Shown: positions 1 to 45,464 of the stretch, piece by piece
Numbering within the stretch: the first letter of the stretch is position 1
Layout: every line of letters begins with the position of its first letter
Origin: a virus
DNA: 45,464 nucleotides
IMG/VR virus record: IMGVR_UViG_3300043436_001617
Coordinates: 1-45,464 of that record
Direction: 5' to 3' (one strand)
Position numbers and translations under genes: made by a program
The notes under the pieces: generated by a model
Databases searched by the model: none
What the model saw: the letters and a program-made list of their open reading frames with translations, nothing else
Told to the model about the DNA's origin: nothing

Positions 1-144
1 CACTCCCACCAGAGACACACCAATCCCATTTAATTATATGTATGACAGTACCCCCCGTCTCTTTAATTGTATGAGTGACGTAGGTAGAAATGGCCCTGTT
101 TCTTTACAGGTTCAGGCAACGTGTATAGGTTTAATACCAAGCAT

Positions 145-168
145 AGTAAGCTTTAACTTGCTTTTTTT
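145..168 (+). terminator. Possible weak intrinsic terminator (rightward)
   Basis: A five-pair stem, GTAAG (146-150) with CTTGC (157-161) including one T-G wobble, encloses the loop CTTTAA and is followed by seven T residues (162-168). It would stop a transcript entering from outside the left edge. The stem is short, so this is tentative. Confidence 0.3.
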
Positions 169-215
169 GATTTAAAGCATGGTATAACTTGCATTACTCT
201 GCGTGTTATGACTGA

Positions 216-254
216 ATAACAAAGTTGTCTCTTACAAGATAACAAAGTTGTTAT
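216..254. repeat. Tandem operator-like 13-mer, one copy palindromic
   Basis: ATAACAAAGTTGT occurs at 216-228 and again at 239-251, exactly 23 bp apart. The second copy extends to a perfect two-fold symmetric site at 239-254 (ATAACAA-AG-TTGTTAT). A direct repeat with dyad symmetry and a spacing of about two helical turns is typical of a dimeric repressor or initiator binding site. No binding protein is identified. Confidence 0.45.
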
Positions 255-304
255 GCGATAAGATACACTTACCCTGATGCCCCTACAACGCCGTCCTTTG
301 CGTT

Positions 305-544
305 TTAAGACACTTTGGTATCGAAGTGGGTATCTTTGACCACCCAGCCCGTCAAATGCCGTGCTTTGAACTTTAAATCGCAATTCGCCGTACCAAGATC
401 GCAGACAAGGTTGTGATGCTCCGATTCCGCAGCAACGGATAAGGTCTTGTGCAGTATTTGCTCAAAGATTTCAAGCTCCTCAGCGGGAACGACAAGATCG
501 TAGTGATTGTGCTGGAGCAACAAACGGACGTATTTAAGACTCAT
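305..544 (-). CDS. Hypothetical protein (79 aa)
   Basis: A 79-residue soluble protein of no family I recognise. It starts at ATG 544-542 and overlaps the end of the upstream 45-residue membrane protein by 11 bp, which suggests translational coupling in the leftward operon that begins at 1488. The sequence has an amphipathic N-terminal half (LLLQHNHYDLVVPAEEL) and a mixed charged C-terminal half, with two Cys. It is the last gene of this operon inside the window. The region downstream is non-coding. Confidence 0.55.
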   Translation of the reverse strand: MSLKYVRLLLQHNHYDLVVPAEELEIFEQILHKTLSVAAESEHHNLVCDLGTANCDLKFKARHLTGWVVKDTHFDTKVS

Positions 545-671
545 TGTTGTTTGATGGTTTGATGGCTACGATGCTGTCATGCGCCCATTGTATGCCGATA
601 CGGATGCCGTAGTAAACGTAGCCGATGATCAGGCCAAAGACCATGAACGGGAAAAGGATAAACGGTTTCAT
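534..671 (-). CDS. Small membrane protein (45 aa)
   Basis: A short frame from ATG 671-669 to TAA 536-534. It starts MKPFILFPFMVFGLIIGYVY, giving a single strong hydrophobic segment (about residues 3-22), followed by a short polar tail ending in Asn/Glu/Ser. It fits tightly between its neighbours: 2 bp after the upstream gene and an 11-bp overlap with the 79-residue gene downstream. The size and topology suit a phage inner-membrane micro-protein, but no function can be assigned. No Shine-Dalgarno is visible. Confidence 0.55.
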   Translation of the reverse strand: MKPFILFPFMVFGLIIGYVYYGIRIGIQWAHDSIVAIKPSNNNES

Positions 672-673
672 AG

Positions 674-892
674 TTAGTAGGTAGGGTCAGTATCGGTTAG
701 GGTGGCAATCAATTGAATGCGGTAACGGGTATCGGCCATCTTGCCGCGCAGCTCATCGAAAAACTTCATAGCGCTTTCAATGTCACGGGTGATTTCAATA
801 TCAATCCAACCCACTGGACCGTAACGCTGTATGTGGTACTTAGCCTGTGTAATCATCTTCGGTAAATGGTTTAATAAGTGGTCTGCGTTCAT
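674..892 (-). CDS. Hypothetical protein (72 aa)
   Basis: A small charged protein without a recognised domain. It includes a segment GPVGWIDIEITRDIESAMKFF that looks like a strand followed by a helix. ATG at 892-890 gives 72 residues but overlaps the HNH frame by 53 bp. ATG at 856-854 (start MITQAKYH) would give 60 residues and only a 17-bp overlap, nearer the usual spacing here, so the start is uncertain. It is in the leftward operon between the nuclease gene and the membrane micro-protein. Confidence 0.5.
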   Translation of the reverse strand: MNADHLLNHLPKMITQAKYHIQRYGPVGWIDIEITRDIESAMKFFDELRGKMADTRYRIQLIATLTDTDPTY

Positions 893-1271
893 CAATAATT
901 ACGCCCGCAACACGGGCTAGGTTGGCATGAGTCTCCACAAAACGGTGGCATTCGTTACAGCATCCCATCCATGTGGTAACGTCATTTAGAAACGGCCCAC
1001 GGCGTTTGGTGTGGTGAATCTGCGTCGAACGGCGAGTGCAACGTCCGATCAGCCCCGGCATCTTGGCTGGTATTTCGCAGTAGGGCTTCTGTTGTAAGTA
1101 AATCTTCCTCAGTACATAATACCGGGACAGTGCCTCCTTTCGTTTCTTGCTGAAAGGAGAAATTCTCTTGTTCTTTTTCGATGTATCTTTTTGCACGATA
1201 GGTTTTAACGACGCCCTTTGGTAGCTGGGGATTGTCCCAGTCCCGTATGATGGCCCCCAAGTGCAGGGCAC
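840..1271 (-). CDS. HNH-type nuclease, N-terminus uncertain
   Basis: The C-terminal 100 residues match the small phage HNH pattern: a basic helix (SPFSKKRKEALSRYYVLRKIYL), a first zinc cysteine C65, C78-T-R-R-S-T, the H86-H87 pair, N96, and a second zinc pair with C105, C108 and H109. Such proteins nick or cut DNA and often act with terminases in packaging. The first 25 residues look like a read through a neighbouring gene's frame. GTG at 1196 (VQKDTSKK) is a better internal start. Alternatively the domain is joined to the overlapping upstream frame by a +1 shift (see the 982-1488 entry). Confidence 0.65.
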   Translation of the reverse strand: MPCTWGPSYGTGTIPSYQRASLKPIVQKDTSKKNKRISPFSKKRKEALSRYYVLRKIYLQQKPYCEIPAKMPGLIGRCTRRSTQIHHTKRRGPFLNDVTTWMGCCNECHRFVETHANLARVAGVIIDERRPLIKPFTEDDYTG

Positions 1272-1488
1272 GTTTGCGGTACTCAGGGGTTAGTAAATAG
1301 TAGGGCAGACTGTTACCGTCCTGACACCAAAGCCACGTCCGTCCCCGCATGGCATTCATGTACTCCGACATTTCCGCGAAGGACTTGTCCGACCACATCC
1401 GACACCACATGTAATCCCAACGCCGAGCAACAAACAGCAGCGTCTCGCGCTCCGGTTGCCAACGAAACATGTGACCGACATAAATCAT
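982..1488 (-). CDS. Putative DNA-binding protein overlapping the HNH frame
   Basis: Residues 1 to about 105 look like a real protein: aromatic-rich, with a segment WSDKSFAEMSEYMNAMRGRT that resembles a Myb/SANT or helix-turn-helix unit. The last 60 residues overlap the HNH frame and look like its shadow. The HNH frame is +1 relative to this one, so the two may be one protein made by a +1 frameshift or split by a single-base error. ATG 1488-1486 lies 13 bp from a plausible -10 (TGCAAT 1501-1496) and would be the leaderless first gene of the leftward operon. Confidence 0.5.
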   Translation of the reverse strand: MIYVGHMFRWQPERETLLFVARRWDYMWCRMWSDKSFAEMSEYMNAMRGRTWLWCQDGNSLPYYLLTPEYRKRALHLGAIIRDWDNPQLPKGVVKTYRAKRYIEKEQENFSFQQETKGGTVPVLCTEEDLLTTEALLRNTSQDAGADRTLHSPFDADSPHQTPWAVSK

Positions 1489-1495
1489 GCGTCCA

Positions 1496-1525
1496 ATTGC
1501 ATGATAACATAGCGGCCAATTGCAA
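1496..1525 (-). promoter_or_regulatory. Promoter for leftward operon, with direct repeats
   Basis: On the minus strand TTGCAA (1525-1520) is followed after 18 bp by TGCAAT (1501-1496), with ATG 1488 starting 13 bp from the -10. Both boxes sit inside copies of CCAATTGCA (1493-1501 and 1516-1524) spaced 23 bp apart, so one protein could cover both elements. The promoter occupies the TTG at 1520 that would otherwise be a start for the rightward gene. Confidence 0.45.
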
Positions 1526-1553
1526 GTCAGGAAACCCTTACTTGTTTATGTGC

Positions 1554-1580
1554 TTGACACATGGGAGTATCCCGTAAAAA
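1554..1580 (+). promoter_or_regulatory. Possible rightward promoter for the packaging genes
   Basis: TTGACA (1554-1559) lies 15 bp from TAAAAA (1575-1580), and ATG 1589 begins 14 bp after the -10 starts. This matches the geometry of the other near-leaderless promoters in the window, though the -10 is poor and the spacer short. The -35 lies within a 12-mer TGTGCTTGACAC (1549-1560) that recurs on the minus strand at 43378-43367. Confidence 0.35.
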
Positions 1581-1588
1581 AATTTTTC

Positions 1589-2398
1589 ATGAAAGGCATA
1601 GACACACTCGCGCCGGGGCCAGCCGTACCCGACTACGATTTTAGCATCGTGTACTACACCAAGCCATTCATTGGTAAGTACCGCGACCTTATCCTTAGCC
1701 GACTGATGCAGGGCGTGCCGCCAACCGCAGCAGTGCAGGGCTTGCCCGTCACTCCGCGCAAGGCTAAGTGGATGTCCTACGCTATGGGCTTTCGCCGCAA
1801 AGATTTTAAGAACGAATTCCGTATCATAGGTAGCGGTGAGTACGATTGTTACGACATCTATGAGATGTACGTGAACAAGAACATGTCCATGGAACAAATC
1901 GGAAAGAAAGCCAAGGTTGGGCGTCTTACCATAGCCGAAATCCTGACAAAGATGGGTGTGACCGACAAAAAAGAACACCGCAAAAAGAACATCACCGACG
2001 CCAAGTACCTACAGCTCAAGGCAGCAGCCAAAGCCAGTGCTGACAAACGTAGGCTTACCAAAAAGTTACGCAGCCTTAAACGCTGGCGCGAAAATCACGC
2101 TAAGAAGTACGATCCTATCTACGCCGACTTTATCAACGGCATGAAAGCAGATGACATCAGCGCAAAGTATGGCATTTCACGCGAAGCCTTAAACAGACGC
2201 TTTAGCTACGTTCAAAACAGACACCACATCTACATGGATTGGGGATGGAAATATAAATTCAATGTCCTTGTTCCCAAGTCACGTATCCTACAATATGGGA
2301 GAGCTGCACAAAAACTTGGGATTAATGTGGTTGACTGGGCGACAAACGTGCTAAACTCTGCGGCTCAACTCAACGACGACCAAGATGCCCGAAGTTAA
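1589..2398 (+). CDS. DNA-binding protein with two helix-turn-helix units
   Basis: A basic protein with two helix-turn-helix-like stretches: residues about 87-124 (YDIYEMYVNKNMSMEQIGKK onwards) and 174-209 (YDPIYADFINGMKADDISAK onwards), separated by a Lys/Arg-rich linker. It overlaps the next gene, a small-terminase candidate, by 14 bp. It may be a regulator or part of the packaging recognition complex. ATG 1589 is chosen because it sits 14 bp below a TTGACA promoter. A longer frame from TTG 1520 (292 aa) is open but starts inside the promoter of the divergent operon. Function beyond DNA binding is unknown. Confidence 0.65.
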   Translation: MKGIDTLAPGPAVPDYDFSIVYYTKPFIGKYRDLILSRLMQGVPPTAAVQGLPVTPRKAKWMSYAMGFRRKDFKNEFRIIGSGEYDCYDIYEMYVNKNMSMEQIGKKAKVGRLTIAEILTKMGVTDKKEHRKKNITDAKYLQLKAAAKASADKRRLTKKLRSLKRWRENHAKKYDPIYADFINGMKADDISAKYGISREALNRRFSYVQNRHHIYMDWGWKYKFNVLVPKSRILQYGRAAQKLGINVVDWATNVLNSAAQLNDDQDARS

Positions 2399-3062
2399 CA
2401 CCGAAACCATTACCGATCAAATTCCTGAGGGACCATACCCAAAGAAACTCAGGACACCGGAAGAAAAGTCAGAGCTGTTCATTCAGGCTTTTGACATGTT
2501 CATGCACGACCCGCGACAACCAACCATTGTCACGATTGCGCGAGAACTCCGCATGGAACCCGCCGCCCTACTGCGGTATGCTCAAAATAAGGGCTGGGAG
2601 CAAATGCGACTGCAACAAAAGTCGATTGTTAGCACAGTTCAGAACGAAAAACGTCTTAACACTGCCAAGAAAGTCGATGAGCGCATTGTCGAAAGCGCAG
2701 ATTTGGCAATTACTAAGGCATCAGCCGTGTATCTTGAGGTAATTAACAAGATTGCTGACCTTCCGATTGAGCCAAAAGACGTTCCAGAGGATGAATTAAC
2801 CAAAGACGACCACGGAAATATCAAGAGTTATCCAAAACGGGCTAAACTTTTGGAGGAAAAAGTGTTTTTGATGAACCAAGCCATGGATGGATTTATGAAA
2901 ATGGCTCAAGGTGCTCAAGGAATTGGGCTTGTGCTCAACAACAAGACGCTAAATACGCAATCGACATCAGAAGATTTGAATAAATTAACCAAACTGAATG
3001 TTTTATTGCTAAATATCCAGAACGGCAAAGCCGAAAAAGAAATTAAAGCAATGGAAGTGTAA
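2385..3062 (+). CDS. Putative terminase small subunit
   Basis: A 225-residue protein directly upstream of the large terminase (one small gene between). Residues about 30-75 form a helix-turn-helix (PTIVTIARELRMEPAALLRY), followed by a long charged helical region (about 75-215) suited to oligomerisation. This is the usual build of small terminases, which bind viral DNA and deliver it to the motor. Identification rests on position and architecture, not on a signature motif. It overlaps the upstream gene by 14 bp. Confidence 0.6.
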   Translation: MPEVNTETITDQIPEGPYPKKLRTPEEKSELFIQAFDMFMHDPRQPTIVTIARELRMEPAALLRYAQNKGWEQMRLQQKSIVSTVQNEKRLNTAKKVDERIVESADLAITKASAVYLEVINKIADLPIEPKDVPEDELTKDDHGNIKSYPKRAKLLEEKVFLMNQAMDGFMKMAQGAQGIGLVLNNKTLNTQSTSEDLNKLTKLNVLLLNIQNGKAEKEIKAMEV

Positions 3063-3066
3063 TCGC

Positions 3067-3312
3067 ATGAACACCGAAGACGTACAAATCGTAGTAGTGT
3101 CAGATAAAATGACGCGCCAGCGCCGTTGGCAGAACAAAAGATTAGCCGAAGGCAAATGCGTGTGCTGCGGTGCCAAGAGAAACCTGTATTCGCAACGCTG
3201 CGACGCTTGCCAAACGCAAGAAACAGAGCGTGCCCGCAATCGCAACCGTTGCAATCCGTGGAAAGCTGGTGGGCGTGGTCGTAAACCTAAGAAAGAAGTC
3301 CTTGCTGCATGA
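3067..3312 (+). CDS. Small zinc-finger protein (81 aa)
   Basis: A basic protein with a compact four-cysteine site: C31/C34 (CVCCG) and C45/C48 (CDAC), then an Arg/Lys-rich tail. Small zinc proteins of this form are common next to phage terminases and are assumed to bind nucleic acid. It begins 4 bp after the small terminase candidate and its stop overlaps the large terminase start in an ATGA junction. No specific role can be assigned. Confidence 0.6.
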   Translation: MNTEDVQIVVVSDKMTRQRRWQNKRLAEGKCVCCGAKRNLYSQRCDACQTQETERARNRNRCNPWKAGGRGRKPKKEVLAA

Positions 3313-5294
3313 CACCCGAAAAGAAAAAGCACCTGAGCGAGTTAAATCTTATTCTTGAACGAGCAAAAGACGTTCACAACACAAATAGGTTTCAGGATTT
3401 AACGGAAGCAGTGATTTTAATTCTTCAAGACGAGGAATTTAAACAGATTATTGCCCAAACGGATAAGAAGATTCAGCTAACAACTGAACAGGACCTTTAC
3501 GGAATCGCCAGTGCGTATCTACGCATGTATCTACTGCGCCGCGACTATGAATCCGCCGCAACTATCCTTTGGGGACCAGAAACTTTTACGCATGAACCTC
3601 GTTCCGTGCGAATGGTGTGGGATGGTATCAAGAAAAACCATATCGTTAACATTCTTGGCGCTGCGTCCATGGGCAAAACGTATTCAGCGTCAGCTTGGAT
3701 GCTGTTGGATTGGATTCTTGACCCTGACTGGACGCTGGTGCGCGTAATGTCCACCAAGGAAGAGCACGTTAAGAAGAATTTGTTTGGCGATATGCAGCGG
3801 CTATACACCAATGCCGTAATTCCGTTGCCGGGAAAAGCCGATACCGAATCTATTGCTACGGAACAAGGTAAGCGTGGTGGTATGGGCATATTTATTTTAA
3901 CGATTGCTCGCGGGCATGAGGCTACGGGAGCAATTAAGGGCGCTAAGATTAAACCGCGCCCCCATCATCCTCTGTTTGGAACATCGTCGCGCTCGCGGTT
4001 GCTTATTGACGAAGCTCAAGAGGTTCCGACCAACGCTTTTCAAGAAATCCCTAATCTTTACTCCTCAATGGAGGAAGGGGACATGGAGCACACCAAGATT
4101 GTAATGGCTGCGAATCCTAAAGACCCGCATTCTGAGTACGGAAAGAATTGCACGCCAGAAGATGGTTGGGAAAACATACAAACCATTGATTCTCCAACTG
4201 ATACTTGGATTTCAACTACAGGTTGGGCTTGTGTTCGACTCAATGCCATGAAATCAGAGAACGTAATACACCGTAAAGATGTGTATAAGCGTTTCTTCAC
4301 ATGGAATGGCTACAAGATGAAGCTGCGTCAGTACAATGGCGACCCTGATCACCCAATGATGTGGTCCGAGGTCTATGGAATGTTCCCGCCTCGCGGCAAC
4401 AAGACAGCTATTGTTCAAAAGCATTGGCTCGACCGCTCGCATGGCGAATGGATATTTGATTCTGCTACCGAAACCGTAGCTGCCCTTGACCCAGCGTTCA
4501 CCGGAGACTTGCCAGCAATGAGCACAGGGCGCGTTGGACATGCTGTGGCATGGCGAGATAGCCACGGCGAGAGACATGAGCTAGAAACGCCGGGAATGCG
4601 CCTACAAATTGATGCTATCGGCATCCTGCCTCGCGGTGACACTCAAGAACTGGCAGATGAAACCATGTCCCGCCTCAAGGACCTTGATGTGGAGCCTGAA
4701 TTCTTTGCTATTGACCGCACAGGTGTTGGACAAGGTGTTCACGATAGCATCCGTAGGCAATGGCATCAGAAAGTGACAGGTGTTAAAGCGACCAAGACGG
4801 TTGAAGCCGCTCCCATCATGGGAATCAACTACTCTGAGTCAGCTACCGAGTTCCTTATCTGCGAGGAAGATACCAAAACGCCCAAAGAATTGTATGACGG
4901 CATCAGGTCCGAGGTCTGGTATGCCACGGGAAGGTTTTTTGAATATGAATACATCAAACTTGGTGCTGGCGTGGATACTGAAACTATTCAGGAGCTTATT
5001 GATCGTCGCGGGGGTTCACCCGCTGGTCGTGGAAAACTTCTACAGGTTGAAAGTAAGGACTCGTATAAGAGTCGTGGAAACAAAAGTCCTGACCGGGCTG
5101 ATGCATTTACGATGCTGGTTCAGTGCGCTCGCATAGCTGGCGGCATTAAGCCCAAATCGGTCGATACTTTGGCTGAACCGGAAGACCCACCGCTATCCGC
5201 CCTAGCAAATAGCTTTAGCATTAAAATGGGAGATGCGTTAGACTTGGGCTTTAGCAATAAACTGCCCAAAGAACTAGCCAACGACAAAGATTAA
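3309..5294 (+). CDS. terL: Terminase large subunit (packaging ATPase and nuclease)
   Basis: The packaging motor: it hydrolyses ATP to drive DNA through the portal and cuts the concatemer. At 661 aa it is somewhat long for the family. The ATPase has Walker A GAASMGKT (117-124), Walker B LLIDEAQE (231-238, catalytic E235 or E238) and a coupling motif VMAANP (265-270). The RNase H-like nuclease has acidic residues at D394 (AALDPAF), D469 (FFAIDRTG) and D595/D598 (SPDRADAF). An N-terminal extension of about 90 residues precedes the motor. The start overlaps the zinc-finger gene (ATGA), implying coupling. The next gene follows after TAACC. Confidence 0.93.
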   Translation: MTPEKKKHLSELNLILERAKDVHNTNRFQDLTEAVILILQDEEFKQIIAQTDKKIQLTTEQDLYGIASAYLRMYLLRRDYESAATILWGPETFTHEPRSVRMVWDGIKKNHIVNILGAASMGKTYSASAWMLLDWILDPDWTLVRVMSTKEEHVKKNLFGDMQRLYTNAVIPLPGKADTESIATEQGKRGGMGIFILTIARGHEATGAIKGAKIKPRPHHPLFGTSSRSRLLIDEAQEVPTNAFQEIPNLYSSMEEGDMEHTKIVMAANPKDPHSEYGKNCTPEDGWENIQTIDSPTDTWISTTGWACVRLNAMKSENVIHRKDVYKRFFTWNGYKMKLRQYNGDPDHPMMWSEVYGMFPPRGNKTAIVQKHWLDRSHGEWIFDSATETVAALDPAFTGDLPAMSTGRVGHAVAWRDSHGERHELETPGMRLQIDAIGILPRGDTQELADETMSRLKDLDVEPEFFAIDRTGVGQGVHDSIRRQWHQKVTGVKATKTVEAAPIMGINYSESATEFLICEEDTKTPKELYDGIRSEVWYATGRFFEYEYIKLGAGVDTETIQELIDRRGGSPAGRGKLLQVESKDSYKSRGNKSPDRADAFTMLVQCARIAGGIKPKSVDTLAEPEDPPLSALANSFSIKMGDALDLGFSNKLPKELANDKD

Positions 5295-5296
5295 CC

Positions 5297-5890
5297 ATGA
5301 AACTAAATCGCGGCGTAGTTCCGCCTAACAACTTTCATTACCCTGTCGATAAAGGCGTTGTCCTTAGGGCTTCGACCCTAGATTTGCTCATCAAGGAGAT
5401 TGAGACATGGCGAACACAGAACGGAATACCCGTGGGCAATCCCGAAAAGGATATTGATGACTACTTTTGCTCAAAATGGCCGCATTACTGCCAAGTGGAA
5501 AGGAATGAAGAGGTATTGATTCAGAAGAATTCCAATATGCTCAAACAGGTCAATGGTTGGGCTGCTATCACGATGCGAAATACGCCACAAGGGGGCTATC
5601 AGCTAGTAGATCAGAACGTAGCCACGGAAAGGGCCGCAAAATGCCTAGAATGCCCCTTTAATCGCAATTGGCGAGGGTCCTGCGGGACTTGCATGAGCGC
5701 AACCGATACAATTCTCATCAGAATAAGACAGTTAAGGAAAATTACGCTTGACGAATCCCTGCTAGGTTGTTCAGTCAATGGATTCGATTGCAAAACGGCG
5801 ATTCATTTACCTGAAACTGCCTTTCAACTAACTGATGAGAAGAAACAAAGCCTCCCTCAAAACTGCTGGTTAAAACAATCAACATCATAA
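5297..5890 (+). CDS. Cys-rich putative zinc-binding protein (197 aa)
   Basis: No family recognised. Nine cysteines fall in pairs: C58/C65, C116/C119 (CLEC), C129/C132 (CGTC), C158/C165 and C190, so at least one structural zinc site is likely. The C..C-N(9)-C..C core resembles the Cys pattern of the 79-residue protein at 6999-7238, so the two may be related modules. The start follows the terminase stop as TAA-CC-ATG, a junction seen three times in the window. It could be a head-associated factor, but this is inferred only from position between terminase and portal. Confidence 0.6.
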   Translation: MKLNRGVVPPNNFHYPVDKGVVLRASTLDLLIKEIETWRTQNGIPVGNPEKDIDDYFCSKWPHYCQVERNEEVLIQKNSNMLKQVNGWAAITMRNTPQGGYQLVDQNVATERAAKCLECPFNRNWRGSCGTCMSATDTILIRIRQLRKITLDESLLGCSVNGFDCKTAIHLPETAFQLTDEKKQSLPQNCWLKQSTS

Positions 5891-5894
5891 TACA

Positions 5895-6089
5895 ATGCCA
5901 CTGAAATCCAAAGCCCAAGCTCGTTACCTCTTCGCCAAACGTCCAAAGATGGCGGAAGAGTTTGCCGATAAAACATCTGGTTCGATTAAGGACCTTCCTG
6001 AACGCATTAAGCCAAAGGGTACTCGCCAAGCCCGACCTGTTACTACGGTCAAAAAGAACATGAATAATGCTCTTTCCAGCTTTGAATGA
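5895..6089 (+). CDS. Small basic phage protein (64 aa)
   Basis: The N-terminus MPLKSKAQARYLFAKRPKMA, then EEFADKT and LPER, matches a small basic protein common in phages near terminase and portal genes (pattern S-K-A-Q-x-R-x-x-F-A, then a LPE motif). Its function is not established. The start is 4 bp after the Cys-rich gene. Its stop overlaps the next gene in an ATGA junction. Confidence 0.65.
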   Translation: MPLKSKAQARYLFAKRPKMAEEFADKTSGSIKDLPERIKPKGTRQARPVTTVKKNMNNALSSFE

Positions 6090-6361
6090 AAATCCCTGAT
6101 CAAAAGCCCTTTGGACGTACCAAAGATTCTTGGTCGCGTGAAGGAACGAAATCCAAAAATAGCGAGGCTTTCTTGTCCAACTATGACGAGGCTTTCAAGA
6201 ACCGAAAGCCCGTCAAAGGACACGTTAAAATCGTGTACACAAACGGCAAGAGGTACGAAATCCTTAATCCCGTTACGCACGGTGAAGAGGGCCAAAAGGC
6301 TTTAGATAAATTCATTGAAGAGACTGGCGGTTTGCACCTTAAAACAGAAAAACTTATATGA
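6086..6361 (+). CDS. Hypothetical protein (91 aa)
   Basis: A basic, soluble protein. The N-terminal third is Lys/Ser-rich and probably disordered. The middle (HVKIVYTNGKRYEILNP) reads as two beta strands. No domain is recognised. ATGA overlaps at both ends tie it to its neighbours, so it is translated from the terminase transcript by coupling. Confidence 0.55.
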   Translation: MKIPDQKPFGRTKDSWSREGTKSKNSEAFLSNYDEAFKNRKPVKGHVKIVYTNGKRYEILNPVTHGEEGQKALDKFIEETGGLHLKTEKLI

Positions 6362-6678
6362 GTAACGTAACTAAAACCGAAGAGCGTCCTCAAGTTCTTT
6401 GCGCCCCCACCTTAATTTTCACGCAAGCCGATGCAAACTACGTTGCGTCGCTTTGCCCCTATCACAACAAGGAAGGTAAGCAGAACATTGTGTTTGTGAT
6501 GGGTGGAATGACTAAGGAAAGCATCGAAAAGCGCGAAGGCCGCATGTACGTTATTCATCACACCAAGGATGAGAAAACGGGCGAGGAAAAGGTCGAGAGT
6601 GAATGGGAATACAGCGTTCCTGTAGTCCAAGATAAAGCTCACAAGAATCAGTTTCACACTGCTATCAAATTCCAATGA
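6358..6678 (+). CDS. Hypothetical protein (106 aa)
   Basis: A soluble, mixed alpha/beta sequence with strand-like stretches (QVLCAPTLIF, NIVFVMGG, RMYVIHH) and a charged C-terminal half. No family recognised. It is joined to both neighbours by ATGA overlaps in the run of small genes between terminase and portal, where head-tail accessory proteins often lie. Confidence 0.55.
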   Translation: MSNVTKTEERPQVLCAPTLIFTQADANYVASLCPYHNKEGKQNIVFVMGGMTKESIEKREGRMYVIHHTKDEKTGEEKVESEWEYSVPVVQDKAHKNQFHTAIKFQ

Positions 6679-6995
6679 TTCCTAAACGCGCTGGAGGGTT
6701 ATCTTCTATTGACCTGTCGGTTCCTATGGGCGATGGTCAGCTTCCGCCTATTCCGCCTCAAGCAGCACCGCCCGATTCTGCCCCAGCTTCCGCTGTTGTA
6801 ATGGCCCCTAGCGCCAAATTGACTCCATCCGACGCTATTCGGATGCTGGAACAGTTTAACAAGGTTACAGAAATCACCGTTTCCAATTCGGAAATAGCGA
6901 ATAAGCTATTGGCTAAAAAACTTATCGTTAAATGTGGCGATTTCGCCGTAGTTAGCGAAAAAGGTCTTGGATACTTGGTTGATTTTACCCTTTAA
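6675..6995 (+). CDS. Hypothetical protein with Pro/Ala-rich arm (106 aa)
   Basis: The first 45 residues are rich in Pro and Ala (for example PPIPPQAAPPDSAPAS) and are likely disordered. The C-terminal half (SDAIRMLEQFNKVTEITVSN onwards) looks like a small alpha/beta fold. No family recognised. An ATGA overlap links it to the upstream gene, and the next gene follows after TAA-GCC-ATG. Confidence 0.55.
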   Translation: MIPKRAGGLSSIDLSVPMGDGQLPPIPPQAAPPDSAPASAVVMAPSAKLTPSDAIRMLEQFNKVTEITVSNSEIANKLLAKKLIVKCGDFAVVSEKGLGYLVDFTL

Positions 6996-6998
6996 GCC

Positions 6999-7238
6999 AT
7001 GATCATCAAGTGGAAAACACCGTTCACCGCATTCATGGCCGTTTGGCGGTTGATTTGGGCTAACCTCAAGAACGATAATGTCTTATTGGACAACAGGACT
7101 ATTGATCGCCGCATTGGGGCTTGTGAAACCTGTTTTTACTACGAAAACGAACAGTGTGCGCTCTGCACTTGCTATGTTAACGTAAAAGCTATTCTAGCCA
7201 CCGAAGATTGCCCTATCGGACGTTGGCCTAAACCGTAA
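6999..7238 (+). CDS. Small Cys-rich protein (79 aa)
   Basis: Six cysteines in the C-terminal half (C42, C45, C53, C56, C58, C71) with the endings CPIGRW give the layout R..ACxxC-x7-CxxCxC-x12-CP.G.W. This pattern is familiar from short phage proteins near portal genes and resembles DUF6171-type Cys clusters, but I cannot confirm the family. The first 30 residues are hydrophobic/aromatic and may contact membrane or a partner. It is the last gene before the portal promoter. Confidence 0.6.
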   Translation: MIIKWKTPFTAFMAVWRLIWANLKNDNVLLDNRTIDRRIGACETCFYYENEQCALCTCYVNVKAILATEDCPIGRWPKP

Positions 7239-7252
7239 ATCTTTGATATAGT
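7223..7252 (+). promoter_or_regulatory. Promoter of the portal gene (near-leaderless)
   Basis: TTGGCC (7223-7228), an 18-bp spacer ending in TGA (7244-7246) and TATAGT (7247-7252) form an extended -10 promoter. ATG 7260 starts 13 bp after the -10 begins, so the predicted transcript starts at about the A of the start codon. No ribosome binding site is present. Confidence 0.6.
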
Positions 7253-7259
7253 CACCAAT

Positions 7260-9704
7260 ATGGCTTCCTCCGCTCCTCAAGACACAACCCAACCTCCTAA
7301 TAAATACCCGAATATGTCGGGGCAGGTTACTATTGAGGCACCCCCGCTTAAAAGCGAGAACGGCAAGCCACAGCTTGACCTGAACGCACGCTCTATCCGC
7401 AATGCAGATCAGGCTTGGAACCTCTGTAAATCGACGGAATCGGCCAATAAGACCCGTTCCCAGCGTGCAACCATGATGGAGTTGGAATACACGGGACAAG
7501 CCCCGTATTCGCAGACCGATCAAATCGAAAAAGCTAACAGTTGGCAGTCAAATACCAACACGGGCATCCTCGCTGGTATCACGGACCGCAAGGTTCTGCG
7601 TTTTGTTAACGCTATTACCTCCCAAGTTTATCTTACCCGCTCCTCTCTTCCAACAACGTGGCCCGATTGGAAGAAAAAGAGCGACCTTTTTGACATTCAC
7701 ACGACCCGCATGATTCAAAGCTGGAAGAAATACTCCAGTTTTGTGCCAGCCTTGGCGCGTGAGAACGTCCTTCACGGTTACGCTTACTCCGTTTTCCTTG
7801 ACCCTTACACTTGGACGCCTCGTATGTTCAAGCAGGAGATTGCTTATGTGCCTGATGAGGCATCTCAGTACGCTAACGAGCTTCAATTCTTCGTGATCAA
7901 ACACGATTTCTTGCTGCATGAGTTCATTGAGTTGTTCCGCGATGAGAAAGCCGCAGAGGAAATGGGCTACAACATCGAGAATTGCGTTCTAGCTGCTAAT
8001 AAATCCGAGATTAAGAACCCCCGTGAAGACATGGTGGTTACTGAGTTCCGTAAATTCGCTGAGTTTATCAGTGATGGCGTGCTTGGTCTTACTTACTCGG
8101 TCAGTGGTCCTCGCGTAATCAAGACTTACTTGATGTGGAACCGTGAATACGACGGTAAAGTGTCGTTTTGGATTGTTCTGCGCGATAACGGTAAGCTGAT
8201 TCGCTTTGCTGAGAAGATTTTTGATAGCTTTGATGACGTTGTTACCCTGTACAGCTTGCAACCCGGCAACGGTCACTTGCACAGCTCCAAGGGTATTGGT
8301 CGTATGATCATTGGCAATGTGCGTATTGCTGAACGTATCCGCAATAAGATGGTGGACAACATCAACATGTCGTCCTTGGTTATCCTTAAAGCGGATTCAG
8401 CCAATCGCAATAAGCTGCAACCTGTTGTTCACGCTCCATTCATTGTTCTGGATAAGTCTATTGACGTTGATCAACAACGTTTTTCGGCTGATGGTGAGAT
8501 GTACGCCAGTCTTGACCAACGGTTAATCAATTACATGGAGCAAGCCGCTGGTGCCTATGTAAGCAAGAACGTCAATCAATCTGGTGCTGCTGTTACGGCT
8601 ACGGAAGCCTCGCAAGACGCACAACGTGAACAAGAGAACTCAGACATTACCGAAGCTCGTTGGCGCGATCAATTCTCTGGCATGGTGCAGATCATGCAAC
8701 GTCGTGCATTCTCTGATGATTACATTAGTGAGGCTAAACGCTTGTATGTCAAATTGACCCAAAGCTACATGTCTCAAGGCGATGAAGGCGCTCAACCGGA
8801 TGATGTTGGTAGCGTTATCAATAAATTGATGGACCCAGTTGATGAGTCCGCTTTGCCGATTCGCACCCTCGTTAACATGTTTATCGAAGGTCTTACGGTT
8901 GATGAAATCAAGATTCTGCGTGATATGCCCACATCTGGTTACGCCCATACGGATGATGCTATCACTGCTCAAGGAATTCTGGCCGTTGGTCGTATGTACG
9001 CCAATAACCCGAATGTCGATCAAGGTGTGTTGGTTGCGCGTAACATCGAAGCTCTTGCGGGTCCAGATGCAGCCAAGGCCCTTGTTATTCAAAATGTTGA
9101 CCAGACTGTTACTGCGGAAGCTACCCGTATGCAGCAACAAGAAGTTACGGTCATCAAGTCCTTGAATATGCCTGTTCCGGTGTCGCCACGCGACAACCAC
9201 ATGATTCATGCACAAGTCTGTATGGAAATGCTCATGAAGGCTGGTCAGGCTATTAGCCAATTAGACACAGATGACTCCGTTCTGCAACAGACTCAGCACT
9301 TGGTTAATCACTTTGCTGAACACTTGTCCATGTATCTTGCATCCGGTAATCCTGCTCAAAATCCGCAATTCCGTGAGATGAATGACTTTTACAAGCGGTT
9401 CAAGGTTCAGTTTACTCAAGCGGTTCAAATTCGTGAGCAAGCTCGCGCCATTACCAATACCGCAGCCATGGGAGGCTCACCAGAAGCCGTTAAAGCGATT
9501 GCTGATGCCCCTATGCAGCCTATTAATGGCGAGGGCAAGGGCGTAATGGCTCCTCCGCAATCTCCTGAGGCTGGAGTTAAGCAAGGTGGACCTGATGTTC
9601 AATCTATTCAAGCCGCTTTGGCTCAAGAACAGGGCACGTTTGCCCCCAATGAGATTAAAGATCGTCAAAAACGCGCATATTATCGCCCACCCGGAGTTGA
9701 ATGA
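7260..9704 (+). CDS. Portal protein
   Basis: An 814-residue protein just after the terminase block. It is inferred to be the dodecameric portal that docks the terminase and forms the DNA channel. The size suits large podovirus portals (roughly 500-800 aa). The order terminase, portal, scaffold, a long helical central region and a Gln/Ala-rich C-terminal part (about 600-814, compare the barrel region of P22-like portals) support the call. No single motif proves it. It starts at ATG 7260 immediately below an extended -10 promoter. Its stop overlaps the next gene (ATGA). Confidence 0.75.
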   Translation: MASSAPQDTTQPPNKYPNMSGQVTIEAPPLKSENGKPQLDLNARSIRNADQAWNLCKSTESANKTRSQRATMMELEYTGQAPYSQTDQIEKANSWQSNTNTGILAGITDRKVLRFVNAITSQVYLTRSSLPTTWPDWKKKSDLFDIHTTRMIQSWKKYSSFVPALARENVLHGYAYSVFLDPYTWTPRMFKQEIAYVPDEASQYANELQFFVIKHDFLLHEFIELFRDEKAAEEMGYNIENCVLAANKSEIKNPREDMVVTEFRKFAEFISDGVLGLTYSVSGPRVIKTYLMWNREYDGKVSFWIVLRDNGKLIRFAEKIFDSFDDVVTLYSLQPGNGHLHSSKGIGRMIIGNVRIAERIRNKMVDNINMSSLVILKADSANRNKLQPVVHAPFIVLDKSIDVDQQRFSADGEMYASLDQRLINYMEQAAGAYVSKNVNQSGAAVTATEASQDAQREQENSDITEARWRDQFSGMVQIMQRRAFSDDYISEAKRLYVKLTQSYMSQGDEGAQPDDVGSVINKLMDPVDESALPIRTLVNMFIEGLTVDEIKILRDMPTSGYAHTDDAITAQGILAVGRMYANNPNVDQGVLVARNIEALAGPDAAKALVIQNVDQTVTAEATRMQQQEVTVIKSLNMPVPVSPRDNHMIHAQVCMEMLMKAGQAISQLDTDDSVLQQTQHLVNHFAEHLSMYLASGNPAQNPQFREMNDFYKRFKVQFTQAVQIREQARAITNTAAMGGSPEAVKAIADAPMQPINGEGKGVMAPPQSPEAGVKQGGPDVQSIQAALAQEQGTFAPNEIKDRQKRAYYRPPGVE

Positions 9705-9970
9705 ACAAGAAATACTACGTTAACGATGGCTTAAAAGCCGATTTGCTCAAAACCCTAGAGACGGTTCCAGTTAAGGAACTTCTCGCTGTAATGCGTAATC
9801 GTTTACCCGAATACGCAGCCAGCGTTAGTGACATTAGCACCATTGCCGCCCAAGCTAAACTGCGAGAGGGTTATGAAATGGCGTTGAATGATTTCATGAA
9901 TATCGTTCATGAGAGTCCGGTGCAGCAACAACTGCCAGCGGACCACGTTTTATTTGACCCGAAGGACTAA
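9701..9970 (+). CDS. Hypothetical protein (89 aa)
   Basis: A soluble, mostly helical protein (for example ADLLKTLETVPVKELLAVMR) between portal and scaffold candidates. No family recognised. ATGA overlap with the portal stop; the GGAG within the portal's last codons, 4 nt before the ATG, may act as a ribosome site. It could be a small head-assembly accessory factor. Confidence 0.55.
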   Translation: MNKKYYVNDGLKADLLKTLETVPVKELLAVMRNRLPEYAASVSDISTIAAQAKLREGYEMALNDFMNIVHESPVQQQLPADHVLFDPKD

Positions 9971-9977
9971 AATACGC

Positions 9978-10005
9978 TTGACGGTGCTTTTCAGTATGAT
10001 AAGGT
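9978..10005 (+). promoter_or_regulatory. Promoter of the scaffold-like gene
   Basis: TTGACG (9978-9983), a 16-bp spacer ending in TGA (9997-9999) and TAAGGT (10000-10005). The block TCAGTATGATAAGG resembles TCAGAGTGATAAAT at the 23004 gene and TCAAACTGATACCA at the 18806 gene. Transcription should start near 10012, giving a leader of only about 7 nt before ATG 10019. Confidence 0.5.
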
Positions 10006-10018
10006 GTGTTAATACCTT

Positions 10019-11428
10019 ATGGATACACCCGTTGATGAAATTGATGAAAAGCAAGTAGCGGAGGAAACTCCTGTTGATCAAGGCGACCAAGCCTCTCCCG
10101 AAGAACTGGGAGTAGGACAGCGGCAATCTAACGAACCTTTTAGCCCCGTTGATTTTGATTCAATCGTGGACAAGGCGTTTAGTGCTGCTCAAGAAGCAAA
10201 ACCTGCGGAAGAAACAGTTGTTGCGGAAAAAGCACCAATTGATACGAAAAACGCAACAGTTGAAGATAAGGATGAAGATGAAACTCCAAAGGAAGAAGAA
10301 CCCAAAGACGCTGCGGAAGTGGTCAAAGAAGAACCCGCCGCCAAGGAAGATGTAAAAGAAGAAGTAAAGGAAGAGACTCCAAAAGAAATTGCTGATATTG
10401 AGTCCAAACTTGGTCAGCATACTTCGCCAAAGACCAAACAGTTGTTTGCCGAAGTTAAGAACCTTGCATCCAAGGAACGTGCTGAACGCGAAAAGGTATC
10501 GAAGGAACTTGAGGAAACCCGCAAGCAGATCGAAGAACTCAAGAAGACGACTCAAAGCGTTCCAAAAGAAGTTGAGCAAGAGATTCAACAGCTCCGCGAT
10601 AAAGTCCGTCAGTTTGATGCGAATGCTGACCCCGCGATTATCAATAAGTACGACAGCGTTATCTCTAAGAATAACGAGAGCATTATTAAGACGCTGACCG
10701 ATGCTGGCCTACCGGAGGCGCACGCTGCTGAAATCAAAAAGAAGGGCGTCAGTCTTTCATCCCTTAAACAATACCTCGACACGCTTGAAACCGGAAAGGG
10801 AGCGGATGGTAAACAATATGAACCTGACCCTGACACTGCTGAACGCATTCGTGAATCTTTGCGCGAAAATATGCGCCTTTCTAAGGACAAGGAGCGTGAA
10901 ATCGAAAGCTGGAAATCCGGTTTTGAAGAACGCACCAAGAAAACCGAGGAAGAACAAAAGAACTCGGTTGAAATGGCCACGCAAAGGCTCAATAAAGAAT
11001 TTGAGACGCATATCGGACAATGGGATTTCCTAAAGAAACCATCCGATGTTAACGACAATGATGCTCCTGCTATCCGTAAGCAAAAGGAAGATTCCATCAA
11101 GCAATTCAATGAAACAGCGTTGAAGTACGCAGAATCCATCAAGAAAGAAACCTCCAATCCTCTCGATGCACAAATTGCTGCCCGAATCGGTATTTTATAT
11201 CGTGATCATGTTGCCCCTGCTCTCAAGAGTCGTCTATCTGACGCCCAAAAGGAAATCGAAACACTACGCAGCCAAGTAGCGAGCATGAAGAAAGCTGGGT
11301 CTGCTACCCGTAGCGTTGGAACTGTGTCCCCTCGCGCTTCTCAAGCTAAAGAAGTGAGCATTGGCGATGGGTTTGACGACATTCTCGATAACATGACTCA
11401 GGAAGCCTTAGCTAACCGCTCCAGCTAA
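10019..11428 (+). CDS. Putative capsid scaffold protein
   Basis: A 469-residue, highly charged protein. Residues 1-130 are very acidic with Glu/Lys/Pro runs (KEEEPKD, VKEEVKEETPKE), 130-200 and 270-330 are predicted coiled coil, and the C-terminus is basic/Ser-rich. This make-up and the place after the portal match scaffold or head-assembly proteins, which chaperone capsid formation and leave the head. In most phages the capsid gene follows directly; here it is 21 kb away on the other strand. It could also be an internal head protein. Confidence 0.6.
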   Translation: MDTPVDEIDEKQVAEETPVDQGDQASPEELGVGQRQSNEPFSPVDFDSIVDKAFSAAQEAKPAEETVVAEKAPIDTKNATVEDKDEDETPKEEEPKDAAEVVKEEPAAKEDVKEEVKEETPKEIADIESKLGQHTSPKTKQLFAEVKNLASKERAEREKVSKELEETRKQIEELKKTTQSVPKEVEQEIQQLRDKVRQFDANADPAIINKYDSVISKNNESIIKTLTDAGLPEAHAAEIKKKGVSLSSLKQYLDTLETGKGADGKQYEPDPDTAERIRESLRENMRLSKDKEREIESWKSGFEERTKKTEEEQKNSVEMATQRLNKEFETHIGQWDFLKKPSDVNDNDAPAIRKQKEDSIKQFNETALKYAESIKKETSNPLDAQIAARIGILYRDHVAPALKSRLSDAQKEIETLRSQVASMKKAGSATRSVGTVSPRASQAKEVSIGDGFDDILDNMTQEALANRSS

Positions 11429-12381
11429 TGATCAACATTAAAAAATCCGTTACTGAGTTTGTCACTAAACATGGCATTCCAGCTACAGCGGAGCTTACTG
11501 GCAAACCGTCGAATATCGTAGCTCAATGGGGTGGGTCTAAGAACCCATCCCTTGAGGATATTCAGGCTTTAATTAACAAAGACCCTGCTTTGTTTGGTGA
11601 CGTAATGGCTGCTTCGGAGCCAATTGCGCCCTACCAATTTGAAGCTGGTAAACGAGTGTGCATTCTGATGCCCACCAATCGTCCTATCCATGCTGGTGTG
11701 CTCAAGTCTTTTGCTACGCTTTACGAGCGCGAAAAGATGCAGTTCTACACCAGTAACGACACCTCGATTGTTCGCGCCCGCAATTTCTGCGCTCAAAAGT
11801 TCTTGGACAGCGGATGCGAATACTCGTTCTGGCTGGATGACGACACGATCATTCCTCACGGGGATGTTGATTACTATCGCCGCATATCGAACAACCCATC
11901 GTTCCCCGCCGAATACGTTAACATCAACCCCATTGCACGTTTGATTCAAACCGGACGTTCATTGGTTGGTGGATGTTACTTTGGGCGTAATCCTAACGGT
12001 GTTGCACAATTCCAAGAGGCTTATCAATCTAACCAAATCAATGATGCGGCTCATAACGGACCTCGTAATTTTGTTAATCAGGTTGGCTGGGTTGGTTTTG
12101 GCTGCACGCTTGTACATCGCCAAGTTTTCTTGGACATGATTGCCAAGATTCCCGACCTGTTGATTGAAGATTCAGGCTTTGTTAACAAATTCGGTTACAA
12201 GTACCGTTTCTTTAATCACATTAGCGAAGAGCACTCGGAAGATGCCTCTTTCTGCATCAAAGCCAAAAAGGTTGATCACTCGACATACGTTGATTATGCC
12301 GTCATGCCCATTCACATGGGGGAAATGGGTTACTGCTATCACAACACAAACACTAAAAAGGCATATCTGCCGCAATTCTGA
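11428..12381 (+). CDS. HTH-glycosyltransferase fusion
   Basis: Residues about 8-50 read like a Cro-type helix-turn-helix (TAELTGKPSNIVAQW then PSLEDIQALI). Residues 75-317 form a GT-A-type glycosyltransferase-like domain with ICILMPTNRP-like first strand (VCILMPTNRP, 77-86), a SIVRARNF segment and the acidic metal site LDDD (136-139), and a later HISEEHSEDASF segment. Such enzymes move a sugar from a nucleotide donor. Its target is unknown; nearby collagen-like fibers are candidates. It starts in a TAATG junction with the scaffold candidate and ends overlapping the next glycosyltransferase gene (TGATG). Confidence 0.65.
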   Translation: MINIKKSVTEFVTKHGIPATAELTGKPSNIVAQWGGSKNPSLEDIQALINKDPALFGDVMAASEPIAPYQFEAGKRVCILMPTNRPIHAGVLKSFATLYEREKMQFYTSNDTSIVRARNFCAQKFLDSGCEYSFWLDDDTIIPHGDVDYYRRISNNPSFPAEYVNINPIARLIQTGRSLVGGCYFGRNPNGVAQFQEAYQSNQINDAAHNGPRNFVNQVGWVGFGCTLVHRQVFLDMIAKIPDLLIEDSGFVNKFGYKYRFFNHISEEHSEDASFCIKAKKVDHSTYVDYAVMPIHMGEMGYCYHNTNTKKAYLPQF

Positions 12382-13784
12382 TGAATACCGAAAAGAAAAA
12401 ACGTAAATTCCTTATCGTTCTCAATTACTGGAACGGTGATCGTGAGATGGCAAAAGCCGTTGCTGAACTCATTGCTGACCTTGAACCCAAGTTTAATGAC
12501 ATGGTGGACTTTGCTTTCCATCGTCGTTTTGACGCAGAGCAAATGACCAATGCGCTCAAGGACCGATTGGCTGATAAATTCAGTAAAGTCCATGAGCTTA
12601 AATGCCGTCGCATGAACGCTGCTGGGTATCCTTTTGGACCCAATGAAATGTTTTATGACCTGCTCGAAAGAATGTACAACCGCGAGTGGCAAACCGACTA
12701 CTTCGCGTTCCTTAACCTTGAGGCAGATTGCTGCCCACTGTCCCCCGAATGGATTAACAAGATGCTTGAGTCGTATGATGACGCTTACAATTCGGGTAAA
12801 TCCGCTGTTGGGCACATTATTCAACATCCCACTCAATCGCATCTCAACGGTGTCGCTATCTACTCCACTGATTTTTGGCAAAAGGCTGGTGGTATGAACA
12901 TCATTGGTGGTCCTGCCCAAGTTGGCTATGACACGCATCACGCTCCTCGCGTTTTGCCTATCAGCAAAGATACCAACAATATCTTGTTGGACTTCAACCG
13001 CCGCACCATTACTGAGACAGACATTAACAATCTCGATAAGAACGGACAACGCCCCTACCTTTATCATGGAGTCAAGGATATGTCTGCTCTTGTTGCTATT
13101 CGCAAAAAATACGTGAAGTACATTGGCGCATCAAGCATTGTTGAATCACTCAAGACCATTGCGTGCTATTTCGACAAGACGCCCGATACGAACATTGCGG
13201 AAGAAGAACGCATTATCGAGATGTGGAAGAAGACATGGAAAGCCTATGGCTACAATCCTGTCGTGTTCAGTGAGTGGGATGCCAGCAAGCACCCCCATTA
13301 CGCTGCGATTAAGAAGCAATTGACGACCCTTGGCTACACTGCGTCCCGCAAGAAGGAGAATGCCCTTATTCTTCGTTGGTTGGCGTTTGATTACTATGGC
13401 GGCGGGTTGATGACGGAATACGATGTGTTCCCTAATCAATCTTTTACCAGCGACGACGTTCCCGCGCCCGACGCCTTTACCCTGCTTGGTAATGGTTCCT
13501 TGGCTGCTGTTTCGTCAGGCAAGGAAGCGTTGCAGCATGTAACCAATGCTATCAAGAACTTCAATTACTCAACCGCTAGTGTGATTCCTACCGACAGGGC
13601 TATTCTGGACGGAATTGAGGATAAGTTCTGGCTCAAGGAAGATAGCATTATGCAACCTTGGAACAGCGGACGTTGGGCCGAAGCCCGCATGGTTCACTTC
13701 TCCTATGCTGCGTGCAAATCAGCCTCGGGCAATCCGACCAAGAGCACGTTCATTGAGCAATACATCAAAGGCTTGCGCCCTTGA
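12381..13784 (+). CDS. Two-domain glycosyltransferase
   Basis: The N-terminal half (1-230) is GT-A-like, with strand LIVLNYWNGD (11-20) and an acidic site NLEADC (112-117). The C-terminal half (about 250-467) resembles the sugar-binding DXD family (GT32-like): RWLAFDYYGGG followed by TEYDVFP (about 331-350) is its typical helix, Gly turn and DXD. So one protein probably carries two transferase activities, as in some viral and bacterial polymerising or disaccharide-building enzymes. It ends at TGA 13782-13784, sharing the palindrome TTGATCAA with the convergent gene. Confidence 0.7.
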   Translation: MNTEKKKRKFLIVLNYWNGDREMAKAVAELIADLEPKFNDMVDFAFHRRFDAEQMTNALKDRLADKFSKVHELKCRRMNAAGYPFGPNEMFYDLLERMYNREWQTDYFAFLNLEADCCPLSPEWINKMLESYDDAYNSGKSAVGHIIQHPTQSHLNGVAIYSTDFWQKAGGMNIIGGPAQVGYDTHHAPRVLPISKDTNNILLDFNRRTITETDINNLDKNGQRPYLYHGVKDMSALVAIRKKYVKYIGASSIVESLKTIACYFDKTPDTNIAEEERIIEMWKKTWKAYGYNPVVFSEWDASKHPHYAAIKKQLTTLGYTASRKKENALILRWLAFDYYGGGLMTEYDVFPNQSFTSDDVPAPDAFTLLGNGSLAAVSSGKEALQHVTNAIKNFNYSTASVIPTDRAILDGIEDKFWLKEDSIMQPWNSGRWAEARMVHFSYAACKSASGNPTKSTFIEQYIKGLRP

Positions 13785-14663
13785 TCAAGCTAGGATAGCT
13801 TCAAGCTGCTGACGGTACTCAGGCGTAACACCCCTACGCGACCAGAAGTATTGGACGGGCGAAATTAAGCCCCTTACTTCGTGAGTGCCGTCAGCATTTT
13901 CCCATAACGTGATGTTGACCTCATCCTTTACGGTTGGATAACCTTTATCGTCACGGGGTACAGGGTTGATGTTGAATTGCCGCCAATACTCGTCTTTGTA
14001 AAACGGGCCGGGAGTAATGATCTGATTAACCATTTGATACCGTTCAGGCTCAAACTCGATTGCATATCCACCGATTGTTGGAAATTCCGCGAATGATTGC
14101 GGGAATTCGTTTCGCTGTAGGAGTACATATTGGGTAAACGGATAATGATGACGCTCCTCAACGCGAGCACGCATTTTGGCATACATGTCTTTGTAGAACA
14201 CGCTGGGATGGCGACACATTGTTTCCCATTCGACGTTGATGCCTAGCGCATACTCTACGTTATGCTTCCATGAGTAACGTGCTCCATATTGCTTGAAATC
14301 CTCGAAATGCTCGCGCACTAGAATGACTTTATTCTCATGCATGAATGTCTCAGGGCTAAACGGTTCCTTAAACACGCAATCAGCGTCGATGTGAACAATC
14401 AAATCGGTATCCCTTGGGCACCATAGGTCAGCTTCGCATTTGACGACTTGATGATGGAGAAAGCCCTTACCATGAGCCTCAAAAAAACTGCGTAGATTTA
14501 CGCCATATTTGCTGGCCAAGACCTTAAATTTAGTCTCGTCTTTAGTTGGTACAACGATAGTTATGCCAGCAAAACCAAAACCAAACTTTTTGATTGAACG
14601 TAGGGTGTATTCGGCAAACTCATAATCATTGCCGTAAGTTACCATGAATAATTCAGCACGCAT
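13785..14663 (-). CDS. Glycosyltransferase (DUF6492-like)
   Basis: A soluble enzyme of about 292 aa. It opens with a Rossmann-like strand (ELFMVTYGNDYEF), has ITIVVPTKDE at 34-43 and the metal site HIDADCVF (91-98, D93/D95). The overall pattern resembles DUF6492-type glycosyltransferases. It is the only glycosyltransferase on the minus strand and converges with the two-domain enzyme. ATG 14663 is preferred over TTG 14678, since the first lies 19 bp from a TGC-TAGGTT box. Likely substrates are virion proteins or intracellular glycans, not visible from sequence. Confidence 0.65.
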   Translation of the reverse strand: MRAELFMVTYGNDYEFAEYTLRSIKKFGFGFAGITIVVPTKDETKFKVLASKYGVNLRSFFEAHGKGFLHHQVVKCEADLWCPRDTDLIVHIDADCVFKEPFSPETFMHENKVILVREHFEDFKQYGARYSWKHNVEYALGINVEWETMCRHPSVFYKDMYAKMRARVEERHHYPFTQYVLLQRNEFPQSFAEFPTIGGYAIEFEPERYQMVNQIITPGPFYKDEYWRQFNINPVPRDDKGYPTVKDEVNITLWENADGTHEVRGLISPVQYFWSRRGVTPEYRQQLEAILA

Positions 14664-14676
14664 TGGGATATTCCGC

Positions 14677-14703
14677 AACCTAGCAGCCTCAATGCGGTTG
14701 CGC
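14677..14703. promoter_or_regulatory. Possible leftward promoter opposing the collagen promoter
   Basis: On the minus strand TGC (14685-14683) precedes TAGGTT (14682-14677), 19 bp from ATG 14663. The -35 (TGGCGC at 14705-14700) is weak and overlaps the -35 of the rightward promoter at 14698, so the two would compete. Confidence 0.3.
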
Positions 14704-14726
14704 CAGCCTTAAATTACCATTATCAT
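14698..14726 (+). promoter_or_regulatory. Promoter of the first collagen gene (leaderless)
   Basis: TTGCGC (14698-14703), a 17-bp spacer and TATCAT (14721-14726, five of six consensus bases). ATG 14734 starts 13 bp after the -10 begins, so the transcript would start at the start codon. Confidence 0.55.
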
Positions 14727-14733
14727 AACTTTT

Positions 14734-15729
14734 ATGGCAGACAATCACAGTTGCATGATTCCTCCGACAGTAGCCTACCTTTTCAAGGGAGTTGTGGGAC
14801 CTACTGGTGCATCTGGTCCTCAGGGTGCAACTGGCCCTGCTGGTGGTCCTTCTGGTCCTTCTGGACCAACTGGAGTAAACGGAGCTACTGGACCCACTGG
14901 ACCTCAAGGACCAACTGGACCCCAAGGCACGATTGGCTCACAAGGACCTGAAGGCATTCAAGGAGCCACAGGCCCTACAGGACCATCTGGAGCAACTGGA
15001 GTAATAGGTTCTACTGGTCCCACGGGACCGCAAGGAGCTACCGGAAGTTTGGGTTTACAGGGTTTAGTTGGTGAAACAGGGGTAACTGGAGCTACAGGAC
15101 CTGTTGGCCCTACAGGACCAGCCAATGGCCCTACAGGGCCTACTGGACCTAGTGGTGCTACTGGCGTAGCTGGACCAACGGGTATATCTGGTCCAACTGG
15201 TCCTACAGGTCCTAGTGGAGCTACGGGACCAATGGGTCCTACTGGCCCCGCCAATGGCCCTACAGGCCCAACAGGGGCTAGTGGAGCGGTTGGAGCTACT
15301 GGTGCCACCCCTAGCATTTACGGGACCGCAAATCAAATTACCGCTGTTCCAACTGGGGCTACATATACACTTGGACTACCAACCAACCTGCAAGCTCCTG
15401 AAAAGATTACAGCAGATAGGTATATAAGCAGAGTATATACAGCTACTTATGCTGCAACAACGGTCATTGATATGGCTGATGGCGACAATCAATACCTGAA
15501 TATTCTAGGCGACGTTGATATTCAGCTTACTGGAATTACAGAGGGGCAATCATTGCTAGTGCGAATAGATACTGACGGAACCGGAAGAAACCTAACGTTT
15601 CCAATTGATTGGAAATGGTTTCCAAATGGAACCGTGCCTACTAGCCTAGCGGCAAACTCCACGGGTCTTTTGGCCCTATTTGCTTGGTCTAATGCCAATA
15701 GCGGGATTGTAGCTGCATGGACTTCCTGA
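14734..15729 (+). CDS. Collagen-like virion fiber protein (331 aa)
   Basis: Residues about 22-188 are Gly-X-Y triplets dominated by GPTG, GATG and GPSG, interrupted at GPAGG and twice at GPAN. This predicts a trimeric triple helix. Residues 190-331 form a C-terminal beta-rich globular domain that may serve as trimerisation or receptor-binding tip ([20 protein letters not shown], then [17 protein letters not shown]). The N-terminal 20 residues, with a Cys, may attach to the virion. Thr-rich Y positions offer many glycosylation sites, and glycosyltransferase genes lie just upstream. Its own leaderless promoter is at 14698-14726. Confidence 0.8.
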
Positions 15730-15732
15730 TGT

Positions 15733-16086
15733 ATGCGTGCATTAAATGTTGTTTCTATTGCAAGCCAAGAGGTTAACATAATTGTTAGCCTCAATACCAA
15801 CGTAGCCACAGCAGAAACGCAAACCTACGAGTTCCCGACAAGCGCCAACACCAATAACATCATTGTTTCAGCCGATGGCGGCAAACTGCCCTACACGTAT
15901 CAGTGGAATTTCATTGAAGGGGACTTTAACGGCATCAGTAGCTTGACGGCAGATAACGTGGTTTTTGCTCTAACCACTAACGAATCCGGTGTTTACAATG
16001 CGTTGTGGACTTGTACGGTAACTGATGATAATGGTTCTCAAGCAACCTCTGAAAATGTTAATGTAACGATAACTTTTAATCCCTAA
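15733..16086 (+). CDS. Ig-like/PKD-like domain protein (117 aa)
   Basis: A single beta-sandwich: VSADGGKLPYTYQWNFIEGD, then ESGVYNALWTCTVTDDNGSQ, the pattern of Ig-like or PKD-like domains on phage virions (Tyr-Gln-Trp core and a Cys-Thr-Val-Thr-Asp strand near the end). Such proteins decorate capsids or tails and may bind carbohydrate weakly. It starts 3 bp after the collagen gene stop and has no separate promoter, so it probably shares that transcript. Confidence 0.6.
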   Translation: MRALNVVSIASQEVNIIVSLNTNVATAETQTYEFPTSANTNNIIVSADGGKLPYTYQWNFIEGDFNGISSLTADNVVFALTTNESGVYNALWTCTVTDDNGSQATSENVNVTITFNP

Positions 16087-16094
16087 TTTAACCT

Positions 16095-18752
16095 GTGGCC
16101 AACGACACCTTCAATTTTGTTCAGCAACCAATTACTCAAACTCCAGAAAGCACACTGGGAGCAACGGGAGCGACTGGGCCAGTAGGAGCTACTGGTGCGT
16201 CTGGACGAGCTGGCGATCCCGGTCCTGCTGGTGGACCTCAAGGTCCTACGGGAGCTACTGGTCCCGGTGGAAATAATGGAGCTACTGGTCCAGTTGGAGC
16301 GACAGGCGCTGAAGGTCCCCCCGGTCCCGCTGCCACAATTGGCGCAACAGGACCCAGCGGACCTACGGGTTCATTAGGTTCTACTGGGCCTACGGGCGCA
16401 TCTGGTCCAGTAGGAAACGTAGGTTCCACAGGACCTGTTGGCCCTACTGGCGCTGCAAGCACTGTTCCCGGCGCTACGGGAGCTACCGGAGTACAAGGTT
16501 TTCAAGGCATTACTGGACCAACTGGAGTAACTGGACCAACAGGTTCACAAGGTTCAACGGGATTGCAAGGAACCACTGGTCCTACTGGTATTCAAGGCCC
16601 AACAGGATTGACGGGTCAAACCGGAATACAAGGTTCTACCGGACCTACGGGTATTCAAGGTATTCAAGGGCCTACTGGTCTGCAAGGTATTCAAGGAGCA
16701 ACCGGAATACAAGGAACAACTGGAGCCACTGGAGCTGGAGTTACTGGAGCTACTGGAGTTACTGGTTCCCAAGGAATTCAAGGCGCTACGGGCGCACAAG
16801 GAAATCAAGGTATTACCGGAGCTACTGGAGTGCAGGGATTAACTGGACAAACCGGACCGCAAGGCATACAAGGTTCAACTGGTCCAACGGGATTACAGGG
16901 TATTCAAGGAGCTACTGGATTGACTGGTCAAACTGGAGTTCAGGGTGCAACTGGTATTCAAGGCAATGTTGGGCAAACAGGCCCAGTGGGACAAACTGGT
17001 CCTGTAGGTCAAACTGGTGTACAGGGACCGCAAGGTGTTACAGGTGTCACGGGTTCCCAAGGCCCGCAAGGGACAACAGGACCAACTGGCCCCGGATTCA
17101 CTGTAAGCACCGCAGTTACGCTTGATCACCTAGTTTCGTTTGTTAATTCCTCAACGGTCAAGGATAGCGGAATTTTGGCAAGCGATGTTGTTGTTCAAGG
17201 AGGTAATGCAACGTTATCAATTGCACAAATTACTCAACTAAAACTTGTTCCAGAGCTTAATTATCCATCTGGAGGTTCTATAACCTTAGATATTTCGGTG
17301 GCCCGAAACCGAATACCGCTAACAATTAACTTAACTGTTGCAGGTACTTCTAACAGGGCTAATACCGCTTTTTCTGTGCTTGAGCTTTACAATAGCACGG
17401 GCGGAAATTTAACCATTACTTGGTCCCAAGCTGGCACTTGGAAAACTAACGGAACATTGCCGACAGTTATTGGACCCGCGCAAACAATGCAATTTCTGTT
17501 TCAGTCATGGGGCGCTAATGAATCTGATATTTCTGTTCAATACATAACTGGAAGCACTTTCCCGAAATTAAATGTCCGGGATTTTGGAGCCAGAGGTGAT
17601 GGAACAAACGATGATTCAGCGGCATTTCAAAAAGCAATGGATGCCGCTGTTTCTCTTTTTACGGGAGGATGCGTTTATTTCCCTGCTGGCCGATACCGAT
17701 TAAATAGTCTGGTTTACAACGATTCAATTGCGCTTCCAAAGAGTCTTACAATTATGGGAGACGGGCAAGGCGTCTCTGTCCTTTCAGGATATAGTGATTC
17801 AGGATTACTAAGACTTGGATTTGCCAAAACAGAAGGATGTCAGTGCAGTTTATTGCTGGCTGATTTTAGCGTTGCCGTTGAAACCACAGGGGCTACTTCA
17901 GCTATAGGAATAAATTTAAGCTGGGCGGCAACGTGTGCTAACACTTTTCAATCTTTAGAAGTTCGTGGAATAACAATAAATCCGCAAACTGATTATTATG
18001 GTAGTGCTTATTACGCAACTCAACTTAAAATAACAAATGCTTGGAATGCTAAATTAACAAATTGCAATTTTCGCGGTAAAAATTCATGTGCTTCGCCAGA
18101 TTGCATACCTCCAATAACTTTTGCTGGAGCCAATGGTGTTGAATTAGCTACCTCAGGTTCAGCGGCTCCGTGCGGTACTGCTGAATCCAATCCTACCAGA
18201 TTTATAGCGTGCGATTTTTACTGTCTTGATAAATGCATATACATATCAGGAAATTTAGAAGGTACAGTTATTGATAATTGTACGTTGCTAGGAGATTACG
18301 GATTATATGCATCTCCTGCCTCTACGCAAGAACACATTTGTGTTTCTAACACTCATGGTTCTAATAAATATAGATCAATTTTCATTCGGAAAATAAAACG
18401 AGTGTACGTTCATGATTGTTTGTTTTTCGGAGATAACGGAGACAGTTCTTTTATAGGTATTGATATTAACGATGACAGTCATTTTAGCTTTGTTCACAAC
18501 AACTGGATTCGTACTGGTAATGGAAATGGAATGGTTTTCCAAGGTACAGCTGGTCACATCATAACCAATAATATTCTTGTTGGTTGCGCTACGGGGATTT
18601 GGTTGCAAGACACAACAACTCAATGTATAGCATCGGGCAACAAAACATTTTCAAGTGATAACGGAGGACCCAATGGATACCCCGGTTCTCCGGGCGGAAC
18701 CGTTGTTTATGATCAAGGAAGCGGAAACCAAGTATTTAACAACTACACATAA
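16095..18752 (+). CDS. Collagen-like tailspike with pectate-lyase-type depolymerase
   Basis: An 885-residue protein starting at GTG 16095. Residues 22-333 are Gly-X-Y triplets, with a block of GIQG and GLQG units in the middle. 334-487 is a linker with a beta-rich module. Residues about 488-870 are a right-handed beta-helix of the pectate lyase 3 type, opening [20 protein letters not shown] and continuing with [15 protein letters not shown]. Such domains degrade capsular or cell-surface polysaccharide. The long collagen stalk would carry the enzyme away from the virion. The beta-helix half is A/T-rich in codons, unlike the collagen half. The start codon is uncertain: it has no promoter or ribosome site. 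Confidence 0.8.
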
Positions 18753-18770
18753 CAACTAAATTTGGTTTAA

Positions 18771-18799
18771 TTGCCCTAAATCCTTCAAACTGATACCAT
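18771..18799 (+). promoter_or_regulatory. Promoter of the third collagen gene (leaderless)
   Basis: TTGCCC (18771-18776), a 17-bp spacer ending in TGA (18791-18793) and TACCAT (18794-18799). ATG 18806 starts 12 bp after the -10 begins. It is nearly the same as the promoter at 22969-22997 (AATTGCCC...AATCC.TCA.A.TGATA). Confidence 0.6.
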
Positions 18800-18805
18800 T
18801 TCCCC

Positions 18806-19516
18806 ATGTCCTGCTCTACCTGCAACCCTCCTGAACCAAGCTCATCTGGCACAACTGGATGCTGCTCTGATGTTAGCATGATTTGCCAGCCTCCGGTTCC
18901 GGTTACAACGGTTGTGGCTGGACCACAAGGCGCTACAGGCCCAGCAGGTCCTAGCGGCCCACAGGGCAATCGTGGTTCTACGGGTGTTCAAGGGCCTACT
19001 GGTGTTACTGGTAGCCAAGGACCGCAAGGTTTGCGCGGCATTACTGGTTCTACAGGCCCTACGGGTATTGCTGGTGATTCCAATCCGCTTGCTTTCTTTA
19101 CTGGAGCTTATTGGAGTCCCACCTATCCTTATGCGGATGCCCTTAACGCTCTAACCACCGAGAAGATCATCAATTTTGGAGCCGTTCCATTTAATAGCGG
19201 CACCTACTTGTTCCATTTTGAAATTCAAGTGGCTTGGAATGCCAATGGCGGCGATACTTCTGGCGACCTATTCATCACTCAGAACATTGGTGAAGGCGAA
19301 ATTGGACTTAAAGCCATTCCTTTTGCCAAATTGACCCGCAATGTCGGCAATGTTGTTTACGGAACCGTTGAGAGCTACAGCATTTGGGCCACGCTGGATA
19401 TTACTCAAGGTTTGAGCTTGTATCTCAAGGGAAACCAGCAATTGCTCATTGGAGCACAATGCGTTGTGTTTAACCTTCCTTCCTACACCATCACATCCCC
19501 CGGTTTCATTAACTAA
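18806..19516 (+). CDS. Collagen-like fiber protein (236 aa)
   Basis: Six of the first 28 residues are Cys ([20 protein letters not shown]), suggesting disulfide cross-linking or metal binding at the N-terminus. Residues 37-90 are a short Gly-X-Y stretch (18 triplets). The C-terminal 145 residues form a beta-rich jelly-roll-like domain ([16 protein letters not shown], then [19 protein letters not shown]), the kind found in receptor tips. It may form a short fiber. It has its own leaderless promoter and is followed by the acidic gene at 19525. Confidence 0.75.
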
Positions 19517-19524
19517 TTACTACC

Positions 19525-19911
19525 ATGACTGAATCAGAACGCGAGAAGAAATTCCCTATCCACATTGAACTTGGCAAGACCGTTGAGATTGGCGAACTTG
19601 CTCCTGCTACTAAATCCGAGCCTAAGGTCAAAAAAAAGAAATACTACCCATCTTTTTACATTAGCGACGTTGAAGGCTTGGAAGGCATTCCCGAAGAAGG
19701 TTGCGTGCTAATCGACTTTAAACGTCGTAGCATCAATGTAAGCACTGACCAAAACGGAAAAACAACCACCTCGGTTGAGTTAGAAATTCACACCATTTGT
19801 ATGCCTGATGATTACGAATCAGAAGGCGACATGGGCGATGTTGTTGATAAGATGATCAAGAAGTCCAACTCCAAGAAATCCGAAGAGGATGACGAAGACG
19901 ACAACGAATAA
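19525..19911 (+). CDS. Hypothetical acidic-tailed protein (128 aa)
   Basis: No family recognised. A short helical N-terminus, a Lys-rich turn (KVKKKKYYPSFYI), a beta-rich core and a very acidic C-terminus (EEDDEDDNE). The location, 2 bp before the tail adaptor gene (TAA-CC-ATG), suggests a virion or assembly role. The build resembles small capsid or tail assembly factors. Confidence 0.6.
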   Translation: MTESEREKKFPIHIELGKTVEIGELAPATKSEPKVKKKKYYPSFYISDVEGLEGIPEEGCVLIDFKRRSINVSTDQNGKTTTSVELEIHTICMPDDYESEGDMGDVVDKMIKKSNSKKSEEDDEDDNE

Positions 19912-19913
19912 CC

Positions 19914-20915
19914 ATGCTAACCCACGGACAGGCCCTACTGGGCTACCCCACCCTTGGTGAAATCATTGCTTCATCGAAAAGCCGCGACGTTCTCGGCATT
20001 GATGACCGCAGTGCTATCATTGACTACATCCAGCGTGCTATTGAGTTAGCTACGTGGAAAGCCAATTGGAACCCCTACTTGGGCACCATGGATGTTTGCT
20101 CCGATGGTTGCGGCGTTGTTACGCTGCCCAGCGAAGTGGGCGTTATCCTTGCGACCAACGTGGGTGGATTCCCTGCTCAATTCCGCAATTCGTGGTTCCA
20201 ATATCACATTAATGGCCCCGGCACTGAACAAGGTGGTGGCGGCATTTACGGAATGGGTGCAGGGGGTGATTCGGGTTACGTTTGGGATGACCGTGGGCTA
20301 TCCGCTACCTTCCAAGACCTCAAGGAATGGTCTTATCTTGCCGCTATTGTTGAGAATCCTGCCGATGGCTTGGGCAATCTTTCGATTACGGTTTACGGCG
20401 ATACGATGGACTCTAATTACAATGAAAAGTTTGTTAGCGTTCAAATCCCGCTGCTTAACGGCTATGCGGCTATTGATTCGGCTGCTACCCAGTTCAAACG
20501 CATTACCCGTGTCGATAAACCAGTTACACAGGGTTACGTTAAGCTGATTGGGTTTCCCGGCACCAATCAAGCCAATGGTCGCACAATCGGTTATTACGCC
20601 CCATCAGAAACACAACCGCAGTACCGTCGCATTCGCGTCAATGCAAACTGCAAATGGGTTCGCATCAAGTATCGTCGCAGTGAGATTCGTTTTGTTAACG
20701 ATACCGACATCATCCCGCTGCCTTCTAAAGCCGCTCTGATCTTCCTGCTCAAATCCATTCGCCTCTTTGAGACAAACAATCTTGATATTGCTCAAGCATA
20801 CGAAGACAAAGCCATTAAGCTCCTTCTTGAACGCTTGCTCATTGAGGACGGTCCAGCTACCTTTAAGCTACAGATTGAACCCGGCTACGGCATGGGTGCA
20901 ACTGACTACCGTTAA
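19914..20915 (+). CDS. Putative tail tubular protein A / adaptor
   Basis: A 333-residue protein that precedes a 678-residue nozzle candidate, the order of T7 gp11/gp12 and P22 gp4/gp10. It has a helical N-terminal part (YIQRAIELATWKANWNP) and a helical C-terminus (ALIFLLKSIRLFETNNLDIA) with a beta-rich insertion between. The adaptor ring joins portal and nozzle. It is longer than T7 gp11 (196 aa), mostly through the insertion (about 75-220). Assigned from position and architecture, not from a signature. Confidence 0.55.
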   Translation: MLTHGQALLGYPTLGEIIASSKSRDVLGIDDRSAIIDYIQRAIELATWKANWNPYLGTMDVCSDGCGVVTLPSEVGVILATNVGGFPAQFRNSWFQYHINGPGTEQGGGGIYGMGAGGDSGYVWDDRGLSATFQDLKEWSYLAAIVENPADGLGNLSITVYGDTMDSNYNEKFVSVQIPLLNGYAAIDSAATQFKRITRVDKPVTQGYVKLIGFPGTNQANGRTIGYYAPSETQPQYRRIRVNANCKWVRIKYRRSEIRFVNDTDIIPLPSKAALIFLLKSIRLFETNNLDIAQAYEDKAIKLLLERLLIEDGPATFKLQIEPGYGMGATDYR

Positions 20916-20928
20916 TCCTTAATGAACC

Positions 20929-22965
20929 ATGGCGCATACAGTCCCACAAACCAGAACCTATAAGGATGTCATTGGCTTCACCGATGGGGTGAATAGCTAC
21001 GTTGACCCTCAGTTTGTGGGCGATACTCAGGTGCGCTGGGCTGAGAATTCCGTTAACAAGGGTGGCATTTGGCAGACCCGTCCGGGGTTTGATAGCGTGC
21101 TATCCTTGATGTACAATTCGTCTAGCGGCGATTTCTACAACTGGTGGTTCAATAATGGTACACCTGACGTTTACCCGCAGTTCTTTACGTTCTTTCAGCC
21201 TACCAACGGCAATCCCCAATTGCTGTTTGGCGTGTCTGGAGCCGTTTTCTACTGCAATATCAATCCTGACGGCACGGTTAATAACCCAGTTTTGATCACT
21301 CAAATCCAATTTAGCCGCCAAGCAGATCAAATTTGCGCGGTTAACACGGTTCGCACTTCCACCCTGCAAAATGGTCGAGTGTGGGTTACGGCTCCACAAA
21401 ACATCTTGATCATGCAGGATGGTGTTAGCCGTGCTTGTTACTGGGATGGCGTAGCCGCTGGTAGCCTTAATCCGGTCAAGAAATGGAAGACGGATGACCA
21501 AGGTAACACAATCTACGTGGATGGCTACAATCAGACCCGTTTGGGCCTGTGGATGGCTTGGAGCGGCAATCGCCTTTGGGTGGCCAACGGCACTCAAGTA
21601 TTCGCTTCTGACCTTGGGGACCCTCTGACCTTTACGGATGAAACCGTGCTGGTTAACATTCCGTCGTTTAACTTTCCAACCACGGTTACTGGTCTTATTG
21701 ATCGTGGAGCATCAGGTGTTCAACAAAACATGCTGTTTGTCGGAACTGATACGGGCATATTTACCATTCAATCGGGCATCCAGCAACGCAGCGAATGGAT
21801 TACCGTAGCCGATTTCCAACGTAAAGTGTTTGCTGGCGTGGGATGCGTTAGCCATAAGTCCATGATTAACCACATGGGCTTGCTGCATTGGTACTCGGAC
21901 AACGGTATCGTTGCCTTTGACAGCTTCGGAACGGTTGTTTCAACCCAAGCCTTGCCTCCCATTGATAGCGAAATGGCCTACTCCAAACAGCAAATGAGCG
22001 GGAATCGCTCTGCTATTTGCGCTGGTAGCTTTGATTCTTACGTCTGGTGGTCAGTTCCCGTGGCTATTAAGCCTTCTAATCCTGAGTATAAAGCTACCTA
22101 CCGTGGACGCATCTACAATGGTCATACGCAGGTTCTTGACCGCATCGTGATGCCCGTAGGATTTAACGTGTCTGCTGGCAGTTCCTTTAGTAGCAGCGCA
22201 TGGCAGGGCGTATGGACGGGTCTAAGGCCCGTAGAATGGGCTACAGCGGTCATTAACGGGCAAAAGAAGGTGTACTGCATGTCGGTTGACTACGATGGCG
22301 TTATTCGCGTCTGGAAGGCGTTTAATGGCAATCGTGCGGACAACAATGAACCCGTGTCGTGGACCATTGAAACCAAGTCCCATGCCGTTACGGACGGTCC
22401 ATTCTCCAAAGCCATATTCCGCACCTTCCGCTTATTAATGACTCAAATCTACGGTGGAGTTACCATCGAAGGCTTTTGGAAGGGATTGCGCGGCAAATAC
22501 CATCAATTGCTCGATACTTCCGTCATGGCAACTCCGGGTTCAGTTCTTTTGGACAACCCTGACTATACGCCAATTGTGAATGCAACGAATCACGAAAGTT
22601 TTGCCAAGCAAACCCGTGATATTCGCGCCAAGGACAATCGCGCACAGGAAACCTGCACTTCTGCCAACGTAGAAGACAAAGATCAGGATGACATTGACCG
22701 CGCTTTCAGCCTTTTGCTCTGTTTCACGGGTGTCGGTGCGCTCAAGGCTTATCGTTTAACCGTCGATTACAACCCCGATAACACGGAAGGTGAGGTTCTT
22801 AACCCTGAGACTGGTCAACACATCCTCCCTGAGGCCAGTTGCCCTGAATACGTGCCTAACGGCTCGCAAAACTACTCCTTTGTTGAGCGCAGCTCGGCAG
22901 AAGCACTTTCCCCTATTTCGAGTAATTACATTGAAACAGGCTATACCCCCACTTATCCTAGCTAA
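20929..22965 (+). CDS. Putative tail tubular protein B / nozzle
   Basis: A 678-residue, beta-rich protein directly after the adaptor candidate. N-terminal segments such as NSVNKGGIWQTRPGFDSVLS match the RPGF opening common in podovirus nozzle proteins, followed by repeated beta strands (QLLFGVSGAVFYCNINPDG, AWSGNRLWVANGTQVF, MLFVGTDTGIFTIQSGI) suggestive of a beta-propeller. In T7 and P22 this protein forms the tail nozzle that carries fibers and closes the channel. No clear promoter or ribosome site is present. The intergenic gap is 13 bp. Confidence 0.6.
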   Translation: MAHTVPQTRTYKDVIGFTDGVNSYVDPQFVGDTQVRWAENSVNKGGIWQTRPGFDSVLSLMYNSSSGDFYNWWFNNGTPDVYPQFFTFFQPTNGNPQLLFGVSGAVFYCNINPDGTVNNPVLITQIQFSRQADQICAVNTVRTSTLQNGRVWVTAPQNILIMQDGVSRACYWDGVAAGSLNPVKKWKTDDQGNTIYVDGYNQTRLGLWMAWSGNRLWVANGTQVFASDLGDPLTFTDETVLVNIPSFNFPTTVTGLIDRGASGVQQNMLFVGTDTGIFTIQSGIQQRSEWITVADFQRKVFAGVGCVSHKSMINHMGLLHWYSDNGIVAFDSFGTVVSTQALPPIDSEMAYSKQQMSGNRSAICAGSFDSYVWWSVPVAIKPSNPEYKATYRGRIYNGHTQVLDRIVMPVGFNVSAGSSFSSSAWQGVWTGLRPVEWATAVINGQKKVYCMSVDYDGVIRVWKAFNGNRADNNEPVSWTIETKSHAVTDGPFSKAIFRTFRLLMTQIYGGVTIEGFWKGLRGKYHQLLDTSVMATPGSVLLDNPDYTPIVNATNHESFAKQTRDIRAKDNRAQETCTSANVEDKDQDDIDRAFSLLLCFTGVGALKAYRLTVDYNPDNTEGEVLNPETGQHILPEASCPEYVPNGSQNYSFVERSSAEALSPISSNYIETGYTPTYPS

Positions 22966-22968
22966 CAA

Positions 22969-22997
22969 TTGCCCCTAATCCCTCAGAGTGATAAATT
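22969..22997 (+). promoter_or_regulatory. Promoter of the 234-aa tail protein gene (leaderless)
   Basis: TTGCCC (22969-22974), a 17-bp spacer ending in TGA (22989-22991) and TAAATT (22992-22997). ATG 23004 starts 12 bp after the -10 begins. It matches the promoter at 18771-18799 over much of its length. Confidence 0.6.
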
Positions 22998-23003
22998 AAC
23001 GCC

Positions 23004-23708
23004 ATGGCGACCTCCATTCCTATTACCCTCATTGCCAATCCTGTACCTGTGGGTATTCAGGCAGTTAACATTGATGAGCTGTTGAGCATCATCAGTGAGT
23101 TCATTACTGGCAGCATTTCCCAAGACGTTAGCTTTTTCATTAGCGGCGCTACTCCACCCACAAGCAACCAAGGGTTGTTCTACAACACCACCACCAAGCG
23201 TTTCATGGCTTGGAATCAGGATTTGGGTGCCTACACCCCTATCAGCGAGCTTCAAGTGGGCGATATGAAGGTGGCTTTGCGCCAATCCGACGATTTGACC
23301 AATGGATGGGTGCTCTTGGATGGCCGCATTATTAACAGCATCACCAGCCTTACCGAACAGCAAAAATCGAACCTTTTGACGCTGTTTGCTACTGGCACGC
23401 TGCCCAACTACACATTCCTTAGCGGATTGTCTGGATTGCCAGCGGATAACTCATTCACGAACATTTCCAATCCCGCTGTTAACCCTGTGGCTGGCACAAT
23501 CGGCAATCTTAGCATTGGCGGTTCGTACAGTCAGACTGAGATTCAGGCGTTGCGTAACAACACTGAATTCCTTTCCGCTTCTACGTCGTCGCTGCAAACC
23601 ACGGTTGGCCTTATTAAGTCCACCTCGGAAACGATGCTTAAGTCGCTTAATGCTACCACCACGGAGTTTAGCCCGAAATGGTTTGTTTTTGCTGGCTATC
23701 CTGTTTAA
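23004..23708 (+). CDS. Tail fiber or collar-like protein (234 aa)
   Basis: Residues about 55-75 (GLFYNTTTKRFMAWNQDLG) resemble the repeat of phage tail proteins. Residues about 95-120 include DDLTNGWVLLDGRIINSI, the sort of GWVLLDG motif found in tail collar domains, and the C-terminal 60 residues are helical (LSASTSSLQTTVGLIKST) and could trimerise. It may link fiber to tail. It has a leaderless promoter. The following acetyltransferase gene begins 9 bp after its stop. Confidence 0.6.
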   Translation: MATSIPITLIANPVPVGIQAVNIDELLSIISEFITGSISQDVSFFISGATPPTSNQGLFYNTTTKRFMAWNQDLGAYTPISELQVGDMKVALRQSDDLTNGWVLLDGRIINSITSLTEQQKSNLLTLFATGTLPNYTFLSGLSGLPADNSFTNISNPAVNPVAGTIGNLSIGGSYSQTEIQALRNNTEFLSASTSSLQTTVGLIKSTSETMLKSLNATTTEFSPKWFVFAGYPV

Positions 23709-23717
23709 TCAATTTAC

Positions 23718-24188
23718 ATGACTCAAGAAAGCCAAACGTCAGTTGAAATCAAATTTGTTGAAGCCGACAAACTTGATTCAATTACGCCTCTTGCCAAACA
23801 GTTCTGGCAGGAAGGAAAGATTGTTGGCAATTATGACGAGTCTTCGTTCATTGCAAGCTGGACGGATATAATCAAACGAGACGTTGGCCGCATTATTGGT
23901 GCTTATCGCAACGATAAGTTAATCGGTATGCTTGGGTTTGTTGTGAGCAAGGACCCAAATGACGGTGTTTTGGTATCACAAGAAATGTTTTGGTTTGTTG
24001 ACCCTCAATACCGCAAAGGGGAAGGACTCTTGCTCCTTAACGCTTACGAGAAAATCGCAACAGACGTAGGCGTTAAACGCATTGGCATGGTACACTTAGA
24101 AAGCATCCATAGCGAGAAATTGGGAAAACTTTACACAAAACGAGGGTACAAGATCACCGAAACACATTACATGAAGGAGATTAAATAA
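23718..24188 (+). CDS. GNAT acetyltransferase
   Basis: A 156-residue GNAT-fold protein: strand DVGRIIGAYRNDKLIGMLGF (55-74), then EMFWFVDPQYRKGEGLLLL (89-107) whose R-K-G-E-G-L loop binds acetyl-CoA, and YTKRGYKITETHYMKEI at the C-terminus. GNATs transfer acetyl groups to amines on proteins or small molecules. The phage target is not visible. It sits among tail genes, which is unusual for a host-takeover enzyme, and may modify a virion protein. ATG 23718 has only a weak promoter-like context (TGT-TTAATC). Confidence 0.75.
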   Translation: MTQESQTSVEIKFVEADKLDSITPLAKQFWQEGKIVGNYDESSFIASWTDIIKRDVGRIIGAYRNDKLIGMLGFVVSKDPNDGVLVSQEMFWFVDPQYRKGEGLLLLNAYEKIATDVGVKRIGMVHLESIHSEKLGKLYTKRGYKITETHYMKEIK

Positions 24189-24189
24189 C

Positions 24190-24954
24190 ATGGCTATTTC
24201 AACAACTGCTGCACTGATTATGGGAGCCTCGGCGCTTGGTGCTTCCGCAATTTCCTCTAGTGCCCAAAGGAAGGCTTCTGATCTCGTCAATCAACAGCAG
24301 TACAAGCCTATCGACTTGGAAGCCTTGCAACGTCAGGCCCAAGGTTACGCCCAGCAAAACCTTGAGAAGTCGATTGCCCTTGAACAGCAATACATGCCTG
24401 ATGTTTCTGCTGCTCGTTTTGGCCTACAAAAACAAGTAGCTCAAGACCTTGAGCGCGGCGGCAATCTTCCTACCGATGTGGCCAATCAGGTCACTCGCGC
24501 TACCATGGCGCGTGCTGGTGCTGGTGGATTTGGAGCTGGGCCATTGACCGCTGCTCAATTGGGATTGTCTGCAATGGACCTTCGTAATCAGGCTCAACAA
24601 AAAGCACTGTCGCTTACGTCTAACGCTACGGCTGGTCTTCCTACATCCGGTCTTGACCCCGGTTCTTTGGCTTCTGCTGCTATTGGCCAGAACCAAGCGC
24701 AAAACCAATTTGACCTTAGCAAAGCTGGTGCTCAAGCCAATCTCATTCAATCCAAAGCTAATACTCAAGCCCAACTCTTGGGAAATCTTGGCAGTCTTGC
24801 GGGAATGGCTAATTTTGGAGGTTCAACTCCGGGAGCTGCTAACACGCTTCCAATGGGCGGAAACACTAATCCGTCGTTTAATCTTCCAACGTATAGCGGA
24901 ACCACATACAGCACCGGAATTACACCGTACACTGGACCCTACAAAAAACCATAA
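24190..24954 (+). CDS. Putative internal virion / DNA-ejection protein (254 aa)
   Basis: An Ala/Gln/Gly-rich helical protein. A hydrophobic N-terminal stretch (AALIMGASALGASAISSS) could enter a membrane, followed by QQ-rich helices and low-complexity Gly/Ala repeats. This matches the character of T7 gp14/gp15-like ejection proteins, which leave the head first and form a channel across the envelope. It is the first of three such genes in a row (24190, 24960, 26782). A GGAG lies 11 nt before its start. Confidence 0.55.
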   Translation: MAISTTAALIMGASALGASAISSSAQRKASDLVNQQQYKPIDLEALQRQAQGYAQQNLEKSIALEQQYMPDVSAARFGLQKQVAQDLERGGNLPTDVANQVTRATMARAGAGGFGAGPLTAAQLGLSAMDLRNQAQQKALSLTSNATAGLPTSGLDPGSLASAAIGQNQAQNQFDLSKAGAQANLIQSKANTQAQLLGNLGSLAGMANFGGSTPGAANTLPMGGNTNPSFNLPTYSGTTYSTGITPYTGPYKKP

Positions 24955-24959
24955 TTGTC

Positions 24960-26777
24960 ATGGCTAATCCTACATCAGGCTTTCAACTTAGTGCGCTGCC
25001 GCAGCCCTTGAGTATGCCGAGCAACCTCGGCAAATTTGACGTTGGCGAAACCCAACAGGCTTACGCCAATGCGCTCAAGAATACGCAACAGACAGCTTTG
25101 CTTGCGCCACAGACTCAAGCTGCCATTGCTCAAGCTGGTTATCAAACGGATTTGGCCCGTGAAGGAATTAAACGTCTCCCAGCGGAAACGCAGAAACTAT
25201 TGGCTCAGTATGGTGCTGATGCACTAACCGCTGAAAAATCAGCACTTACTAGCAAGGCGCAAATGCCATATGTTGCTCCAACTGCTGCTGATCAAGCCAG
25301 AACGCAACAAGTTGCGGCAAATGTTGGAGCTAAAATTGCAGAACAAACACAACAACCAGCAATTTCAACTGGTGTTTCTCAAGCTGAATCGGCTTCAAAA
25401 TTTGCTGAATTATCAGCTAAATCTCCCGGCGGAATACCTCAACAAAAAATCAAGATTGGAGGAATTGAATATCCCGTATTCTTTACTCAGGACAGAACAC
25501 CAATTCTAGGGCCAGCCGCTACTTTGGCTGCAAAAGCCGTTAAAGGCGAAGTTGTTCGTGTTCTTAAACGCGAGACCGATTCAAGCGGTCAGGTTATCGT
25601 CACCGTTAAAAGATCATTGGTTCGTGGTGATAACTCGGAAACTGAAAAATCTCAAGAAACATACGCTGAGGGGCAAGAACCACAAGAAGGTTTTTACGCA
25701 AATCCTAGTTATTCTGAAACTCAAGAACCGCAAACAACTCTTCCACAAGCAGAGCAGTTAAGAGGATTGTTTACTCCTTCCGCACAACAAGCACCCGCGA
25801 CTGGATTAACGCCGCTAGGCACATATTCTCAAACGGCTCCACAAATGGGCACAGCTACTTCAACGGGTAGTGCATTAGCTGCTGCTCCTGTAGCTACGAC
25901 TCCTGTTGCTGCAACTCCCGCCGAAACTCTTGCTACAGCTCCTGTTGCAACCCCTGCTGCAACTTCGCCAGCTCAACAAACAACAACTGTTACTCCTGCT
26001 CCTCAACCGCAAAAGGAACAAGTCGTGATTCCTTGGAAGGGCAATGTTGCTGTTTCAATTGATGACCCAGCAGCTAAAGCTAAAAAAGAATTTGAAACGT
26101 ATGCTAACAAGCCCAACAAGGCTCCATTAAGTCCTAAAGCCGTTACCGACAATACAGTAGCAGCAAAAGAAATCCGCAAAGAATATAAGGAGCTTGATTC
26201 ACAATTAAATGCCCTAAATGAGGTAGCAAGAACAGCGGAAAATCTGCAAAAGGAATTTGGAACAGGATGGTTGCAAGCAAAAATTGACCCTGCTGTTTTA
26301 GCTCAGTTTGGATTACCCGCTGGTCAATCATTTGATTCTGCGGTGAATGCACTTATTCAAAATCTTTCCGACAAAACTCAATTCCGAAACTTTGGTGTTG
26401 TTGATTTGATTCGTCAATCCAAGCCAACTCGCGAAGACAGTCCTGAGGAAATACGCCGCAAAATGGATTATTTTAACTTCATGATTACTCGCGCAAAAGA
26501 ATCAAATGAAGCTATACGCTCGGGAATAGTTGATTATAAAATTCCAGCAGAGTTAGCTAAAGGAATGGTTGATAGAAATTATAGCGTTGGAAACAGGGAG
26601 TCCTATGAAAACTGGAAAAAGAATATCTCCACATATTCTGGTCCAGATGAGCAAAATAGCATGATTACCGGAGCTAAAAATTTTATTAAGCAAAATCAAG
26701 ATTCCAAAGACCCAGCTATTTCAAAACAAGTTCAAGATGTACGGGCAAAACTCAATAGCTTGGGTGTAAACTTATAA
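24960..26777 (+). CDS. Putative internal virion / ejection protein (605 aa)
   Basis: A Gln/Ala/Pro/Thr-rich protein. The first 150 residues are helical with many Gln, followed by a beta-rich insertion with Lys/Arg (about 170-220), a Pro/Thr/Ala low-complexity region (about 260-360, repeats of APVATTPVAA-type) and a helical C-terminal 240 residues. It has no recognised catalytic domain. Position and composition point to DNA-ejection proteins. The coding DNA from about 25380 to 26780 is rich in A/T-ending codons, unlike the flanking gene starts. Confidence 0.5.
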   Translation: MANPTSGFQLSALPQPLSMPSNLGKFDVGETQQAYANALKNTQQTALLAPQTQAAIAQAGYQTDLAREGIKRLPAETQKLLAQYGADALTAEKSALTSKAQMPYVAPTAADQARTQQVAANVGAKIAEQTQQPAISTGVSQAESASKFAELSAKSPGGIPQQKIKIGGIEYPVFFTQDRTPILGPAATLAAKAVKGEVVRVLKRETDSSGQVIVTVKRSLVRGDNSETEKSQETYAEGQEPQEGFYANPSYSETQEPQTTLPQAEQLRGLFTPSAQQAPATGLTPLGTYSQTAPQMGTATSTGSALAAAPVATTPVAATPAETLATAPVATPAATSPAQQTTTVTPAPQPQKEQVVIPWKGNVAVSIDDPAAKAKKEFETYANKPNKAPLSPKAVTDNTVAAKEIRKEYKELDSQLNALNEVARTAENLQKEFGTGWLQAKIDPAVLAQFGLPAGQSFDSAVNALIQNLSDKTQFRNFGVVDLIRQSKPTREDSPEEIRRKMDYFNFMITRAKESNEAIRSGIVDYKIPAELAKGMVDRNYSVGNRESYENWKKNISTYSGPDEQNSMITGAKNFIKQNQDSKDPAISKQVQDVRAKLNSLGVNL

Positions 26778-26781
26778 ATCC

Positions 26782-29700
26782 ATGGATTTTGACGTTAACA
26801 AATTTCTAGCTACTCCTACTTCGCAACTTTCTGGTGCTAAAAATAAGGCACCGCAGGGGTCCGCCGATACTGCTTTTGACCCTGATGCTTTTTTGCGTAA
26901 GGAAATAGCTCCTTTGGATGTTCACCAGAAGCTTGATTTGGCTACAAAGGACCTTGATGATGAATCTTTAAGTCCTAAGGATAGAAGTCAGGCAGAACTC
27001 AATTTTATGGACGCTTACAAAGAGCGCGCCATGAAGACAGGAACCATTGAACGTATTGGCCGAGCATTGCCTTCCTCTAAATCTATTGGGAAAGCACTTC
27101 AATCCGTTGCTGATGTTAAATTAAGCGATGTGGATTCTGCAATTGATTCTGCATTTAAGCAATACATGAATAACCCTGCAGCTGCTGCCATGGGTACAGT
27201 TACTGGCATTGGTCGCGGTGTGGTAAATGTTGGTCAATCTGCTTACAACGTCGGTAAGAATCTCACCCGCGAAGCTATGCAAAATGTCGCCAAATACGGC
27301 GATAGCGAAGGTATGGCTATTGGTGCGGCCAAGGATGCTTTAGATGATTATTACCTAAGCAAGGACATTGCTAAAACCAAAGAAAGCGTAACTAAAGCCG
27401 TTGGAGCCGAAGAGGCTCCTGCTTTTGTCAAAATGGGCGAACTCGGTGGTGAGGTTTTAGCCACTGGTGGTTTGGCAACATTGAGTAAAACTGCTCAGGC
27501 GGCACAAAAGGTCGCCAAGACAGCGGAAGCTCTTTCTGCTGTTAAAGATGGTGGCAGGAAGTCGATTTCTAAGATTCTACGCGATCAAACAGTTCCAAGA
27601 CTTGAGCGTTCAATTTCCGACCTTGAAGATTCTAAAGCAACTTTGTTTGAAAAATTAAAGAAAAGTAGAACCCTTGAATATGCCGAATCAGAATTTCCTC
27701 GAAGACTATCTGAATTAGAAGAGCAAATTGCCAGCAAAAGAAAGTTGGCCACTGTTATTGAGGGTGCAACTAGAGTGTCTCAATGGGCTGAAAAAGCAGG
27801 TGTTAATCTTACCGCTGGTGCTGCTATCGGTACAACCTTAGGTGGTCTTAGCGAAGTCCGTCCGGGCGAAGCCACAAAAGAAGCTGCTACGTTTGGAGGA
27901 TTGATGGGTGTGGGCGCTGGTGCCCTGCCATCTGTAATTGAAGCTGTTAAACCCGCCGCGAATTACGCTAAGGTCCTTAATGACCGTTATGGCTATCGCG
28001 GTATTGCTCCCGGCGAAACTGTTGATGTTAAAGGCATATTCAAAGCCGTTGATGATATTAATAATGGTCGTTACGAACCATCTGCTCAGGCGCAACGCAC
28101 GGCTGCTGCTCTTGATGAGACTGGCATCTCGTATCAGCCAGAAGCCACTGGTAATGTTCCTGCGAAAGCCCCGACATCCAAAGAACTTTTTAGCCTTGTT
28201 GATAACCTTGAGCAAAATATCGGACCAAGCAAAACCAGTGCGCCGATTCTACTTGGTTCTCGCACCGAATTTGACGTAGGTGCTGGTGTTAATCCAATTC
28301 AGTACAAATTCAAAGCAGCCGCTCCTGCTGGTCGAGGCGAGCAAGTCCTTAAGGCTTTTGAGAAAACTGAGAAATTAGCTGGGCGCGACCCCAAGGATAG
28401 CGTTCATGCGTTTGGTTACGACCCTGAGAAACGAAACCTGCTGGTTCAAATGGAACCAACTGTTTACGACAAGACGCCAACGGGGCGTGGCATTGAACAA
28501 TATCTCTATACCGATGTAACCCCTCAACAATTTGAGGCTTTTAGGTCCGCTCCAATCAAATCTGATTTCTTAAATCAGGAGATTTGGCGCAGTGGAGATA
28601 CTGGTTATTTACGTATTCGCTCAAGCCCACGGGATGTGATGAATGCGTATCTCAAATATCGTAATGGTGATATTGTTTACCAAGAAGGCTTTGGTTTCCG
28701 TAAAGCTACGCCAGAAGAGGCTTTGGCTGCTAAACAAGCTCCTGCTCCGGTCCCGGCTCCTGTAACTCCTGCTCCTACTGCTGCCGCCAAACAACCCGTT
28801 AAATCGGAGTTTTCAGCTAAACTGGATAATCTGGTTGATGATGCTATTGCTCAAAACAAGAAGAGCTTTGAAGAGGGCGCTAGGGCTAAAATTAACCCAT
28901 TGACTGAAAGCCCGTCTGTTGACATGTCCAGCGAGACAAAATCGCTTATTGACGAATTAAGGGGCATTGCTGATCGCTTGGATAAGCAAACCACTCAGTC
29001 TGGTTTGCCCATTAAAGAAACCACGCAACAGCAATTCGATTCCGTTGTTGATAATCTTCGCAAACTGGATGACCAAATCCGCAAGGAAAAGGTGCTTTCG
29101 TTTAAGGGCGACAAGAATCAAGCTGCCCATGAGGCCAAGATTCAAGAGCTTCGCGCTAAATTCATGCGCGAGAATGCCAACGACATTAATGCGTTGAAGA
29201 ATCCCCAACAAGCTGCCCGTGCTGCTGACGTTGAAGCTGCCTTGGCTGAAAAGGAACGCACGATTAAATCGCCTCAGGGAGCTAAAGCCCTCAGTGAAGA
29301 GTTGGCTCAAGAACAAAAGACAGCGGCTGATATTGAGGAAGGCGTCAAGGGTCCATCTACCGCTGCTGAAAAACAGCGTATGCAGGAAGCTGACATTGCT
29401 GCTCAAGGCCAAAAAACGGCTAAACGTGCATCCGATGTTGAGGCCGCATTGTCGGCAGAAGAACGCGCCCGTCAATCGCCAGAAGAAGCTAAATCGCTTA
29501 AGGGTAAACTAGCGGAAGAGCAAAAAACTGCCCTTGAAGTTGAAGAGGGTATTAAAGGGCCTTCATCCCTTGCCGAAGCGGGTAAAATGCAGTCCGCTGA
29601 TGTTGAAGCGAAAGCACAGAAGACTGCCAAACGCGCATCTGATGTTGAATCTGCCCTTTCTGAGAAAGAAAAGGAGCTTAAGTCTCCACAAGCACTGCAA

Positions 29701-30354
29701 CGTCTTAAAGACTGGTATGCAGAGCTTGAACGTCGCGGTAATCAACCTCCAGAAACTCCACCTACAGCTCCAGCTCCCGTAACCCCACCACCAGAACCCC
29801 CTGCTGCTGGTCCTAGTGCTGCGGCTGCTCCTGCCCCTGCCGAAATTCCAGTTGTCAGCAATCCCGAAGTTACGGTCACTAAGACCAAGAATAAAATCAC
29901 GCTGAAACCCAGCGAGAAACTTGATTCCGAAGTGTCTCAATTGGCTTCAAAGAAACAGATGGCTGCTCAAAAGGATTACCTTACGCAAAATCTTACAGAG
30001 CTTGAGAAGTCTGCTCCTGATATTCCTGAACTCAAGACAGCAAAGGATAAAGAAGCCTATGCTCGCGCATTACAGGATAAGGAATATTATTCCAAGGGAA
30101 GTGGTCGCTCTTACACCAATAAAGTAAAAGACGCTGAAAGGATTCTGTCATCATTTAATGATGAAGCCCCAAAGGTCACGATTAAGGTTCCCGGCGACGG
30201 TCAGTACACGATTGTTAACACCAAGGCTTCGTTGGCCTCATTCCGCGAAAAGATTGAGAGCAAATTTGGCACTGGATTAACGGTCAGCAAACCCGCTGGT
30301 AAGAAGATACCAAAGATGACCGAGGCTGAACGTGCCGAGTGGCAGGAAAAGTGA
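26782..30354 (+). CDS. Giant internal virion protein with KTSC-like domain and tandem repeats
   Basis: A 1190-residue protein, the largest of the ejection-type genes. Residues about 100-260 contain hydrophobic helices suited to membrane interaction (AAAAMGTVTGIGRGVVNVGQ). Residues about 540-605 resemble a KTSC domain (AFGYDPEKRNLLVQMEP, then QYLYTDVTPQQFEAFRSAP). Residues about 813-960 hold two and a half copies of a 69-residue acidic coiled-coil repeat (starting at nt 29218, 29425, 29632). A Pro/Ala linker and a C-terminal helical part follow. Its role would be in genome delivery. No lytic domain is evident. Confidence 0.6.
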   Translation: MDFDVNKFLATPTSQLSGAKNKAPQGSADTAFDPDAFLRKEIAPLDVHQKLDLATKDLDDESLSPKDRSQAELNFMDAYKERAMKTGTIERIGRALPSSKSIGKALQSVADVKLSDVDSAIDSAFKQYMNNPAAAAMGTVTGIGRGVVNVGQSAYNVGKNLTREAMQNVAKYGDSEGMAIGAAKDALDDYYLSKDIAKTKESVTKAVGAEEAPAFVKMGELGGEVLATGGLATLSKTAQAAQKVAKTAEALSAVKDGGRKSISKILRDQTVPRLERSISDLEDSKATLFEKLKKSRTLEYAESEFPRRLSELEEQIASKRKLATVIEGATRVSQWAEKAGVNLTAGAAIGTTLGGLSEVRPGEATKEAATFGGLMGVGAGALPSVIEAVKPAANYAKVLNDRYGYRGIAPGETVDVKGIFKAVDDINNGRYEPSAQAQRTAAALDETGISYQPEATGNVPAKAPTSKELFSLVDNLEQNIGPSKTSAPILLGSRTEFDVGAGVNPIQYKFKAAAPAGRGEQVLKAFEKTEKLAGRDPKDSVHAFGYDPEKRNLLVQMEPTVYDKTPTGRGIEQYLYTDVTPQQFEAFRSAPIKSDFLNQEIWRSGDTGYLRIRSSPRDVMNAYLKYRNGDIVYQEGFGFRKATPEEALAAKQAPAPVPAPVTPAPTAAAKQPVKSEFSAKLDNLVDDAIAQNKKSFEEGARAKINPLTESPSVDMSSETKSLIDELRGIADRLDKQTTQSGLPIKETTQQQFDSVVDNLRKLDDQIRKEKVLSFKGDKNQAAHEAKIQELRAKFMRENANDINALKNPQQAARAADVEAALAEKERTIKSPQGAKALSEELAQEQKTAADIEEGVKGPSTAAEKQRMQEADIAAQGQKTAKRASDVEAALSAEERARQSPEEAKSLKGKLAEEQKTALEVEEGIKGPSSLAEAGKMQSADVEAKAQKTAKRASDVESALSEKEKELKSPQALQRLKDWYAELERRGNQPPETPPTAPAPVTPPPEPPAAGPSAAAAPAPAEIPVVSNPEVTVTKTKNKITLKPSEKLDSEVSQLASKKQMAAQKDYLTQNLTELEKSAPDIPELKTAKDKEAYARALQDKEYYSKGSGRSYTNKVKDAERILSSFNDEAPKVTIKVPGDGQYTIVNTKASLASFREKIESKFGTGLTVSKPAGKKIPKMTEAERAEWQEK
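29218..29739 (+). repeat. Tandem 207-bp coding repeats (69 aa)
   Basis: Three units start at 29218, 29425 and 29632, exactly 207 bp apart. Each opens R-A-[AS]-D-V-E-[AS]-A-L and continues with [KR]SP[QE]..K.L...LA[QE]EQKTA. The third is shortened and ends near 29739. The repeats are Glu/Lys/Ala-rich and predicted helical. They can explain length variation by slippage or recombination. Confidence 0.75.
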
Positions 30355-30558
30355 TTACCTGACCTTGCTGGTGCTGTAACGACCCTTAATGTTGCTGGCG
30401 TAGTACGAACCAATGCTGCCAGCTTTGATTAAGCGTTCGTAAACGCCTTTAGGCACATTGAACAGGGCATAGGTGCTGCCGTTATTGAACGTAACCGACA
30501 TGGTTTGCGACTGTTCATCGTATTCAACGTCTTCAATGTTGCTGCTGCTGACTTTCAT
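30355..30558 (-). CDS. KTSC domain protein (67 aa)
   Basis: A KTSC domain: VSSSNIEDVEYDEQSQTMSV, then YALFNVPKGVYERLIKAGS and IGSYYASNIKGRY, matching the family's V-SS-I, Y-D, VP and GSIGSYY-like signature. KTSC is named for its occurrence at the C-terminus of lysyl-tRNA synthetases; its function is not settled. ATG 30558 is preferred over ATG 30615 because it begins at the domain edge and lies 11 bp from a TGC-TTAATA box. It converges with the 1190-residue protein, which has a similar internal domain; the two stop codons are adjacent. Confidence 0.8.
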   Translation of the reverse strand: MKVSSSNIEDVEYDEQSQTMSVTFNNGSTYALFNVPKGVYERLIKAGSIGSYYASNIKGRYSTSKVR

Positions 30559-30600
30559 GCTTGTATTAAGCACGAATTCTGTTCTAGGTTCAAGGTGAAA

Positions 30601-30858
30601 ATGACAGTCACTCATGAGTTCACAAACCCGATATGGGTTCAGACGCCTTTAGGCGAAGGAAGGGCGATTCTCATGATTGATTACGGTATCGACCATAATC
30701 CGATATTTTTGGTCCATCTTAACACTGGTAAATTCAAGTGCTTTGATAGCAATGAAACCATGGGATGCGAGAACCTGACCTGCGGGATTACTCGACCCGA
30801 TTATCCTAACGAAGGTAAGAAAATCAAATGGAACCCTGTAACTACGAAAGAATCCTAG
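30601..30858 (+). CDS. Hypothetical protein (85 aa)
   Basis: Starts at ATG 30601 with AAGGTG 4-9 nt upstream, one of few Shine-Dalgarno-like sequences here; the sequence from 30505 is open but the first 32 residues have low coding likelihood. The protein (TPLGEGRAILMIDYGIDHNP, then FKCFDSNETMGCENLTCG) is beta-rich with three Cys. No family recognised. It overlaps the methyltransferase gene by 31 bp, which suggests coupled expression. A weak promoter-like pair TTGTAT (30561) and TAGGTT (30585) lies upstream. Confidence 0.55.
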   Translation: MTVTHEFTNPIWVQTPLGEGRAILMIDYGIDHNPIFLVHLNTGKFKCFDSNETMGCENLTCGITRPDYPNEGKKIKWNPVTTKES

Positions 30859-31364
30859 ACGAAGAAACGCCACAGGCTAAACGCATAGCTGAGTACTTGA
30901 AGGGCTATGGGGTTGAGCAAGTGCTTGATGTGGGTTGTGGCCCCGGTAATTACGTAGCCGCGCTCAATGATGCGGGTATCAATGCTAAGGGCGTGGATGT
31001 TGATCGCCGTTGCTTGCAGACCCCTGAATGCCATGTAACGGACATCATTTGGGATGAACCCAAGTTCACTGCTCCCGTAGTGCTATCCCTTGAGGTAGGA
31101 GAACACATCCCTGCGGATTACTCATGGAATTACATACGGTACATCGTTAAATGTGAGCCATCCATGGTTATCTTCTCCGCTGCTCAAATAGGACAGGGTG
31201 GGGATGGGCATATTAACTGCCAGCCCAAGCATTACTGGTGCTCACGCTTTGAATGGCTGGGTTACAAGTACGACAATGTAGCCACAACTGACTTCCTTAA
31301 CTTTATGCGTAACGGCTACCACATGGGTTGGTTGGCTAACAACGCGATGATTTTCCACAAATGA
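30828..31364 (+). CDS. SAM-dependent methyltransferase
   Basis: A class I methyltransferase of 178 aa: motif I VLDVGCGPGNY (32-42), the SAM-ribose-binding Asp (GVDVD, 55-59), and the SLEVGEHIP segment (about 82-90) typical of the Methyltransf_23/12 group. The substrate could be a sugar, small molecule or protein. It is followed without a gap by a GT4 glycosyltransferase (ATGA overlap), so an O-methylated or modified glycan is a plausible product. Confidence 0.75.
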   Translation: MEPCNYERILDEETPQAKRIAEYLKGYGVEQVLDVGCGPGNYVAALNDAGINAKGVDVDRRCLQTPECHVTDIIWDEPKFTAPVVLSLEVGEHIPADYSWNYIRYIVKCEPSMVIFSAAQIGQGGDGHINCQPKHYWCSRFEWLGYKYDNVATTDFLNFMRNGYHMGWLANNAMIFHK

Positions 31365-32539
31365 AGAAACCACGTATCCACATCCTCGGTCTGTTCCATA
31401 CCGTTCCCAATGTTGCCTATCAGCATTGTGCGTTCACCCAAAAGGCATTCCGCATCCCCAAGATGATGCAGCCATTCGGCTATGAGTGCGTTGAGTATTC
31501 TAACGGCGATTCACAGACCACCGCTGACGTTAAGGTTCAAATGCTCACCGAGGATGAGCTGAACATGTTTGCTGGAAAGCATGAGAAGACCGCATTCCAT
31601 GGCAATACAGCGGTTATTGGCTCACCGCACTGGATTGAGTTCGATAAACGCCTGAAAGCCGCCCTGCCGAAGTACGTCAATGACGGAGACATTATCTGCC
31701 ATCCTTTTGGGCGTGCTCATGCGGACCTTGTGAAGATGTTCCCGCAACAACACCACGTTGAAACGGGCATTGGTTATCCCGATAATGACTTTGGTGCCTA
31801 TCGCATCTTTGAGTCCTACGCTTGGATGCACTATCACCTTGGTAAGACCCTGCACTTTGATGGCAGTGGTCGTATCGCCTACAATCAGGACAATCTACCT
31901 GTAGTTGGAACGGGTGGTAAGGATTACTGCTGGATTGTGCCTAACTACTTTGATTTGGATGATTGGGATTACCAACCTGAACCCGGCAAATATTTCCTCT
32001 ACTACGGCAGAATTTGCCCCGAAAAGGGGCTGGATGTGGTTAAAGCCATTGCTGAGTGCATTGATGAGGAAGTCATCCTTGCTGGCCAAGGCGACCCAAA
32101 GCCATGGGCGCATAAGAACTTGAAGTATATCGGTCCAGTGACCGGAAAGGCTCGTTCCGAGCTATTGGGCAATGCTAAGGCCCTACTGATGCCAACCCGC
32201 TACATTGAACCATTTGGTGGTGCTGGCGTTGAGGGTCAGCTTTGCGGCACACCCCTGATTGCTACCGATTACGGCTGCTTTGCGGAAACCTTGGTCCATG
32301 GTCAGACTGGCTACCGTTGCCATACCCTTGGCGATTGGCTGGATGCCCTTAAAAAGGTCAATGCGGGCGATTTAAGCCGTTCTTTCACCAGTATCAGGGC
32401 TAGACAGCTCTATTCGCTAGAAACGTGTGCAAAGCGTTACGATGCCATCTTCCAGCAGATTGCTGACCTGCGCCGTCCATCTAATGACCCCGAAGGTAGC
32501 GGTTGGTATCACCGGAAGGGCCACATGGTCCACGTTTAA
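31361..32539 (+). CDS. GT4 (group 1) glycosyltransferase
   Basis: A 392-residue GT-B enzyme. The C-terminal half has YYGRICPEKGLDVVK (214-228), VILAGQG (238-244), and the family's E-x7-E motif at E283-PFGGAGV-E291, followed by GTPLIATDYG, so it should be active on nucleotide-sugar donors. The first 190 residues form the acceptor domain with a short N-terminal strand KPRIHILGLFH. It shares an operon with the methyltransferase. It is the fourth glycosyltransferase gene in the window. A terminator-like hairpin follows its stop. Confidence 0.85.
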   Translation: MKKPRIHILGLFHTVPNVAYQHCAFTQKAFRIPKMMQPFGYECVEYSNGDSQTTADVKVQMLTEDELNMFAGKHEKTAFHGNTAVIGSPHWIEFDKRLKAALPKYVNDGDIICHPFGRAHADLVKMFPQQHHVETGIGYPDNDFGAYRIFESYAWMHYHLGKTLHFDGSGRIAYNQDNLPVVGTGGKDYCWIVPNYFDLDDWDYQPEPGKYFLYYGRICPEKGLDVVKAIAECIDEEVILAGQGDPKPWAHKNLKYIGPVTGKARSELLGNAKALLMPTRYIEPFGGAGVEGQLCGTPLIATDYGCFAETLVHGQTGYRCHTLGDWLDALKKVNAGDLSRSFTSIRARQLYSLETCAKRYDAIFQQIADLRRPSNDPEGSGWYHRKGHMVHV

Positions 32540-32571
32540 TCAATAAGATCGTTTTACTAAGTCAGTAAAAA

Positions 32572-32597
32572 GGGCCTACCCAGTAAAAGGTAGGCCC
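32572..32597 (-). terminator. Intrinsic terminator between two convergent genes
   Basis: A nine-pair perfect stem GGGCCTACC (32572-32580) and GGTAGGCCC (32589-32597) with an 8-base loop. On the minus strand it is followed by TTTTT, the usual form for terminating the capsid transcript. On the plus strand the tail (AATTTATT) is poor but may still work. A perfect 7-bp inverted repeat TTTTACT/AGTAAAA (32552-32570) sits next to it. Confidence 0.8.
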
Positions 32598-32623
32598 AAT
32601 TTATTGGCTAACTAATCAGTTGA

Positions 32624-33880
32624 TTAGACGCCAGAGACGCCAGAGCAAGAAGCTGGGGCATCGTCAACGGAACAACGCTTGTACACGATGGGGAGCACGA
32701 ACCAAGGATAGATCGGGCGGAAAGCACGACCGATTTGGAACGCGAGCACACCGTAGTTACGGAAGAAGTTTTGCACCATGTCAGGGTAAGCCCCGAAAAT
32801 GACTTCTCCACCGAACATTTGCTGCGCCCATTTCACGCGACCTTCGCCAACCCATTTAGCTGGAACCTGACGCTCGAAAGAGTTACGAGCAAACAGGAAG
32901 CCAACTTCGTGAGAAGCGACCAGCCAGCCGGGGTTAACAACTTCGATATTGCCAGTCGTGCCAGCAACTTGGACGTATGGCTCAACCGCAACATACGTGG
33001 AACCAGTCCAGTTGTAGCGGAGAGGACGTTGGTCTTCACCGAAGTCGATACCACGGAACATGGGCTTGAACAGGTAGCCCGTCATTCCCTTCATCGCCTC
33101 TTTGTCACCAGCAATGCTGTTGGCAGCGAGAGGTCCGATTGGGTATTGAACGTATCCACCGGGGCCAGCAGCGCCACCGAGGTCCTGACGAAGGGCCTCA
33201 AGGATGTCGGCAGAACCGATGAAACGAACGTGCGCGTTTTCGCCCTCGCCAAACTTCCAAGCAAGGAGGTCTTGCGTGAGGTAACGAGCGTAGTGATGGA
33301 GGAGCTGGAAGCTCAGACGGGTATCCGAATAGGTATTCGGGAGTGGGGTGTCGATTTGTTGCTGACCACCGCTGATCGTGGAGTAGAAGCTGGCGCTCGA
33401 TTGAACAACAGCTTTAACACCGGAACGGGTGAAGATTTCAGCACGGGTATCGGCATTGATGAGTTCCGTGGAGTATTGCTGCACAGCTTGGAGCTGCGAG
33501 GTAAGGGACTCTTTGAACGCATTGTAAGCGACGTTGAGGGCAATAACATCCGAGAAATCTTGATAGATTTTCGCTTGGTATTGGTAGCTCGACGTACCGC
33601 TCTTGCTGTTACCAGCATTGGGTCCGATAGCGGTGACACTGCCCATCGTATTGAACGTCGGGAAGGTCATGGACGTGCCGGGGACGGTACGACCTTGAAC
33701 CACGCTGACGTGGATGGGGGACACTTGGGCCTCAAAGGTCTTCTGTGGAAGAACCGAGAGGTAGGGAACATTAGCGGCCAAAGCAGCGCCAATGGGAGCG
33801 ATGATGCGAGTTGGGTCCGCAGCGAAGATTTGGGTCGCTGTCGGAAGATCGACGTAAGCAGGAGTAGGAGTGATAGGCAT
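32624..33880 (-). CDS. Major capsid protein
   Basis: A 418-residue shell protein with a Gly/Ala/Val-rich, soluble, beta-rich sequence (for example PQKTFEAQVSPIHVSVVQGR, then SADILEALRQDLGGAAGPG) and an E-loop/A-domain-like layout (HK97-type fold inferred). It uses the preferred codons of a strongly expressed gene. Assigned from this composition, length and absence of any other capsid candidate; it resembles capsid proteins of podovirus-like phages. It lies on the minus strand, alone, with its own promoter and terminator, 21 kb from the scaffold candidate. ATG 33880 has no ribosome site. Confidence 0.75.
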   Translation of the reverse strand: MPITPTPAYVDLPTATQIFAADPTRIIAPIGAALAANVPYLSVLPQKTFEAQVSPIHVSVVQGRTVPGTSMTFPTFNTMGSVTAIGPNAGNSKSGTSSYQYQAKIYQDFSDVIALNVAYNAFKESLTSQLQAVQQYSTELINADTRAEIFTRSGVKAVVQSSASFYSTISGGQQQIDTPLPNTYSDTRLSFQLLHHYARYLTQDLLAWKFGEGENAHVRFIGSADILEALRQDLGGAAGPGGYVQYPIGPLAANSIAGDKEAMKGMTGYLFKPMFRGIDFGEDQRPLRYNWTGSTYVAVEPYVQVAGTTGNIEVVNPGWLVASHEVGFLFARNSFERQVPAKWVGEGRVKWAQQMFGGEVIFGAYPDMVQNFFRNYGVLAFQIGRAFRPIYPWFVLPIVYKRCSVDDAPASCSGVSGV

Positions 33881-34025
33881 GATAATACTGTGTGAGTGTT
33901 TTTTCTATAATGGATTTGCAGCCATTAATACTGCCATTCGGTGGGTAGTTCCAAATGACCTAGACCCGTTTGCTCACAGCGGGTATGCCAATTAAGGCGA
34001 GCCGACTTTGCAGTTAGACCCCTGA
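33881..34025 (-). promoter_or_regulatory. Structured 5' leader of the capsid mRNA
   Basis: From the predicted start at about 34025 the leader runs 145 nt and folds into three hairpins in a row: ACCCG (33984-33980) with CGGGT (33968-33964); GTCATTTGG (33959-33951) with CCGAATGGC (33941-33933), nine pairs including two G-U; and TAATGG (33927-33922) with CCATTA (33913-33908). The second and third can also rearrange (GCAG 33934-33931 with CTGC 33921-33918). The last 27 nt before ATG are unstructured. Confidence 0.55.
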
Positions 34026-34031
34026 TGCTGA

Positions 34032-34061
34032 AATGTAGCAAATAATCTTTAGGCTTGTCAA
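34032..34061 (-). promoter_or_regulatory. Capsid promoter (leftward)
   Basis: On the minus strand TTGACA (34061-34056), an 18-bp spacer ending in TGC (34040-34038) and TACATT (34037-34032): a perfect -35 and an extended -10. Its -35 overlaps the -35 of the rightward promoter at 34055-34084. Confidence 0.65.
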
Positions 34062-34084
34062 TTAATCATTTAGTGTCCTATAAC
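34055..34084 (+). promoter_or_regulatory. Divergent promoter for the 34105 gene
   Basis: TTGTCA (34055-34060), an 18-bp spacer and TATAAC (34079-34084). The predicted start is about 34091, giving a 14-nt leader before ATG 34105. The -35 elements of this and the capsid promoter share the same bases (34055-34061). Confidence 0.6.
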
Positions 34085-34104
34085 TCTTTCTAATGACCTA
34101 ACTC

Positions 34105-34440
34105 ATGAAAATTGGCTATCACATAGACTTAAATCGCAAGTGTCGTTTTTCAATGGATTACGTCACGCCCGGCTATCAGGGACTTGCGTGGGCCGTTTTG
34201 CTCAAGGCGCTAGAGGATGGTTGTTCGCAGGATTGGATTGAGGATATTGTTGAGTTCTACGATATTAACATCAGCAAAGATATGCTCAAGCGCCTACCTG
34301 CAAATAAAATTAAGTTTAACAGCGGCACCAATGAAATGATGGGGGTGCATTTTCAGCAGAAAGGTAAACTTAAACCGCTCCTATCTATGCAAGATGGGCT
34401 ACATCTCAAAGGACTTGAGAATGTTGCCTCTGATGATTAA
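34105..34440 (+). CDS. Hypothetical protein (111 aa)
   Basis: A soluble, mixed alpha/beta protein (MDYVTPGYQGLAWAVLLKAL, then WIEDIVEFYDINISKDMLKR). No family recognised. It sits between the capsid gene and the giant collagen-like fiber, and the promoter of that fiber (-35 at 34424-34429) lies inside its last codons. It may be a fiber chaperone or an assembly factor, from position only. Confidence 0.55.
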   Translation: MKIGYHIDLNRKCRFSMDYVTPGYQGLAWAVLLKALEDGCSQDWIEDIVEFYDINISKDMLKRLPANKIKFNSGTNEMMGVHFQQKGKLKPLLSMQDGLHLKGLENVASDD

Positions 34441-34452
34441 AGATGCTACCTT
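34424..34452 (+). promoter_or_regulatory. Promoter of the giant fiber gene (leaderless)
   Basis: TTGCCT (34424-34429), a 17-bp spacer ending in TGC (34444-34446) and TACCTT (34447-34452). ATG 34459 starts 12 bp after the -10 begins, the same geometry as the promoters at 18771 and 22969. Confidence 0.65.
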
Positions 34453-34458
34453 TCACTT

Positions 34459-37400
34459 ATGTCGTCTTGTGACCAGCCCAATTGGTGTACGCCGCCTAAT
34501 TTCGATGTTATTTTCCCCGATTTAATCGGACCCACTGGCGCGTCAGGTCCAACTGGACCCACCGGACCAACGGGTCCACAAGGCAGCACTGGTCCAACGG
34601 GTTCTAGTGGTCCAACTGGTCCTACAGGCCCCACGGGTCCTACAGGACCGCAGGGAACCACCGGACCTACCGGAACTACAGGACCAACCGGACCCACTGG
34701 TCCTACTGGCCCTAGCGGCACAACAGGTCCAACCGGAACAACTGGCCCAACTGGGCCAACAGGACCATCTGGTACAACTGGACCCACGGGTCCTAGCGGT
34801 GTTACTGGCGCAACCGGACCACAGGGAACGACGGGACCTACTGGAACAACGGGTCCTACCGGACCGACTGGTCCTAGCGGTATTCAAGGAACTACTGGAC
34901 CTACGGGCACCACTGGCCCGACAGGACCTACTGGTCCGTCCGGTCCAACAGGACCGACAGGCCCTTCTGGCACGACTGGACCAACAGGAACCACGGGTCC
35001 AACTGGACCCATTGGTGAAACGGGACCTATTGGCACTACAGGCCCTACTGGATTACAAGGTCCTACTGGACCACAAGGTACAACAGGTCCTACGGGCGTT
35101 ATTGGGCCGACAGGCCCAGTAGGTACAACGGGTCCTACGGGTATTCAAGGTCCTTCCGGTACTACGGGGCCAACAGGGCCTAGCGGTACTACAGGTCCCA
35201 CAGGGACTACAGGTCCTACTGGTTCTTCAGGTCCGACTGGCCCGACTGGCCCAACGGGACCGCAAGGAACGACAGGTCCGACAGGTATTCAAGGACCCGA
35301 AGGTGTTACCGGAGCCACAGGCCCTCAGGGTACTACTGGGCCAACTGGAACGCAAGGCACTACTGGTCCTACAGGAACCACTGGCCCTACGGGTCCAACG
35401 GGTCCCCAAGGGACAACTGGGCCAACTGGTACGACAGGCCCAACCGGACCTAGCGGTCCAACAGGCCCTACGGGTCCTCAGGGTTCTACGGGAGCTACCG
35501 GACCCGCTGGTACGGCTAATGCCCACCAATCGGTCAATTTCGTGTTGTCTGGCGCTAATGCTAGTACCTACTTCGCTGGTACATTGGGCGCTGATGGTGG
35601 TTATGGCGTTGGCGCGTACATTGAAGCTAATGCTAACGGTGCTCTTGGCCTTATCGACGGGCAAACCCCTGTTGTAGGTTATCGGTTGATCATTGATGAC
35701 CGGACTAACCCCATTGAGAACGGTATCTACACCGTTACTAGCCTTGGTTCGCCCACATCAAAGTATCGCTTCACTCGCGCTACTGACTTTGACAATCACA
35801 TTGCTGAACAAGTTACCTACGGCGATTTTGCGTTTGTTCTAACGGGTACTAGCTTCGCTGGCGCTACGATGATTCAGTTCCTTTACGGAACGGGTGTCAA
35901 CGATAGCATTATCATTGGTACGGATGCGATTAACTTTACCCGCACGGGTGGTATTGGAGCTACTGGACCTACTGGAGCTACGGGTGTGCAGGGTGCTGGT
36001 GGTGCTCTTGGTTATTGGGGTTCGTTTTGGGATACCACCAATCAAACCCCTGTCGCAATCAACACTCCGCAAGCTGTTACAATCAATAGTTATGATGCGG
36101 CCAATAATGGCGTTACTGTGGCTTCTAGCAGCCAAGTAACCTTTGAGTATCAGGGAGTTTACAGCATTACGTTCTCAGTTCAACTAACGAATAGTAGCAC
36201 TGCACAAGGCGCGACTCAATTCTTTCTCAAGAAGAATGGCGCTATTTTGGCGGATACGAATTCGCATTACGATGTTCCAGATAAACAAGGTAGTGCGTTC
36301 TCGTCGCAGATATTGACGGTAAACTTTGTCGTATCATTGTCGGCCAGCGATTACATTCAGCTCTTCTGGCAAACAGCTAACGCTAGTGTTACGCTAGAAA
36401 CAATTCCGTCCAATACGACGTATCCACGCACTCCCTCGGTTATCCTCACGGCTACACAGGTGATGTACACCCAGCTTGGGCCATCCGGTGCTACTGGCGT
36501 ACAAGGACCCACAGGACCTATCGGTATTACGGGTGCAACAGGTATTCAAGGCCCAACGGGCTTGCAAGGACCCACGGGCTTACAAGGATTGACCGGAGCT
36601 ACTGGTCCGCAGGGCGTATCCGGTATTGATGGCGCTACGGGCGTTACCGGAGCTACAGGACCACAGGGTATTCAGGGTCCCCAAGGCACCACGGGAGCCA
36701 CTGGCGTGCAGGGTATTGATGGTGTTACGGGCGCAACAGGTGTACAGGGTACAACGGGACCCATTGGTTCAACTGGCCCACAGGGTACAACGGGTGCTAC
36801 GGGCATCCAAGGACCTACTGGCGCTCAGGGTAGCACGGGTGTTCAGGGACCAACGGGTATCCAAGGCACAACCGGACCACAAGGGACCACCGGACCAACA
36901 GGCGTACAAGGCCCAGTGGGTCTTACGGGCGCTACTGGAGCGCAGGGTATTCAGGGTCTAACGGGTCCGACTGGACCCACAGGCCCACAAGGGGCTACGG
37001 GCGCTGCTAATGCGTCAGGAACCACGAACTATCATGCTAAATTCACGGGTGCCAATACGCTTGGTAATAGCGTTATTTTTGATGATGGAACTAATGTGGG
37101 TATTGGCACTACTGCACCCGCTACTCTCCTAGAATTAAAAACAACAACGCCAATTATTACACTTACCCCATCTGGTTATGGTGGAAGTTATCAAACTACT
37201 TTGGGAACAAGAGCTGGTGCTGAAGCGTATCTGATTTTGGGCAATAACTCCGTTAATGAAATCCGAGCTGGACGAAGCGTTGCTGGAGGTATTCTTGATT
37301 TTTACACTAACAATACAGTAGGCCAAGGGTCAACTTCTGACGGAAATTTCGTCATGCGAATGGCGTCAAATGGTAACGTAGGTATTGGAAATACTGCAGC

Positions 37401-39486
37401 AAACGCAAAACTTGAAATAACTGGCGGAACAGCGATGACAAGTGGTTGGAATCGTAGCTTGCTTTTATCTGCCACGTTTCCAGTTCTAGTATTTGGTTCT
37501 AATGCTACAAAGTTTTCGGGAATAGGTGTTGATTACAGTAATGCCGCAGCAGGAATGTTTTTCTGGGTTAACGGTTCCAGCAGTGATATTAGCGGAACTG
37601 GAAACGTAGCTCTTGGTATTAATACTGGTAATTATGTAACAGCTTATGGATCATCCCGCGCTCCAATTTTCTACGATAGTGATAATACGAGTTTTTACGG
37701 TGATTTTGCCAGTACCTCATATGTAAATATTATTACATTTGCTGGAAGTCTTAATTCAAATAGTGGTTATAATAGTCCAAATCAACTTGTAACTGCAAGT
37801 GACACAAATTGGACGTTTGGTTGTTATAATAGTGGAGTTCAATATTGGATGCAGGTTAAATTTTATGGAACAAATGACGCAAATCGAGGTTTTCGAGTTT
37901 TAGATGCAAGCAATTCTAGTGTTCCGTTTTACGTAACCGGAGCTGGCAATTCTTACGCTTCTACAAGTTTCCGCGCACCAATTTTCTACGATAGTAATGA
38001 TACAGGCTATTACGTGGACCCAAATAGCGGAAGTAGGATGGTCGATTTATACTATAATAATTTATATAGCGCGGTTGACGCAAATTACGGATTTAAAGGA
38101 AATAATGTTTATGCAGATACAGTAAATTCTGGAGCCGTTGGCGACCCATTAGAATTATGTTATGTTCGAGGAGCTTATACTACTACTACTGGCAGTATGC
38201 GCGCACCACTTTTCTACGACAGCAATGACACGGCTTATTTTCTTGACCCGACTTCTGGAACAACATCATTAAAGGTTGGCGGAGCTTTAACTCAAGGAAC
38301 TTTGGTTGCCAGACCGTATGTTGCTTGGGGAGCGAGCGGAGATACATCCGGTTGCGTTGTTATTAAATTACCCGGCAACAGTGTATCAAATTACGGAATG
38401 ATTCATGCGGTAATTGATATTTATGAATACAGCGGCAACAATGTTTCAACCGTTGTTATTGGAGGTCATAATTGGAACAATGCATGGTACAATTATGGAG
38501 CGAATATCGTTGGTTTTACTAACAAACAAGTTAGATTATGTGTTGTTGATGGACAATTTGCAATTGTAATTGGCAGCAACGGAGCAGCTTGGTCATACGG
38601 CCAAGTTGTTCTACGCAAAATTCACAACGGCTCCTATTATTCTGGGGTAATGGATTTGGGTGGTTCTTACTCAATCTATCAGACCAATTCTCTTTCTCCA
38701 TCTTGGGATTCAGGTGCTCTTAATCAATTAAGAACAGAAACTTTTATTGCTACTGCGTCAGCATATGCCCCAATTTTTTACGATTACAATAATGGTAGTT
38801 ACTACGTAAATCCAGCGGCAACATCGCAGTTGAGCTTGATTCAAGCTGATAACTACATCTATTGCAGTAATCAAATATACGGAACCTTGCTTTATGATGT
38901 CAATAACACGGGGTATTATTGCGACCCGTCTAACGAATCAAACATGGGGCGCGTTACCCTTGGTGGTAGTCGAACGGATGCCATTCGCAGCACGGGATAC
39001 AACGGGTACGGCAATACTCATTGGGGTCTGGGTGTGGCCAGTGGGCAGGTTGGACTTAACATCACTCTTCTCACTGGCAGCAGCTATTCTCCGATTGACG
39101 CCAGTAATAGCGGTGGCGGCACCATTTTCCGAGCTAACGAATACGGCACCGTAACGTGCGTTTCCCTTACTCAAACGTCCGATGGTCGTTACAAAGACGT
39201 TATCAATGAATTTGAGCTGGGTCTTGACGCTATCCTTGGTCTTCGTCCCGTGCGTTTTAATTGGAACGAAAGATCAACCCTGCGGCGTGATGTGACCTAC
39301 ACGGGATTCATTGCTCAAGAAGTTGAAGCCGTTATTCCAGAAGCCGTGCATTACGACCAAAAGGATGATCGTTATTCCCTTGAGGAACGTCCTATTATTG
39401 CCGCATTGGTTAATGCCGTTAAAGAACTTAATGCGATGAATAAAAACTTGCTGGAACGCATCAAAACCTTAGAATCTAAATCTTAA
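34459..39486 (+). CDS. Giant collagen-like tail fiber with S74 chaperone domain
   Basis: A 1675-residue fiber. Residues 24-352 are Gly-X-Y triplets with GPTG predominating. Residues 353-495 are a globular beta domain. A short triplet stretch (about 496-515) leads to a jelly-roll (517-670, [20 protein letters not shown]). A second collagen block spans 674-850. The shaft (about 851-1570) contains five units built on [16 protein letters not shown]. The C-terminus has a peptidase S74 intramolecular chaperone: S1574-D-G-R-Y-K1579 supplies the catalytic Ser-Lys pair and cleavage before S1574 would release about 102 residues after trimerisation. This would be the main host-range fiber. Confidence 0.85.
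34528..35515 (+). repeat. Collagen-type Gly-X-Y coding repeat (first block of the giant fiber)
   Basis: About 110 consecutive Gly-X-Y codon triplets, with GPTG and GTTG recurring. The DNA uses different codons for the same residues (GGT, GGA, GGC; CCT, CCA, CCC), so it is a degenerate 9-bp repeat. A second block is at about 36478-37011. Comparable blocks are at 14797-15297, 16158-17093 and 18918-19077 in the other collagen-like genes. Confidence 0.85.
37655..38945 (+). repeat. Five copies of a fiber-shaft motif (YDSNDTGYY type)
   Basis: Units near 37661, 37979, 38207, 38769 and 38890 share [RY]APxFYD[SY][ND][ND][TG][GAS][YF][YF]xxP or a shortened form (the fifth is [17 protein letters not shown]). 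They punctuate a beta-rich shaft and resemble the repeats of tail fibers that end in an S74 domain. Spacing varies (roughly 120-560 bp), so they mark domain boundaries rather than a strict tandem array. Confidence 0.7.
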
Positions 39487-39491
39487 TACCT

Positions 39492-39848
39492 ATGATCACC
39501 TACACATGGAAAGTTACTGAAATGCTCGCCAACACTCAGGGCGGAAATCCTGACTTTGTTGTTCAAACCCGCTGGACCAAAATTGCTACGGATAGTGACA
39601 CCGGATTGAGTGGAACCTTTGCTGGTGCCACCCCATTCAAATATGAATCATCGTCTGCGGTCATTCCGTATGACCAACTGACGGAAGCAATTGTTTTGGG
39701 ATGGATTCAAGATACTATCAATGCTAATCCCAGTTATGCTGCACACATTGATGCTCAGATTGCCAAACAACTGAACCCAAACAAAGCGGAGCCTGTTCCA
39801 TTGCCGTGGGCACCACCCACCCCGACTCCCACCCCTCCTGTGGCCTAA
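39492..39848 (+). CDS. Hypothetical protein with Pro-rich tail (118 aa)
   Basis: A beta-rich protein (ITYTWKVTEMLANTQGGNPD, VVQTRWTKIATDSDTGLSG, TPFKYESSSAVIPYDQLTEA) ending in a Pro/Thr tail (APPTPTPTPPVA). Position 5 bp after the giant fiber and the pattern TYTWKVTEM suggest a fiber chaperone or connector of the DUF7936-like or tail-fiber-assembly type, but I cannot confirm a family. The start follows as TAA-TACCT-ATG. Confidence 0.55.
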   Translation: MITYTWKVTEMLANTQGGNPDFVVQTRWTKIATDSDTGLSGTFAGATPFKYESSSAVIPYDQLTEAIVLGWIQDTINANPSYAAHIDAQIAKQLNPNKAEPVPLPWAPPTPTPTPPVA

Positions 39849-39853
39849 TTGCC

Positions 39854-39881
39854 TTGCAAAAGCCTAATGGATTGTCATTAT
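39854..39881 (+). promoter_or_regulatory. Promoter of the lysis region
   Basis: TTGCAA (39854-39859), a 16-bp spacer ending in TGT (39873-39875) and CATTAT (39876-39881). ATG 39891 starts 15 bp after the -10 begins, a leader of about 3 nt. An alternative TTGCCT lies at 39849-39854. Confidence 0.4.
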
Positions 39882-39890
39882 TGAATAACC

Positions 39891-40088
39891 ATGAGTAATC
39901 AACCTCCATCACCCGCACCTGAATTAACCAAGGATATTGCCCTCAATAACCTTTACGCCGCTAGTCGTCGTGCTCCTGTTGACGCTAATCAACATGACCT
40001 CTGCTTGCGCTCTGCTCAACTCCTAGCCAAAGAGCTTGGACTGGATGGCGGCGACAATGCGCCAAGGCCCGTTCCGGTTCCCAAATAA
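39891..40088 (+). CDS. Hypothetical protein (65 aa)
   Basis: A small soluble protein with a Pro-rich N-terminus (PPSPAPELTKDIALNNLYAA) and a helical core. The sequence DLCLRSAQLLAKELGL suggests a helical hairpin; no family is recognised. It is the first gene of the region that includes the holins and is probably leaderless. Confidence 0.5.
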   Translation: MSNQPPSPAPELTKDIALNNLYAASRRAPVDANQHDLCLRSAQLLAKELGLDGGDNAPRPVPVPK

Positions 40089-40091
40089 GTC

Positions 40092-40622
40092 ATGAGCGGC
40101 ACCTCGGATGTCAATTGGAAGTCTTACGTTGGCCCACAAGACAACGATAGGCTCATTACGTCCGAGGTGTGGCAGCCTCCAGTTTTCCCCAAGGATTGGG
40201 ATGATCTGTTTAAATGCTCCGATGTGAACAATCTTGTGGCTCGCGGACTGACTATCCCTGATAGTCGTGAGGATAGCATTGATTGCGTGCGCGGTAGCGG
40301 CTATTCCGTTGAATCCTGCACGATTGAAGGCTCAACCACGGTCAAGGGAGCCATTGATGGCTTTAAGCTCTCAAATTGCGTTATTTCGGGTACTATTGAG
40401 TGTGGCCAATATGATAACTATTGGAAATTTGGCAGGGACCCCACGCGCAATGTATCGTTGATCAATTGTTGCTCACCGGATGGTGAACCCATTCGCGTTA
40501 AATTGTGGGATGCTAATGTGCCTACGGTGCAGAACACCCATGTTAAGATAATCAAGATGCCAAAATGGCTTTGGCTCCCTTATTTTATTTTCCGTCGTCT
40601 TACTAACCCTAAAGCTGCATAA
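40092..40622 (+). CDS. Hypothetical protein with beta-helix-like core and aromatic C-terminus (176 aa)
   Basis: Residues about 60-125 have the rhythm of a short right-handed beta-helix (RGSGYSVESCTIEGSTTVKG, then FKLSNCVISGTIECGQY), with Cys in each coil. Residues about 155-168 (PKWLWLPYFIFRRL) are aromatic and could associate with a membrane. No family recognised. It precedes the holin candidate with a TAA-CC-ATG junction, so a virion or envelope role is possible. Confidence 0.55.
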   Translation: MSGTSDVNWKSYVGPQDNDRLITSEVWQPPVFPKDWDDLFKCSDVNNLVARGLTIPDSREDSIDCVRGSGYSVESCTIEGSTTVKGAIDGFKLSNCVISGTIECGQYDNYWKFGRDPTRNVSLINCCSPDGEPIRVKLWDANVPTVQNTHVKIIKMPKWLWLPYFIFRRLTNPKAA

Positions 40623-40624
40623 CC

Positions 40625-41026
40625 ATGCTCGACCTCATCACAAACGCACTAGGAGGCGGCGCATTAGGCGTCTTACTCCGTATTGGAAATGGTTTCTTTG
40701 ACAATTATAAAGCGGGCCAAGAGCACAAACGGAAACTTGAAGAGGCAAAGGCTATGGCGGAAATTGCCAGCGATAAAGCTCGATGGGACGCTTTTACCGC
40801 TAGTCAACAAGCTGCCACACCTCCTGATAACATCTCTCCGTGGGCTGCTAACACAATCACCCTTTTCCGCCCAGTCATTACCCTGCTATTACTTGTTTTG
40901 GTGACCATTGTATTCTTTCGGGTCACTTCGCTTGAGCAAGCAGACATGATTGATGAAATCCAGTTTTGTGCATTTAATTGCATTGGATGGTGGTTTGGCG
41001 ATAGAATGACCCGTAAATCCAAATGA
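40625..41026 (+). CDS. Holin (3TM, gene-transfer-agent type)
   Basis: A 133-residue membrane protein: a weak amphipathic segment at about 4-19, a charged helix (30-55), and two strong hydrophobic segments at 79-100 and 109-125, ending in a basic tail. The central motif SPWAANTITLFRPVITLLLL resembles the three-TM holin family known from gene-transfer agents. Holins make the inner-membrane lesion that times lysis. It overlaps the next membrane gene by ATGA. No lysozyme gene lies next to it; a candidate is on the other strand at 44607-45041. Confidence 0.65.
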   Translation: MLDLITNALGGGALGVLLRIGNGFFDNYKAGQEHKRKLEEAKAMAEIASDKARWDAFTASQQAATPPDNISPWAANTITLFRPVITLLLLVLVTIVFFRVTSLEQADMIDEIQFCAFNCIGWWFGDRMTRKSK

Positions 41027-41349
41027 ATGACCCAAAAGACCTCATGGAAATAGCCAAGGTGTGGAAAGAAACCGGATGGCTTACGGCAGTCATTGGCGGA
41101 GCTGGTATGACAGCTCGCTTGCTCGCCAATCCGATTCAAGGCACACCGTGGGATAGCATTCGACGCATCCTGATGGCTGCTATTGTTTCCACCATCGCTT
41201 GGTTTATCGTGGAACAGATTGAAGTCAGCTCCTTGGTTAAAGCAATAACATATGGTGTGGCAGGGGTGGTAAGCCCTGAGATAATCGACGGTCTAACCAA
41301 TTTGGCTAAGAGCTATTCTAAGAATCCAAGCAAACTGATTAAAAAATGA
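41023..41349 (+). CDS. Second holin-like membrane protein (108 aa)
   Basis: One or two hydrophobic segments (about 49-64 and 71-86) and a basic C-terminus (NPSKLIKK). The pattern RRILMAAIVSTIAWFIVEQI is similar to LydA-like holins. With the neighbouring 133-residue protein it may form a holin/antiholin or two-holin pair. ATGA overlaps at both ends tie three membrane proteins together. Confidence 0.55.
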   Translation: MNDPKDLMEIAKVWKETGWLTAVIGGAGMTARLLANPIQGTPWDSIRRILMAAIVSTIAWFIVEQIEVSSLVKAITYGVAGVVSPEIIDGLTNLAKSYSKNPSKLIKK

Positions 41350-41969
41350 ACCCTAAAGCCATTACTGCTGCTCTCGCATTAACAGTGATTTGTTTTTCAG
41401 GTGTTGGCGTAATGACGGTTCAAAGTGTTTCATCTAACATTGCACAAAGCGACAAGGAGTTCGCCCTCACTAGCAATGTGCTGAGTCCGCTTTTCGATGT
41501 TTATGGCCTAGCTATTGTTGATGGCCAAGCCAAAGCAAGCAAAGGGTTGATCAACGCAAAAGAGTTCTGTGATTCGCTCAACAAGCTGGAAACGGAAGCC
41601 GAGCGATTGATTGCCGAGTACAATCAACATCCCGAACTGTTAGCGCAGCATAAGTTGGTTAAAGCCTACCTTAAGAAGGCCCGTGCGGCTTGTGATAGCG
41701 GGAAGATTGAAACGCTCAACTCTCCAGCAATGACTGCTGAACTTTATGGGGTGATTGACCCAATGACGGAGCTGATCAACAAGCTGCTTTTGGAGAACTT
41801 GACCATATCGCGCCAATACAAGAGTGCGGCTGATTCATCCCTGCTAACCTTTGAGCGATTTGCTACCGTTGCTGCTGGACTGGGCATCGTTTTTGCCGTA
41901 GCTCCTTGGATTAAACCCAAAGAAAAAGTGCTGGTTTCCATTAAACCAAAACGTCGTAAAAATAAATAA
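41346..41969 (+). CDS. Membrane protein with chemoreceptor-like helical sensor domain (207 aa)
   Basis: An N-terminal membrane helix (5-25), a helical periplasmic region (about 30-170) and a second membrane helix (173-190) followed by a basic tail (KPKRRKNK). This is the layout of a four-helix-bundle (4HB) sensor module of chemoreceptors, but the signalling domain is missing. Two Cys lie in the periplasmic part (C75, C116). Translated by ATGA coupling after two holin-like genes, it could regulate lysis or stabilise the holin complex. The 4HB similarity is an inference from topology and helix pattern. Confidence 0.5.
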   Translation: MNPKAITAALALTVICFSGVGVMTVQSVSSNIAQSDKEFALTSNVLSPLFDVYGLAIVDGQAKASKGLINAKEFCDSLNKLETEAERLIAEYNQHPELLAQHKLVKAYLKKARAACDSGKIETLNSPAMTAELYGVIDPMTELINKLLLENLTISRQYKSAADSSLLTFERFATVAAGLGIVFAVAPWIKPKEKVLVSIKPKRRKNK

Positions 41970-41982
41970 GACCATCTCAGTT

Positions 41983-42234
41983 ATGAACCCACGTGATCTA
42001 CCCTGCAATAGTCCTCGTCGTGATGTAAGCGGCGGGAAGAAGTCTGTCGTCAAAGCCTGTGCTAATGGCAAAGAGAAGGTTGTTCGTTTTGGTGACGCCA
42101 ACATGACGATTAAAAAATCTTCTCCAGAACGCAAGAAGTCTTACTGCGCTAGGTCTGGAGGTATTTCGGGCAAAGCCGATAAACTGTCAGCCAATTATTG
42201 GTCCCGTCTTGCTTGGGGATGCGGCTTAAAATAA
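41983..42234 (+). CDS. Small basic protein (83 aa)
   Basis: A very basic protein with KVVRFGDANMTIKKSSPERK, then YCARSGGI and NYWSRLAWGCG. The YCAR-SGGI and YWSR-xAW pattern recurs in short uncharacterised phage proteins, but I cannot name the family. The basic composition suggests nucleic-acid or membrane contact. It starts 13 bp after the helical membrane protein. Confidence 0.6.
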   Translation: MNPRDLPCNSPRRDVSGGKKSVVKACANGKEKVVRFGDANMTIKKSSPERKKSYCARSGGISGKADKLSANYWSRLAWGCGLK

Positions 42235-42250
42235 TTTTAATTTAATCGTC

Positions 42251-42279
42251 TTGACACTTTTGACAAAGTAACATGTTTC
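42251..42279 (+). promoter_or_regulatory. Possible promoter of the phosphoesterase gene
   Basis: TTGACA occurs twice, at 42251-42256 and 42260-42265. The first is 17 bp from TGTTTC (42274-42279), whose match to a -10 is poor; ATG 42287 starts 13 bp after that box. The geometry fits the other near-leaderless promoters but the -10 does not. Confidence 0.3.
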
Positions 42280-42286
42280 GAGGCTC

Positions 42287-43018
42287 ATGAAAAAGTTCGT
42301 CATCGCTAGTGACATTCATGGGATTCACAAGGATGAGCGTGCTTGCAATGCGTGCATCAATTTCACGAAGGACTTTAATCCTGAAATAAGGGTGATAGCT
42401 GGCGACCTGTGGGATTTCTCTGCTATCCGCAAGGGAGCCTCTGAGGATGAGCGCGCAGTATCCATGCGGGATGATTTTCTAGCAGGTGCGGAATTCGCTG
42501 ATGCTTTCTTTGAGGGCGGAACTGAGAACACCCTGATGTTGGGTAATCACGACGTGCGTGCATACGACCTAGCTCACTCAGTAGATGCCGTTAAAGCCGA
42601 TTTGGGGCATAAAATGGTAGAGGACATAGAATACGTCGCTAGGAGGAACAATGCCTCTCTAATTCCTTACGATAGTCGCGCAGGAGTGCTTGAAATTGGA
42701 CACCTTAACGTGGTTCATGGATTTCATACGGGAATGTCGGCTTGTGCATCTCATAGTCGTATCTATGGGAACGTAGCTTTTGGGCATTGCCACTCAATCG
42801 AATCCTTTCAAACCCCCGGCCTCAATCCACAGGAGGCGCGTTGCATTGGTTGCTTGTGCGACCTTAACCCTGACTATGCAAACCGCAAGACGGGTAAACT
42901 AAGGTGGAGTCACGGTTGGGCCTATGGATGGGTCGAGGAGGACGGAACCTACTCCATATTCCAAGTGCGGGGCATTAATGGCAAATTCCGCACCGCCAGT
43001 GACGTTAAAACTTACTAA
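42287..43018 (+). CDS. Calcineurin-like metallophosphoesterase
   Basis: A 243-residue metallophosphoesterase with all family motifs: D9-x-H11 (SDIHG), GD40LWD, GNHD (86-89), H144 (VVHGFH) and GHCH (166-169). It needs two metal ions and hydrolyses phosphoesters in nucleotides, nucleic acids or proteins. It could be a nuclease or a nucleotidase, and similar phage proteins act in nucleotide or DNA processing. Next to it, in a TAATG junction, is a small winged-helix protein. The -35 region upstream has two TTGACA. Confidence 0.85.
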   Translation: MKKFVIASDIHGIHKDERACNACINFTKDFNPEIRVIAGDLWDFSAIRKGASEDERAVSMRDDFLAGAEFADAFFEGGTENTLMLGNHDVRAYDLAHSVDAVKADLGHKMVEDIEYVARRNNASLIPYDSRAGVLEIGHLNVVHGFHTGMSACASHSRIYGNVAFGHCHSIESFQTPGLNPQEARCIGCLCDLNPDYANRKTGKLRWSHGWAYGWVEEDGTYSIFQVRGINGKFRTASDVKTY

Positions 43019-43245
43019 TGAAAACTAGCGATGCTTGGGCTAAGATGGATGAGTTAATGTCGGCTGAATTTATACCTGATGAAGCGGGTTGGTTCACGGC
43101 CATGGATTTTGTTGCTAAATATAAACTGAATGAAAGAACCGCTAGGGATAAACTAGATAAATGGCAAAAAGACGGCATAGTTGAGAAGCGTCGTGGAATG
43201 ACTAGCTCCTGCAAAAAGCCGCAGAACTACTTCCGTCTGCTTTAA
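43018..43245 (+). CDS. Small winged-helix DNA-binding protein (75 aa)
   Basis: The sequence WFTAMDFVAKYKLNERTARD, then KLDKWQKDGIVEKRRG and YFRLL fits a winged helix (helix-turn-helix plus wing). It may regulate the adjacent genes, or act with the phosphoesterase. It starts in the TAATG of the phosphoesterase stop and is the last rightward gene before the minus-strand operon. Confidence 0.7.
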   Translation: MKTSDAWAKMDELMSAEFIPDEAGWFTAMDFVAKYKLNERTARDKLDKWQKDGIVEKRRGMTSSCKKPQNYFRLL

Positions 43246-43338
43246 AAAATAAACCCCTCCTACAGAGTCGTAAGAGGGGTCGTTAAGGCAGGTTTGGCCA
43301 ACCATTCGTAGCCAATAGCTACGTTTTGCTTTAATCTG
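43246..43338 (-). ncRNA. Candidate small RNA (about 93 nt)
   Basis: On the minus strand a promoter (TTGACA 43373-43368, 17 bp, TACCTT 43350-43345) predicts a start near 43338. About 15-20 nt on is a perfect hairpin CGTAGC-TATTG-GCTACG (43323-43307), then a self-complementary TTGGCCAA (43299-43292), and the transcript ends at an intrinsic terminator (43280-43253) with a T-rich tail. No open frame of note lies inside. The long leftward operon ends at 43379, and the same terminator could serve it. Confidence 0.4.
43253..43280 (-). terminator. Intrinsic terminator (leftward)
   Basis: A perfect 7-bp stem ACCCCTC (43253-43259) with GAGGGGT (43274-43280) and a 14-base loop. Reading leftward it is followed by TTTATTTTTT. 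It would end transcripts of the minus-strand operon and of the candidate small RNA. The rightward tail (CGTTAAGG) has no T run. Confidence 0.7.
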
Positions 43339-43344
43339 ATACCG

Positions 43345-43373
43345 AAGGTATATTAATCCGCTTTACGTGTCAA
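43345..43373 (-). promoter_or_regulatory. Promoter of the candidate small RNA
   Basis: TTGACA (43373-43368), a 17-bp spacer and TACCTT (43350-43345). It lies within TGTGCTTGACAC (43378-43367), a 12-mer also found at 1549-1560. No annotated gene follows it in this direction within the terminator-bounded segment. Confidence 0.45.
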
Positions 43374-43378
43374 GCACA

Positions 43379-43594
43379 TTATGCCTCTTCTGCTTGGCTG
43401 TTGGTACTGGTGAAGTAGGGCCTTTCCGAGGTCAATTCAACGACTTCATGCTCCTCGATTAGCCTACCCTGCCAAGCTACTTGGTAGAGTAAGCCCGAAG
43501 ACTTGTACAGCAACCCAACGATTACCCCCGGCGTATCTTCCGTCTTGTGATACACCATTTCGCCTATCTTGTAGGTAGGGGAATCGGGACTCAT
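43379..43594 (-). CDS. SH3/KOW-like small protein (71 aa)
   Basis: Residues about 10-55 (IGEMVYHKTEDTPGVIVGLL, then YQVAWQGRLIEEHEVVELT) read as an SH3-like barrel: a five-strand pattern with a Gly-Glu-Met-Val-Tyr opening and a W in the fourth strand. These bind nucleic acid or proteins in other systems. It is the last gene of the minus-strand operon, 4 bp after the RuvC-like gene. Confidence 0.65.
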   Translation of the reverse strand: MSPDSPTYKIGEMVYHKTEDTPGVIVGLLYKSSGLLYQVAWQGRLIEEHEVVELTSERPYFTSTNSQAEEA

Positions 43595-43598
43595 AGGC

Positions 43599-44126
43599 TT
43601 ATGCTTCCGATACTACCTTGTTGTGGTAGTAATCCGCAATCATTAGCCCGTCCGCATCACCGTGTTTAAGCACCATTGCAGCCAATTCTGGCCATTTTGA
43701 CCGCCCAAGGGCACAAGATGCCGCCTTTAGCTCCTTTGAGCCTTTAACGTCAGGCAATTGGGCTTTCTGCCACTCTTTCGAGTCAATCACCGTGTAAGGG
43801 ATGTTTAGCTGCTCCAGAACGATCAGAACGGCCTCAAATGAGCGTTGAGCGGGCAATACGGCACCCATGAACCGTCCAGTAAAAGGACGTTCAATGTAGG
43901 CTTGTACGGTTACATTGTCATTCAAAACCATTGGTTTTATGGCTTGAACCATCAATAGCTCCTTGAGGGATTCGTGATCAATGCGACGGATATGTCGCTC
44001 TTTCTTGCCGAGAATAGACATTTTTGACGGTGTTTCCGCAAAGAAAGCCTCTTTTTTGTGTCCATCTTGCAAGATAATGCCAATGCTGCCCGTAGTTCCG
44101 TTGTCGATGCCAATAGTTATTTTCAT
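43599..44126 (-). CDS. RuvC-like Holliday junction resolvase
   Basis: A 175-residue RNase H-fold nuclease. The first strand has D8 (IGIDNGTTG), then an acidic residue at E79 (AYIERP) and the C-terminal D157/D159 (HGDADGLMIADYY). These match the RuvC-type crossover junction endonuclease layout: it would resolve branched DNA during replication or before packaging. ATG 44126 overlaps the end of the zinc-ribbon gene (ATGA). Confidence 0.8.
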   Translation of the reverse strand: MKITIGIDNGTTGSIGIILQDGHKKEAFFAETPSKMSILGKKERHIRRIDHESLKELLMVQAIKPMVLNDNVTVQAYIERPFTGRFMGAVLPAQRSFEAVLIVLEQLNIPYTVIDSKEWQKAQLPDVKGSKELKAASCALGRSKWPELAAMVLKHGDADGLMIADYYHNKVVSEA

Positions 44127-44332
44127 TTTCTGGATAATGGAAAAGATTCAAAGCAATCGGGACATTCATAACCCGTGGTTTTCTTGGTCTTCCAATCGTA
44201 GCACTGGATTAACCGTGTGTAGTTGGTCTTGTTGTTGTATTCCTTACGAAGGTCAGGCGGGATAACGGCACCCACCCACGATACCCCGCATTCGGGGCAA
44301 TTGCGCTCATTAGCGACATTGCGATTTTTCAT
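44123..44332 (-). CDS. Zinc-ribbon protein (69 aa)
   Basis: Two CxxC knuckles (CPEC at 12-15 and CPDC at 57-60) flank a 40-residue stretch, the layout of a zinc ribbon. The rest is Lys/Asn-rich. No family named. It overlaps its neighbours with ATGA junctions on both sides, within the operon of the resolvase and the MazG-like protein. Confidence 0.7.
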   Translation of the reverse strand: MKNRNVANERNCPECGVSWVGAVIPPDLRKEYNNKTNYTRLIQCYDWKTKKTTGYECPDCFESFPLSRK

Positions 44333-44610
44333 ACGTCAATTGGCTTAGTTCCTTTTAAGGCCCATTCATAGCAAAGCAGATAACCGTGGGCATCTACGAT
44401 ATTGTCTTCCTTGTGACGGAAGGCTTCGCGGCTCAACTTAAGGGCGACCATCATGAGAATGGCTTCCTCTGCCGTGATTTCTTCCTTTAGCTTGGAATGA
44501 AGAAGTCCAGACCACATTTTGGCTGTCTTCGTGTAATCATCTTTGGGATTGCCGTAACTTTCGTTACGATCACCAAAAACTAACTCTTGGGCTTTTTGTG
44601 CGTTATTCAT
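44329..44610 (-). CDS. DUF6378-like (MazG-superfamily) protein
   Basis: A 93-residue all-helical protein with the pattern GDRNESYGNPKDDYTKTAKM, EEAILMMVALKLSREA, and DNIVDAHGYLLCYEW. This matches the DUF6378 proteins of phages, related to MazG-like nucleotide pyrophosphohydrolases (conserved R-x-x-YG and K-L-x-R motifs, with a DN-x-x-D site). Such enzymes clear nucleotides or ppGpp, but activity is inferred. ATGA overlap with the gene downstream. Confidence 0.75.
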   Translation of the reverse strand: MNNAQKAQELVFGDRNESYGNPKDDYTKTAKMWSGLLHSKLKEEITAEEAILMMVALKLSREAFRHKEDNIVDAHGYLLCYEWALKGTKPIDV

Positions 44611-45041
44611 TGTGTTACTGGATACAAATTAATTACTCGGTAAGCGTAGCTACATGCGTGTGAGCTAATTCTTTTGGCGTAAGGACCAGCGCACCAAGCT
44701 ATGGCTAGAGAATAGTTGTTAACAACGTCCCCACGACGCTCAATGATTTGGGCATTGTGGCGCAGGATGTTAAGAGCAACCTTACGTTGCACTGACTCAG
44801 GAACCATGAGCATGGGAATATTGCTGTGCTCTTTCCATGTAGCTGGGTTAATTTGATAGATACCGTACTCACCTCGTTTACCCGTCTTCCCACGGCTATT
44901 CTCGACTAGCTCAATGCACTTCAGGAAGCGGATTTCATTAACTTCTTCTAACGGTGGGTAGGTTATTACTTTGCTGGAAGCTCTAACGCCAATTAGCGTT
45001 ACGCTAAATAGTATGATTAAGGCTATTAACATAATTTTCAT
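44607..45041 (-). CDS. Lysozyme-like endolysin with N-terminal signal
   Basis: A 144-residue protein. Residues 1-19 are a hydrophobic signal or signal-anchor (MKIMLIALIILFSVTLIGV). The lysozyme-like domain follows: LKCIELVENSRGKTGKRGEY, then GIYQINPATWKEH, with E47 as likely catalytic acid and the GxYGIYQI motif of transglycosylases. It ends in a helical YAYRVINLY segment with C41, C117 and C130. It would cut peptidoglycan. The start is M at 45041, not the longer frame from 45290, because the signal begins there. It lies far from the holin genes and on the opposite strand. Confidence 0.8.
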   Translation of the reverse strand: MKIMLIALIILFSVTLIGVRASSKVITYPPLEEVNEIRFLKCIELVENSRGKTGKRGEYGIYQINPATWKEHSNIPMLMVPESVQRKVALNILRHNAQIIERRGDVVNNYSLAIAWCAGPYAKRISSHACSYAYRVINLYPVTQ

Positions 45042-45312
45042 GATTTTTTCTGGATTGTTGAATGATCTGGTCCATCTGAAACAGCATGGCAGTGTTGATG
45101 TGCTTGCAACGTGTGGCGTTGGGGTATCCATGGTTAATGATACGCCCAGCTTCACGGTATTTACGACGGCACACGATTTGATAATGCGGGCATGAGCAAT
45201 GACCGTTGCCACCATCCTCAAATAAATCCACGAAATGGGATTTATCCTCTTCCGAGGATTCCACCCAATAACGTAGTGCTTCGCCCTCAACTTGTTTACA
45301 CTCCTTTGGCAT
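45004..45312 (-). CDS. SWIM-type zinc-binding protein (102 aa)
   Basis: The pattern C39-x-C41, followed by C69-K-H71 (CSCP at 39-42, TRCKHI at 67-72), is the CxCx(n)CxH of SWIM zinc fingers, with C48 as extra. SWIM proteins bind DNA or proteins, often with ATPases or recombination factors. ATG 45312 starts the protein; the open frame extends to 45450 but overlaps the partial upstream gene. It overlaps the lysozyme gene start by 38 bp. Confidence 0.7.
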   Translation of the reverse strand: MPKECKQVEGEALRYWVESSEEDKSHFVDLFEDGGNGHCSCPHYQIVCRRKYREAGRIINHGYPNATRCKHINTAMLFQMDQIIQQSRKNHENYVNSLNHTI

Positions 45313-45464
45313 CGAAGTAGGTGTGTCGGACGTATTGCTTAGTCCAGAACTGCCATGAGGTACGGTCAAAGAACAAGGGAACGTCCTTGTCCTCGCCATC
45401 ACCAAAGCGTTGCTTGTCGATGCGGATGCGACCATCGTACCAGCCTTCAATCTCGGTCTGCTTC
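45296..45464 (-). CDS. Partial gene of unknown function (C-terminal 55 aa)
   Basis: A frame open at the window edge runs to TAA 45298-45296. It encodes KQTEIEGWYDGRIRIDKQRF, then GDGEDKDVPLFFDRTSW and FWTKQYVRHTYFDAKGV. The acidic, aromatic-rich sequence looks like the end of a real gene. It overlaps the SWIM gene by 17 bp. No family is recognised; the rest of the gene is outside the window. Confidence 0.6.
   Translation of the reverse strand, partial: KQTEIEGWYDGRIRIDKQRFGDGEDKDVPLFFDRTSWQFWTKQYVRHTYFDAKGV

Follow-up and report, generated by a model that had tools for sequence, protein, structure and literature searches.

A candidate gene for a small noncoding RNA between convergent operons of an uncultured phage

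Introduction

Few small RNAs have been described from virulent phages (PMC4933390). Two of them, sRNA1 and sRNA2 of the Pseudomonas phage PAK_P3, are noncoding RNAs of ~100 nt that derive from intergenic gaps of a virulent phage and whose function is not known; both are abundant late transcripts in RNA-seq, sRNA2 being located between tRNA genes (PMC4933390). Lambda OOP RNA, which has its own promoter, and P22 sar RNA are short phage RNAs that silence an overlapping gene or protein-coding start (cII, ant), and PreS of lambda and VpdS of VP882 are phage-encoded, Hfq-dependent trans-acting sRNAs that serve phage replication (PMC12197685).

Here, we analysed a 45,464-bp IMG/VR record of an uncultured virus of bacteria, which in its full length is referred to as the window. 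A gap of 133 bases (positions 43246-43378), in which a plus-strand and a minus-strand operon converge head on, had been read as a candidate small-RNA gene in a first-pass annotation. The candidate shares with the PAK_P3 sRNAs its length, its lack of coding capacity and its intergenic position. This likeness is one of description; the gap lies between convergent operons and, in contrast to the PAK_P3 transcripts, the candidate is known from sequence alone. As a short phage RNA it would resemble OOP and sar, but its predicted antisense overlap is confined to the untranslated 3' end of the plus operon, and coding targets were not found. The likeness to PreS and VpdS is looser and lies in the trans action that we infer for the candidate, Hfq dependence being a feature of PreS and VpdS; a sequence relation to these two was covered by the Rfam search only. 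By its predicted features the candidate resembles known phage intergenic small RNAs, and its sequence matches no Rfam family at threshold.

Results

The plus-strand genes extend from 1589 to 43245 and include the terminase large subunit and collagen-repeat tail fibre proteins. The minus-strand genes run from the right edge of the window to 43379 and include a Holliday junction resolvase-like protein. Past this edge, related contigs (L051, L052, L053) carry the replication genes primase/helicase and exonuclease, which identifies the minus unit as a replication operon; as these contigs extend past position 45464, the window covers only part of a larger genome. Among annotated phage records, neither the gap region at the DNA level nor the three large proteins tested (terminase, metallophosphoesterase and an 814-aa protein) found a match.

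Several other features of the window were recorded. Genes with long collagen-like Gly-X-Y repeats (14734-19516 and 34459-39486; one has 1675 codons) match tail fibre families. A 949-nt gap in the plus operon (13785-14733) holds a minus-strand ORF of 297 codons (13785-14678) without a PHROG match, and this gap is 98% identical in G001 compared to 78% for the fibre gene that follows. A 93-aa ORF on the minus strand (44329-44610) matches PHROG families labelled phosphofructokinase (phrog_474, E 1.7e-16, ~75 residues), a label that is doubtful for so short a protein.

The features of the convergent gap are summarized in Table 1. The parts named by the first-pass annotation were all located at the stated positions. 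Hairpin 1 may also serve the structural operon, and the minus-strand terminator must also serve the replication operon (see below).

Table 1 Predicted features of the convergent gap (window coordinates).
Feature	Position	Strand	Observation
Predicted small RNA, ~92 nt	43246..43337	-	Fold z = -4.5; body conserved; covariance model
Hairpin 1, CGUAGC-UAUUG-GCUACG	43307..43323	-	No change in stem or loop in any homologue
Hairpin 2, GGUU-GGCCA-AACC around the TTGGCCAA palindrome	43291..43303	-	Predicted fold; invariant in all homologues
Closing helix, UUAA.GCA / UGC.UUAA	43283..43334	-	Three-way junction with hairpins 1 and 2
Intrinsic terminator, common to small RNA and replication operon	43252..43281	-	13 pairs including G-U; TATTTTTT tail
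13-nt box ATGTGCTTGACAC, overlapping the -35	43367..43379	-	Exact second copy at 1548-1560 (+)
Predicted small-RNA promoter, TTGACA-N17-TACCTT	43345..43373	-	Only TTGACA-N17-TANNNT in the window
Short variable stretch between -10 and predicted start	43338..43344	-	CGGTATC in the window, GGGTATC in L002, AGTGGTC in L035

The proposed minus-strand promoter is indeed present, with TTGACA at 43373-43368 and TACCTT at 43350-43345. For TTGACA-N17-TANNNT 0.37 occurrences were expected in the window, and TTGACA with TANNNT at a spacing of 16-18 arises in 0.3% of shuffles of the gap. TACCTT is a weak -10 that shares three of six bases with TATAAT, so that a stricter promoter scan does not list the site. 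TTGACA and TATACCTT are unchanged in all six distinct homologous sequences; a promoter of the candidate's own is predicted from a site that is unique and invariant but weak in its -10. The main variable stretch outside the terminator is that between TACCTT and the predicted start, where the invariant block resumes. Promoters tolerate change between -10 and +1, and the variability at 43338-43344 would fit such an unconstrained stretch. The spacer is conserved as well, which a plain sigma-70 promoter does not need. We did not count the small hairpin ATACC-TTC-GGTAT (within 43353-43339) in the element; L035 disrupts it.

The promoter box had been reported to recur at 1549-1560. We find the repeat to be exact over 13 nt, and ATGTGCTTGACAC occurs exactly twice in the window, the left copy lying shortly ahead of the plus operon, whose first gene starts at 1589. 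In contig L076 this copy is kept in 13/13 positions, within a gap that is 95/100 identical and ahead of a gene that is 641/810 (79%) identical. By a hand estimate, the chance that some 13-mer of the gap recurs in the window is ~0.16, and the match is suggestive mainly through its location at the start of the structural operon. As the left copy has no good -10 at a 17-nt spacing and forms an inverted repeat, TGTG-N5-CACA, it may be a regulator site instead of a plain -35. The 100 nt upstream of the first plus gene (1489-1588) contain CCAATTGCA twice, the box and GGGAGTATCCC, and are 95% identical in L076 compared to 79% for the following gene. The ATG of this gene coincides with the predicted transcript start, and its mRNA may be leaderless.

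Counted from the predicted start at A43337, the transcript would be ~92 nt long, close to the ~93 nt first proposed. The 6-bp hairpin that had been placed 15 nt into the transcript (hairpin 1; in DNA letters CGTAGC-TATTG-GCTACG, read from 43323 to 43307) begins after ~14 nt. The TTGGCCAA palindrome was likewise found (43294-43301), but with one copy in the window against 1.66 expected it is not enriched. The minus strand folds with -34.0 kcal/mol compared to -19.6 kcal/mol for shuffled sequences. The plus strand is as foldable (z = -4.6), and folding energy by itself therefore gives no preference for either strand.

The relatives are more informative in this respect. In the minus-strand fold of the body, every pair is kept in all five tested variants: the change in L001 alters a bulge base and breaks no pair, and in L035 a G-C pair of the closing helix becomes G-U while an A-C mismatch becomes A-U, resulting in eight continuous pairs. 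In the plus-strand fold, L001 and L035 each lose one pair, and the minimum-energy fold of the body changes in L035. This pattern favours the minus strand, with the reservation that the changes are few and that roughly one in two single changes would do no harm in any case. Two-sided covariation, which had been suggested as a check on the hairpin pair, was not observed: the stem and loop of hairpin 1 do not vary, the pair-keeping changes are all one-sided, and the homologues vary too little.

The intrinsic terminator claimed in the first-pass annotation is the strongest in the region (-20.5 kcal/mol) and ends in a T-tract, as the 3' ends of bacterial and phage intergenic small RNAs do. Among the homologues, 98.5% of its alignment cells are paired, with two one-sided pair-keeping changes. 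The change in the L035 terminator was considered as compensatory and rejected, since it is a mismatch, the only one there. This terminator must also end the replication operon, whose last gene stops at 43379. On the plus strand, hairpin 1 followed by TTTTGCTTT forms a terminator-like site, plausibly the terminator of the structural operon. Some parts of the element are thus ordinary operon punctuation.

Homologues of the element were found in nine other IMG/VR contigs, giving six distinct versions including that of the window. In the most divergent, L035, the flanking genes have an identity of 64-80% over all sites and of 41-66% at third-codon positions, compared to 54/56 for the body (43283-43338), 36/40 for the promoter segment (43339-43378) and 30/37 for the terminator segment; the 100-nt stretch of highest identity in this comparison is that at 43291. 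The 90/96 matches of body and promoter segment would arise by chance with a probability of ~1e-10 at the 66% third-position identity of the best-conserved flank, and of ~1e-4 at the 80% all-site identity of conserved coding flanks. In L043, the body is identical (56/56) and the promoter segment nearly so (39/40), against 63-89% at flanking third positions. Across relatives with diverged flanks, the body ranges from 54/56 to 56/56. The limits of the conserved block coincide with the gene borders, the final codons of the minus gene excepted, and this speaks against its having been transferred recently. Changes are confined to four places. They affect the terminator in its stem and T-tract, the body in two neighbouring bases and one bulge base, a single base that follows TTGACA, and the segment separating TACCTT from the predicted start. 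Conservation thus exceeds that of the flanking coding sequence, and no reading frame is conserved, as expected for a small RNA.

The known range of the element is about nine related contigs. Degenerate patterns for body and promoter matched only contigs of the same group, the body core had no exact match in the genome collection, and a covariance model, run on the window, the sister clade and other contigs, returned a single copy in the window and no copy beyond the group. In L088-L090, whose neighbouring 71-aa protein is ~60% identical, the element is absent and another gene follows directly. Judged from these searches, the element is lineage-specific, present once per genome and restricted to this phage group.

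Six contigs of the sister clade (L012, L014, L017, L018, L019, L020) carry on the plus strand a different noncoding region of 70-180 nt, strongly folding and well conserved. The metallophosphoesterase homologue lies ~200 nt upstream of this region, the homologue of a 75-aa ORF comes between the two, and the next gene follows. The region consists of two modules, of which the second is optional; L015, L021 and L025 have a short form. The L018 region contains a stem-compatible change and had no Rfam match at E up to 5. From its sequence, this region looks like an undescribed structured RNA.

Within the window, Rfam gave no match at the gathering threshold, and permissive thresholds yielded nothing that was accepted. 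The best weak matches were to LhrC (score 23, gathering threshold 110), PyrR (20.7 and 54) and sroE (14.2 and 51). LhrC (RF00616) aligns weakly over its full length to the same stretch, which at E = 0.16 we take as chance.

The gap had been described as free of coding frames, which is essentially right. A minus-strand ATG frame of 50 codons (43305-43153) is present, but a small protein was rejected, as this frame continues across the terminator and length differences occur just beyond it in L001 and L035. The predicted 3' end of the RNA, at ~43246, lies one base beyond the stop codon of the ORF on the opposite strand (43018-43245), and complementarity to an opposite coding region or start, as in OOP and sar, was not found. 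Target prediction, also proposed earlier, returned no duplex above chance in 49 phage start regions, 16% of shuffled RNAs giving one as good as the best. Two complementarities of 12 nt to the candidate RNA lie at 20992 and 6915; both are away from start codons, and that at 6915 involves only the non-coding strand of a plus-strand gene.

Discussion

Our analysis suggests, with a probability of roughly 60%, that the gap is the gene of a phage small noncoding RNA of ~92 nt transcribed from the minus strand. The small-RNA reading of the first-pass annotation is thereby retained as the best supported one, mainly through the conservation of the gap and the upkeep of the minus-strand fold; its -10 is weak, some of its parts are operon punctuation and its palindrome is not enriched. 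Transcription by the RNA polymerase of the phage or the host would begin near A43337, driven by TTGACA-N17-TACCTT just beyond the last stop codon of the replication operon, and end at the terminator. The predicted fold of the RNA is a three-way junction of two hairpins and the UUAA/GCA closing helix, with the terminator hairpin behind it.

Much of this anatomy could also arise if the gap merely held two facing terminators, the plus operon ending at hairpin 1 with TTTTGCTTT and the replication operon at 43281-43252, with no separate RNA gene and an incidental TTGACA. Such terminators are certainly part of the picture: a scan finds both T-tract hairpins, one per direction, the genes converge exactly there, and a convergent gap needs both. 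Punctuation would constrain pairing and T-tracts, however, and not loops, linkers and 40 nt upstream, and in L035 the body and the promoter segment are better conserved than the minus terminator itself. As the whole explanation we consider it unlikely. Since 3'-UTR-derived small RNAs such as CisR are known (PMC13250501), the transcript of the replication operon might instead enter the gap, fold and terminate there, its 3' piece being cut off or protecting the mRNA; a separate promoter would then not exist. The last replication gene is the immediate neighbour of the gap and is read from the same strand, no terminator intervenes, and the same terminator would be used. This leaves unexplained why TTGACA and TATACCTT are invariant and rare, why the box is repeated at the start of the structural operon, and why a variable stretch lies just before the predicted +1, and we regard it as distinctly improbable on its own.

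Conservation as DNA, for instance of a protein-binding, replication or packaging site, would agree with the palindromes TTGGCCAA and TAGCTA, with the conserved spacer region and with the inverted repeat at 1548-1560, which could be an operator. Neither palindrome recurs in a pattern, however, and the changes in relatives respect the pairing of one RNA strand, including G-U. Moreover, we noticed no integrase in the proteins that were searched, and a tRNA/tmRNA search found none. This makes a DNA-level element very improbable.

For the favoured small-RNA gene, the conserved loops and linkers suggest that the RNA would act in trans through its sequence, by base pairing or protein binding. The likeliest target would lie outside the window, e.g. 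a host RNA or protein. The presence of the ATGTGCTTGACAC box at both the structural operon start and the candidate promoter suggests a common regulation of the two. Because the replication operon ends at this terminator as well, the RNA may also, or instead, occur in a form derived from the 3' UTR. A bolder version, in which an undescribed lineage-specific RNA acts on a host target through its nearly invariant three-way-junction body and is switched on together with the structural operon via the TGTGCTTGACAC box, is tentative and, we think, rather doubtful as a whole; the ribosome, an RNA chaperone, the polymerase or a host mRNA would be candidate targets.

To our knowledge, the small RNAs of uncultured phages are almost unexplored. 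A noncoding stretch of ~100 nt under stronger constraint than the adjoining genes suggests a function overlooked by gene-based annotation, and the candidate provides a defined sequence to seek in environmental RNA data. Comparing noncoding gaps across viral contigs in this way can separate ordinary terminators from candidates for RNA genes.
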